Shown here: in pieces, positions 1-39,349 of the stretch
How positions within the stretch are numbered: the stretch's first letter is position 1
Layout: each line of letters opens with the position of its first letter
Source of the DNA: a virus
DNA: 39,349 nt
IMG/VR virus record: IMGVR_UViG_3300023210_000087
Location: 1 to 39,349 of that record
Direction: 5' to 3' (one strand)
The notes under the pieces: model-generated
Database searches by the model: none
What the model was told of the DNA's origin: nothing
The model's input: the letters and a program-made list of their open reading frames with translations, nothing else
Position numbers and translations under genes: made by a program

Positions 1-1
1 T

Positions 2-370
2 GTGGGTGATATGTCTCAGATTATTCAAAAAGCTGTTAAACTAGGAGTTAAAGCGGTTAGAGTACATGAAAGTGGAGATTTCTATTCTGCTATATATGCT
101 CAACAATGGGAGACTATCTCTAATAAGTTTGAAAGTTTAAAGTTTTTTGCTTATACCAAGTCACCTTATAGACCGGATAATTTTAATATTGTTGAAAGTA
201 TTCTGCCAGATGGGTCTATCAACTTTGGGAGTGTTGAGGATATAGATAAAAAACACGAAAAGTATAAATATCCTATTTGCCCAGCGACTAAAACAGGTAA
301 AAGGATTGTTTGCGGCGTGTCTTGCAAGCTTTGTCAAAGTTTGAAACACGTTCTTTTTTATATACACTAA
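2..370 (+). CDS. GP88-family phage protein, 5'-truncated
   Basis: The reading frame is open at the window edge, so the true start lies upstream and the GTG at position 2 is probably internal. The remaining 122 residues contain RVHESGDFYS, a following Trp, and FFAYTKSP, the arrangement I associate with the phage 'gene product 88' family (mycobacteriophage L5 gp88-like). The tail has a Cys cluster (CGVSCKLC) that may bind metal. Family members are usually about twice this length, which fits truncation. The molecular role of GP88 is not established. It is the first of five rightward genes that end at 1194. Confidence 0.7.
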   Translation: MGDMSQIIQKAVKLGVKAVRVHESGDFYSAIYAQQWETISNKFESLKFFAYTKSPYRPDNFNIVESILPDGSINFGSVEDIDKKHEKYKYPICPATKTGKRIVCGVSCKLCQSLKHVLFYIH

Positions 371-386
371 AACAGGGGAGAAACAA

Positions 387-635
387 ATGAAAACTTACCT
401 TATCAAATCAACTTTTAAGAATGCAAAGTATTATAGAAGTGTAATTATTGAAATCTATAGAATCAAACATAACGTCCCAGTTTTTATAGGGGGACAAGAG
501 TTTAATACGGGCGGCTGGAAGGGTGAAAAGAGTTGCGCTCTCGATATTCTTTTAGATCACAAAGAAATATCAAAAAAAGCGTATGGTGATGGTTATTTTA
601 AAAGTGATAACTCTTTTAAGCTTTATTCAATCTAA
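387..635 (+). CDS. hypothetical protein, 82 aa
   Basis: ATG start preceded by AGGGGAG at good spacing, 17 bases after the previous stop, so it is probably co-transcribed. The 82-residue product is basic near its N-terminus (MKTYLIKSTFKNAKYY) and carries a GGQEFNTGG segment followed by a possible helix. I recognise no family. There is no signal peptide or membrane segment. Real coding status is supported by the ribosome binding site, its place in a tight gene row and the lack of a competing frame. Confidence 0.65.
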   Translation: MKTYLIKSTFKNAKYYRSVIIEIYRIKHNVPVFIGGQEFNTGGWKGEKSCALDILLDHKEISKKAYGDGYFKSDNSFKLYSI

Positions 636-651
636 TAGGAGAAACTAAACC

Positions 652-855
652 ATGATAACACTAACTCCAGCATATGGAAGAGATTACAAGAGTATAAAGG
701 CTTTAAAAGAGGATATCAAAGCAAATAAAGACTTTATCTATAATGATTTTATGTCTCCTGATAATGGTCGATATTGTTCTCCTACTGACTTTAAAGGGCA
801 GACCATTATTTTCAGGTATAACAAACTGATGAAAACAACCCTTGTTAAATTATAA
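652..855 (+). CDS. small 'LTPAYGRDYKS' family protein
   Basis: ATG preceded by AGGAGA. The opening MITLTPAYGRDYKSIKAL is a familiar signature of a small, widespread, uncharacterised protein family found on phages and plasmids, usually 60-75 residues; this copy is 67 residues and looks complete. The second half (DNGRYCSPTDFKGQTIIFRY) also fits that family. No activity is known. It sits 16 bases after the preceding gene in the same rightward row. The assignment is from memory of the motif. Confidence 0.75.
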   Translation: MITLTPAYGRDYKSIKALKEDIKANKDFIYNDFMSPDNGRYCSPTDFKGQTIIFRYNKLMKTTLVKL

Positions 856-880
856 CCTATTAAATTATAAAGGAAAAACC

Positions 881-1123
881 ATGAGTACTCTATATATTGA
901 TAAACACATAAATGGCGTAAACTTTGAAATTGAACTTTATTTTGAAAAAAGTTATCAGAGCAATGATTATTTTGAGCCAGACGATCACGGATTTATTGAA
1001 ATAATAAACATTACAACCGTTAATAATATCAAGGTATCTGACCGGGTTTATAATGCAATTATGGAGCTGGAGGATATTATAACTCAGGAATTTCAAGAAA
1101 CTATGAAAGACTATTTTATATGA
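881..1123 (+). CDS. hypothetical acidic protein, 80 aa
   Basis: The open frame begins at 842, but the ATG at 881 follows AAAGGAAAAACC, a good binding site, so I use it. The product starts MSTLYIDKHINGVNFEIEL, is acidic (DYFEPDDHG) and ends with a probable amphipathic helix (MELEDIITQEFQETMKDYF). No family is recognised. Its stop TGA overlaps the ATG of the next 24-residue ORF (ATGA), suggesting translational coupling. Confidence 0.6.
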   Translation: MSTLYIDKHINGVNFEIELYFEKSYQSNDYFEPDDHGFIEIINITTVNNIKVSDRVYNAIMELEDIITQEFQETMKDYFI

Positions 1124-1194
1124 AATATTTAATTTTTAATTTTGTGGGTTTTTTGGTTGTTCTTATGATGGCTGTTATTACAGGGGTCTTTTAA
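1120..1194 (+). CDS. 24-aa membrane peptide
   Basis: A very short frame starts at the ATG that overlaps the preceding stop as ATGA. The product, MKYLIFNFVGFLVVLMMAVI plus TGVF, is one hydrophobic segment with a single Lys at the N-terminus, as expected of a single-pass membrane microprotein. Coupling to the upstream gene would explain translation without its own strong ribosome site. Function is unknown; tiny membrane peptides in phages can be accessory lysis or host-membrane modulators, but nothing here proves that. Confidence 0.45.
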   Translation: MKYLIFNFVGFLVVLMMAVITGVF

Positions 1195-1221
1195 CCAACG
1201 AGTTTTAAAATGTGTTTAAAG

Positions 1222-1254
1222 GGCATATAATTCTTAAGCATAGGGTTATATGCC
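1222..1254. terminator. 9-bp inverted repeat after the rightward gene row
   Basis: GGCATATAA (1222-1230) and TTATATGCC (1246-1254) form a perfect 9-bp stem with a 15-nt loop, 28 bases after the last rightward stop codon. The flanks allow two more weak pairs. There is no clean T-run on either strand, so it is a candidate terminator or processing hairpin rather than a clear intrinsic terminator. Confidence 0.35.
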
Positions 1255-1389
1255 TTAGTGTTTATAATAGACAGTATGGTGCCTTTAAACTTGCTGTAAA
1301 GGTTTATAGGGCAAGGGATAAGGCGGCAAGTTTGTGGGGTGATTTTAAGGGGGGACAAGTTTGCTTTGTTGTCAGGCACAACTTTTGAC

Positions 1390-1460
1390 ACACAACTGTG
1401 CCATGGCACACAATTGTCTCACACAACCCTTAATGAGACACAACTGTATCATGTGAGACA
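1390..1460. repeat. ACACAAYTGT repeats with palindromes
   Basis: ACACAACTGT occurs at 1390-1399 and 1438-1447 and ACACAATTGT at 1408-1417. Between the first two copies is the perfect palindrome TGTGCCATGGCACA (1397-1410). TGTCTCAC (1415-1422) and GTGAGACA (1453-1460) form an 8-bp inverted repeat. Such spacing suggests a multimeric protein-binding site or a foldable single-stranded structure. Confidence 0.55.
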
Positions 1461-1754
1461 CCGTATGTTTTTCCCTTCACATTAACACTTCTTAATAACC
1501 ACAAACTTGCACCCTCAATTTTACTCCTAAGCAAGTTCTATGCCACCTATCGGCCACAAATTTTATTTCTCCAAAAAAAGCAAATTCTTTGATTCAAAGT
1601 TTTTATATATTAATACCTGCATGGAGCAAACATGTGAATATAAGAGGTGTTTTTAAAGCTTTTAGGGGTATACCTGTATCTTATAAGGCTTATTTAAAGC
1701 TTTTACCAGTTTAAACTTTTTTATCAAAGAATAATAAAATTGTTCGGGTTACTC

Positions 1755-1827
1755 TGTGGCATCAAACTTGCTTATGTTAACAAATGTTAAAGCAGCAAAT
1801 TTGTTTATTGTGCGGCACCAAACTTGC
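1755..1827. repeat. 17-bp direct repeat pair
   Basis: TGTGGCATCAAACTTGC (1755-1771) and TGCGGCACCAAACTTGC (1811-1827) match at 15 of 17 positions, 56 bp apart. Both contain the AAACTTGC core that recurs elsewhere in this intergenic region. Confidence 0.55.
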
Positions 1828-1845
1828 ATGGACAATTTTATAAAC

Positions 1846-1968
1846 TATACTGAAATGATATAGATTACTCCAGTATAGATTATTGTATACTCAAATGATA
1901 TAGATTAAATTGATAGGATATCCCCGGTATTCTATACTGAAATGATATAGATTGAATGAGTATAGATT
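1846..1968. repeat. iteron-like array
   Basis: Three 21-bp units share the core ACTGAAATGATATAGATT (second copy has ACTCAAATG): 1846-1866, 1886-1906 and 1933-1953. Two partial units, AGTATAGATT, follow copies one and three (1872-1881 and 1959-1968). Tandem AT-rich units of 20-22 bp are typical of initiator-binding iterons or operator arrays. Confidence 0.6.
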
Positions 1969-2256
1969 AAAGGGGAGAAGAAGAGAGAGAGGAAAAGAGG
2001 GGGAGTTTACCGGGGAAAGGGATATTTTAAGATTATCGGGTTCATTTAATGAATGAGGTTCAGTGCGTTAAACACCCAAATACCCAAAAACACATATATG
2101 TGCACAAACCAGCAAATCTGTACACATATATGTAGTTATCTCTTAAAGACCTGCAACATTGTCGCCACAAACCAGAGACCTTAAAAACATACTGAAAAGA
2201 AAATCTTAAAAAGTAGTGGCATAACTAACCTCCGAATTTTTGATCTTTTAATTCCT

Positions 2257-2628
2257 TTAACACATCTCTCTCCTTTTTAACATCATTTCCCCAATATTCC
2301 CCTTTTTGACAACCTGGGAATAAGGGCTTTTAAAACCGCTCTTCTTATCATGAACCTCATCCCTAACTTCATTATAGTTTCTAATGACTTCATGATTAAT
2401 AGGTACTTTTTCAGTATAAAGTAAAAAAGTAATAACCCTATGGGCAAGTTTAGTAAAAGCTATTTTTTGATTCTCAATTCTTGACTTACTTGCAGTACCT
2501 CTTTCCACAAAACCCGTAGAAAGATGAGTTATTCTACAACAATTCTGGTGCTTATTACGATGTTGACCACCAGCCCCACTACCAGAATACCACTCAAGTT
2601 TAAAGTCTTTCTTTGTTAAGTGTAACAT
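2257..2628 (-). CDS. release-factor-like GGQ domain protein
   Basis: The 123-residue product carries GSGAGGQHRNKHQNCCRITH, the GGQ loop of class I peptide-chain release factors that enters the ribosomal peptidyl-transferase centre to hydrolyse peptidyl-tRNA. There is no codon-recognition domain, so it resembles stand-alone RF-1-domain proteins (ArfB/PrfH-like) and phage RF homologues, not RF1/RF2. The frame is open from 2658, but the ATG at 2628 follows AAAGGAGAG and is preferred. It is the last gene of the leftward unit and has its own candidate promoter about 195 bp upstream. Substrate (stalled ribosomes or ordinary termination) is inferred only. Confidence 0.8.
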   Translation of the reverse strand: MLHLTKKDFKLEWYSGSGAGGQHRNKHQNCCRITHLSTGFVERGTASKSRIENQKIAFTKLAHRVITFLLYTEKVPINHEVIRNYNEVRDEVHDKKSGFKSPYSQVVKKGNIGEMMLKRREMC

Positions 2629-2823
2629 TCTCTCCTTTATCAACTTGATCTTCCTCATTAAGAGATATCAGGTGTACAGAACATCTTTATTCCCTTCACA
2701 GAACTCAATAGAGCAAAGCATTTTAAACAATTTTTATTTTTTAAGTGTTATTGTTGTCGTTCTCTTCAAACCTTTAGTAACAACTTTCGTTAGTAAAAGT
2801 TAAAGAAGAAGAACAATTAAATA

Positions 2824-2863
2824 ATCATAATATAAGCATTAATTTCAAATGCACAAGGCCCCC
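2824..2863 (-). promoter_or_regulatory. 40-bp phage promoter motif, copy A
   Basis: Reading leftward: GGGGGCCTTGTGCATT, five variable bases, then TTAATGCTTATATTATGAT. It matches copy B at 17173-17212 at 36 of 40 positions. TTGTGC and TATATT are 16 bp apart, like -35 and -10 boxes, but conservation continues upstream (G-run) and through the spacer, suggesting extra protein contacts. The first gene downstream is the GGQ protein. Confidence 0.6.
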
Positions 2864-2874
2864 CTGCGAAGTTT

Positions 2875-3057
2875 TTACAAACTTAAAAAACTTTCTAATG
2901 CTCGATAATTTAAAAGACTATCAAAAACACACTCATGACACCCTATATCATTACACAAACCCCTGTCACTAAATATATCACTAAGACTCTTTTCATTCAT
3001 CTCCGGTATAAATAAATCTTTAGTTGTTATTTCTCTAACTCGTAATTCCATTATCAT
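2875..3057 (-). CDS. hypothetical protein, 60 aa
   Basis: A 60-residue product whose start overlaps the end of the next gene upstream. It has three Cys in LCNDIGCHEC, perhaps a metal site, followed by a helix (FDSLLNYRALESFL). No family is recognised. An alternative start two codons downstream (MELRV) is possible. It lies upstream of the candidate promoter at 2824-2863, so it belongs to the longer leftward transcript. Confidence 0.55.
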   Translation of the reverse strand: MIMELRVREITTKDLFIPEMNEKSLSDIFSDRGLCNDIGCHECVFDSLLNYRALESFLSL

Positions 3058-3301
3058 TTTTCTTTTTAAAGATTTTAAGAAATTTAATATACTTTTTTAT
3101 TACTGTTATAACTTCTTTTTCAATGGTAATCTCAATGTATTGATCAGTATTCTTTTTGATAAACTCTTCAGCACTTTCATACTCAAGAACATCAATTTCC
3201 CCTATAATTGTATCACCCCCTATCATATCTAACTCCACCGGTATTAAGATGTTTCCTCCCTTGATATCTTTTAAGTCAGTTTCTATTTCTCTCTCCCCCA
3301 T
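3035..3301 (-). CDS. hypothetical protein, 88 aa
   Basis: The frame opens at 3379, but that would overlap the DUF488 gene by about 100 bases; the ATG at 3301 (MGEREIETDLKDIKGGN) gives a more ordinary 26-base overlap and is preferred, though its ribosome site is weak. The product alternates beta-like hydrophobic stretches (NILIPVELDMIGGDTIIGEI) and ends in a Lys-rich tail. No family recognised. Neighbours on both sides overlap it, supporting one polycistronic message. Confidence 0.5.
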   Translation of the reverse strand: MGEREIETDLKDIKGGNILIPVELDMIGGDTIIGEIDVLEYESAEEFIKKNTDQYIEITIEKEVITVIKKYIKFLKIFKKKNDNGITS

Positions 3302-3608
3302 ATTGGGCGCCACACTTTTGTAAGTATTCAGCAAGTAAAAGTCTATGACAAAATTCTCCTGCTTTACAGTAGCATACAAGTACTATATCAGATTTGGTGG
3401 ACTTGTCAAGAACATCCTTCCAATATTTAAAATTATCTCGATAACTCCTTTGCATTCTCTGATGATAATAAAATGTATACTTTGCTTTTTTACCGAAAGC
3501 TTTATAATCACCCACCATTTTCCATGTTGGGGAAAAAGGAGTTTGGGCGGCAACAGTGATATCGAGTCTTCCTTCACCTTTGTATGCAAATTGGGAGGTA
3601 TAAATCAT
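3276..3608 (-). CDS. DUF488-like protein
   Basis: The 110-residue product opens MIYTSQFA, contains FYYHQRMQRSYRDNFKYW and ends with VLVCYCKAGEFCHRLLLAEYL, the Cys-x-Lys-x-Gly-x-x-Cys-His-Arg signature of small DUF488-type proteins carried by phages. The family has no settled biochemical function; its conserved Cys/His/Arg suggest a catalytic or nucleotide-related role. Its start overlaps the stop of the DUF2493 gene (ATGA), so the two are probably co-translated and may act together. Confidence 0.75.
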   Translation of the reverse strand: MIYTSQFAYKGEGRLDITVAAQTPFSPTWKMVGDYKAFGKKAKYTFYYHQRMQRSYRDNFKYWKDVLDKSTKSDIVLVCYCKAGEFCHRLLLAEYLQKCGAQYGGERNRN

Positions 3609-3982
3609 AAGTTTTCCAATCTCCTGATAGTCTCATCTCTATACTCTCTCCCACCCGTATCAAAAATGATGGCGGCATCAGAATATATACCCATTTGTTT
3701 GTTTCTATTATTACCGGCAAGAGCATTGTATGGCTTTTTAAACCTATTATAACGAATAAGACAGGGAGTAACATCAAGATTGTTCCAGTCTGCTGGGAAT
3801 CGCTTTATTTTGTAACGATTATATATAGCGAATACCTCCCCAAGATTATCAGCTCCTTTGGCAACACCTGAAACAATAGTAATGTTTGGATCTTTATTAG
3901 AACAAAGTTTATCACAAGTCCTCTCTAAAAGTCCATAGTCATCAAAATCTCTGCCGCCAGCAATTATTATTTTAAAGTTCAT
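3605..3982 (-). CDS. DUF2493 / SLOG-fold protein
   Basis: From the ATG at 3982 the product begins MNFKIIIAGGRDFDDYGLL, then NITIVSGVAKGADNLGEVFA and RFPADWN: a Rossmann-like fold with GGRDF and SGxAxGAD, the hallmark of DUF2493 in the SLOG superfamily (related to DprA/LOG nucleotide-binding folds). SLOG proteins bind or process nucleotide-derived ligands; the ligand here is unknown. The open frame extends to 4051, but that start would overlap the preceding gene by about 80 bases. Length (125 aa) is normal for a single domain. Confidence 0.8.
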   Translation of the reverse strand: MNFKIIIAGGRDFDDYGLLERTCDKLCSNKDPNITIVSGVAKGADNLGEVFAIYNRYKIKRFPADWNNLDVTPCLIRYNRFKKPYNALAGNNRNKQMGIYSDAAIIFDTGGREYRDETIRRLENL

Positions 3983-4280
3983 GATTTCCGAGTTGTGGAT
4001 CAACAGTTGTGTGTGGATTACCAGGGCCACTATGAGGTCTTGCCCAGGCAATCATTCCAGCCTTCGTAATAAACTCACTCCTGGGAGCATCTATTTCTAA
4101 AGACTTTCGGATTCCTTGTATTAAAGATCCATTACCAATAGCAAGACTATATCCCTCTCCATTCACAACAGCCTCTTCGTTGTTTATATATTTTCCTTTT
4201 ACAGCTCCACAATTACACTCCCGTAAGTTCATCCCGAGCTTAAATACATCCCAACACCGATCACAAAATAAAAGTTTCAT
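3972..4280 (-). CDS. zinc-ribbon phage protein of unknown function
   Basis: The product starts MKLLFCDRCWDVFKLGMNLR and continues CNCGAVKGKYINNEEAVV, a Cys4 zinc ribbon in the first 30 residues followed by a conserved KGxYIN-type strand. I recall this as a recurring hypothetical family in phages and bacteria with no assigned function. It overlaps the vWA gene by 4 bp (ATGA) and the DUF2493 gene by 11 bp, so all belong to one operon. The C-terminus (ARPHSGPGNPHTT) is Pro/Gly/His rich. Confidence 0.7.
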   Translation of the reverse strand: MKLLFCDRCWDVFKLGMNLRECNCGAVKGKYINNEEAVVNGEGYSLAIGNGSLIQGIRKSLEIDAPRSEFITKAGMIAWARPHSGPGNPHTTVDPQLGNHEL

Positions 4281-4927
4281 TCTTCTTCTCCTCCTCCCCC
4301 CTTCATTAGGTTAAAATCCTCAACTTTCATAGAGGTATCTCCAGACATACGATATGAAGTTGTGTAATTAGACATTGTGTTTCCAACATTCTTAACACCA
4401 TCCTCATCAAATGAAACACTTGAACACTTACTCACATCAACCCCAAACTTCATCCCCTCAGTAATTGCATCAATTCCTGCCGCTAAGAAGATGAAATCCC
4501 AGTTATACACCTCTTTTTGGTGGGAAATCATTTCACCTATAACTTTACCAGTGAATTCTTTTGAAGCATTCTCATAACCATCTGTTATAATTACAAAAAG
4601 TATCCGCTCAGGTCTCTCTTCACTTGAAAGTGCTTTAAGATTTTCACCTATAGTATTTATAGATTTTCCCACTGCATCATAAAGAGCAGTCATTCCTCTT
4701 GGTTTATATGTTTCCCATGGAATTAAGTCTGGACAATCTTTAATTGGCATCCTAAGATAATTTTCCTCATAGAGATCATCAAATTGAATAAGAGATAATT
4801 CTGCGTAATCTGGAAGAGTTTTTTGATCATCTAAGAACCTATTAAACATTCCAACCGCCTCTTCAGCCAATGATTCCATACTTCCACTTCGATCTAAGAT
4901 TACATTTATTAAGGTCATATCTTTCAT
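4277..4927 (-). CDS. von Willebrand factor A domain protein
   Basis: The 216-residue product has a full MIDAS metal site: DRSGSM at residues 12-17, a Thr in PRGMTALYDAVG near residue 80 and Asp in IITDGYE near residue 120. This is a stand-alone vWA fold of the type seen in cytoplasmic proteins such as TerY-like and phage vWA proteins, where it binds partner proteins through Mg2+. There is no signal peptide. It lies between the Lys-rich 78-aa gene and the zinc-ribbon gene with 4-bp overlaps on both sides, so its partner may be one of them. Role in infection is unknown. Confidence 0.85.
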   Translation of the reverse strand: MKDMTLINVILDRSGSMESLAEEAVGMFNRFLDDQKTLPDYAELSLIQFDDLYEENYLRMPIKDCPDLIPWETYKPRGMTALYDAVGKSINTIGENLKALSSEERPERILFVIITDGYENASKEFTGKVIGEMISHQKEVYNWDFIFLAAGIDAITEGMKFGVDVSKCSSVSFDEDGVKNVGNTMSNYTTSYRMSGDTSMKVEDFNLMKGGGGEEE

Positions 4928-5160
4928 TCTTTTTCTTCCCCCTTTTTAACTTCTTTTTTGGTTATTTTCTTCTTTTTACTGGTTTTTGGGAGGGTTTTTG
5001 CTGTGTGTAAGCTAAGGGTAGTTGTAACGGTTTTGAAGTTAATTTTGTATCCCCTTTTTGTTAACTCAACAATTCCTGCCGCAAACCCTGCCAAAGTTAG
5101 TGATGCCATTTCAAATACTTTGCCAATAGGCATTATAAAATAATCTGTGCCCTCTTTCAT
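4924..5160 (-). CDS. hypothetical protein with Lys-rich tail
   Basis: A 78-residue product. Residues 1-40 include a hydrophobic stretch (MASLTLAGFAAGIVELTKRG) that could be a buried helix; the last 30 residues are strongly basic (KTSKKKKITKKEVKKGEEKE), suggesting contact with nucleic acid or a negatively charged partner. It overlaps the vWA gene by 4 bp and the DUF3310 gene by 4 bp. No family recognised. Confidence 0.6.
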   Translation of the reverse strand: MKEGTDYFIMPIGKVFEMASLTLAGFAAGIVELTKRGYKINFKTVTTTLSLHTAKTLPKTSKKKKITKKEVKKGEEKE

Positions 5161-5537
5161 TTTTTAATTCTCCCTAATTCTTTTTGTGCAAAAAATATAA
5201 TTTTATTCAGCTCTCTTTCATAACTTGTACCTTTATGTCTTTCAGTATTAAAACAGAAACACGCTTTGAAAATATTCCCCTGAGAAAAGTTCATGTTCCT
5301 ACCCTCAATAACATCTTGACATTGTTTCCAATCATCATCAAAGTCATAATAGTCTGTTTTACCACCATTATTGTGAGATGATACTGTAGGTGGATTATTA
5401 TGTGCCTTAGAAAATCTACTAGCCCCATTACAATAAAGGCATGGTTTTTCCCATCCAGCCTTATTAGCAGATTCACAATTGAAACAATCATCTACAACTG
5501 GAACAATTGGTTTATTAGCTCTTTTATCAACGGTCAT
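5157..5537 (-). CDS. DUF3310 protein with zinc ribbon
   Basis: The C-terminal half contains DYYDF, CQDVIEGRNMNFSQGNIFKA and a following Lys/Glu helix, the arrangement of DUF3310 (SaV-like) phage proteins, often annotated as nucleotide-kinase-like, though the activity is not well established. The N-terminal half adds CFNCESANKAGWEKPCLYCNG, a Cys4 zinc ribbon not present in the minimal family, so this is a two-domain protein of 126 residues. It overlaps the MazG-like gene by 11 bp, consistent with a joint role in nucleotide metabolism. Confidence 0.8.
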   Translation of the reverse strand: MTVDKRANKPIVPVVDDCFNCESANKAGWEKPCLYCNGASRFSKAHNNPPTVSSHNNGGKTDYYDFDDDWKQCQDVIEGRNMNFSQGNIFKACFCFNTERHKGTSYERELNKIIFFAQKELGRIKK

Positions 5538-6144
5538 TTAGATCCTCCCCTGAACCTTTAAGCTTTCCCGCAATTTTTCTTGCGCTGAGTTTATCAAGAT
5601 TCATTTGCATTACCTCTGACATTGTAATACCTAAGTTTGATAAAAAGAGGCAGAGGAATGAGAATATCCCGGTACTTAACTGAGAGATCTCTTTCATAAC
5701 CGGGGTAACATCTTCTTCACTCTTAATTTTAAGGTAACTTTTAAAAAGATTACCAATTAATATGTGACCCTCCGCCATAATTCCAACTTGTAATAAAACG
5801 AAATCTGAGGTAGTTTTATCTGGTGCTTCACTATCACCCATCCATTTGTTATAGATTTGTGTTTGTAAGTCATCAACAAGTATTTCATCATTATCCCTAC
5901 AGGAAACCCCTGATTCATAAAGTAATTGACTCCAATACCAAAGAATATCACCAACCTCTGACTTAATTCTGGAAACATCCTCTATTTTACCACCATTATC
6001 CCTCATAACTTTCTTAAGGAGTTCAAATACTTCACCATTTTCCCCTGCAAGTCCACAGAGAACATAGGTTATACCTCCATACTGTCCACGGTGTGGGTAA
6101 ATAGCTGTATCTGCTGACTTTTCAATATAATCTTTTATCTTCAT
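5527..6144 (-). CDS. MazG-like nucleotide pyrophosphohydrolase
   Basis: Residues about 25-75 hold LAGENGEVFELLKKVMRD and IKSEVGDILWYWSQLL, the paired ExxE and ExxD metal-binding helices of all-alpha NTP pyrophosphatases (MazG/dUTPase-like). Such enzymes hydrolyse nucleoside triphosphates to the monophosphate and PPi, and phage versions may clear modified nucleotides or lower alarmones. At 205 residues the protein is longer than a single MazG domain; the C-terminal 100 residues look like a second helical, possibly degenerate, copy (GIMAEGHILIGNLFKSYLKI). Operon context with DUF3310 and NrdD/NrdG agrees with nucleotide control. Confidence 0.8.
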   Translation of the reverse strand: MKIKDYIEKSADTAIYPHRGQYGGITYVLCGLAGENGEVFELLKKVMRDNGGKIEDVSRIKSEVGDILWYWSQLLYESGVSCRDNDEILVDDLQTQIYNKWMGDSEAPDKTTSDFVLLQVGIMAEGHILIGNLFKSYLKIKSEEDVTPVMKEISQLSTGIFSFLCLFLSNLGITMSEVMQMNLDKLSARKIAGKLKGSGEDLNDR

Positions 6145-6410
6145 TTGTCTGCCTCTCCGAGTGCTTCATGATATAATTCTTTAAACTTCAGTATTGCCTC
6201 TGTTTGTTCTTCTATATTAGCTAAAAAGAGGGCCTTGGCTATTTTCTTAAAAAGCGCCTTTTTAATGCCATATTTATTTTCCACTACCTCTGATAATACT
6301 TTAAGGTTTTCTTTTGCCTCTTCCTCATCTTGAAGGTGATCCTGTGCTTCTCCCTCAATTACATCTTTTAACTCTTTTTTCTGATCTTTACTCAGGTTAA
6401 ATTCTCCCAT
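6141..6410 (-). CDS. DsbA-like (T4) DNA-binding protein, tentative
   Basis: An 89-residue charged, all-helical product. The segment NKYGIKKALFKKIAKALFLA followed by an acidic helix (EEQTEAILKFKELYHEAL) resembles T4 DsbA, a small double-stranded-DNA-binding protein tied to late transcription. The likeness is in pattern and length rather than strong identity, so another small helical protein is possible. ATG follows AAGGAGAGGAGTA. It overlaps the MazG-like gene by 4 bp and the 57-aa zinc protein by 14 bp. Confidence 0.5.
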   Translation of the reverse strand: MGEFNLSKDQKKELKDVIEGEAQDHLQDEEEAKENLKVLSEVVENKYGIKKALFKKIAKALFLANIEEQTEAILKFKELYHEALGEADK

Positions 6411-6570
6411 TACTCCTCTCCTTAATTTTATTTATACAACTTTTACATAAAATAATTAATTTTCTGTGTTTAGGACTTTCCACTGTACAGACGATCTCCT
6501 CCTCTCTTAAAATCTTCTTATAACAACCTGAACATCTTCCTGTTCTAATTAGGGTTCTAACTTCAATCAT
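6397..6570 (-). CDS. small zinc-finger protein, 57 aa
   Basis: Starts MIEVRTLIRTGRCSGCYKKI and has a second pair CKSC near residue 43, giving a Cys4 treble-clef-like zinc site separated by about 25 residues. The start overlaps the preceding stop as ATGA, and the end overlaps the next gene by 14 bases. Small single zinc-finger proteins of this type are common in phage early regions; partner and function are unknown. Confidence 0.6.
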   Translation of the reverse strand: MIEVRTLIRTGRCSGCYKKILREEEIVCTVESPKHRKLIILCKSCINKIKERSNGRI

Positions 6571-6731
6571 TTATTTTCCTTTTCAATCTTAATCCCCATA
6601 ATACTATCTATTTCTTGTTGAATAATTCGTTCGAGAGTATCTGCTTTAATTCTATCAAAACGATGTTCTGCCCAGTATTCATGCTTTGCTTCATGGATAT
6701 ATATTTTTTCCATGTCTTTTAAGGTGGTCAT
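6567..6731 (-). CDS. hypothetical helical protein, 54 aa
   Basis: The 54-residue product (MTTLKDMEKIYIHEAKHEYW...) is predicted to be almost entirely helical and is rich in Glu, Lys and Ile (ADTLERIIQQEIDSIMGIKI), a possible short coiled coil. It is linked by ATGA overlap to the 57-aa zinc protein. Upstream sequence holds AAAAAGGATTT. No family recognised. Confidence 0.55.
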   Translation of the reverse strand: MTTLKDMEKIYIHEAKHEYWAEHRFDRIKADTLERIIQQEIDSIMGIKIEKENK

Positions 6732-6783
6732 ACTAAATCCTTTTTATTTAAATTTACTATGTTAAAGAGTGGAATTAATTTTA

Positions 6784-6927
6784 TTATTTTTCTGCCCATT
6801 CCATCACCCAAGGCACTTGATAAATTATTAACAATAAACCTACCCACCAACACCACGTCATCAAAGCACCATTAATGGGCATAATGATTAAAAAAACTAA
6901 CAACCTATAATATTTGCTGTCTGTCAT
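6784..6927 (-). CDS. two-segment membrane microprotein, 47 aa
   Basis: ATG preceded by an ideal TTGGAGG site. The 47-residue product has two hydrophobic segments, LLVFLIIMPINGALM and a Trp-rich WWVGLLLIIYQVPW, separated by a short polar turn, so a helical-hairpin inner-membrane protein is likely. It is unlike known holins I can recall and is not next to a lysis gene. It may alter the host membrane early in infection. Function unknown. Confidence 0.6.
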   Translation of the reverse strand: MTDSKYYRLLVFLIIMPINGALMTWCWWVGLLLIIYQVPWVMEWAEK

Positions 6928-6983
6928 GTTAAACCTCCAAAAAAAATGCCCTTGATCACTTGCTCGTCAATTGCATCTATTTA

Positions 6984-7169
6984 TTATTTTTCTGTTAATT
7001 TATATTCATACCATCCAGAAAAATGTTTACACCTGTCACACCCATATTTGTCACTCGTTACATACTTCATGTAGTATGATCGGAGCCATATAGTAACACC
7101 ATCAATATTTATTGGAGACCAAGCAAATTTTTTATGCCATTCTTTGTGATATTTATTTAACCACTCCAT
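6984..7169 (-). CDS. hypothetical aromatic-rich protein, 61 aa
   Basis: ATG follows AAAGGATTAGC. The 61-residue product is unusually rich in Trp, Tyr and Lys (MEWLNKYHKEWHKKFAWSP) and has a CDRC pair near residue 45, suggesting half of a metal site that may complete by dimerisation. No family recognised. It sits alone between two small intergenic gaps in the leftward unit. Confidence 0.5.
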   Translation of the reverse strand: MEWLNKYHKEWHKKFAWSPINIDGVTIWLRSYYMKYVTSDKYGCDRCKHFSGWYEYKLTEK

Positions 7170-7211
7170 AATGCTAATCCTTTCTAAGTAAAAATAATGT
7201 AATGGTTTTTA

Positions 7212-7400
7212 TTATAAATTTTCCTGGCCATTTAGCTCAGTTTTTAGCATTTTGGCACACTCAATACATATATGAACACCATCTGTTGATGCATACCCTT
7301 CTATTTTAAAACCTTTTGATTTAAAGCATATTCCGAACAATTCAAGTGGTTTCTTTTCACTTCTGCAAATGTCACATTTGTATACTCTTTTCATACCCAT
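7212..7400 (-). CDS. small zinc-binding protein, 62 aa
   Basis: Start ATG at 7400 follows AGGAGAAAATT. The product has CDIC near residue 10 and CIEC near residue 49, a Cys4 zinc site bracketing a beta-rich core (FGICFKSKGFKIEG). Such small treble-clef proteins are frequent in phage early operons. No specific family is recognised. A hairpin with a strong Shine-Dalgarno-like sequence lies just upstream. Confidence 0.6.
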   Translation of the reverse strand: MGMKRVYKCDICRSEKKPLELFGICFKSKGFKIEGYASTDGVHICIECAKMLKTELNGQENL

Positions 7401-7424
7401 AATTTTCTCCTAAAAAATTTATAA

Positions 7425-7450
7425 TGTAATGATCACCTCCGGTGCATTAT
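7425..7450 (-). promoter_or_regulatory. hairpin carrying an extended anti-16S match
   Basis: On the minus strand GGAGGTGATC (7431-7440) is complementary over 10 bases to the canonical bacterial 16S 3' end, yet no start codon follows at proper spacing. The same bases can pair in a stem (CACC/GGTG plus flanking TAATG/CATTA). It lies about 30 bases upstream of the 62-aa zinc protein gene and might act as a ribosome standby or attenuating site. Confidence 0.3.
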
Positions 7451-7461
7451 TTTATTAGCGG

Positions 7462-7686
7462 TTAGTCTTCTTCCATTTTAGAAATTGAAATAGGACCATA
7501 GCAAACTTTTGCACGTGGATTTTTTTCACACCACCATTGTAGAATTTCCTCTACGGTTGTTTCTGGTCTTAACTTTAAAACAGCTATGGTTGTTTCCCAA
7601 TCGTCTGGTGATATCTGTCCAACCAATTTAAAAGTTGCTGCATATGGGCCTTTTGTGTCTGGCACTCTCAACTCTTGTTTAAACAT
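7462..7686 (-). CDS. hypothetical protein, 74 aa
   Basis: ATG follows GGAAGGAGAATAAA, a very strong site. The 74-residue product opens MFKQELRVPDTKGPYAATFK and contains WETTIAVLKLRPETTVEEIL and WWCEKNPRAK, giving an alpha/beta pattern. I do not recognise the family. No signal or membrane segment. It follows the 43-aa gene after a short hairpin. Confidence 0.55.
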   Translation of the reverse strand: MFKQELRVPDTKGPYAATFKLVGQISPDDWETTIAVLKLRPETTVEEILQWWCEKNPRAKVCYGPISISKMEED

Positions 7687-7703
7687 TTTATTCTCCTTCC
7701 TAT

Positions 7704-7720
7704 AACCGGTTTATCCGGTT
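7704..7720. other. short GC-rich hairpin
   Basis: AACCGG (7704-7709), a 5-base loop and CCGGTT (7715-7720) form a perfect 6-bp stem between the 43-aa and 74-aa genes. No T-run follows, so it may be an mRNA processing or stability element rather than a terminator. Confidence 0.4.
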
Positions 7721-7731
7721 CATGCAGTTTA

Positions 7732-7863
7732 TTATTCCTCCCCACAGAGTTCCATAGCATAATCATATCCTTCCCAATTATCCACCCCCGCTGCCTGAAG
7801 ACACCTTAAAATATCTTCCATCTCTAAAAGCTCTTCAAGTCTTTCTTTTGTAATTTCTACCAT
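7732..7863 (-). CDS. 43-aa phage microprotein
   Basis: A short frame starting ATG at 7863 after GGAGAGAAA. The product opens MVEITKERLEELLEMEDILR and ends with AAGVDNWEGYDYAMELCGEE: an acidic helix followed by a conserved-looking Asn-Trp-x-Gly-Tyr motif that I have seen in small phage proteins. Function is unknown. It is the first coding sequence after the proposed structured leader (7864-8118), so its translation may depend on that RNA's fold. Confidence 0.6.
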   Translation of the reverse strand: MVEITKERLEELLEMEDILRCLQAAGVDNWEGYDYAMELCGEE

Positions 7864-8118
7864 TTTCTCTCCGACTCGCTGTTATAACACCTGTTCTTCA
7901 AGCTATGCTGACCAACACGTATTACGCTCTCCAGGGGTTATACCAACTTCTTTCTCAATAATTAAATACCCGGTCTTGATAGTCAATTATCTGAAAGCTT
8001 CTAAAGGGTTAATAATTACATCGGCTTCCTTCCTAAAGGGTAGGCGCACTGGCAACCTACCGGCAATGCCCTTATTTCAGCGGGGCAACTGGTGAGTCTC
8101 TACTCCTCTCACTTGTTA
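7864..8118 (-). ncRNA. possible structured leader RNA (about 250 nt)
   Basis: No gene fits here although a strong promoter (8124-8152) fires into it. Read leftward the RNA can form GGTAGG/CCTACC with an 11-nt loop, TTGCCC/GGGCAT, a long stem TAATTATTAACCC against GGGTATTTAATTA, and an outer pairing of GACTC and CACC near the 5' end with GGTG and GAGTC near the 3' end. GC content is higher than in the neighbouring genes. Known riboswitch, tmRNA, RNase P and group I/II core motifs were looked for by eye and not found. It could be a cis-regulatory leader of the 43-aa gene or an independent small RNA. Confidence 0.4.
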
Positions 8119-8123
8119 TAAAT

Positions 8124-8152
8124 AATATATCACATTAAAACTTATTTGTCAA
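8124..8152 (-). promoter_or_regulatory. sigma-70-type promoter
   Basis: On the minus strand TTGACA (8147-8152) and TATATT (8124-8129) are separated by 17 bp. It overlaps the last codons of nrdG and would start transcription at about 8117, giving the leader RNA and the small genes down to the GGQ region. Confidence 0.7.
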
Positions 8153-8597
8153 CCCCTATTTTAATTATTCTTTGATTTAAACTTGCAAGTGTTACCCCAT
8201 ATTCAGTGTCGGTGTATGGATCGAGGTTTTTTTGGTAACTCCCAACCTTTGCGTGAGTAATATACTTAGAAATCTTTTCTGGAATATGAGTGTATCTTGT
8301 CCACAGCCATATCTCAAAATCCGGGGGAGAAAAGTGTTTTATCATGGCAATAAATCGCCATAAACGTTCAAGATCCTGATCCAGGGGTTCTCCACCCATT
8401 ATCCATACTCTTTTAGTTATTGGAAGATTACCTTTTTGAATGATAAGACTCATTAAACTTCCAAAAGGATTATGTCCCCGCTCAAAACTCCATAATTCTT
8501 CATTATGACAACCTTCACAGTGTGGAACACAACATCCACTGATGTAAACTTCCACTGCTTTATGATTTAAGTTAAAATCTATTCCAGCAAGTTTCAT
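8142..8597 (-). CDS. nrdG: anaerobic ribonucleotide reductase activating protein
   Basis: A 151-residue radical-SAM activase. CVPHCEGC at residues 23-30 gives the Cys-x3-Cys-x2-Cys cluster that binds the [4Fe-4S] centre, and GGEP at about 68-71 is the SAM-binding strand. NrdG uses S-adenosylmethionine to create the glycyl radical on NrdD. The length is normal for phage and bacterial NrdG (about 150-175). It lies downstream of nrdD with two tiny Cys-rich genes in between, and its ATG overlaps the stop of the 56-aa gene (ATGA). Confidence 0.93.
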   Translation of the reverse strand: MKLAGIDFNLNHKAVEVYISGCCVPHCEGCHNEELWSFERGHNPFGSLMSLIIQKGNLPITKRVWIMGGEPLDQDLERLWRFIAMIKHFSPPDFEIWLWTRYTHIPEKISKYITHAKVGSYQKNLDPYTDTEYGVTLASLNQRIIKIGVDK

Positions 8598-8764
8598 TTT
8601 TGTTCCCTTCTCAAATTACATTTATCCGCATCATAATAATAATCTGAGTAATGATCCTCACAAGACACATTTTTTTGGTTGTTAATTGTACACTTATAAT
8701 CTGGCCCACCATTATTCCAGTGCCATTTTCTAAACGGGCATCCACTCTCTCTTTTTTCAGCCAT
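8594..8764 (-). CDS. small Cys/His-containing protein, 56 aa
   Basis: The product begins MAEKRESGCPFRKWHWNNGG and includes CTINN, SCEDHYSDYYYDADKC: four Cys spread across the chain with aromatic and Asp residues, a likely small metal-binding domain. It overlaps the 60-aa Cys-rich gene upstream by 8 bp and nrdG by 4 bp, so it sits inside the nrdD-nrdG operon and may be co-expressed with the reductase. No family recognised. Confidence 0.6.
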   Translation of the reverse strand: MAEKRESGCPFRKWHWNNGGPDYKCTINNQKNVSCEDHYSDYYYDADKCNLRREQK

Positions 8765-8939
8765 TTAAAATCTCCTTTTTATAGAGTTTACGACAATGAA
8801 CTCGCTTTCCAACAATGTCACAGAATTCCCAGGATAGACAGGAATCTTTCCCAATATCCCTTTCATGAACGTCACCATGGGGACAAACATACTTACAGTG
8901 ATTACCTTTTTTTGTAAAGTTACAAGTTACGAGTGGCAT
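8757..8939 (-). CDS. small Cys-rich protein in the nrd operon, 60 aa
   Basis: The frame is open from 8999, but the ATG at 8939 follows AAGGAGGGAGGGAAG and avoids overlap with nrdD, so it is preferred. The product starts MPLVTCNFTKKGNHCKYVCP and has six Cys and several His (CPHGDVHERD, CLSWEFC, HCRK), consistent with a small metal-binding protein. It follows nrdD directly. Its placement suggests a link with the reductase, but that is inference. Confidence 0.6.
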   Translation of the reverse strand: MPLVTCNFTKKGNHCKYVCPHGDVHERDIGKDSCLSWEFCDIVGKRVHCRKLYKKEILNG

Positions 8940-8952
8940 CTTCCCTCCCTCC

Positions 8953-10866
8953 TTAATAAAACTGTCTATTCTTCCAATCATGCTTTCTTCTAACTTCATT
9001 CCAATTAGCTACATTAGTAAAAAACCCAACAACTCTTGTTACTACTGTATCAATTCCTTTTCCACAAACCGGGCAAGTTTCTCCATCAATGAAGATATGA
9101 TCGTCTTCACATCTTTTAAGAGCATAATTAACTGCCCAGTAAACCACCCCACATTGTGCAGAGTATACCATAAGATCTATCATTGTGTCAACACTTTTTA
9201 TTTGTTCACCAACATTAATGTGACAAATAGCCCCTCCAGAAAATTTATTATCAAACTTGCCTTGGAGTCTGAGGCGATCAAGCATATCGGCAGTTGTTGT
9301 GAGTGGAATGAATTGGTTACTATAGAGTTTATAGATATCCTGATATTTCAAGGAGTTATCTCTCTTAGCGAGTTTTACGGCAGAAGATTCGGCAGGAACT
9401 TGTTCACAATTATGTGGTGCCTTAAATCTCTTAGCCATCTTATCATTTTCTTCATTGATAACATCTAAGAGATCAAGTACAAACTCTTCTCCCTCATCAC
9501 TCATAATATCATACCCAAGTACCTCTAAAGCCTCATTAAGTCCAGTAACACCATAAGTGGAATACTGTTTTGATAGATCCATGTGACCCAATGTGTATAG
9601 CGGCATAGCATTAAGTTCAATTCGTTTTTTAATGATATTTCTTTTAGCATTATTTATCCTTCCAATCGTTTCTACAGATTTCCTTATACTTTCAATGAAA
9701 GCCGAGTCAGGATCTTCCTGTTTAACGGCTAAATAAGCTAATCTGGGAAGATTACTTGTTACGACCCCTAAAGATCCAATCTTTGTGCTTCCCGCCCCAA
9801 AACTATTAAAGTATTCATTATTAACACTACTTCTGAGCCGACAACAACTACTAAGTGTACTCGTATCACCATAATAAATATTGATAAAGCCAAACTCCAT
9901 ATTCTGAGTTGCAATATATTCTAAGAACTTTTTATCCTGAATAATTCCATCTTTTACATAAAAAGCTGCTGTTGTAACGGGAAAGGTTAGATGTGATCGT
10001 CTTAACTCATCATTCATTGCCTCAATATAGAGTTTTTGAATGTCTTTAACAGTTGAAATATTAGAAGACTCACCATTTGAAAATTTATAATCTTTTACAA
10101 GTCCACTTAAGAATTCATCATCATAAACTGAGATGTTTGTAAATGGGGATTGATTACCCCGAAACTCCCAATTGAGCGTGTAAATAAAACTTCTCAATCT
10201 TTCACTAACATATGTTTTAATTTTATCTGAAAATATAAGTGTACCGGTATTCTCGTGATCAATACAGATCCGCCCATCATATCCTGTCTCTATAATTTTA
10301 TCAACATAATGAGCAGCAACAATCAACACATCAGCAAGCCCTGTCGCCCCAAGTGTGCTATTTGCAGCATAAACTGTAAACTGCTCCATTTGTCTTATAA
10401 AGCTTTCAAGACTTTTTGGGGGCTTTATACTCATTCTATTGGACATGTTAAGCCCCTCAAGAGCAATATCATAGGTGCTGAAATTGAAACAATATGGAGA
10501 TCCAATATCAGAAAAATCATTAATATATATTTCACCTGATATTTGTTTCTCAATTATTTCATTTGCAACTTGGAGTCCATAACTTGTTTTTAAACTCTTC
10601 CATAATAAATAATGAGAGTTATATTTTTGAATAGGTTTTTGGAATTCAAAATTATAATCAATCACACTTTTACCACCAACATTAGCATTAGCATCAATGC
10701 TAACATCAGCGGTTGTACTTTTGTTATTAAAAAACTTCTGAGAAAATTTATTGAGATCCAATTGATCACCAATCCCATTCTCAGTGAATATTTCTCTACC
10801 GAATTTCCCCCAGAGATGGTGCATTAGGTCAGAGAAATCCTGATGCCACGTAACTTTGAAATACAT
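8953..10866 (-). CDS. nrdD: anaerobic (class III) ribonucleoside-triphosphate reductase
   Basis: A 637-residue glycyl-radical enzyme that reduces ribonucleotides to deoxyribonucleotides without oxygen. Visible features: the substrate-site region with SSCCRLRSS and FNSFGAGSTKIGSLGVVTSN, the C-terminal zinc site (CEDD ... CPVCG) and the glycyl-radical loop TRVVGFFTNVANWN, with the radical Gly near residue 614. There is no N-terminal ATP cone, as in T4 NrdD, so allosteric dATP shut-off is probably absent. ATG follows GAGGTAAATTAAT. It heads the nrdD - two small Cys genes - nrdG group. The enzyme implies replication in an anaerobic host. Confidence 0.95.
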   Translation of the reverse strand: MYFKVTWHQDFSDLMHHLWGKFGREIFTENGIGDQLDLNKFSQKFFNNKSTTADVSIDANANVGGKSVIDYNFEFQKPIQKYNSHYLLWKSLKTSYGLQVANEIIEKQISGEIYINDFSDIGSPYCFNFSTYDIALEGLNMSNRMSIKPPKSLESFIRQMEQFTVYAANSTLGATGLADVLIVAAHYVDKIIETGYDGRICIDHENTGTLIFSDKIKTYVSERLRSFIYTLNWEFRGNQSPFTNISVYDDEFLSGLVKDYKFSNGESSNISTVKDIQKLYIEAMNDELRRSHLTFPVTTAAFYVKDGIIQDKKFLEYIATQNMEFGFINIYYGDTSTLSSCCRLRSSVNNEYFNSFGAGSTKIGSLGVVTSNLPRLAYLAVKQEDPDSAFIESIRKSVETIGRINNAKRNIIKKRIELNAMPLYTLGHMDLSKQYSTYGVTGLNEALEVLGYDIMSDEGEEFVLDLLDVINEENDKMAKRFKAPHNCEQVPAESSAVKLAKRDNSLKYQDIYKLYSNQFIPLTTTADMLDRLRLQGKFDNKFSGGAICHINVGEQIKSVDTMIDLMVYSAQCGVVYWAVNYALKRCEDDHIFIDGETCPVCGKGIDTVVTRVVGFFTNVANWNEVRRKHDWKNRQFY

Positions 10867-10867
10867 A

Positions 10868-11368
10868 TTAATTTACCTCATTATTATAATATTTAATATT
10901 AGCCTTAGCTCTTGCGGCTACAGCTCCTTCAAAACTATTGAAATAACCTAACCACTTTTGAGTTTTATTAACCCCTATTTTAGAGTAATAGCGTTTTCAT
11001 CTTTCATCCCAGAAGACGCCCTTAACCCCAGATGTATTATCCTTTCTTAATCTGGCTTTATGAATATTCTTTGATTGAGATACTTCTATTAAATTCCCCC
11101 AATAGTTATTCATAGTATTTCCATTATCATGATCAACCCGTCCGATAGGATTACTTCCTGTCATCCATATAAAGATTAATAAGTGGTTTAAATAATGAAT
11201 ATTATCAATTCATGTTCGAAGATACCCTCTCCCATTTGGTGATCCCGCTATCGATCCTTTTTTTATTGAACCACGGCTTTCCTTCCATATTAAATCACCA
11301 ATTAGTGGATCATAATCAAATAATTTTTTTAGTTCTAATTCAGATGGATATTGTTTTTTATGCTTCAT
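10868..11368 (-). pseudogene. HNH/AP2 homing endonuclease with two in-frame TGA codons
   Basis: From the ATG at 11368 a single frame of 167 codons runs to the TAA at 10868, broken only by TGA at 11210-11212 (codon 53) and 10997-10999 (codon 124). The conceptual protein has FDYDPLIGDLIWK, an HNH core (GRVDHDNGNTMNNYWGNL) and an AP2-like end (TSGVKGVFWDER ... WLGYFNSFEGAVAARAKA). The frame is otherwise intact, so decay is recent. Both TGAs fall where relatives usually have a polar or basic residue, and CGA-to-TGA transitions would explain them. It sits immediately upstream of nrdD (stop 1 base before its ATG). Confidence 0.8.
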
Positions 11369-11377
11369 ATATTTCCT

Positions 11378-11509
11378 TTATTTTTTAATCTCCCAAAACC
11401 AAGCTTTTGCATCGCCAGATTTTTTAAAATTTCTCGCCATATCTGCTTCATGGGAAACACCCCCTAACCAGAATATGAATAAACCCGTTATCACTATAAT
11501 TAACCCCAT
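11378..11509 (-). CDS. membrane-anchored microprotein, 43 aa
   Basis: The product starts MGLIIVITGLFIFWLGGVSH and continues EADMARNFKKSGDAKAWFWE: one N-terminal membrane helix and a short charged tail, probably facing the cytoplasm or periplasm as a single-pass protein. Its ATG follows immediately after the TAA of the 73-aa gene, so translation is likely coupled. No family recognised. Confidence 0.55.
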   Translation of the reverse strand: MGLIIVITGLFIFWLGGVSHEADMARNFKKSGDAKAWFWEIKK

Positions 11510-11731
11510 TTAACTTTTCTGTGGGCATCCAACATACCCAAATTTTCCATAAACAACTTTATCTTCACCCTTTTTAGTTCCAATGGTTTTTATCCCAGCT
11601 TTTCTCAATTTATTATTCGCAATAAATCTTATGAATTTCCCACCATCAAAAAGTTTAAACTGATCCTCATCGATGATAACGTCAAGTGTCTTACCCTCAA
11701 ACATTGTTACTCCACAATATCCTGCTTGCAT
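11510..11731 (-). CDS. hypothetical protein, 73 aa
   Basis: Product MQAGYCGVTMFEGKTLDVII followed by DEDQFKLFDGGKFIRFIANN, then a Lys/Gly-rich end: a mostly beta small domain. The start lies just after the 34-aa gene's stop, with GGGAGTAGATT as ribosome site. It is followed without a gap by the 43-aa membrane protein. No family recognised. Confidence 0.55.
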   Translation of the reverse strand: MQAGYCGVTMFEGKTLDVIIDEDQFKLFDGGKFIRFIANNKLRKAGIKTIGTKKGEDKVVYGKFGYVGCPQKS

Positions 11732-11734
11732 AAT

Positions 11735-11839
11735 CTACTCCCAGTAAACAACTTTTTTAGCGAACATTATTGCCATCTCTAATGTATCTCCTTGCCACCA
11801 ATACTTTATTGTGTAATATATTAATCTTATAAACTTCAT
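11735..11839 (-). CDS. 34-aa microprotein
   Basis: ATG follows GTAGGAGAATAAAA. The product MKFIRLIYYTIKYWWQGDTL plus EMAIMFAKKVVYWE is short, basic and amphipathic, with an aromatic-rich first half that may lie at the membrane surface. I have an impression of near-identical small proteins in other phages, without known function. It precedes the 73-aa gene with 3 bases between stop and start. Confidence 0.5.
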   Translation of the reverse strand: MKFIRLIYYTIKYWWQGDTLEMAIMFAKKVVYWE

Positions 11840-11849
11840 TTTTATTCTC

Positions 11850-12263
11850 CTACTTTGTTGTTAAAGCCCTTTTAATTGTCCATCCTCTTTTAATACGAGC
11901 AAGGAGAGTGAAATATGCAACTCCAATAATCTCTGACCATTCGGCAATTGTCTTAGACTCACCACTAAGAGATAAGAAATGATTTCTTCTGGTGTTTCGT
12001 GATTGATCTTTTAGGGATGACCACTTACAATTAAAAGGTAAATAACCGAGATTATTATTAATTCGATCAATCGTCATTCCACTTGGTCTCTCACCCATAT
12101 CCTTATAAAAATTTTCAAATGAATTTCTCCACCTTCTGCAAACAAAAATGCCCCGCCCAGCATAATCACAAAATCTTGGGTTATTGGAATTGTGGCATCT
12201 TTGTTTCATACCCTCCCAAGTATTATATGTTCTTGTTCCATATTTACCGTGAGTTATAGTCAT
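11850..12263 (-). CDS. HNH/AP2-like homing-type phage protein
   Basis: The product contains TYNTWEGMKQRCHNSNNPRF, YAGRGIFVCRRW, FEDFYKDMG-type text (FENFYKDMGERPSGMTIDRI) and NNLGYLPFNCKWSS, then a helix-turn-helix-like end (KTIAEWSEIIGVAYFTLLAR). This composition marks a common phage family often annotated as HNH endonuclease or AP2-domain protein, with a degenerate D-R-x-N-N core and a C-terminal DNA-binding module. Start overlaps the previous stop as ATGA. Likely a mobile or formerly mobile endonuclease. Confidence 0.65.
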   Translation of the reverse strand: MTITHGKYGTRTYNTWEGMKQRCHNSNNPRFCDYAGRGIFVCRRWRNSFENFYKDMGERPSGMTIDRINNNLGYLPFNCKWSSLKDQSRNTRRNHFLSLSGESKTIAEWSEIIGVAYFTLLARIKRGWTIKRALTTK

Positions 12264-12469
12264 ATAAGAAACTCACAGCATTCAGGGCATAGAAAGATTA
12301 TCTCATCTTCCCCCCATAAATTGGATTTTTGTTCAAACGGATTTTCTCCAACCCATCCACAACTGTAACATTCATAGAAGATCTCCTCTACATAACTCTC
12401 AAAGAGATCATCTTCAAATAAAGAAATTTCTTCATATATTTCAAAATCATTCATATTTTCTATTCCCAT
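12260..12469 (-). CDS. acidic zinc-ribbon protein, 69 aa
   Basis: The N-terminal 30 residues are very acidic (DFEIYEEISLFEDDLFESYV) and the C-terminal part holds CYSC and CPEC about 30 residues apart, a zinc ribbon. Two starts are possible, at 12469 and 12454; the second overlaps the preceding stop as ATGAATGA. Acidic plus zinc-ribbon architecture suggests interaction with a nucleic-acid-binding host protein, but this is speculative. Confidence 0.55.
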   Translation of the reverse strand: MGIENMNDFEIYEEISLFEDDLFESYVEEIFYECYSCGWVGENPFEQKSNLWGEDEIIFLCPECCEFLI

Positions 12470-12650
12470 AAGATGGAGAATGAAAACCTCCTATTCCAGC
12501 AATCAATTTTGGTGGAGAGGGAATTTCAGTTCCGTGTAATCTCTTTGCAAGTTTTTTACACAAGAGACAATAAGAAATCTCAGTATCACTCTTTTCTATA
12601 CTTTCAAACTTTTCCCCACAACTTAAACATTTATAATTGTATATTGGCAT
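12447..12650 (-). CDS. FmdB-type zinc-ribbon protein
   Basis: The product starts MPIYNYKCLSCGEKFESIEK, the near-universal opening of FmdB/CxxC_CxxC_SSSS regulatory-type zinc ribbons, with a second pair CLLC about 20 residues later and the usual unstructured end (FHSPSYGNRKYE). Length (67 aa) fits the family. FmdB-like proteins are thought to be small regulators, but their function in phages is unknown. Ribosome site AAGGGGGGGAAT. Confidence 0.75.
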   Translation of the reverse strand: MPIYNYKCLSCGEKFESIEKSDTEISYCLLCKKLAKRLHGTEIPSPPKLIAGIGGFHSPSYGNRKYE

Positions 12651-12660
12651 ATTCCCCCCC

Positions 12661-13482
12661 TTATAAGTTCATCATCTCAAGAATTGGTAGTCTACCATTC
12701 TCTTTTATAACTAAACAACCAATAGCTTCTTTAGGGTGTTCTTCTGCATATGCCATTGCATAGGCTTTTCTATCAATACCACAAGGACATTGTGCTCCAA
12801 ATACCATTTTACCCTGCCCAACTCTATAGTGAATATATGCTTCTGTATGAAAATGTCCTTGAACGACACTCATAAATTCACTCCCAGCTTTTGGGGCAGC
12901 TTTTTGACCCATACCATGTCTGAATAAAATATTAAAAATCTTGTGAGATGGTTGAAAATTCCAACCAACTCCAAGAACATCTTTGAAGTCTTTAATCCAT
13001 CTTTTTGAGATACCGGCAGCATAAGCCTTACGAAGAATGATTTTGTCATGATTTCCGAGACAAACATCTGCTTCTGGGAATATTTTTTCCCACTCTTTAA
13101 CTTTATTAATGGCAAAGTTGAGTTCTGTCCCACCTCCCAGCCCATCGGGGTCAGTAGCATGAAAAGATGAGTAATGGTGATCAATAATATCACCAATAAA
13201 GATTACCTGATTACAATCATGTTTTTCATACATGTCATGACAAAACTCTTTATACCCATCAAGACAAAAGGGTTCATGGATGTCCCCAATAACAAGGATA
13301 TTACTCTCCTCTTTAACTATCTTAGAGATATCATAAAAGAGTTCCTCCACTTTTCTTATTGGTTTTCTTTTACTCTGACAATAGTTACAATAATAATCAA
13401 TTTTATTTGAACTATTTCTCATATAAGCATTACCAACATCTTCCCAATCCTTACCACATGCGCTACAGTTTAATTTTATCAT
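12661..13482 (-). CDS. calcineurin-like metallophosphoesterase with zinc ribbon
   Basis: Residues about 60-250 carry all metallophosphoesterase motifs: GDIHEPF (DxH), GDIIDHH (GDxxD), GNHDK (GNHD) and GHFHTE (GHxH). This two-metal fold hydrolyses phosphodiesters or monoesters. The first 45 residues form a Cys4 zinc ribbon (CSACGKDWED ... CNYCQSKRK), an unusual addition that could target nucleic acid. Phage relatives are annotated as phosphoesterases or Sbc-like nucleases without a proven substrate. 273 residues, apparently complete, with GGGAGAGAA before the ATG. Confidence 0.88.
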   Translation of the reverse strand: MIKLNCSACGKDWEDVGNAYMRNSSNKIDYYCNYCQSKRKPIRKVEELFYDISKIVKEESNILVIGDIHEPFCLDGYKEFCHDMYEKHDCNQVIFIGDIIDHHYSSFHATDPDGLGGGTELNFAINKVKEWEKIFPEADVCLGNHDKIILRKAYAAGISKRWIKDFKDVLGVGWNFQPSHKIFNILFRHGMGQKAAPKAGSEFMSVVQGHFHTEAYIHYRVGQGKMVFGAQCPCGIDRKAYAMAYAEEHPKEAIGCLVIKENGRLPILEMMNL

Positions 13483-13491
13483 TTCTCTCCC

Positions 13492-13734
13492 TTAATAGTT
13501 ATTATGAATTAATCTATGGCAGTTAGCACAAACAAGAGAACATTTTTTATGTTCTTTTAATATCTTTTTCTTCGATGTCTTATTTATCATTCCCTGATTA
13601 ATTCCAAAAGATTTTTTATTCGGGTCTCGGTGATGAAAATCAAACATACACTCATTTGATCCATCAAATTCAACCCCACAACACTCACAAAATCCGCCGG
13701 ATAATTTTATAAGATCTATTTTTTGTTTTCTCAA
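13492..13734 (-). CDS. HNH endonuclease, C-terminal part of a split gene
   Basis: Starts at TTG 13734 (RKQKIDLIKLSGGFCECCGV) and continues FDFHHRDPNKKSF and CSLVCANCHRLIH: zinc-binding Cys pairs and the HH/N/H core of an HNH nuclease. In the related proteins I recall, the RKQK-DLI-L-GG-C segment is preceded in the same chain by a short DNA-binding domain. Here that domain is in the other frame just upstream, overlapping by TTGA. It may be a separate coupled gene, a frameshifted gene, or a product of programmed frameshifting. Confidence 0.75.
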   Translation of the reverse strand: MRKQKIDLIKLSGGFCECCGVEFDGSNECMFDFHHRDPNKKSFGINQGMINKTSKKKILKEHKKCSLVCANCHRLIHNNY

Positions 13735-13877
13735 CCAATCTCAAGTAATTTGATATACTTCTTAATTGTTACATAATTTCCACTTGTTGCTTTCAAATTA
13801 AGTCCTAAAGCCACCTGTCTGTATGTTAAACTTTCCTTAACAACTTTTATCAAATCTTGATCTGACCATGTTTTCAT
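13731..13877 (-). CDS. N-terminal DNA-binding part of split HNH gene
   Basis: A 48-residue frame: MKTWSDQDLIKVVKESLTYR, then QVALGLNLKATSGNYVTIKK and YIKLLEIG, stop TGA at 13731-13733. The text is the typical helix-turn-helix N-terminus of small phage HNH proteins (W-x-x-x-x-L-x-x-x-V, LGL...GGNY, I..L.I). The stop overlaps the TTG start of the HNH part. A change of one base would join the two. Ribosome site before the ATG is weak (TAAAGGTATAGC). Confidence 0.65.
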   Translation of the reverse strand: MKTWSDQDLIKVVKESLTYRQVALGLNLKATSGNYVTIKKYIKLLEIG

Positions 13878-13910
13878 GCTATACCTTTAATATCAATAGA
13901 CCATTAATAA

Positions 13911-13985
13911 TGGCGGTTCCAGGGAGAATTGAACTCCCGTCAAGAGATCGACAATCTCCTATGCTAACCACTACACCATGGAACC
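13911..13985 (-). tRNA. tRNA-Asp(GTC)
   Basis: Acceptor GGTTCCA/TGGAACC, discriminator G and encoded CCA. D-loop AGTGGTTAG, anticodon loop TTGTCGA (GTC), T-arm GGGAGTTCAATTCTCCC. All arms pair well; 75 nt. It is the last tRNA of the leftward cluster. Confidence 0.9.
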
Positions 13986-13993
13986 ATTAAAAC

Positions 13994-14078
13994 TGGAGGA
14001 GAGTAGAGTAATTGAAACCCGGTGCTGTTAACACCCCAAGGCTTTCAAAGCCCATTTGTCACCTTGATGGTACTCTCC
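13994..14078 (-). tRNA. tRNA-Ser(TGA)
   Basis: Acceptor GGAGAGT/ACTCTCC with encoded CCA. Anticodon loop TTTGAAA (TGA) and a long variable arm (GGTG...CACC hairpin) as expected for serine. The T-stem has a mismatch at its base. 85 nt. Confidence 0.85.
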
Positions 14079-14084
14079 GAAATT

Positions 14085-14167
14085 GAGTGGCTAATAGATG
14101 CAAGGGTAAGGAATCCTCATTTAACTTGCAAAGCATCTTATAGTATCCTTAATACTTTTTACCACTC
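14085..14167 (-). other. tRNA-like element in the tRNA cluster
   Basis: GAGTGGT (5') and GCCACTC (3') form a 7-bp acceptor-like stem enclosing 69 nt, 83 nt in total, the size of a class II tRNA. AGTAT/ATACT can form a D-like arm and TTTGCAA resembles an alanine (TGC) anticodon loop, but the anticodon and T stems do not pair, there is no TTC loop and no CCA. Alternative stems AGATGC/GCATCT and GCAAG/CTTGC exist. It may be a decayed tRNA or another RNA. Confidence 0.35.
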
Positions 14168-14211
14168 TTCACACAATCTTTATTTGGCGGTCTGAGTGTG
14201 ATAGACCAGCT

Positions 14212-14287
14212 TGGCTCCAGAAGTAGGACTTGAACCTACATATAAGGCATTAACAGTGCCCAGCGTTACCGAATACGCTATTCTGGA
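14212..14287 (-). tRNA. tRNA-Asn(GTT)
   Basis: Acceptor TCCAGAA/TTCTGGA, discriminator G, encoded CCA. Anticodon loop CTGTTAA (GTT), T-arm GTAGGTTCAAGTCCTAC, D-stem AGCG/CGCT. 76 nt, all arms intact. Confidence 0.92.
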
Positions 14288-14291
14288 AAAA

Positions 14292-14366
14292 TGGGGTGAC
14301 AGGTGGAATTCGAATCCACAACTTTTAGGATCACGACCTAAATCTCTACCTTTGAGTTACTGCCAC
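14292..14366 (-). tRNA. tRNA-His(GTG), C33 variant
   Basis: Acceptor GTGGCAG/CTGTCAC with discriminator C and encoded CCA, the C73 typical of tRNA-His. Anticodon stem TTAGG/CCTAA with loop TCGTGAT (GTG). Position 33 is C instead of the near-invariant T, and the base before position 1 is T, so the usual encoded G-1 is absent. T-arm GTGGATTCGAATTCCAC is normal. Confidence 0.85.
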
Positions 14367-14393
14367 AATCTGACAACCGAAGTTGCCTTTTAC

Positions 14394-14471
14394 TGGTACT
14401 CCTGAACGGAATTGAACCGTTGTAATCGGGTTGAAGGCCCGATATCCTTTACCTATTTGGACTACAGGAGC
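14394..14471 (-). tRNA. tRNA-Glu(TTC), C33 variant
   Basis: Acceptor GCTCCTG/CAGGAGT, discriminator A, encoded CCA. Anticodon stem TCGGG/CCCGA with loop CCTTCAA (TTC); position 33 is C rather than T. T-arm ACGGTTCAATTCCGT. 78 nt. Its 5' end directly abuts the stop codon of the HNH gene at 14472. Confidence 0.82.
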
Positions 14472-15089
14472 TTATTTCTTTGTTTTTAAATTATCATATT
14501 CCCAATGATGATTAGGACACAGAAAAATTAGATTCCTTCTATCATTTATTTCTGAGATAAGAGATGTATCATCAAATTCACTTACAGCTTTTATATGGGC
14601 AACCTCTATATGAGTGGAATATCCACAAATAGCACAAGAGGGATTATTATCTTTTATTATTTTTCTCGCATCTTTTTGAATAGATGATCTCGCACTTTGC
14701 CAGTTTCCCCTCTTTTCAAATAATTCCCCCTTTGTTAATCGCTTAAAAGCATTTCTGTTATACTGAAGACAGTCATCACAAAACTTTCGTTTTAAGAAGG
14801 ACTTTCCTTTCACTCTTTGTAGTGTAATTTCACAGTGACATTGTTCACACTCACATATCTTATAGAGTGTTCTTCTTGAACATTTTTCTGGTGACTCTCT
14901 CCTCAAATTATTATACTTCGCAGCACAACTATGATTACAGAATTTTTTACGCCTAACTTCTGAGACTTTTTGATTCTCACCTACATAAAGAATTTCATCA
15001 CAGTGAAGACACCTTAAAGGATTTTCATAATACCTTTTTATTGCCCTCTCACGGCTTTTGTTTGCACTAATTCTTGCTCCAACATTCAT
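14472..15089 (-). CDS. HNH endonuclease inside the tRNA cluster
   Basis: The frame opens at 15146, but the ATG at 15089 follows AAGGAAATTACT and is preferred, giving 205 residues (MNVGARISANKSRERAIKRY). It has two zinc-ribbon-like modules (CLHCDEI ... FCNHSCA, and CEQCHCEI ... FCDDCLQ) and a C-terminal HNH nuclease (CAICGYSTHIEVAHIKAVSE ... LCPNHHWEYDN). HNH enzymes nick or cut DNA to promote their own spread. It lies between tRNA-Met and tRNA-Glu with no spacer at its 3' end, so insertion next to a tRNA is likely. Confidence 0.88.
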   Translation of the reverse strand: MNVGARISANKSRERAIKRYYENPLRCLHCDEILYVGENQKVSEVRRKKFCNHSCAAKYNNLRRESPEKCSRRTLYKICECEQCHCEITLQRVKGKSFLKRKFCDDCLQYNRNAFKRLTKGELFEKRGNWQSARSSIQKDARKIIKDNNPSCAICGYSTHIEVAHIKAVSEFDDTSLISEINDRRNLIFLCPNHHWEYDNLKTKK

Positions 15090-15176
15090 AGTAATTTCCT
15101 TATACTTTCCTTTAAATTGGATGAGAGAGGATGATGGAATTATCATTTTTCGGGGGCTACCCTATCTCTCATAATG

Positions 15177-15249
15177 TAGCGGTAGAAGGATTTGCACCTT
15201 CGATCTCTTGGGTATGAACCAAGCGGGATGACTACTTCCCTATACCGCA
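15177..15249 (-). tRNA. tRNA-Met(CAT), possible initiator-type
   Basis: Acceptor TGCGGTA/TACCGCT pairs at positions 2-7 but has a T-T mismatch at 1-72; an unpaired 1-72 is the hallmark of bacterial initiator tRNA. Anticodon stem CTTGG/CCAAG, loop TTCATAC (CAT); the three G-C pairs of initiators are absent. T-loop is TGCAAAT. No encoded CCA. 73 nt. Confidence 0.75.
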
Positions 15250-15263
15250 ATAAACTTAAAAAC

Positions 15264-15292
15264 ATTATAACAAACTCTATTCTATTTGTCAA
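15264..15292 (-). promoter_or_regulatory. consensus sigma-70 promoter for tRNA-Met
   Basis: Minus strand TTGACA (15287-15292), 17-bp spacer, TATAAT (15264-15269): both boxes match consensus. The expected start (about 15257) lies some 8 bases before the tRNA 5' end, so it should drive tRNA-Met, the HNH gene and the downstream tRNAs. Confidence 0.8.
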
Positions 15293-15320
15293 TAGTTAAT
15301 TTTCATTAACTAAACTTTTT

Positions 15321-15397
15321 TGGTACGCCTGGAAAGATTCGAACTTTCAACCTCTGCATTCTAAGTGCAGCTCCTCTACCAGTTGGGATACAGACGC
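15321..15397 (-). tRNA. tRNA with TAG anticodon (Leu-type codon, class I shape)
   Basis: Acceptor GCGTCTG/CAGGCGT, discriminator A, encoded CCA. D-loop CAACTGGTAGAG, anticodon stem CTGCA/TGCAG with loop CTTAGAA (TAG, reading CUA), T-arm GAAAGTTCGAATCTTTC. The variable loop is only five bases, whereas bacterial tRNA-Leu has a long variable arm, so the amino acid identity is uncertain. Confidence 0.8.
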
Positions 15398-15399
15398 AC

Positions 15400-15475
15400 T
15401 GGTTGAAATGGGTGGACTCGAACCACCGACCTATGCCTTATCAAGACAGTGCTCTACCAACTGAGCTACACTTCA
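15400..15475 (-). tRNA. tRNA-Ile(GAT)
   Basis: Acceptor TGAAGTG/CATTTCA, discriminator A, encoded CCA. D-arm AGCTCAGTTGGTAGAGC, anticodon loop TTGATAA (GAT), T-arm GGTGGTTCGAGTCCACC. One mismatch at the base of the anticodon stem. 76 nt. Confidence 0.9.
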
Positions 15476-15627
15476 AAAAACTCAAACATACTCTGTTTTT
15501 GTATTAACACTTTTCTGTTTGTATGAATGATATGTCTCTTATCAATAAGAGTGGTTAACAGTAATTAATGTTAGACAAACTTTTCTTATGTTTTTGTTTC
15601 CTACAATACTTAGACTTATCTTTAAAG

Positions 15628-15813
15628 TCAAACCCCTGTGGTGGGATTTGTTTTCTCACCTTCTTCATCTGATTGTAAGGTTTCTTCAATTTTTATTGCC
15701 TTATAACATTTATTATATTCCCGACATGGAATTCCAATTTTGATACAGATCATATCCAAGTCACAATCACTACACTCACCAATTATTTCTTCAACTTCTA
15801 ATATGAATTTCAC
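15628..15813 (-). CDS. small Cys-rich protein, 61 aa
   Basis: GTG start preceded by AGGAGAAGTTT. The product opens MKFILEVEEIIGECSDCDLD and has CIKIGIPC and CYK, six Cys in the first 40 residues, likely a metal site, followed by an acidic tail (QSDEEGEKTNPTTGV). No family recognised. It lies between the tRNA-Pro-like element and the tRNA cluster on the leftward strand. The 150 bases between its stop and tRNA-Ile hold no gene I can see. Confidence 0.55.
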   Translation of the reverse strand: MKFILEVEEIIGECSDCDLDMICIKIGIPCREYNKCYKAIKIEETLQSDEEGEKTNPTTGV

Positions 15814-15830
15814 AAACTTCTCCTTCTTAT

Positions 15831-15902
15831 TGGTCTGAGGAGTAGGTGCTGCCCCTACCTCGCCCTCCTTCCAAGGGAGAACTGTCCTTCGATCGTCCTC
15901 AG
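15831..15902 (-). tRNA. tRNA-Pro(TGG)-like, non-canonical
   Basis: Perfect acceptor stem CTGAGGA/TCCTCAG, discriminator A and encoded CCA. Anticodon stem TCTCC/GGAGG with loop CTTGGAA (TGG). T-stem GTAGG/CCTAC pairs, but the loop is GGCAGCA, lacking the conserved TTC, and the D region is only 13 nt and does not form a stem. An 8-bp hairpin TTTTAACC/GGTTAAAA lies just upstream. Confidence 0.45.
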
Positions 15903-15957
15903 TACATTTTAACCACTCGGTTAAAACCTTAAAATTGCTCCTAATATAACCTATCAG

Positions 15958-16224
15958 TTAAACATTTAGATCAAATAGCTCTTTAAACTCATTTCTAAGT
16001 GTCTGTATCTCGATTAAAAGTCCTGTGAGGGTTGTAGCCTCGGATTTAAGTATCTCCCTCGTTAACACGTTCTTAAGGGCATGTCTAATATCTCTAAAAT
16101 AAGAGGAATCAATATATATTTCTACACCTTTATTTTTTCCTTCTGTTGGAACTTTTATTTCAGAAACTATAAAATCTCTCTTCCCAGACTCTAATAACCA
16201 TTTATCTCTAATTTTTATAAACAT
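15958..16224 (-). CDS. hypothetical protein, 88 aa
   Basis: ATG follows AAAAGGAGAGAAGAAT, and a strong promoter ends 24 bases upstream. The product begins MFIKIRDKWLLESGKRDFIV, has a beta-rich first half (VSEIKVPTEGKNKGVEIYID) and a helical second half (TTLTGLLIEIQTLRNEFKEL). No family recognised. Being second in the leftward unit and close to a strong promoter, it is probably an early protein. Confidence 0.6.
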   Translation of the reverse strand: MFIKIRDKWLLESGKRDFIVSEIKVPTEGKNKGVEIYIDSSYFRDIRHALKNVLTREILKSEATTLTGLLIEIQTLRNEFKELFDLNV

Positions 16225-16248
16225 ATTCTTCTCTCCTTTTTATTACAC

Positions 16249-16277
16249 ACTATAACACAGGTATTTTTATTTGTCAA
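16249..16277 (-). promoter_or_regulatory. sigma-70 promoter
   Basis: Minus strand TTGACA (16272-16277), 17-bp spacer, TATAGT (16249-16254), upstream of the 88-aa gene. It overlaps the 3' end of the 213-aa gene. Confidence 0.75.
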
Positions 16278-16908
16278 GCACTTTTTCCATATATTGTTTT
16301 TTTATTTTCATTTGTTTCCAAGTTATTTGTGTCTCGACCTGACCTCCTGCCATCCCCCATGGATCTAATGCCTCTTTAGTCCTTCTTCCCCTCACAAAAG
16401 GCTGATGCATCTTATCACAAGAAATTCTTCTCTCTTGTTGTAATCTCTTTCCCTTACTTCCATTATAAGAAACCCAATTAGCATTCTTGTTTCTCTCATG
16501 ATATTTTGTCCACCAAAGACTATCTTCCCACCATTGATAACGATTATGTGGATAATAAAACCCATAGGATTCCTTTTTTTCGGGGAGTTTAATTCTTAAA
16601 GCTGCTTTTGCAAGATCTGGTAAATTAACAATTCTCCCATATTCATCAATAATCATAAGTTCTTTAGAAATTGCTCTTCTTTTAAAGATATACTTTCCAC
16701 TTTCACAATCAAATAAATGATCATAATAAAAATAAACTTCTCCCCAATGATGACAACACCCTCTAAGAAATGAATTATCATTAATTAAATGACTAACTCC
16801 TTCTCTAAAATTATCCTCAAAAGATTCTTTAATAGAGGTTAATAATTCAAACTTGGATCTATAAACATTTTCTTTACTTCCATCTTTATTGATAACCTTA
16901 TATTTCAT
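16267..16908 (-). CDS. hypothetical protein, 213 aa
   Basis: First gene of the leftward unit, directly behind two consensus promoters. ATG follows AGGGGGAAT. The product has a central Trp/Tyr-rich region (YYPHNRYQWWEDSLWWTKYH), an Arg/Lys-rich stretch (GSKGKRLQQERRIS) and PFVRGRRTKEALDPWGMAGG near the C-terminus. No nuclease or enzyme motif is clear to me. Basic and aromatic content suggests nucleic-acid or protein binding; early position suggests a host-takeover role, by inference only. Confidence 0.6.
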   Translation of the reverse strand: MKYKVINKDGSKENVYRSKFELLTSIKESFEDNFREGVSHLINDNSFLRGCCHHWGEVYFYYDHLFDCESGKYIFKRRAISKELMIIDEYGRIVNLPDLAKAALRIKLPEKKESYGFYYPHNRYQWWEDSLWWTKYHERNKNANWVSYNGSKGKRLQQERRISCDKMHQPFVRGRRTKEALDPWGMAGGQVETQITWKQMKIKKQYMEKVLDK

Positions 16909-16995
16909 ATTCCCCCTGCATAAAGTTGTACATAAAGTTGTTACTCAATATTGTAAATAACAACAACAACACTTAAAAAACTTGTTATGAACAAT

Positions 16996-17023
16996 ATTAT
17001 ACATATTTTATTTTATTTGTCAA
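16996..17023 (-). promoter_or_regulatory. consensus sigma-70 promoter, proximal
   Basis: Minus strand TTGACA (17018-17023), 16-bp spacer, TATAAT (16996-17001); both boxes are perfect. Preceded by AAGTAC, as is the distal copy. Drives the leftward unit starting with the 213-aa gene. Confidence 0.85.
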
Positions 17024-17091
17024 GTACTTTTTCATGTTTTTTGTTATTGTTATTTTCAAAGTTGATCTACAAATTTTATGCAGGAAATTAT

Positions 17092-17119
17092 ATTATAAGC
17101 ACTAAAATTTGTTTGTCAA
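17092..17119 (-). promoter_or_regulatory. consensus sigma-70 promoter, distal
   Basis: Minus strand TTGACA (17114-17119), 16-bp spacer, TATAAT (17092-17097). Shares AAGTACTTGACAAA with the proximal copy 96 bp downstream. A third, weaker AAGTAC-like/TTGAAA box lies just upstream near 17130. Confidence 0.85.
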
Positions 17120-17172
17120 GTACTTATTTTTCAAGTACCTGATTTTATTGGATAAAAAAATTTATTTATCAA

Positions 17173-17212
17173 GGGGGCCTTGTGCATTCAATTTTAATGC
17201 TTATATTATGAT
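17173..17212 (+). promoter_or_regulatory. 40-bp phage promoter motif, copy B
   Basis: GGGGGCCTTGTGCATT, five variable bases, TTAATGCTTATATTATGAT; 36 of 40 positions equal copy A at 2824-2863 (opposite strand). It points into the virion gene block. With the -10 box at 17202-17207 the start site would be near 17215, the ATG of the first gene. Confidence 0.6.
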
Positions 17213-17214
17213 CT

Positions 17215-17385
17215 ATGAAGTTAGAAAAGAAAGAAAGAATTAAGGCAATGCGTTGTTTAGCTTGTGGAATAGAATTATATCATGATCATGATGAAGAATA
17301 TGATTTTAGTGACGATCTTTGTAGAGAGTGTTCTTTTATTGTTGGTGATAATATAGGTGATTTACCACCCTTCCTCTCTCCGTAG
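17215..17385 (+). CDS. small zinc-binding protein, 56 aa
   Basis: Product begins MKLEKKERIKAMRCLACGIE and has CLAC and CREC about 28 residues apart, a zinc site, followed by an acidic HDHDEEYDFSDD linker. If the upstream motif is a promoter, this ATG would be at or near the transcript 5' end (leaderless); an internal ATG at 17248 (MRCLACG) gives a 45-residue alternative with a weak ribosome site. First gene of the rightward virion unit; regulatory role possible. Confidence 0.5.
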   Translation: MKLEKKERIKAMRCLACGIELYHDHDEEYDFSDDLCRECSFIVGDNIGDLPPFLSP

Positions 17386-17390
17386 GGTGG
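17365..17390 (+). other. hairpin over the stop codon
   Basis: CCACCC (17365-17370) and GGGTGG (17385-17390) form a 6-bp GC-rich stem with a 14-nt loop spanning the end of the 56-aa gene. It may protect or attenuate the transcript. Confidence 0.35.
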
Positions 17391-17421
17391 GTTTCAGATG
17401 CTGGAAATGCATCTATAACTT

Positions 17422-17450
17422 GGTGCTTTGTATTTACTTAGCACCTTTTT
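17422..17450 (+). terminator. intrinsic terminator or attenuator
   Basis: GGTGCT (17422-17427), a 12-nt loop, AGCACC (17440-17445) and a TTTTT run. It sits between the 56-aa gene and the virion genes, so it could stop leader transcription unless anti-terminated. Confidence 0.6.
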
Positions 17451-17481
17451 ATATAAAAAAACAATTATAAAAAGGATTATT

Positions 17482-17778
17482 ATGTTATTATTACTCGATG
17501 AAGTAGAAGCTAATACAACTGGATCTCAAGATACGTTTAAGTGGAATCCATCCCTTGCTAATAGTGGAAAGGGTATGGTGTATGCTTTTGGAACTTGGGA
17601 TGGTGCTACTTTAACGGTTGAATTTTCTCCTGATGGTGGAACGACTTGGTTTGCTATTGGAACTGACACGACATTTACTGCCAGTGGTTGGGCGAACTTT
17701 GAAATGCAGGGGATGGTTCTTATAAGAGGATCTATTTCCAGTGTTGGTACAACTACTCTCTCTTTGGGACTTTTATAA
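17482..17778 (+). CDS. probable virion surface protein, 98 aa
   Basis: The frame opens at 17428 inside the terminator, but ATG 17482 after AAAAAGGATT is the likely start. The product is a beta-rich single domain (GTWDGATLTVEFSPDGGTTW, FAIGTDTTFTASGWANFEMQ), low in Cys and Lys and rich in Gly/Thr, like phage fibre or decoration domains. No specific family is recognised. It opens the block of adhesin-type genes. Confidence 0.55.
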   Translation: MLLLLDEVEANTTGSQDTFKWNPSLANSGKGMVYAFGTWDGATLTVEFSPDGGTTWFAIGTDTTFTASGWANFEMQGMVLIRGSISSVGTTTLSLGLL

Positions 17779-18055
17779 GAGACATGAAAGAGATGTTGTA
17801 AGAAAGGTGATAGATAGAAATATATACTTCAGAAAGATTGTTTTAGAGCGTGATAACTTTGAATGTCAAATTTGTGGTGATAAAAATAATTTAGAGGCTC
17901 ACCATATTATTTCACCAAGATTATCACCAATGGAAGTTAATGATAGAGATAATGGGATAACACTTTGTAGATCATGTCATAAAAATATTCATAAGTCTAT
18001 ACCAGGATGTGGATATCAAGAATTACGACAGTGCAAAGCTGAAGAAGCCCGATAG
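17741..18055 (+). CDS. HNH endonuclease overlapping the previous gene
   Basis: The frame (possible GTG start at 17741) overlaps the preceding gene by 38 bases in the +1 frame. The recognisable domain starts around 17790: FRKIVLERDNFECQICGDKN, LEAHHIISPRL, GITLCRSCHKNIH, a complete HNH with two zinc Cys pairs. No convincing ribosome site is seen, so it may be translated by re-initiation or frameshift, or be a recent insertion. It resembles the HNH domain of the 28633 gene. Confidence 0.7.
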   Translation: MLVQLLSLWDFYKRHERDVVRKVIDRNIYFRKIVLERDNFECQICGDKNNLEAHHIISPRLSPMEVNDRDNGITLCRSCHKNIHKSIPGCGYQELRQCKAEEAR

Positions 18056-18064
18056 GAGTACCTC

Positions 18065-18379
18065 TTGGCGAGATTGAGTGGGTCAAATAGAAAATATCAA
18101 CAAGCAAGAAAAACTGTTGAACATCTTTATGATGCAGAAGTAATGATTGATGCTGCATTTTTGGATGCAATTCAAACAATGATTACTCTTTGCAATGATC
18201 CTAAGTGTGCTGTAGCCACAAGGATGGCAGCATCCAAGTTTATCATTGAAACACACGGTAAATTTGCTAAGGCTCATGGTAAAGATCCTATTCCTAAGGA
18301 TTTTATTGATAGATCATCAATTGTCAGGGATGAAGAAGTTGTGGAAGAGAGTATTATTCAGATGGAGTTTATAGGATAA
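18065..18379 (+). CDS. hypothetical protein (possible small terminase)
   Basis: TTG start preceded by AGGAGTACC. The 104-residue, mostly helical product (MARLSGSNRKYQQARKTVEH) contains ATRMAASKFIIETHGKFAKA, a pattern like the R-x-x-A-A-x-x-I-L helix of some small terminase subunits, and an acidic C-terminus. It is far from terL (12 kb), separated by fibre genes, so the assignment is weak. Could equally be a virion assembly factor. Confidence 0.35.
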   Translation: MARLSGSNRKYQQARKTVEHLYDAEVMIDAAFLDAIQTMITLCNDPKCAVATRMAASKFIIETHGKFAKAHGKDPIPKDFIDRSSIVRDEEVVEESIIQMEFIG

Positions 18380-18383
18380 AATA

Positions 18384-18755
18384 GTGAAAAAATTATTAAT
18401 AGTATTATTTATTTTAATGTTTGCAAGTATTGCAAGTGCAGCAACATTAAAATGGGACGCCAGCACAGGAGAAGTCGATGGATATAATGTTTATTTCACT
18501 GATGGAGTAGATGATTTCTCTCATCCTGTTGGTGACGTTACTGAAATCCCTGATATAGACGACACTCTCAATTTAACGCCTGGAAAAACATATATTTTTA
18601 TAGTTACAGCCTGGAATATAATGGGAGAAAGCGGACCGAGCAACGAAGCAGCATACGAAACAACAGCAGTTTACACTCCGCCTGAAAATAATATTCCGAT
18701 AAAAATTACTGTACCACTACCTGTAATTATTAATATCAACATAGCTGTAGAATAA
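18384..18755 (+). CDS. secreted fibronectin type III domain protein
   Basis: GTG start (MKKLLIVLFILMFASIASAA), a textbook signal peptide with cleavage expected after ASA near residue 19. The mature part is one FN3 domain: LKWDASTGEVDGYNVYFTDG and KTYIFIVTAWNIMGESGPSN, followed by a Pro-rich tail. FN3 domains are common in phage virion proteins, but an export signal is not. It could be exported by the host to act at the cell surface or periplasm. 123 residues, directly followed by the 796-aa adhesin. Confidence 0.8.
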   Translation: MKKLLIVLFILMFASIASAATLKWDASTGEVDGYNVYFTDGVDDFSHPVGDVTEIPDIDDTLNLTPGKTYIFIVTAWNIMGESGPSNEAAYETTAVYTPPENNIPIKITVPLPVIININIAVE

Positions 18756-18756
18756 A

Positions 18757-21147
18757 ATGAAACTAACTAAAATAAATCCCATAGATTCTCCGCAATATTT
18801 CTTCATGCCACGGGTAGATGGTGAAGATACCATTTATGATTTAATTGCAGAAGACACCAGTGCTGTGAATACAGATTGCCTGAAAAGTTTAAAGAAAAAA
18901 GTATTTGATGGCGTGGCAGAGTTTAAAATGTTCGATGAACACATTGAGATTCTATGGAATGATATTTTAGTTGCCAGGGCAGAACTTGTTGCAGAAGTTT
19001 ATGCTGGAGGTTCATGGCATTCTCAAGCATTTAATTTTGAGACAGCAAACATTACAAAAATAGGTGATGGTACTTTCAGAGCAGTTTGGATTACTGATAT
19101 CCCAGCACTAAGTATTACAGATGCAGTCTTTGCTCTCGAGTGGGAGTTTGCTCATGGGCTTTCAAATAAACAGACATTTTATGTAGATATCCCCGGAAAA
19201 TTAGTTAGAATTAAATGGCGAACAGAAGTCCTTGAAAATGCTCTTGCAGTTAATCGGGATGATGAAAAAGGTCTATCTTATTCTGTTGAAGATTATACAG
19301 GAGATGTAGATCATACAACTCCAGATCATCCTACAACTGGCTGGGCATATCATATCTGGACATTTGAACCTGATGGATACACTTGTGATGTAGCAGATAG
19401 TAGGACACCCTTGGAGAGATATACTGATAGTGCAGGGTTGATGGTTGATCCGTATTTGATTATTGATGAAAATGGTAATGATTATTTTATTGACGGGGAT
19501 GGATATTCAATTAACATTAGAAAAGCGACATATGATGGGGTTTGGTTAAATCCTTATGGGCACAGGTCTTCAGGGAGTAATTGGGCGGATGTTAAAATAG
19601 GATGGATGAGAGTAAGTTCAACATCTTATGAGTTATTAAAAGACCCCAATAGATCGTATTCTGTCCTCGAAGACACTCCCAATAGAATAAAAATCCAAAT
19701 TGTAGGGACTCCCGTTGATCTCTCTGATGTTGAATTGACAAATTCAGGGGAAATTACAGTCACACTAATATTTTATCCAGATCGATTTTTTATTGATTTT
19801 TCTTGGATTTTAACTGGCACAATAGTTTTAGATTCAACTCCATATTCTACTATTATTGGGTTAGATGTTGCGGCAACAACTACAGGCGAATTGTCTTATT
19901 ATGAGAACTCTGGTAGTGAAACAGCATCAAGTAGTGGTACTTATGGCAGCGCAGATTACTTAATGTATACATCTGACCAATATAATGGTCAAATAATTAA
20001 GTTAGATGATGATTCTCCGGCAACGACAACTCAACGAATTAAAGGAAACGGGGAAATTTTTCTTCAATGGGAAGGATCAATTACCGCTGGGACATATGAA
20101 ATGTCGGGAGTCTTAATTATTGACTCCGCATCCCGAGAGGGATCAGCAAAACTGTATGCTGAGGCTGACAGACTCGAACAAGGCATCCAATACACAAATC
20201 CATCAGAACTAACCTTCAACACAGGATCAGCCGTAACATCAGGCACAGGGCATACAAGCATCGGAACTGACGGGTTTGCAAGTGACGGAGCATATCATAT
20301 TCAAGGAGGCAGTGGCACAGAAGATGAGATGTCAATTGCCCTTGGACAGATTGAGCATAAAACAAATGTTGTGCTGCATGATTTTCCGTTACAAACAGGC
20401 GACCCAGCAGATCCTGATCCTGTTGTTATAGGAGATGTAGATGATTACGGAGCATACTTCACCGGCAATGGTTCTGTTGATACTGCTTTGGCGCATGAGG
20501 ATATTTTGTTTTATTGGGATGGATCTGATTGTACGGCGAGCAATATTTCTATAGGGGCTATACAAGGAACAAAAGGCGGTTCTGGAGGAACCTTTACTGC
20601 ATCTGGTGGTATGGGCAATAACGATGATTATTTTGATGCAGAAGGAACAGCGGAACTCCATCTGACATTAACAGAAGATACACACATTGATTATAGTCAA
20701 GGAACCATATCTTTCTGGTTTAATATACAGACCATAAGCGATACCGACGCTTTATTTGGGATTGGTGATGCAACAGATTATATTCAAGCCGCAATGGATG
20801 CCTCTGGAAATATTGATGTAACTTACAGGAGCCAGGGAACGTCTGAAATAATCACTGGTGCTATCGCTTGTGCTGTTGATGATTGGTATTTTTTAGAAAT
20901 ACATTGGGATGATACTGGTTCTGTTTCATCATATATAGATGGAGTTGAAAATGGAACAGCTCAAACAATAGCAAATACTTTTGTGGGTAATGCATCAGAT
21001 GTTTTATATTTAGGGGCTGATTATGCTGGAAGTAATTTAGCGGATATTTATATTGACGAATTTTACATAACCAACAACCCCAACACCCCACAAATACCAT
21101 GCGCAAACGGAGTTCCCCTTTTATGCCCAGTTAGACGAGATGATTGA
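18757..21147 (+). CDS. large virion adhesin with LamG-like domain
   Basis: A 796-residue beta-rich protein starting one base after the previous stop. Residues about 640-790 form a concanavalin/LamG-type jelly roll (GTISFWFNIQ, DDWYFLEIHWDDTGSVSSYI, LYLGADYAGSNLADIYIDEF), often a sugar-binding module. The central part is rich in Thr/Ser/Gly. Likely a tail-fibre or receptor-binding component acting at the host surface. The first 200 residues might anchor it to the virion. Paralogous fibre genes follow. No signal peptide. Confidence 0.65.
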   Translation: MKLTKINPIDSPQYFFMPRVDGEDTIYDLIAEDTSAVNTDCLKSLKKKVFDGVAEFKMFDEHIEILWNDILVARAELVAEVYAGGSWHSQAFNFETANITKIGDGTFRAVWITDIPALSITDAVFALEWEFAHGLSNKQTFYVDIPGKLVRIKWRTEVLENALAVNRDDEKGLSYSVEDYTGDVDHTTPDHPTTGWAYHIWTFEPDGYTCDVADSRTPLERYTDSAGLMVDPYLIIDENGNDYFIDGDGYSINIRKATYDGVWLNPYGHRSSGSNWADVKIGWMRVSSTSYELLKDPNRSYSVLEDTPNRIKIQIVGTPVDLSDVELTNSGEITVTLIFYPDRFFIDFSWILTGTIVLDSTPYSTIIGLDVAATTTGELSYYENSGSETASSSGTYGSADYLMYTSDQYNGQIIKLDDDSPATTTQRIKGNGEIFLQWEGSITAGTYEMSGVLIIDSASREGSAKLYAEADRLEQGIQYTNPSELTFNTGSAVTSGTGHTSIGTDGFASDGAYHIQGGSGTEDEMSIALGQIEHKTNVVLHDFPLQTGDPADPDPVVIGDVDDYGAYFTGNGSVDTALAHEDILFYWDGSDCTASNISIGAIQGTKGGSGGTFTASGGMGNNDDYFDAEGTAELHLTLTEDTHIDYSQGTISFWFNIQTISDTDALFGIGDATDYIQAAMDASGNIDVTYRSQGTSEIITGAIACAVDDWYFLEIHWDDTGSVSSYIDGVENGTAQTIANTFVGNASDVLYLGADYAGSNLADIYIDEFYITNNPNTPQIPCANGVPLLCPVRRDD

Positions 21148-21211
21148 CAAATGGTTGATATTATGATACATATAACTAACGATAATAACATATTTATAAG
21201 GAGGCATTGTT

Positions 21212-21970
21212 GTGGGGAATTGTAAAGTAAGTTGGTGTGATTCAAAAAGTTATTGTAAGGGGTTTTGTAATAGGCATTATTTACAAATGCAAAGAACGGG
21301 AAAGACATATAAAACTTGGACAGATGGTGTTGTAACAAATAGAAAATGTTCTGTAAAAGGATGTGATGGAAAATATGAAGCTTTGGGTTATTGTACAAAA
21401 CATTACCGACAATTTTATAATCACGGTAAAATATTTGATAGGACTATTTATGACAAAAATGAGTATAGGTTTAGTGATAAAAATTGTAAAATAGTTTTGA
21501 GAGATAAACACGGTAGAGAAGTAGCAGAAGCTATTATTGATAATGAAGATTATGAAAAAGTAAAAGATCATAAATGGCATTTAACTACTCGTGGTTATGT
21601 AGAATGCAATAACAGAAAACAAAGAATAAAACTTTGTAATTTGGTGTTTGGTAGTGTCATTCCACGTGGGTATGAAATTGATCACAAAAAACATAATTTA
21701 TTAGATAATCGCAAACATAAATTGAGATTAAGTACTCATAAACAAAACAGTCAAAATAGAAAATTATCTAAAGCTAATACAACAGGAATGGTCGGTGTTT
21801 CTTTTAATAAAAAAAGAAATAAGTATCTTGCTCAATTGAAAACAAATGGGGTAAAGGTGTTATTTAAACGATTCAAAAATAAAGTTGATGCCATGAAAGA
21901 AAGAGACAGAGTAGCATTAAAATATTATGGCAAATTTGCATACACTAATAAAATGATGGGACTTTACTAA
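21212..21970 (+). CDS. HNH-AP2 homing endonuclease with two zinc knuckles
   Basis: GTG start after TAAGGAGGCATTGTT. Domains in order: two similar Cys/His modules (CKVSWCDSKSYCKGFCNRHY and CSVKGCDGKYEALGYCTKHY), an HNH core (GYEIDHKKHNLLDNRKHKLR), and a C-terminal AP2 DNA-binding domain (TTGMVGVSFNKKRNKYLAQL ... AMKERDRVALKYYG). 252 residues, complete. Free-standing homing endonuclease inserted between two virion genes; its stop is one base before the next ATG. Confidence 0.9.
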   Translation: MGNCKVSWCDSKSYCKGFCNRHYLQMQRTGKTYKTWTDGVVTNRKCSVKGCDGKYEALGYCTKHYRQFYNHGKIFDRTIYDKNEYRFSDKNCKIVLRDKHGREVAEAIIDNEDYEKVKDHKWHLTTRGYVECNNRKQRIKLCNLVFGSVIPRGYEIDHKKHNLLDNRKHKLRLSTHKQNSQNRKLSKANTTGMVGVSFNKKRNKYLAQLKTNGVKVLFKRFKNKVDAMKERDRVALKYYGKFAYTNKMMGLY

Positions 21971-21971
21971 A

Positions 21972-22334
21972 ATGGCCCAGAAACAACATGGCGCTTTAAG
22001 TCAATTTGTTTGGAATGGGTCTGAGTGGGTATATACCTATACAGATGATACAGCCCTTGCTGACGGTGCAATTCTTAGTTTTGGGGTTGATCCGGATGCA
22101 GAGGGTGGAGCTGCAACAATTGATCAAGAAGGGTTCCGATGGAGAAATGATAATGGTTCTGAATCCACGGCTACCTGGGCGGCTGCTCAAGATGTCGATG
22201 TTACTAAGGGAAAAGAAACAACTATAAGATTAAGAGTTCTTCTGGACGTAACTGGCATAGTCACATCAGAACAATTTCAGTTAGAATTTAAAAAGAATGG
22301 TGATGCTGATTCTGAATATGAGGCGGTGAGCTAA
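21972..22334 (+). CDS. probable virion protein, 120 aa
   Basis: Beta-rich product (MAQKQHGALSQFVWNGSEWV) with RFRWRNDNGSESTATWAAAQ-type text (EGFRWRNDNGSESTATWAAA) and a final strand LQLEFKK-like segment (TSEQFQLEFKKNGDADSEYE), a pattern seen in phage appendage proteins. Its stop and the next start overlap as TAATG. No family is named with confidence. Part of the fibre block. Confidence 0.55.
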   Translation: MAQKQHGALSQFVWNGSEWVYTYTDDTALADGAILSFGVDPDAEGGAATIDQEGFRWRNDNGSESTATWAAAQDVDVTKGKETTIRLRVLLDVTGIVTSEQFQLEFKKNGDADSEYEAVS

Positions 22335-23707
22335 TGGCTTTAGTAATTGAATCAGGAGATTGCACACAAAGCGAAAGCAATGTCACATCAACCACTATCG
22401 GATTAACGATGCCATCATATGCTGATGGTGACTTAGTTATTTTAAATATTGCATTTTGGCAGGATGGTGGAGATACGCAAGAATTGACTTGGCCTGCTGG
22501 CCCCAATTCAGAAAGCATAACAAGTATTACTACAGGATATGGCGGTGAAGGAGCGGGCGCAGTAGATACTGTCCTCGCCGGGCTGGGTTATTTTATCGGT
22601 GACGGAGCTTATGCTGGCGGCACTTTTAATGTAACAACCGACACAAACACGAGGTGGAATGTTTGTGTTATTGTTGTGCCAGAAGGAGAGTTTGATTCTG
22701 CAACACCGATAAGTTCTGCTAATGATTCACAATTTACGATTACAGATAATACTACTCCTGATTTTGGTGCGTTTTCAGCAAGCTCAACAGATGGAGGAGG
22801 CAAATTAATAGCTCTTGTTACGGTAGATCAAGATTCAATTTCGGGTACTCCTACAGGTTGGACAGATTTAATAAATGATGATGCCGGCAGGGCAAGTATC
22901 GTAGTGTCAGGCAGAGATGCTGCTGTAACAGATAGTGAATCTATTACCGCCTCTGGTGGCTGGACTATTGCTACCGATGCATGGGCTGTTTGGGCTTATA
23001 TTGTAAGAGATTTTGTAGATCCATCAATTACAGATGCAGGAACAGATGAGGAATTTAAAGATAAAGACACTGGAATAGTTTTAACCGGTGTAGGATTTGG
23101 TGCAAGTCAAGGATCAGCGACAGTTGAATTAGGTGATAATGCAACATATGCTACAGCTAATAAAGTATCTCAAACTATTACAACCTGGGGTGGAGACACA
23201 TCAATAACTATCACCGTGGATTTAGGGTCTCAGTCTCCAGGGACAAAATATTTATTTGTAACAACTGATAATTCGGATACAAGTGATGGTCTTGAAGTAA
23301 TTGTTCATAGAGCGACAGCTTTTGAGTTATCTGCATCGTCTAACATTACAGCTTCTGGAGAAGTAACTACAGCACAATTAACAGCTCCGGCTACAAAAAC
23401 TACTGGTGATTTTTCTGCTGGGCGTATTCAGGATGATGAAAATCCTGCGGATGCTGTTACTATTGGGACAGATGAATATACAGAATTTGAGTGGTCAATT
23501 GAAGCAACTACCAATGCAGCAGAGGCTACTTATGATTTTCGAGTGACTTTGGATGGTGTTGCAATTGATACATATACTGTGACTCCACAGATGACCGTTT
23601 CGGAAGAAACAACAGATATTTTTATAAAAAATTTAACAAATGAACTTTCAAAAGAAGTGGGACCAATAACTGCTGTTAAATTAGGTGGGGTTTTAATAGG
23701 AGGATAG
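22334..23707 (+). CDS. virion adhesin with IPT/TIG-like domain
   Basis: 457 residues, Thr/Ser/Gly/Asp rich and almost Lys-free, typical of extracellular virion proteins. Residues 1-230 look like one or two jelly-roll domains (MALVIESGDCTQSESNVTST). Residues about 230-325 resemble an IPT/TIG immunoglobulin-like fold (GIVLTGVGFGASQGSATVEL, GTKYLFVTTDNSDTSDGLEV). The C-terminus ends with a glycine-rich cap. Probably part of the receptor-recognition apparatus. Confidence 0.6.
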   Translation: MALVIESGDCTQSESNVTSTTIGLTMPSYADGDLVILNIAFWQDGGDTQELTWPAGPNSESITSITTGYGGEGAGAVDTVLAGLGYFIGDGAYAGGTFNVTTDTNTRWNVCVIVVPEGEFDSATPISSANDSQFTITDNTTPDFGAFSASSTDGGGKLIALVTVDQDSISGTPTGWTDLINDDAGRASIVVSGRDAAVTDSESITASGGWTIATDAWAVWAYIVRDFVDPSITDAGTDEEFKDKDTGIVLTGVGFGASQGSATVELGDNATYATANKVSQTITTWGGDTSITITVDLGSQSPGTKYLFVTTDNSDTSDGLEVIVHRATAFELSASSNITASGEVTTAQLTAPATKTTGDFSAGRIQDDENPADAVTIGTDEYTEFEWSIEATTNAAEATYDFRVTLDGVAIDTYTVTPQMTVSEETTDIFIKNLTNELSKEVGPITAVKLGGVLIGG

Positions 23708-23708
23708 A

Positions 23709-26700
23709 ATGAGAATTCCGAGTGGAGTAACAGATCAGTATTGCTATTTCGTAGCCGTTGATATAACAGATTTAAAAACAAGAGAAACTGGATTGTCAAG
23801 TTTTACTGTTTACAGGTCAAGAGATGGTGCAGCAGCAGCAGCAATGACAACTCCTACGGTGAACGAAACAGATGCAACCAATATGCCGGGAGTCTACGAA
23901 TTATTATTGGATGAAGATACCACTATTGCTGCTGGAAATGATTCGGAAGAATTAGCCCTGCATATAACACACGCATCTATGTCTCCTGTTACAAGAGTTA
24001 TCGAATTATATCGACCCAAAATAACAGCAGGGTATACATTGGGAGTTGGGTCTGACGGAGATCTTCTTGAAGTTAATACCCTTACTGGACATACGGCACA
24101 AACAGCCGATAACCCAACAGCTACCGCAATTGTTAATGAGTGGGAAACTCAATCTCAGACAGATCCTACTGGATTTCATGTCAATGTAAAAGAAGTCAAC
24201 GGAACAGCACAGACAGCAAATGATAATGGTGCTGATATAAATGCTATCTTAACAGACACCGACAATCTTCAATCCAATCAAGGTAACTGGGCGACTGTCA
24301 CAGGTTATGCAACGGAAGCGAAACAAGATATAATTGACACAAATATTGATCAAATAGAAACAGCTGTAATTACAAATGCCACTGGAACCGACATCGCTGC
24401 TGATATAATAGCACTCAAGGCCGAAACAGTTACAATCTTAGCAGATACCGCTGATCTCCAAACAAGTCAAGGAGACTGGGCAACTGCTACGGGATTTGCT
24501 ACAGAAACCAAACAAGACATAATTGATACGAACATCGATCAATTAGAAACTGCTATCATAACAAATGCAGCGGGCACTGATATAGCCGCTGATATCATAG
24601 CAGTCAAAGCTGAAACAGCAAATATATTAACAGATACTGGAACAACTTTAGATGGTAAAATCGATACAATTGATGGAATTGTCGATACAATCCTCATCGA
24701 TACTGCTGATCTACAGACAAGTCAAGGTGACTGGGCAACTGCCACTGGATTTGCTACTCCGACAAACATAACAGCAGGTACTATCGCCAGTATTACAAAC
24801 CAGGTGACAGCAGACGTTACAGCAATTTCTGGTGATACAACGGCAGCCGACAACCTTGAAGCTCAATATGATACAACCGGTCTGGCCGGAGAAACATTCC
24901 CTGCTACTCAATCTCAAATAAGCAACATCGCCAGCGGCACAGCAGCTACGAATCAAACTGCTAATTCTTTTACAAAAGCTGGTACAGAAACAGAGACACT
25001 TACTTATTTGGCAACACTTGCTCATGACGGGACTGTACATGTTGTTGAGCCAGGTGGCGGAACAACGGATTTTTATTACGAATTTGATATCGGTGCAAAT
25101 GGATCTCCAGTAAGTATTTCATGGCATGGATATGCAGCGGGTCAGGGTGACAGTTATGAAATCTATGCATGGAATTGGACAGGAACTCCAGCTTGGGAAC
25201 AGATTGGAACTAAAGCTGGTGTAAATGGCACAACTATTGTAGCTGAAACTTATGACTTATCAATTGCTCATGTTGGAACAGGAGCTAATGCTGGACTTGT
25301 TAGGTATAGAGTCTATTCAACCGGTGCAACAACTGGGACAGCTTATGGTACGGATAGGATTCTCTGTTCTTTTGCCACAGTTTATCAATCAGTAGGATAT
25401 GCTGATGGATCTATATGGGTTGATACTGTAAATGGTGTAGCTGGAACAACAGATTATATAAATGGAACAGCCGATAATCCAGTTTTAACATGGGCAAACG
25501 CACTAACACTCTCCACAAGTCTTGGTATTAAGAGATTTCATATTCTTAATGGTTCTATAATTCAACTTTCTGCTACTTCTGATAATTATACTTTTCTGGG
25601 GAATGAATGGACACTTGATCTTAATGGACAATCCATTCATGATATGTTTGTAGAATATGCAAATATATATGGTACTTCAACAGGAACGAATTATCGATTT
25701 ATGATGTGTAAAATAGCTTTATCATCTGCTGTTAGTCTACAAGCTGGTGGTATGAGAGCTTGTGCAATAGGTGATTCTGGGGTTACTTTATCAGCGGGGA
25801 CTTTTTTATGGGATGCTTGTTTCTCAGGTGTTGCCGGGACAGGAACACCATATATTGATTTTAATACTGCCGGTGACACAAATATGAACATGAGACATTA
25901 TTCAGGTGGTATTGAAATAAGAAATCTGGGCACAACCGGTGCAGATAATATGAGTCTTGAAGGAAATGGTCAATATGTTCTTAATGCAAATTGTGCTGGA
26001 GGAACTTTCGCCGTAAGAGGAGCATTTCAAAAAACAGATAATTCAGGCAGTGTTATTATTTCTGATGAAGCAAATCTATTTTCTGGGGTTATAGATGCTG
26101 GACGGGCACAAACTGGCACAAGTAACACCATTACATTAGCTTCTACCGCAAGTGCTTCTAATGGGGCATATGATCCATCACAAATTGCTATTACTGGTGG
26201 AACTGGAGATGGACAATGTAGGTTGATTCTTGAATATAATGGTACGACTAAAATTGCTGTTGTGGATCGTGATTGGAAAGTAAATCCTGATTCAACTTCT
26301 GATTATAAAATTACAATTAATCCTGGGAGAGAACACGTTAATGAGGGACTTGCCCAGGCCGGGGCTGCTGGAACAATAACTTTAAATGCTTTAGCAAGCT
26401 CAAATGATAATTCTTATAATAATCAAATCTGTTTTATACGATCAGGTACGGGTGAGGATCAAGTAAGATTAATAACTGATTATAACGGTACGACTAAGGT
26501 AGCGACGGTCAACGAAAATTGGGCAGTTAACCCAGATGCAACGAGTGGATATGTAATGCTTCCAAGTATTTTAATAAATCCAGTGGATATAGCCTCAATT
26601 TTATCAGATACAGATGAGTTACAAACAAGCCAAGGAGATTGGGCAACTGCTACAGGTTTTGCAACACCGACTAATATTACTGCCGGGACAATTACTACTA

Positions 26701-27005
26701 CGACAAACTTAACAAATGCACCAACAAATGGTGATTTAACAGCTACAATGAAAACGAGTGTGAATACGGAAGTTTCAGATGTATTAAAAACGGATACTGT
26801 AGCAGAAATGTCACAGGGTGCTCCTCCTGTAGCTCCAACAATGGAAGAGATGATTAATTATATTTATCGGAAGTTAAGAAATAAAGAAGAAACAATAGCA
26901 AATGAAACTGCAACGTATGATGATGCTGGTACTACAAAATTGTTCAAATCAACATTATCTGATAATGGAACAACATTTACAAAGAGTGAGGCTATCTCGG
27001 GTTAA
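23709..27005 (+). CDS. long tail fibre protein with coiled-coil repeats
   Basis: 1098 residues. The N-terminus (MRIPSGVTDQYCYFVAVDIT) resembles virion-attachment domains of phage fibres. Residues about 150-400 are repetitive, with modules such as ETKQDIIDTNIDQLETAIIT, IAADIIAVKAETANILTDT and DLQTSQGDWATATGFAT, expected to form a trimeric coiled-coil shaft. The middle (about 450-900) is beta-rich and probably the adhesin body. The shaft module returns near residue 960. The gene starts one base after the preceding stop. Fibre role is well supported by repeats and context; receptor unknown. Confidence 0.75.
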   Translation: MRIPSGVTDQYCYFVAVDITDLKTRETGLSSFTVYRSRDGAAAAAMTTPTVNETDATNMPGVYELLLDEDTTIAAGNDSEELALHITHASMSPVTRVIELYRPKITAGYTLGVGSDGDLLEVNTLTGHTAQTADNPTATAIVNEWETQSQTDPTGFHVNVKEVNGTAQTANDNGADINAILTDTDNLQSNQGNWATVTGYATEAKQDIIDTNIDQIETAVITNATGTDIAADIIALKAETVTILADTADLQTSQGDWATATGFATETKQDIIDTNIDQLETAIITNAAGTDIAADIIAVKAETANILTDTGTTLDGKIDTIDGIVDTILIDTADLQTSQGDWATATGFATPTNITAGTIASITNQVTADVTAISGDTTAADNLEAQYDTTGLAGETFPATQSQISNIASGTAATNQTANSFTKAGTETETLTYLATLAHDGTVHVVEPGGGTTDFYYEFDIGANGSPVSISWHGYAAGQGDSYEIYAWNWTGTPAWEQIGTKAGVNGTTIVAETYDLSIAHVGTGANAGLVRYRVYSTGATTGTAYGTDRILCSFATVYQSVGYADGSIWVDTVNGVAGTTDYINGTADNPVLTWANALTLSTSLGIKRFHILNGSIIQLSATSDNYTFLGNEWTLDLNGQSIHDMFVEYANIYGTSTGTNYRFMMCKIALSSAVSLQAGGMRACAIGDSGVTLSAGTFLWDACFSGVAGTGTPYIDFNTAGDTNMNMRHYSGGIEIRNLGTTGADNMSLEGNGQYVLNANCAGGTFAVRGAFQKTDNSGSVIISDEANLFSGVIDAGRAQTGTSNTITLASTASASNGAYDPSQIAITGGTGDGQCRLILEYNGTTKIAVVDRDWKVNPDSTSDYKITINPGREHVNEGLAQAGAAGTITLNALASSNDNSYNNQICFIRSGTGEDQVRLITDYNGTTKVATVNENWAVNPDATSGYVMLPSILINPVDIASILSDTDELQTSQGDWATATGFATPTNITAGTITTTTNLTNAPTNGDLTATMKTSVNTEVSDVLKTDTVAEMSQGAPPVAPTMEEMINYIYRKLRNKEETIANETATYDDAGTTKLFKSTLSDNGTTFTKSEAISG
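24254..26672 (+). repeat. fibre shaft modules repeated at DNA level
   Basis: A module encoding DTxxLQxxQGxWATxTGxAT occurs at about 24254-24322, 24450-24502, 24701-24760 and 26608-26672. Copies two to four are close at the DNA level and could recombine, changing shaft length. Confidence 0.65.
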
Positions 27006-27985
27006 TGAGTATTGATACTGAAAATAAAAGAAGATCTGTGACTGGAATAACTTCAGTTTTTACTATCTCTCCAGTACCTGATAATACTATCTCCATTAGT
27101 GATAGACGACATGCTACTCTTCTATATGCTAATATATTTAGTACACTTCTTGTAATATCAGATCTTTTACAAGTTCAGGATTTGGAGACATTAGATCCTG
27201 TACAGCAGAACATTCTTGCTATTGCTGCCCTATTACAGGCACAAAGCTTAGATAATGTAGACTTACAGGCAGGAATCATATTAGTTATTGCTGCTCTTCT
27301 ACAATCTCAAAGTTTAGAAACCTTAGATCTTGTGCAACAAAACACAGTTTCTATTGCAGATATTAATCAAGTTCAGAATCTTGAAGCTTTAGACCTTCTT
27401 CAACAGAGTTTATTAAATATTGCCAGTATTGATCAGGCTCAAAGTTTAGAAGCTTTGGTATTGGATATTGCGCTTTCCTTACAGATTGCGAGTATAAATC
27501 AGGCCCAAAGTTTAGAAGTTTTAGATCTGGTACAACAGAATATTCTTTCAATATTAAGCCTTTTACAAGCCCAAGAACTTGATAATGTTGGTCTTATTAT
27601 CGGTATTATTTTACAGATTAATAATCTTTTACAGGCACAAAGTATTGATGTAGCAGATCTAATCCAACAAAATACCTTAGTAATCAATAGCCTTCTTCAA
27701 GCCCAGAGTTTGGATAACATGTTACTAACTTTTGTTGCGATACTTCAAATTACTGATATATTACAGTCTCAAAGTATTGAGGGATTGGACTTAACACAAG
27801 CAAACTTACTACAAATTGCTGATATATTACAATCCCAAGAAATTGATAATATAACTTTTATAACAACAAAAGGTAAGGTCACGATAACTTTTACTCTAAA
27901 AACGTCAAGTATTAGTTATGAGTTGAAAGTTCCAAATATTAATCAAGAACTATCTATTCCAGATATTTCTTTTACTGTTGAATAG
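27005..27985 (+). CDS. 22-residue-repeat virion protein
   Basis: Residues 54-273 consist of ten consecutive 22-residue units with consensus LLQAQSLDNLDLVQQNILSI plus two residues, and a partial eleventh. The regular Leu/Ile spacing with Gln ladders suggests a solenoid or an extended coiled structure. The C-terminal 40 residues (KGKVTITFTLKTSSISYELK ...) are beta-strand rich, as in phage tail-tip or fibre proteins. The start overlaps the previous TAA (TAATG). No enzyme motif. Likely a structural shaft or chaperone-like fibre part. Confidence 0.65.
   Translation: MSIDTENKRRSVTGITSVFTISPVPDNTISISDRRHATLLYANIFSTLLVISDLLQVQDLETLDPVQQNILAIAALLQAQSLDNVDLQAGIILVIAALLQSQSLETLDLVQQNTVSIADINQVQNLEALDLLQQSLLNIASIDQAQSLEALVLDIALSLQIASINQAQSLEVLDLVQQNILSILSLLQAQELDNVGLIIGIILQINNLLQAQSIDVADLIQQNTLVINSLLQAQSLDNMLLTFVAILQITDILQSQSIEGLDLTQANLLQIADILQSQEIDNITFITTKGKVTITFTLKTSSISYELKVPNINQELSIPDISFTVE
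27164..27823 (+). repeat. ten tandem 66-bp coding repeats
   Basis: Ten in-frame 66-bp units encode the 22-residue repeats. Codons differ between units, so the repeat is old or kept diverse; the protein pattern is far better conserved than the DNA. Confidence 0.85.
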
Positions 27986-27995
27986 TGGGAATAAT

Positions 27996-28169
27996 ATGTC
28001 AAAAGATATTATATTAGATATTCAGAATGTAAAGCAGATAATGAATATAAAAAATGTGGGTGAGAAGTTAAAAAGTATGATTATTGATCAAAAAATAAAG
28101 GATACCGGTGATCAGATTGAAATTACTTTTATTCTTGACAAAAAAATAGGAGAACAAAACAATGAGTAA
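27996..28169 (+). CDS. hypothetical protein, 57 aa
   Basis: The frame opens at 27978; the ATG at 27996 (MSKDIILDIQNVKQIMNIKN) after AGTGGGAATA is preferred. The product is charged and helical with a final strand (GDQIEITFILDKKIGEQNNE). It overlaps the next gene by 8 bases. No family recognised; a small tail-assembly or fibre accessory role is possible from position. Confidence 0.5.
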   Translation: MSKDIILDIQNVKQIMNIKNVGEKLKSMIIDQKIKDTGDQIEITFILDKKIGEQNNE

Positions 28170-28536
28170 ATTTGTACCTGATGCAGTAATTGACTTGCTT
28201 TTAGCGGGAGTTGCAACTGCAACATTAATGAGCGCATGTGATGATGCCTCTACACCAACTGACGGTAATTTTACTGCGAGTACTCTTGCGAGTGTAGCGA
28301 TGGTCGCTGGGCATGGTAATAGTTATACTATTGGAGCTGGGGATGCTTCTGGGAGAAAGGTTGCGATGGATGAAAAAGCTGGTGTTTCAATAACAGCTAC
28401 TGGTGATGCACAACATATCGTTCTTTCACTTGCGGGAACAATTCTTGATGTCACAACTTGTACTACTCAAACATTGACAAGTGGTGGTACTGTAACTTTC
28501 CCGACATGGGATCATGAAGTGATCGACCCGACTTAA
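28162..28536 (+). CDS. probable virion protein, 124 aa
   Basis: ATG follows TAGGAGAACAAAACA. The product (MSKFVPDAVIDLLLAGVATA) has an N-terminal helix and then a Thr/Gly/Ala-rich beta domain (SYTIGAGDASGRKVAMDEKA, TLTSGGTVTFPTWDHEVIDP), a composition common to phage head or tail decoration proteins. I recall similar hypothetical proteins in virion gene clusters but cannot name the family. Confidence 0.55.
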   Translation: MSKFVPDAVIDLLLAGVATATLMSACDDASTPTDGNFTASTLASVAMVAGHGNSYTIGAGDASGRKVAMDEKAGVSITATGDAQHIVLSLAGTILDVTTCTTQTLTSGGTVTFPTWDHEVIDPT

Positions 28537-28571
28537 TGAAGAAATTTTATGGGATAGGGATTGCAACCCGA

Positions 28572-28594
28572 AAGGTAGGCTATTCAACTACCTT
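28572..28594. other. hairpin upstream of HNH gene
   Basis: AAGGTAG (28572-28578) and CTACCTT (28588-28594) form a 7-bp stem with a 9-nt loop in the short gap before the HNH gene. No T-run follows. It may mark the boundary of the endonuclease insertion. Confidence 0.4.
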
Positions 28595-28632
28595 CCCATA
28601 TATTATATTGGATGAATATAAGGAATTATATT

Positions 28633-29412
28633 ATGGAGTATAAAATCTGTACAGTGTGTAATGATGAATTACCTGAAACAACTGAATATTTTGAATGTAG
28701 AAAAAATGGTAAATTACGTCATAGTTGTTTAATTTGTAGACAAATCTTCCGAATGAAAAGTTTTAGAAAGAATAAAGATCGTATATTGAAACAAAATAGA
28801 GAATGGTATTATGAAAATAGAAATTATAGATTAGCTCAGTGTAAACAATATAACAACGCACATAGTGAGATAGTTAAAAGGAGACGCTCATTAAGAAATT
28901 CTTCTCCTATACTGTCTTCAAGTAAAGTATTTAAGAGTTTATCAGAGTATGAAGATACAAGATTAGATCCAAAAAATAATGATTTAGGGCAAGTTAAATG
29001 TAGATATTGTGGGGAGTATTTCAATCCTACTTTTTCAGAATGCCATGCAAGACAGGGAGTAATTTTTAGGGATGAGAAAGGGGAATGTAATTTATACTGT
29101 TCAGATCATTGCAAGCAAGCTTGCTCAACATATGGACAAATTTTATACCCTAAAGGATTTAAAAAATCAACATCAAGGGAAGTACAACCGGAATTAAGAA
29201 AATTAGTTTTAGAAAGAGATAATTGGGAATGTCAAAAATGTGGTAAAACGCAACAAGAATCTCAATTACATTGTCATCATATTGAGGGAATTCATCATAA
29301 TCCTATAGAATCGGCGGATGTAGATATGTGTATAACATTGTGTAGAGAGTGTCATAAGGAAGTTCATAAAAGGGAAGGGTGTACTTATGTTGATATGAGG
29401 TGTGCCTCATGA
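28633..29412 (+). CDS. HNH endonuclease with zinc ribbons
   Basis: The ATG at 28633 (MEYKICTVCNDELPETTEYF) after TAAGGAATT is preferred over 28612. Domains: an N-terminal Cys4 ribbon (CTVCNDE ... SCLICRQ), a basic linker, a second Cys cluster (CRYCGEYFNP ... CSDHCKQAC) and a C-terminal HNH nuclease (NWECQKCGKT, LHCHHIEGIHHNP, LCRECHKEVHK). About 260 residues. Its stop overlaps the next gene's ATG (ATGA). Likely a homing endonuclease inserted between virion genes. Confidence 0.88.
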   Translation: MEYKICTVCNDELPETTEYFECRKNGKLRHSCLICRQIFRMKSFRKNKDRILKQNREWYYENRNYRLAQCKQYNNAHSEIVKRRRSLRNSSPILSSSKVFKSLSEYEDTRLDPKNNDLGQVKCRYCGEYFNPTFSECHARQGVIFRDEKGECNLYCSDHCKQACSTYGQILYPKGFKKSTSREVQPELRKLVLERDNWECQKCGKTQQESQLHCHHIEGIHHNPIESADVDMCITLCRECHKEVHKREGCTYVDMRCAS

Positions 29413-29753
29413 GTTGTATATCAATTAGTGATACTAATCCGTGCGATGGTGGAAGCGCTGTCATAACCTTAGCCTTTGAGGATGAGGATGAGAATGTCGT
29501 TGTACCTTCAAATTTACAATGGCAACTCATGAATAAACACTTGGAAATCATGAATAGTCTTAGCTTTGCTAATAATGATTTTACAGGTGATACAGTCGTA
29601 CTCTCTGGTGATGATATTACACTTGAAGATTCTTCTGATAGTGGTGAACGATATTTTTGTGTTAAGGGTTTATATACAAGTGATGCAGGGGCAGATTTAC
29701 CGATTATCGGTGAGTTGAAGTTTACAATCCAAGATATTAGGAATATAGCGTAG
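29409..29753 (+). CDS. probable virion protein, 114 aa
   Basis: The ATG at 29409 overlaps the HNH stop. The product opens MSCISISDTNPCDGGSAVIT and is acidic and beta-rich (FEDEDENVVVPSNLQWQLMN, DSGERYFCVKGLYTSD), with an Ig-like feel. It is placed between fibre genes and terL. No family recognised. Possibly a fibre or neck decoration protein. Confidence 0.5.
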   Translation: MSCISISDTNPCDGGSAVITLAFEDEDENVVVPSNLQWQLMNKHLEIMNSLSFANNDFTGDTVVLSGDDITLEDSSDSGERYFCVKGLYTSDAGADLPIIGELKFTIQDIRNIA

Positions 29754-29755
29754 TT

Positions 29756-30451
29756 ATGCACATGGTTTATGAAACAATAAACTTAATTAATGGAAAGAAG
29801 TATATTGGGGTTCATAAAATTCCTAATGGATATGACTATTATCTTGGCAGTGGGGTTCTTCTTACAAAAGCTATTAAAAAATATGGTAAAAATAGTTTTA
29901 AAAGAAAAACCCTTCTTATAATTTCTTCACTTCTTGAAGCCCATTATTATGAGAGAAAATTAATTACATCAGAAATTATAAAATCCCCAGATTATTATAA
30001 CATTGCCCGTGGGGGTTATGGTGGAAATATTGGAAGTGGGTCTGCTAATCCTTTTTACGGTAAAAAACATTCCTCGGAAACTCGAAAACGGATGAGCAAA
30101 ATCCAGAGAAATAAAGAATTCACTATAGAAGGTATGAATAATTTAAGAGAGGCGGGTAGAGCAAGGGTTGGATATAAGCATTCTGATAAATCAAAAGAGA
30201 AGATGAGAATGGCTCAATTAGGTAATAAAGCTTCGTTAAAAACAAAGGAAAAATTGAGGATATCTCATTTAGGTGCAAATTCACGATCAAGAGTGATAAT
30301 TTGTGTAGAAACAGGGGATGAATATGTTACTTCTGTTGAAGCAGCGGTGTGTGTAGGAATAAAAGCCCCTCATAATATAAGATTAGTTTGTCAAGGTATT
30401 CGAAAAACTGCTGGTGGATATCACTGGAGATATAAGGATGGTATATGTTAG
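29756..30451 (+). CDS. GIY-YIG homing endonuclease with NUMOD3 motifs
   Basis: 231 residues. The N-terminal nuclease has VYETINLINGKKYIGVHK in place of a strict GIY...YIG, followed by YLGSGVLLTKAIKKYGKNSF and the Glu-bearing helix (LLEAHYYERKLI). The second half carries NUMOD3-type DNA-binding repeats (NPFYGKKHSSETRKRMSK, GYKHSDKSKEKMRMAQLG, LKTKEKLRISHLGAN) and a C-terminal helix-turn-helix-like module. It immediately precedes and overlaps terL by 7 bases, a typical place for a homing enzyme that targets a conserved gene. Confidence 0.9.
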   Translation: MHMVYETINLINGKKYIGVHKIPNGYDYYLGSGVLLTKAIKKYGKNSFKRKTLLIISSLLEAHYYERKLITSEIIKSPDYYNIARGGYGGNIGSGSANPFYGKKHSSETRKRMSKIQRNKEFTIEGMNNLREAGRARVGYKHSDKSKEKMRMAQLGNKASLKTKEKLRISHLGANSRSRVIICVETGDEYVTSVEAAVCVGIKAPHNIRLVCQGIRKTAGGYHWRYKDGIC

Positions 30452-31938
30452 GCCCTTCGTCAAAAAAACAAGAAATGATGCTTAATAATAACGCCCAGAT
30501 CTTAGTAATTGGTGGAGCCGTAGCCGGTGGTAAAAGTTATGTATTAAATATGATTCCCCTGCGATATGTCGATTGTCCTAATTTTAATGGAATAATGTTT
30601 AGACGTACAACTGTTCAACTTAAGGGTCAGGGTGGTATGTGGGATTGTAGTAATGAGATTTATAATCAACTCCCAAAACATAATAGGCCGAATATGCGGG
30701 ACTATGATTTAACAGCGACATGGAAGAATGGTGCTAAAATGAAGTTTTCTCATATGGAGCATGAGAAAAATAAAATTGATCATCAGGGTTTACAATATAC
30801 ATTTATCGGCATGGACGAGGGAACACATTTTAGTTGGACTCAGACAGAATATTTAATGTCCCGGTTAAGATCAAGTTCTAAGCATCCATCTCGAATGGTT
30901 ATTAGTTGTAATCCAGATCCTGATAGTTGGTTATATCCAATGATTGAATGGTATCTCGACTCTGAGGGCTTTCCAAATCCAAAAAAGGATGGTGTTATCC
31001 GATATTATGTTCGTAAAGATGGAGAGTTTAAGTGGTCATCTGATAAAAAAGAATTAATTGATAGGTATTCAACTAAGTGGAAAAAGGCTCGTCCAATCTC
31101 ATTTTCTTTTATAAGTAGTACTATTTATGATAATCCTATATGTATTGCTGAGAATCCTGAATACTTAGATTTTTTGGAGGGGTTGAATAAGATTGATAAG
31201 GCAAGATTGCTCCATGGAAATTGGAAAGTAAGACTTGTAGGAGCAAATTATTTTCAAAGAGATAAAATACAGAAATTAAATTCAATTCCATTGCTGGCAA
31301 ATTGTTGTAGAGCATGGGATAAGGCATCAACAGAGCCAAATGATAATAATAAGTTTCCAGATTACACAGCATGTATAAAAATGTATAAAACTGAAAATAA
31401 TGATTTTATTGCTACAGGGGAATTTGATGTTTCTAACCATGATGCTATTGAGCCAGAGATCTTTGGTAAGTTTAGACATAAACCCGGTCAAAGGGATAAT
31501 ATTATTCTTAAACAGGCTAAATATGATGGCACAGATTGTAAAGTAATAATGCCGGTAGATCCCGGTGCCCATGGATTGACAGAATATATAGAGAGTGCAA
31601 AGAAATTAGCCATTCATGGATTTGTTGTGAAAAAAGATGTTGTAGCACCACAAAAATCAAAGTTACAAAAGTTTGTACCCTTTTCTGCTGCTGTTGATAA
31701 TGGGTTTGTTTATATTGTTGAGAGTACATTTAATAAAAAAACTCTTGATGCAATTTATAGTGAACTTGAAGCTTTTGATGGAGAAAGATCTACCAACTCT
31801 CGTAAAGATGATTGGCCTGATGTATTTGCAAGTGCTTATAACTTTTTAACAAAAGAAACTGTTATCCCACAATTTACCTTACCACAGTGTGGTATGAATA
31901 TTAACTTAATGGAAATGAAGAAGGCGATTAACGCATGA
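30445..31938 (+). CDS. terL: terminase large subunit
   Basis: 497-residue DNA-packaging motor. The N-terminal ATPase has Walker A GGAVAGGKS (residues 23-31) and Walker B TFIGMDEGTHF with the catalytic Asp124-Glu125. The C-terminal RNase H-like nuclease shows its first Asp in RAWDKAS (about residue 292), a middle PVDPGAHG and a last Asp in DDWPDVFAS near the end. It cuts concatemers and pumps DNA into the prohead through the portal. Overlaps the GIY-YIG gene upstream and the portal gene downstream (ATGA). Full length for the family. Confidence 0.95.
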   Translation: MLGPSSKKQEMMLNNNAQILVIGGAVAGGKSYVLNMIPLRYVDCPNFNGIMFRRTTVQLKGQGGMWDCSNEIYNQLPKHNRPNMRDYDLTATWKNGAKMKFSHMEHEKNKIDHQGLQYTFIGMDEGTHFSWTQTEYLMSRLRSSSKHPSRMVISCNPDPDSWLYPMIEWYLDSEGFPNPKKDGVIRYYVRKDGEFKWSSDKKELIDRYSTKWKKARPISFSFISSTIYDNPICIAENPEYLDFLEGLNKIDKARLLHGNWKVRLVGANYFQRDKIQKLNSIPLLANCCRAWDKASTEPNDNNKFPDYTACIKMYKTENNDFIATGEFDVSNHDAIEPEIFGKFRHKPGQRDNIILKQAKYDGTDCKVIMPVDPGAHGLTEYIESAKKLAIHGFVVKKDVVAPQKSKLQKFVPFSAAVDNGFVYIVESTFNKKTLDAIYSELEAFDGERSTNSRKDDWPDVFASAYNFLTKETVIPQFTLPQCGMNINLMEMKKAINA

Positions 31939-33401
31939 GTGATATTGTCGAGAGTATAGAAAGAGGGTGGTTGGGATTAAACCATCAGGGTGGTGCCGGA
32001 TATGGTAATATTACCGAAGATACCAGATCAGAGTTTTTATTTCCTACAAGTATTGCTACCTTCCAATATATGGCTCAGGATTCTGTTATCGCTGCTGCTA
32101 ATAATATTATTGATATTATGATTGGGAAATGTAATTGGAAATTTGAAGCCTCAGAGAATTCCACTGCAAAAGTTCAAGCTGCTACTGATTTTCTCAATTG
32201 GAGCATGACAAATATGGAGCACACCTGGAAAAGTTTTATTGAAGAGGTTGGCTCCTACAGAATTTATGGTTTTCATGTTGCTGAGAAGGTATGGGAACAA
32301 GTTTCTCATGGTAAATATGCAGGAAAATATAGATGGAAAAAATTACCGGTTAGAAGTCAGAGTACAATTGATGGTTGGGAGTTTGATGGATCAGTAAGAA
32401 ACTTAAAAACTATTTTTCAAAGTACAAGTGGTATCCCTAATATCTATGATCTTGCCACAGAATCTGGGCAGATAGAATTACCCGTTGATAAAGTATTACT
32501 CTTCTCTTATAAAAAAAGAAAGGGTAATCCAGAGGGCCATAGTCCCTTAAAAGACTGCTTTCAACCATGGACTTATAAAAAAACTATTGAAAGTTATGAA
32601 GCTGTGGGTGTTGCAAAAGACCTTGGTGGTGTACCTGTAATGTTTATAGATGCGGGTTGGCTTGCAAAGGCACAAGCAGATGCAACAAGTGCTGAAGGTG
32701 TAACACTCGCTACTCTTCAAACATACGCTGAAAATTTACACAGTGGAAATCAAACGTACATGTTTATGCCAATGGCTTATAATGATTCTGGTAAACCTTT
32801 ATTTGACTTTAAACTTATTGGTGTGGATGGCGGTGGAAAACAGTATAATACGAGGGATATTATTAATGGAAAACAATTAGAAATCTTGATGATTTACCTT
32901 GCTGATGTTTTAAAGCTTGGTAACGAAAGTACTGGATCTTATGCCCTGGCAGAAAATAAGAATAACCTTTTAACCTTTGGGATTGAACACCACCTTCAAT
33001 TTATCTCTGATGTGATCGATAATGACCTTGTTCCACAGACTTTGAGAGTTAACGGGTGGGGTAGTATCAAAAAGGAAGAAATGCCTAAATTAGCCTACTC
33101 AGATCTCGATCAGGTTGATTTAGATAATCTTGGTAAATTAATTCAAAGGCTTTCAAGTGTTAATATGATTCCAAGAACCCAAGAAACAGTTAATGAAGTC
33201 TTAACAAAAGCGGGTTTTAAATATCAAGTGACAGAGGGTGATATTGAAAAAGAGAGAGAATGGACAGCTAATACTCTTTATCCTGAGATCTTTACTGCCA
33301 ATGAAAGTGGGGCAGGGGAGGGAATGGAAGAGGGCAATCCGAGTGGAACTGGCAAGTCCAATGGCAATAACTCAGCAATAAATATGGATAATAAAGCATG
33401 A
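31935..33401 (+). CDS. portal protein (DUF935, Mu gp29-like)
   Basis: 488 residues. Features of DUF935 portals include the DSVIAAANNIIDIMIGKCNW region, a FSYKKRKGNPEGHSPLKDCF motif (family pattern G-x-P-x-G-x-S-P-L) and the following W-x-x-K helix. The ring of twelve subunits forms the channel for DNA entry and joins the head to the tail. The C-terminus is Gly/Asn/Glu-rich and probably flexible. Position directly after terL agrees. Start overlaps the terL stop (ATGA). Confidence 0.88.
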   Translation: MSDIVESIERGWLGLNHQGGAGYGNITEDTRSEFLFPTSIATFQYMAQDSVIAAANNIIDIMIGKCNWKFEASENSTAKVQAATDFLNWSMTNMEHTWKSFIEEVGSYRIYGFHVAEKVWEQVSHGKYAGKYRWKKLPVRSQSTIDGWEFDGSVRNLKTIFQSTSGIPNIYDLATESGQIELPVDKVLLFSYKKRKGNPEGHSPLKDCFQPWTYKKTIESYEAVGVAKDLGGVPVMFIDAGWLAKAQADATSAEGVTLATLQTYAENLHSGNQTYMFMPMAYNDSGKPLFDFKLIGVDGGGKQYNTRDIINGKQLEILMIYLADVLKLGNESTGSYALAENKNNLLTFGIEHHLQFISDVIDNDLVPQTLRVNGWGSIKKEEMPKLAYSDLDQVDLDNLGKLIQRLSSVNMIPRTQETVNEVLTKAGFKYQVTEGDIEKEREWTANTLYPEIFTANESGAGEGMEEGNPSGTGKSNGNNSAINMDNKA

Positions 33402-33610
33402 AAATAATATTAGATTCAGGAACAGAACTTACATGGGAAGAGGTGATTGAGGTTGTGGAGCGGTTTAAAGGTCTTTTTACAGAGTCCCCTGTCACCATTC
33501 CATTTCAGACGGAATTTCATCAATTTGAACACTTACCGTATGAAGTTACTTGTACTGATGATGGTGTTGATTGGTATGACCAACCTTATTGTACATGTGG
33601 AAATGTATAG
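33398..33610 (+). CDS. hypothetical protein, 70 aa
   Basis: ATG overlaps the portal stop. The product MKIILDSGTELTWEEVIEVV plus a Phe/Pro-rich middle and CTDDGVDWYDQPYCTCGNV has a C-terminal Cys cluster. No family recognised. It is followed 2 bases later by a GIY-YIG gene; whether it was once continuous with a downstream gene before that insertion is unknown. Confidence 0.5.
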   Translation: MKIILDSGTELTWEEVIEVVERFKGLFTESPVTIPFQTEFHQFEHLPYEVTCTDDGVDWYDQPYCTCGNV

Positions 33611-33612
33611 AT

Positions 33613-34365
33613 ATGAAGTATTATCTATACTGGATACATAGAACGTGTCAGATAGATATAACATCTGAGGGATATGTTGGTGTTACACAGAATCCCCATA
33701 AAAGATTTAATATTCATAGAAATAATGCGAGAAAAGGATCATTTTATCACGTTCATTTAGCAATAAGAAAATATGATGATATTCAGTATGATATCTTATG
33801 TGTAGGAGATGTTAATTATATTAGGGATTTAGAGTATAAGTTACGATCTAATCTTGATATTGGGTGGAATATGAGAAAAGGGGGTGGGATAACTGATATT
33901 GAAATAAGTGAGTTACGAAGAAAAAGTTTTAAAATAATATCTGAAAAGTTAATGAAGGTTTCCAGATTTGATATTATTAAGATGCTCCTTGATTATCATA
34001 TTAGAGGTTATAGTGCTAAGAATGTTGGTGAGAAATTTGGTATCTCAAAAAGTACAGCTCTTCGTCACATAAAAGATAAAGGTAATATTTATCCAGATTT
34101 AAAAGTCTATCGAAAAATTATTAAGAAGTTAAGGGTTGAACCTATCAATAATTTACAAAAATTATCAGAAGATATGTATAATAATATTATAGATGATAAA
34201 CTTTCTGGTCTCAGAGAACGGGAATTAAAAAACAAATATCAGCTGTCCCTCTCCTCTATATATAGAATATGTATCGGAGGAGTAGAGATTACTAAAAAAT
34301 TTGAGTCTTATAGGGGTAATATTATCGCATTAATTAAAAAGGAGCAAGAATGTCTGAGAAATTAG
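33613..34365 (+). CDS. GIY-YIG endonuclease
   Basis: The ATG at 33613 is preferred over the upstream frame opening at 33589. The N-terminal domain reads YYLYWIHRTCQIDITSEGYV and GVTQNPHKRFNIHR, a GIY-YIG nuclease with the catalytic Arg, then WNMRKGGG. The C-terminal two thirds hold two helix-turn-helix segments (VGEKFGISKSTALRHIKDKG and ELKNKYQLSLSSIYRICIGG) for DNA binding. 250 residues. It lies between the portal row and the protease gene, overlapping the latter by 16 bases. Probable homing endonuclease. Confidence 0.85.
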   Translation: MKYYLYWIHRTCQIDITSEGYVGVTQNPHKRFNIHRNNARKGSFYHVHLAIRKYDDIQYDILCVGDVNYIRDLEYKLRSNLDIGWNMRKGGGITDIEISELRRKSFKIISEKLMKVSRFDIIKMLLDYHIRGYSAKNVGEKFGISKSTALRHIKDKGNIYPDLKVYRKIIKKLRVEPINNLQKLSEDMYNNIIDDKLSGLRERELKNKYQLSLSSIYRICIGGVEITKKFESYRGNIIALIKKEQECLRN

Positions 34366-34754
34366 ATGTATCAATTAATACAAGGTTAGCAAAATCTATT
34401 GATGAGGAGAAGAAATTATTTAAGTGTGTTGTATTAAGACCAGAACAGTATGATAATGATGGTGAGAATCAAGACTTTTATTCTTCTGAGGTTGTAGAGA
34501 AAGCTTGTCATGATTTCAATATGTATTGTCAACAAGGTAATGTTCAGCATCTTATAAATACCGATCTTATAAAAGTTGCTGAAAGTTTTATAGCTGATGT
34601 AGATTATTCTTTAGGGGAAGGTTTGGTAAAGAAAAATGATTGGGTAATGGTGGTAAAAATCTTTGATGATGCCATTTGGAAAATGTGCCAAGATGGTGAG
34701 TTTACGGGATTTTCAATTGGTTGCACAGCAATAGTGGAGGTAGAGGATGAGTAA
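34350..34754 (+). CDS. XkdF-like prohead protease
   Basis: 134 residues: FKCVVLRPEQYDNDGENQDF, HDFNMYCQQGNVQHLIN, AESFIADVD, KKNDWVMVVKIFDDAIWKMC and GEFTGFSIG. This order matches the XkdF putative serine-protease domain of phages with DUF935-type portals. His67 and Ser79 are candidate catalytic residues. It would cleave the scaffold and capsid during head maturation. ATG follows AAAAAGGAGCAAGA. It overlaps the scaffold gene by 8 bases. Confidence 0.8.
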   Translation: MSEKLDVSINTRLAKSIDEEKKLFKCVVLRPEQYDNDGENQDFYSSEVVEKACHDFNMYCQQGNVQHLINTDLIKVAESFIADVDYSLGEGLVKKNDWVMVVKIFDDAIWKMCQDGEFTGFSIGCTAIVEVEDE

Positions 34755-35577
34755 AAGAATTGTCCATGAATTGGACTTTGAGAAGGAAGGTGCGCATGTA
34801 GCCCTGGTTAGCCAAGGGGCAAATCAGCAATCGGTGCTTCTAATGAAACAAAAAAAGGAATTAAAAAAGTCTGAGGATATTCAAATTACTACATCTATGG
34901 CTACTTTTTTAACTACCTTTTTTTATATGTATCATGAGGATGCAAATGAATTAGCTGAATTATTGGGTTTTGAGCCTACCGATTGGGTTTATAATATAAT
35001 TGGGGAGGATACTTCTGTTACTGTATTGAAATCATACAGTGATGGGGATAAAATCTCACAAGATCTTTATGAAAAGATTGAGAAAATGGGTGTTGAATTT
35101 ACACAATTAATTAAGAAGGAAAAAGAAATGAAGAAAACGAAAGAAGAATTGAAAAAAGAAGAAGCTGCTCTTCAGAAATCAATTGATGATGCCGTCAAAG
35201 TTGCTGTTAAAGTTGCTCTTGAGAAAGCAGATGTAGAAAAGGGCGTAGCTTTAAAAGCTAAAGACACTGAGATTGCTGATTTAAAGAAAGCTGAAGATAC
35301 CAGAGTTAAAGATGGGTATGTTGAGCTTTGTAAGGGTTATTCATTTGTTGAGGATGCCGATGTCCTTGCAGATACCCTATTCAAATGTAAGGGAATTGAA
35401 GGTTTTAATATCATTCTTGATACACTTGAAAAGGCAAGAACCGCTATAGCGGGGGAACTTGAAGGGGAATTAGGAACAGATCAGGAGAAAGTCTTGAAAA
35501 AAGAAGATGTCCCTGATCATTTAACAAAAACTGCCGAGTTAATTAAAGCAAGACACGGTAAAAAGGAGAATAAATAA
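34747..35577 (+). CDS. capsid scaffold protein
   Basis: 276 residues. The N-terminal DFEKEGAHVALVSQGANQQS with following LLMKQKK resembles the conserved start of XkdF-linked scaffolds. Residues 115-185 form a Lys/Glu coiled coil (KKTKEELKKEEAALQKSIDD, VALKAKDTEIADLKKAEDTR), as expected for a transient internal scaffold. The C-terminus (ELIKARHGKKENK) is basic and may touch the capsid. Placed between protease and decoration/capsid genes. Confidence 0.75.
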   Translation: MSKRIVHELDFEKEGAHVALVSQGANQQSVLLMKQKKELKKSEDIQITTSMATFLTTFFYMYHEDANELAELLGFEPTDWVYNIIGEDTSVTVLKSYSDGDKISQDLYEKIEKMGVEFTQLIKKEKEMKKTKEELKKEEAALQKSIDDAVKVAVKVALEKADVEKGVALKAKDTEIADLKKAEDTRVKDGYVELCKGYSFVEDADVLADTLFKCKGIEGFNIILDTLEKARTAIAGELEGELGTDQEKVLKKEDVPDHLTKTAELIKARHGKKENK

Positions 35578-35963
35578 TGGCTGCTGATTTAACAAGAGGA
35601 GCAAAAATTTCTGATGTACTACAGTGGGAAGTAGATGGAAATAAACAAGGGTATTGCAGAACAACTTTCGCTACTGTAACTGTTGAAGCTGATATGGGTG
35701 TCGGGGCTTGCCTTGACTCATCTGGTGATTGGCTTGATGGTAGTGGTAGTAATGGTGGTAATGTAACAATGGTAGTAATTGATGAGACCATTTATGATAA
35801 GAATGAAACTGGTGATCATGAGTTGGCTGTCCTTTATAGAGGCCCGGCTACTGTAGCTAAACAGGCTTTGACATTCGATGGGACTACAATTGCTGCTGAT
35901 TTAACTGCTGCTGCTGCTGCGCTTGAGGTTCTTGGAATTCAAGTTGTAGACTCTATAGCTTAA
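35577..35963 (+). CDS. head decoration protein
   Basis: 128 residues, Gly/Ala/Thr/Val rich and beta-like: TFATVTVEADMGVGACLDSS, ELAVLYRGPATVAKQALTFD and an Ala-rich end (AADLTAAAAALEVLGIQVVD). In this position, just before a gpE-like capsid gene, such a protein usually serves as a gpD-like trimeric cement protein. AAAAGGAG before the ATG, which overlaps the preceding stop (TAATG). Confidence 0.7.
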   Translation: MAADLTRGAKISDVLQWEVDGNKQGYCRTTFATVTVEADMGVGACLDSSGDWLDGSGSNGGNVTMVVIDETIYDKNETGDHELAVLYRGPATVAKQALTFDGTTIAADLTAAAAALEVLGIQVVDSIA

Positions 35964-35981
35964 TAAAGGAGAAATAATAAA

Positions 35982-37058
35982 ATGATTACAAGATCTTTAA
36001 CAAACGGTAATAGTGTTGTTGATTGGACAAAAGAAATTAACACAATCCCTAACCAGTATGGTTTATTTAATGGAATGGGGTTGTTTATTGGTAAAGGAAT
36101 TTCTACTGAAACTGTTCTTTTTGACAAAGAAACATCTACAACTACCATGCTTCCACAGACTAATAGAAGAGTTGGTAGTGCTTTCAAGAATAAAGGAAGA
36201 ACACTGGAAACATTCAGTCTTGCACTTCCTTATTTCAAACATGAAGATGCAATTTTTCCTACTGATGTACAAGGTTGGAGACAGGGTGGAACACCCGATG
36301 CGGCAGAAGACCTTCCAAACGTAAGATCTGATAAAATGGAAGATATGAGAAGAAACGCTGATCAAAGTATTGAGTACATGAAAATCAGTGCTACAAAAGG
36401 TTTGACTGTAGACCCTGAAGGAAATACTCTTGCAGATATGTTTACCGAATTTGGTGAGTCTCAAAAAGAGATTGATTTTGCTCTCGGAACTGCAACTACC
36501 AGCGTTGATAATAAAATTGCTGAATTAAAAAGATATGTAGCAAAAAATGCTAAGACAGGTGGAGCTATGGGCCAGATTCAAGTTCCTTGTTCACCAGAAT
36601 TTTTTGATTCATTAGTAACTCACCCTAATATGATTGCTGCTTATAATTACTACCAGAATACCGGTAATGAGAATAAACAACTAAATAGGGATGACCTTTC
36701 AGCTTTTGAGAAATGGGGTGTTGTTGATACTTTTAGGCATAAAGGGATTGTTTTCTTCTCTTATGATGCTGTATTCACACAGCCTGATGGAACGGAAGTA
36801 AGAGCTTATGGAACAACTTCCACTGAGCTTACAAAGAGAGTTGGATATAGTATTGTTAGGGGCATGAAAGATCTTTATAGAGGATATTTTGGGCCAGCTA
36901 ATACTCTTAGCGGTGCAAATAAGATCGGAAAAGAAATGCATCTTTATGAATACAGAGATCCTAAAGATAAGTATTTGGAGCTTGAACTTGAAATGGCTCC
37001 ACTTTACTTTCTGACAAAACCTCTTGTTTCAGTTAAGTGTAGTACAACAACTTATTAA
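35982..37058 (+). CDS. major capsid protein (lambda gpE-like)
   Basis: 358 residues with the gpE-family layout: an N-terminal NQYGLFNGMGLFIGKGISTE, a P-domain region with LETFSLALPYFKHEDAIFPT and DVQGWR, a long helix (EDMRRNADQSIEYMKISATK) and a C-terminal MAPLYFLTKPLVSVKCSTTT. It forms the HK97-fold shell. AAAGGAGAAATAATAAA before the ATG, the strongest site in the block, and a hairpin right after the gene, both as expected of a highly expressed gene. Confidence 0.9.
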   Translation: MITRSLTNGNSVVDWTKEINTIPNQYGLFNGMGLFIGKGISTETVLFDKETSTTTMLPQTNRRVGSAFKNKGRTLETFSLALPYFKHEDAIFPTDVQGWRQGGTPDAAEDLPNVRSDKMEDMRRNADQSIEYMKISATKGLTVDPEGNTLADMFTEFGESQKEIDFALGTATTSVDNKIAELKRYVAKNAKTGGAMGQIQVPCSPEFFDSLVTHPNMIAAYNYYQNTGNENKQLNRDDLSAFEKWGVVDTFRHKGIVFFSYDAVFTQPDGTEVRAYGTTSTELTKRVGYSIVRGMKDLYRGYFGPANTLSGANKIGKEMHLYEYRDPKDKYLELELEMAPLYFLTKPLVSVKCSTTTY

Positions 37059-37065
37059 TCAAATG

Positions 37066-37081
37066 GGGGAGGAGACTCCCC
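37066..37081 (+). terminator. hairpin after the capsid gene
   Basis: GGGGAG, GAGA tetraloop, CTCCCC: a stable 6-bp stem starting 7 bases after the capsid stop, followed by TTAAATAAA. The T-run is poor, so it may limit read-through or protect the capsid message 3' end. Confidence 0.6.
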
Positions 37082-37103
37082 TTAAATAAAAGGAAAATAA
37101 AAT

Positions 37104-37778
37104 ATGTGGTTTCCATACTTAAAAACCCACACTATCATTGATATTGTTGACGGAACTACGACTACCATGGCAAATATTTATGCTGCTGTCGCTGCTCACT
37201 TGGCTTTGGTTCTAAAAGCAGATACTGCTTCTGCCTATGGTTCTGGGAAATATCAGGATTTTTACAAGGGTGTTGCTGCCGCAAGTGCTACTGCTGTTCA
37301 TGCTGCTATAACACTCGCTGATGGAGCAACTACTGTAGTTACAACTGCTATTACTGCACCTGTTCATTATAGAACTGTTAGTATTACTGGTAATGCAAGT
37401 GGTATTACTGGTAATGTAGTTGTTGTTGGTACGGACAGAGCTGGTAATGCTCAAACAGATACAATTGCTGCAAATGATACTGATACTGTTGTTGGTGTAA
37501 AACCCTTCTCAACAATTACCAGTATAACGGTTCCAGCAAGAACTCAAGCAAGTGATACTATTAGTATTGGTATTGCTGATGTCTTGGGGCTTTCAAGACC
37601 TGTCTCTGCGAGTGCTAATGTACTTTATGTAGGAATTGCTGCTGATGCAGTGAATGCTTCTACATTTACTTACGAAGCTGCTGGTTCAGTCGATACAACC
37701 AATAACACTGTAACCTTAACAACATCAATTACAGCATCAGATGATATTACTATTGACTTTTACTCTTCTGCTCTCTAA
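37104..37778 (+). CDS. probable head or tail surface protein, 224 aa
   Basis: The product opens MWFPYLKTHTIIDIVDGTTT, then is extremely rich in Ala, Thr, Val, Ser and Ile (ATAVHAAITLADGATTVVTT), with beta-sandwich-like repeats and no Cys, and ends in YSSAL. Such composition is typical of a virion surface or head-fibre protein. It follows the capsid gene after a hairpin, with AAAAGGAAAATAAAAT before the ATG. No family recognised. Confidence 0.55.
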   Translation: MWFPYLKTHTIIDIVDGTTTTMANIYAAVAAHLALVLKADTASAYGSGKYQDFYKGVAAASATAVHAAITLADGATTVVTTAITAPVHYRTVSITGNASGITGNVVVVGTDRAGNAQTDTIAANDTDTVVGVKPFSTITSITVPARTQASDTISIGIADVLGLSRPVSASANVLYVGIAADAVNASTFTYEAAGSVDTTNNTVTLTTSITASDDITIDFYSSAL

Positions 37779-37803
37779 CATTTAATAGAACTGGTGGTGA
37801 CCT

Positions 37804-38145
37804 ATGGATGATAATCTAAAGGCGACAATAATGGTGTGTATTTTTACTCTTATTGTGAGTATTTCTACTGCCTATGGTGTTTTAAAAATAGATAGTGCTA
37901 CTTCTAAGCAAGATATAATTTCTTTACAGGAAGGGCACGATAGAGATATTACATATCTGGAAAAAGAGATCATGGGGGAACGGAGTGATATTACTCGATT
38001 ATTAGAACAACAGTTAGAAAATTCTAACGTAACACTGAATAGACTCGATGAAGCAATGTGCAAGTTTACAGATCGGGTGAATTCAGTTTCGAATACAATG
38101 GCGAGGCTTGATGAAAGACTTAAATCAATAGAGGCTGGGAGGTAA
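37804..38145 (+). CDS. membrane-anchored coiled-coil protein
   Basis: 113 residues. Residues about 6-27 form a membrane helix (LKATIMVCIFTLIVSISTAY). Residues 35-110 are a long amphipathic coiled coil (YLEKEIMGERSDITRLLEQQ, RLDEAMCKFTDRVNSVSNTM). The layout recalls holin-associated or spanin-like proteins, or phage XhlA-type accessory proteins in reverse order. No endolysin or holin is visible nearby, so this is undecided. ATG follows TGGTGGTGACCT. Confidence 0.55.
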   Translation: MDDNLKATIMVCIFTLIVSISTAYGVLKIDSATSKQDIISLQEGHDRDITYLEKEIMGERSDITRLLEQQLENSNVTLNRLDEAMCKFTDRVNSVSNTMARLDERLKSIEAGR

Positions 38146-38148
38146 ATA

Positions 38149-38511
38149 ATGGCACTCACTTCAATTGAGGCAGTAAGAACAGGAATAGGGGATTTTACAG
38201 TTCCTTATATACTAACTAATGATCAGATCCAACATTACTTAACTTCGAATAGCAATGTTGTTGCTGATACAGTTAATGAACTTCAACCTATTATCTTATC
38301 TGCCTTAGCCTCAAGGGGAAATGCGAATAGAATAGAGGAGCTTTGGGAGGACAACTCTTCACAAGCTCCAAATTATGAAAAAGCTCTGAAAGCATCGAAG
38401 ACACAAGCTGCTTCTGGGGTTGTTCCTATGATTGGTGGTTGTACTACTGAGGTAACTATTTCTGTTGATCAATTTGACCCTGATAATTGGGGAGATGATG
38501 ACTTATTATGA
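38149..38511 (+). CDS. head-tail connector (adaptor) protein, putative
   Basis: 120 residues, helical: IEAVRTGIGDFTVPYILTND, a Asn/Val segment, ELQPIILSALASRGNANRIE and a C-terminal acidic tail. Size, helical pattern and position right after the capsid group match the adaptor that docks beneath the portal (gp6/gp15-like). Sequence alone does not prove it. The stop overlaps the next start (ATGA). AGGAGGTAAATA-like site (GGGAGGTAAATA) before the ATG. Confidence 0.55.
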   Translation: MALTSIEAVRTGIGDFTVPYILTNDQIQHYLTSNSNVVADTVNELQPIILSALASRGNANRIEELWEDNSSQAPNYEKALKASKTQAASGVVPMIGGCTTEVTISVDQFDPDNWGDDDLL

Positions 38512-38870
38512 GTCTCCTTGATACAACTCATAGACTAATCCAAACCAAGGGTGTGACTGATTTTACTTTAAAGTCAGTTACTACCTCTGGTTTAGTTGAT
38601 GCAAATTATCCCTCTAAGGGATCAACTTCAACATCAACCTCTCACCCTTTATTAGCGTTTCCTGCTGCTTATACTCAAAAGCAGATAACTTTTGGGGTAG
38701 TAAAGAAAGGTGATATAAAGTTGTATGTTGATCCAACAGACTTATCAGTAATTCCTACACCAGAAGATTTGATAACTCATCCAACTCTTGGAACTTTAAG
38801 AATTAAAGATGTTATTGATTATAATGAGGCTGGAAGTGCTGTTTTATATATATTACAAGTGAGAAAATAA
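38508..38870 (+). CDS. head-closure / neck protein, putative
   Basis: 120 residues, beta-rich: LIQTKGVTDFTLKSVTTSGL, KKGDIKLYVDPTDLSVIPTP and LRIKDVIDYNEAGSAVLYIL. The last segment (P-x-x-x-D-x-I-x-H-P-x-x-G-T-L-R-I) is the pattern of stopper/head-closure proteins that encode 'x-D-x-I-x-x-x-G-x-x-Y-x-I' motifs. Located between adaptor and gp10-like genes, as in many siphoviruses. Overlaps both neighbours by 1-4 bases. Confidence 0.6.
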   Translation: MSLLDTTHRLIQTKGVTDFTLKSVTTSGLVDANYPSKGSTSTSTSHPLLAFPAAYTQKQITFGVVKKGDIKLYVDPTDLSVIPTPEDLITHPTLGTLRIKDVIDYNEAGSAVLYILQVRK

Positions 38871-39310
38871 TGACTTCAAATGTTAAAGCCTTTCAAAAAG
38901 AATTAAATAAGATGAAGAAGGCGATTAAGAGAGAAGTCACGCTTTCAATACAAAATGTAGTGGAACAGATTTTTGTAGAATTACGGTCATCACCGCCTAT
39001 AGGAACACCTGTTAAGACCGGGTGGGCGAGGGCTGGTTGGAGAATAAGTTTAAATACCCCTCTTTATGGCCCTGTGAATAATAAAGGGAGTGTAAGTACA
39101 GAAAATACAAAAGCTAAAAACTCATTAAAAACATTTATGAACAGAAAAACACTCTCTAATATATCAAATATTTTTATAACAAATAGAGTTTCTTATATTG
39201 AACTTTTAAATAATGGGGAGCATTCAAAACAATCTCCAAAACTGTTCATTGAACTTGCAACTCAACGTGGAATGGCGTTAGCTAAAAAGAAAAGGAGAGT
39301 AAGAATATGA
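38870..39310 (+). CDS. HK97 gp10-like neck/tail-completion protein
   Basis: 146 residues. TPVKTGWARAGWRISLN, then VSYIELLNNGEHSKQSPKLF with FIELA match the gp10 family signature T-P-V-x-T-G-x-x-R-x-x-W ... Y-x-x-x-L-x-x-G-x-S-x-Q-x-P-x-x-F. These proteins join head and tail in HK97-like siphoviruses and myoviruses. The C-terminus is basic (AKKKRRVRI). Its stop overlaps the next ATG (ATGA). Confidence 0.85.
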   Translation: MTSNVKAFQKELNKMKKAIKREVTLSIQNVVEQIFVELRSSPPIGTPVKTGWARAGWRISLNTPLYGPVNNKGSVSTENTKAKNSLKTFMNRKTLSNISNIFITNRVSYIELLNNGEHSKQSPKLFIELATQRGMALAKKKRRVRI

Positions 39311-39349
39311 CAACCAGGACTGAAGCTAAAGATATTCTTAAAAAGAAAA
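39307..39349 (+). CDS. start of a truncated gene (probable tail terminator by position)
   Basis: ATG overlaps the preceding stop. Only MTTRTEAKDILKKK is present before the window ends. Gene order suggests a tail-terminator or minor tail gene, but the sequence is too short to decide. Confidence 0.4.
   Translation, partial: MTTRTEAKDILKKK

Follow-up and report, generated by a model that had tools for sequence, protein, structure and literature searches.

The viral record IMGVR_UViG_3300023210_000087 contains a 40-bp element, real and well above chance level, whose two opposite-facing copies are most probably a pair of promoters. From its sequence we consider it likely that the element is a second-class promoter module of the phage, used by the host RNA polymerase and probably aided by a phage-encoded DNA-binding protein. 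The modules would head two short units, one encoding a small CxxC protein and the other a release-factor-like protein.

The window analysed here is the whole IMG/VR record, 39,349 bases of the virus class with a G+C content of 35%. Its TerL matches those of Cronobacter and Salmonella phages at ~51% and its major capsid protein (MCP) that of Pseudomonas phage M1, classed in Ounavirinae, at 46%, both being matches to FelixO1/rV5-type myoviruses. The complete relatives of this type that are listed measure ~75-150 kb, so the window is probably a genome fragment, and more than half of the phage genome may be missing from it. Genes between 16908 and 2257 are read leftward, and those from 17215 onward rightward, as far as the end. 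The NrdG-like and NrdD genes at 8142-10866 (-) suggest phage growth in its host under anaerobic conditions, and 66-bp coding repeats at 27176-27846 (+) lie in a 326-aa protein of no known family. A convergent region of 1.1 kb (~1124-2256) is without a convincing gene; within it, at 1841-1969, CTATACTGAAATGATATAGATTA is found three times, once in diverged form, and with the nearby palindromes, such as TGTGCCATGGCACA, has an origin- or operator-like appearance.

The element and its promoter-like anatomy

The element was picked out in a sequence-only reading of the window. Its presence in two opposite-facing copies (Table 1), their identity at 36 of 40 positions and the confinement of all four differences to five spacer bases (element positions 17, 18, 20 and 21) were each reproduced here. 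The copies are 14.3 kb apart, both in intergenic, non-coding DNA and each facing the next gene, and the sequences flanking them are unrelated (40% and 30% identical). Across 11 dinucleotide shuffles the best 40-mer pair agreed at only 30/40, and the pattern of the element matches the window twice, compared with 0.00 matches expected in shuffles. The only 40-mer pairs in the window as good or better are repeats within a long ORF in the 24-27 kb region. Four random differences would fall within a 5-base span with P 0.0016, so that recent plain copying is a poor explanation of the pair and constraint on its outer parts a better one. Both loci also share a second piece, GTTGTTACT...ACAACAAYAACACTTAAAAAA, at 16936-16980 (+) and 2786-2737 (-); it runs in the direction of the element but precedes one copy and follows the other.

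The element is best read as a promoter, a reading that its anatomy supports well. With boxes 16 bp apart, transcription is predicted to start at 17214 for copy 1 and at 2822 for copy 2. The constant DNA then spans -41 to -2, which is the footprint of a polymerase, with the variable bases at -25 to -21, and a G-run ahead of the -35-like box is kept in both copies. Compared with the sigma-70 hexamers TTGACA and TATAAT, the -35-like box is weak (3/6) and the -10-like box good (5/6), the spacer being 16 bp; in sigma-70 promoters the hexamers stand 16-18 bp apart and transcripts begin 6-8 nt past the -10 box. The total of 8/12 lies below the scan threshold of 9/12, at which the window gives 85 sigma-70 hits against 81.5 in shuffles, that is, shuffle level. 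A 5-bp dyad such as that in the spacer is not significant alone (P ~0.4 in 36 bp of AT-rich DNA); what appears notable is its position, enclosing the variable bases, rather than the dyad as such.

Near-perfect sigma-70 sites (at least 11/12) number seven in the window, all leftward and none rightward, where shuffles give ~1.4 per strand. Two of them stand in tandem, back to back with copy 1. Since all seven are leftward, no rightward candidate ahead of 17482 is better than the element. With its 3/6 -35 box it looks like a second promoter class, and its distinctness from the ordinary sigma-70 promoters of the phage, seven consensus sites that all face left, is well supported. The element was also compared with one of these leftward promoters, that at 17119, but the likeness (22/35, with the next best at 21/35) is not significant and was set aside. 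A sigma-54 promoter (TGGCAC-N5-TTGC, GG and GC 10 bp apart) was likewise rejected: at the required spacing copy 1 has AG rather than GG, and TGGCAC is in neither copy.

Table 1. Features of the element, its two loci and the promoters compared with it. Positions are those of the window except in the last line.
Feature	Position	Strand	Remarks
40-bp element, copy 1	17173..17212	+	predicted -41 to -2
40-bp element, copy 2	2824..2863	-	
-35-like box TTGTGC, copy 1	17180..17185	+	from sequence; copy 2: 2856-2851 (-)
-10-like box TATATT, copy 1	17202..17207	+	from sequence; copy 2: 2834-2829 (-)
Dyad GCATT-N7-AATGC in spacer	17184..17200	+	all four differences in its loop; copy 2: 2852-2836 (-)
Small ORF headed by copy 1	17215..17385	+	45-56 codons
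Intrinsic terminator GGTGCT-N12-AGCACC-TTTTT	17422..17450	+	between small ORF and virion gene at 17482
Release-factor-like gene headed by copy 2	2257..2628	-	GGQ motif; start at 2628 with AAGGAGAG, or alternatively at 2658
Structured leader of release-factor-like gene	2715..2822	-	long hairpin, z -3.5
Intrinsic terminator 3' of release-factor-like gene	2091..2134	-	strong, z -7.0
Consensus sigma-70 promoter TTGACA-16-TATAAT	17092..17119	-	back to back with copy 1
Consensus sigma-70 promoter TTGACA-16-TATAAT	16996..17023	-	tandem with 17092..17119 promoter; back to back with copy 1
Sigma-70 promoter TTGACA-17-TATAGT	16249..16277	-	similar AAGTGCTTGACA lead
Three tandem promoter + small-ORF cassettes	41976-42790		in IMGVR_UViG_3300038548_000082

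The two units headed by the element

The small ORF behind copy 1 is likely to start at ATG 17248, with AAGG just upstream, which gives 45 codons and two CxxC pairs. It matches no family above threshold, the best hit being a sub-threshold match to DUF7562 (E 0.056). The terminator that follows (-10.9 kcal/mol; none of 200 shuffles as good) lies ~210 bp past the predicted start and ~32 bp ahead of the gene that opens the virion block. Copy 1 was suggested to feed this block. That does not hold in a direct sense, since the terminator separates element and small ORF from the first virion gene, and read-through would be required. Copy 1 would mainly yield a ~235-nt transcript of the small CxxC ORF, with virion block transcripts arising from it only when the terminator is read through. 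On the other side of copy 1, the first leftward gene encodes 213 aa; its AlphaFold model has a pLDDT of 35, too low to use.

At copy 2, position and strand are consistent with the proposal that this copy feeds the release-factor-like gene, which has an RF-1 domain (E 7e-14) and whose mRNA would be the main product. The gene may, as earlier suggested, be expressed late, and the element offers an initial idea of how a release-factor-like gene of a phage may be controlled. Of all intrinsic terminators in the window, the best two follow the element-headed genes, and under a stringent definition they are the only convincing ones. Shuffled windows are expected to contain 0.6 such terminators, both strands included, so it is the placement of the two that matters and not their number.

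In the reading that we favour, the element would fire as a promoter, and a regulator would contact the GGGGGCC/TTGTGC side, the GCATT...AATGC arms, or both, compensating for the weak -35 box. The copy-1 and copy-2 units would then be under one common control, separate from that of the leftward consensus sigma-70 promoters.

Homologue searches and promoter cassettes in a relative

Searches with the 40-bp pattern had been suggested for the rest of the genome and its relatives. They found the two copies in the window and none in 11 related records (allowing 3 mismatches), in IMG/VR or the GTDB representatives (exact and gapped patterns) or in INPHARED, where blastn hits were at chance level only; nor does the non-coding DNA of phage M1 contain a comparable repeat. 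Relatives were sought through TerL, MCP, NrdD and the 213-aa gene, but none spans the element region at close range and the known ones are distant, so that absence of the element elsewhere is not informative. Pattern matches in IMG/VR and GTDB were rejected as homologues because they look like GGGGCCTTGTGCCCC-T-run terminators, with one exception inside a coding gene; the gapped IMG/VR matches all have a 17-bp gap, compared with the 16-bp gap of the window. These GGGGCCTTGTGCCCC terminator-like hairpins recur across many viral contigs, lying 3' of a capsid-like gene in the main family of matches, and one adjoins a pnp-like ORF in a Kangiellaceae MAG (gene names assigned by eye).

No sigma factor, known activator or antiterminator of the Q, AlpA or GafZ type was identified among the window proteins tested, the window probably being a fragment. 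Of the proposal that a phage activator or sigma factor is at work, the contrast between the element and ordinary sigma-70 promoters stands, but the protein itself we can only infer.

A promoter design like that of the window is seen in IMGVR_UViG_3300038548_000082, a 94.9-kb record from a distant relative whose TerL is 45% identical to that of the window. Three near-identical promoters, TTGACAAGGGGC-N4-GCCCCTATACT, are found there at 41976, 42417 and 42743, each directly preceding one small ORF, and the copies are 34-40/40 identical. Between -35 and -10 they contain a dyad, GGGGC-N4-GCCCC, with constant arms and a loop that reads GCAA, GCAA and TAGC. Dyads of 6 bp are enriched among the promoters of this record (37% versus 7% in shuffles, duplicates included), an enrichment absent from the promoters of M1 and from the sigma-70 promoters of the window. 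As in the window, there are near-identical 40-bp copies, a dyad in the spacer whose arms are constant and whose loop varies, and one small ORF for each copy. The cassettes differ in having a consensus TTGACA, in being tandem rather than inverted, in their unrelated sequence and in a leader that is also conserved. They indicate that the wider phage group can carry repeated spacer-dyad promoter modules, each driving one small gene, and by analogy the window element is probably a variation on this design. Equally, they undercut the earlier argument that conservation beyond the needs of sigma-70 implies an activator: the relative repeats 40-bp promoters with TTGACA boxes at 34-40/40, so strong conservation alone need not imply a new sigma factor.

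Alternative explanations and known promoter systems

The second-class promoter reading draws on copies that agree at 36/40, where shuffles reach 30/40 at most, on the clustered differences, the unrelated flanks, the gene-facing copies and the placement of terminators, on the leftward direction of all seven strong sigma-70 sites, and on the similar design in the relative. Counted against it are the 3/6 -35 box, the 8/12 total, the presence of two copies only, the frequency of 5-bp dyads by chance in such AT-rich DNA and the empty searches for homologues and a regulator.

A gate of the lambda Q, AlpA or GafZ kind is an unlikely alternative. Here a phage protein would bind the spacer dyad, board the polymerase and take it past the terminator at 17422-17450 and on to the virion genes, only a short leader transcript being made otherwise. 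In the known cases the binding element (QBE of lambda PR', ABE of AlpA, ZBE of GafZ) is placed in the spacer between -35 and -10 of the promoter, that of GafZ being a palindrome (PMC6606751, PMC7969949, PMC11150451). The dyad of the window, a candidate binding element that is not significant alone, also lies in the spacer, and the intrinsic terminator expected shortly downstream and before an operon is found at copy 1, alone and just ahead of the first virion gene. No strong rightward sigma-70 promoter was found ahead of 17482. Copy 2, however, gates no long operon: behind its single gene stands a terminator that faces oncoming genes, so that read-through would have no obvious use there. Homologues of Q, AlpA and GafZ were not identified in the window and, unlike in the lambdoid Q case, no conserved -10-like pause sequence could be seen by eye past the predicted start, where the copies differ. 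The bolder combination, in which the element is both promoter and loading site of a novel phage antiterminator or activator that opens a FelixO1/rV5-type virion block by read-through of 17422-17450 and also switches on the release-factor-like protein, seems distinctly unlikely.

A plain host sigma-70 promoter, recently duplicated and without a dedicated regulator, is also an unlikely account. The tandem near-identical cassettes of the relative (34-40/40), with their consensus boxes, would fit simple duplication. In the window, by contrast, the flanks are without any match, the differences are clustered in the spacer, and both copies combine a weak -35 box with a G-run that is kept ahead of it.

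A site acting at the DNA level, for recombination, inversion, replication or repressor binding, is improbable. The opposite orientation of the copies across 14.3 kb, the central dyad and the central differences would suit such a site, but exchange of the tyrosine-recombinase type needs identical central bases, and precisely those differ; both copies, moreover, face a gene start and cover a promoter-sized footprint. An element that acts in the transcripts as RNA, either a hairpin or a terminator, is most improbable: the 12-mer GGGGCCTTGTGC also provides the 5' arm of terminators that are common in other phages, but the strand gives poorer folds than shuffles do (z +1.1 to +1.6), has no match in Rfam and has neither the U-tract nor the 3' GCCCC arm that would make it the GC-rich hairpin and T run of an intrinsic terminator.

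Among known systems, the middle promoters of T4 (MotA/AsiA) and those of Mu (Mor/C) depend on an activator and have a degenerate -35 box. The second-class promoter proposed here resembles them in its good -10 box, poor -35 box and extra conserved DNA both at -35 and above it; unlike them, it has no known activator box, and no activator was identified in the window. In phages phiEco32 and 7-11, promoters for a phage sigma factor form a second class beside sigma-70 early promoters (PMC8948821). The element looks like such a second class, although its consensus differs and a sigma gene was not identified in the window fragment. For rV5, its authors described sigma-70 promoters throughout the genome and found no T4 late-regulator homologues (PMC3606486). 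The way in which FelixO1/rV5-type phages pass from early to late transcription would become a testable question given a sharply defined second promoter class, with a dyad and a terminator gate ahead of the virion genes as candidates.
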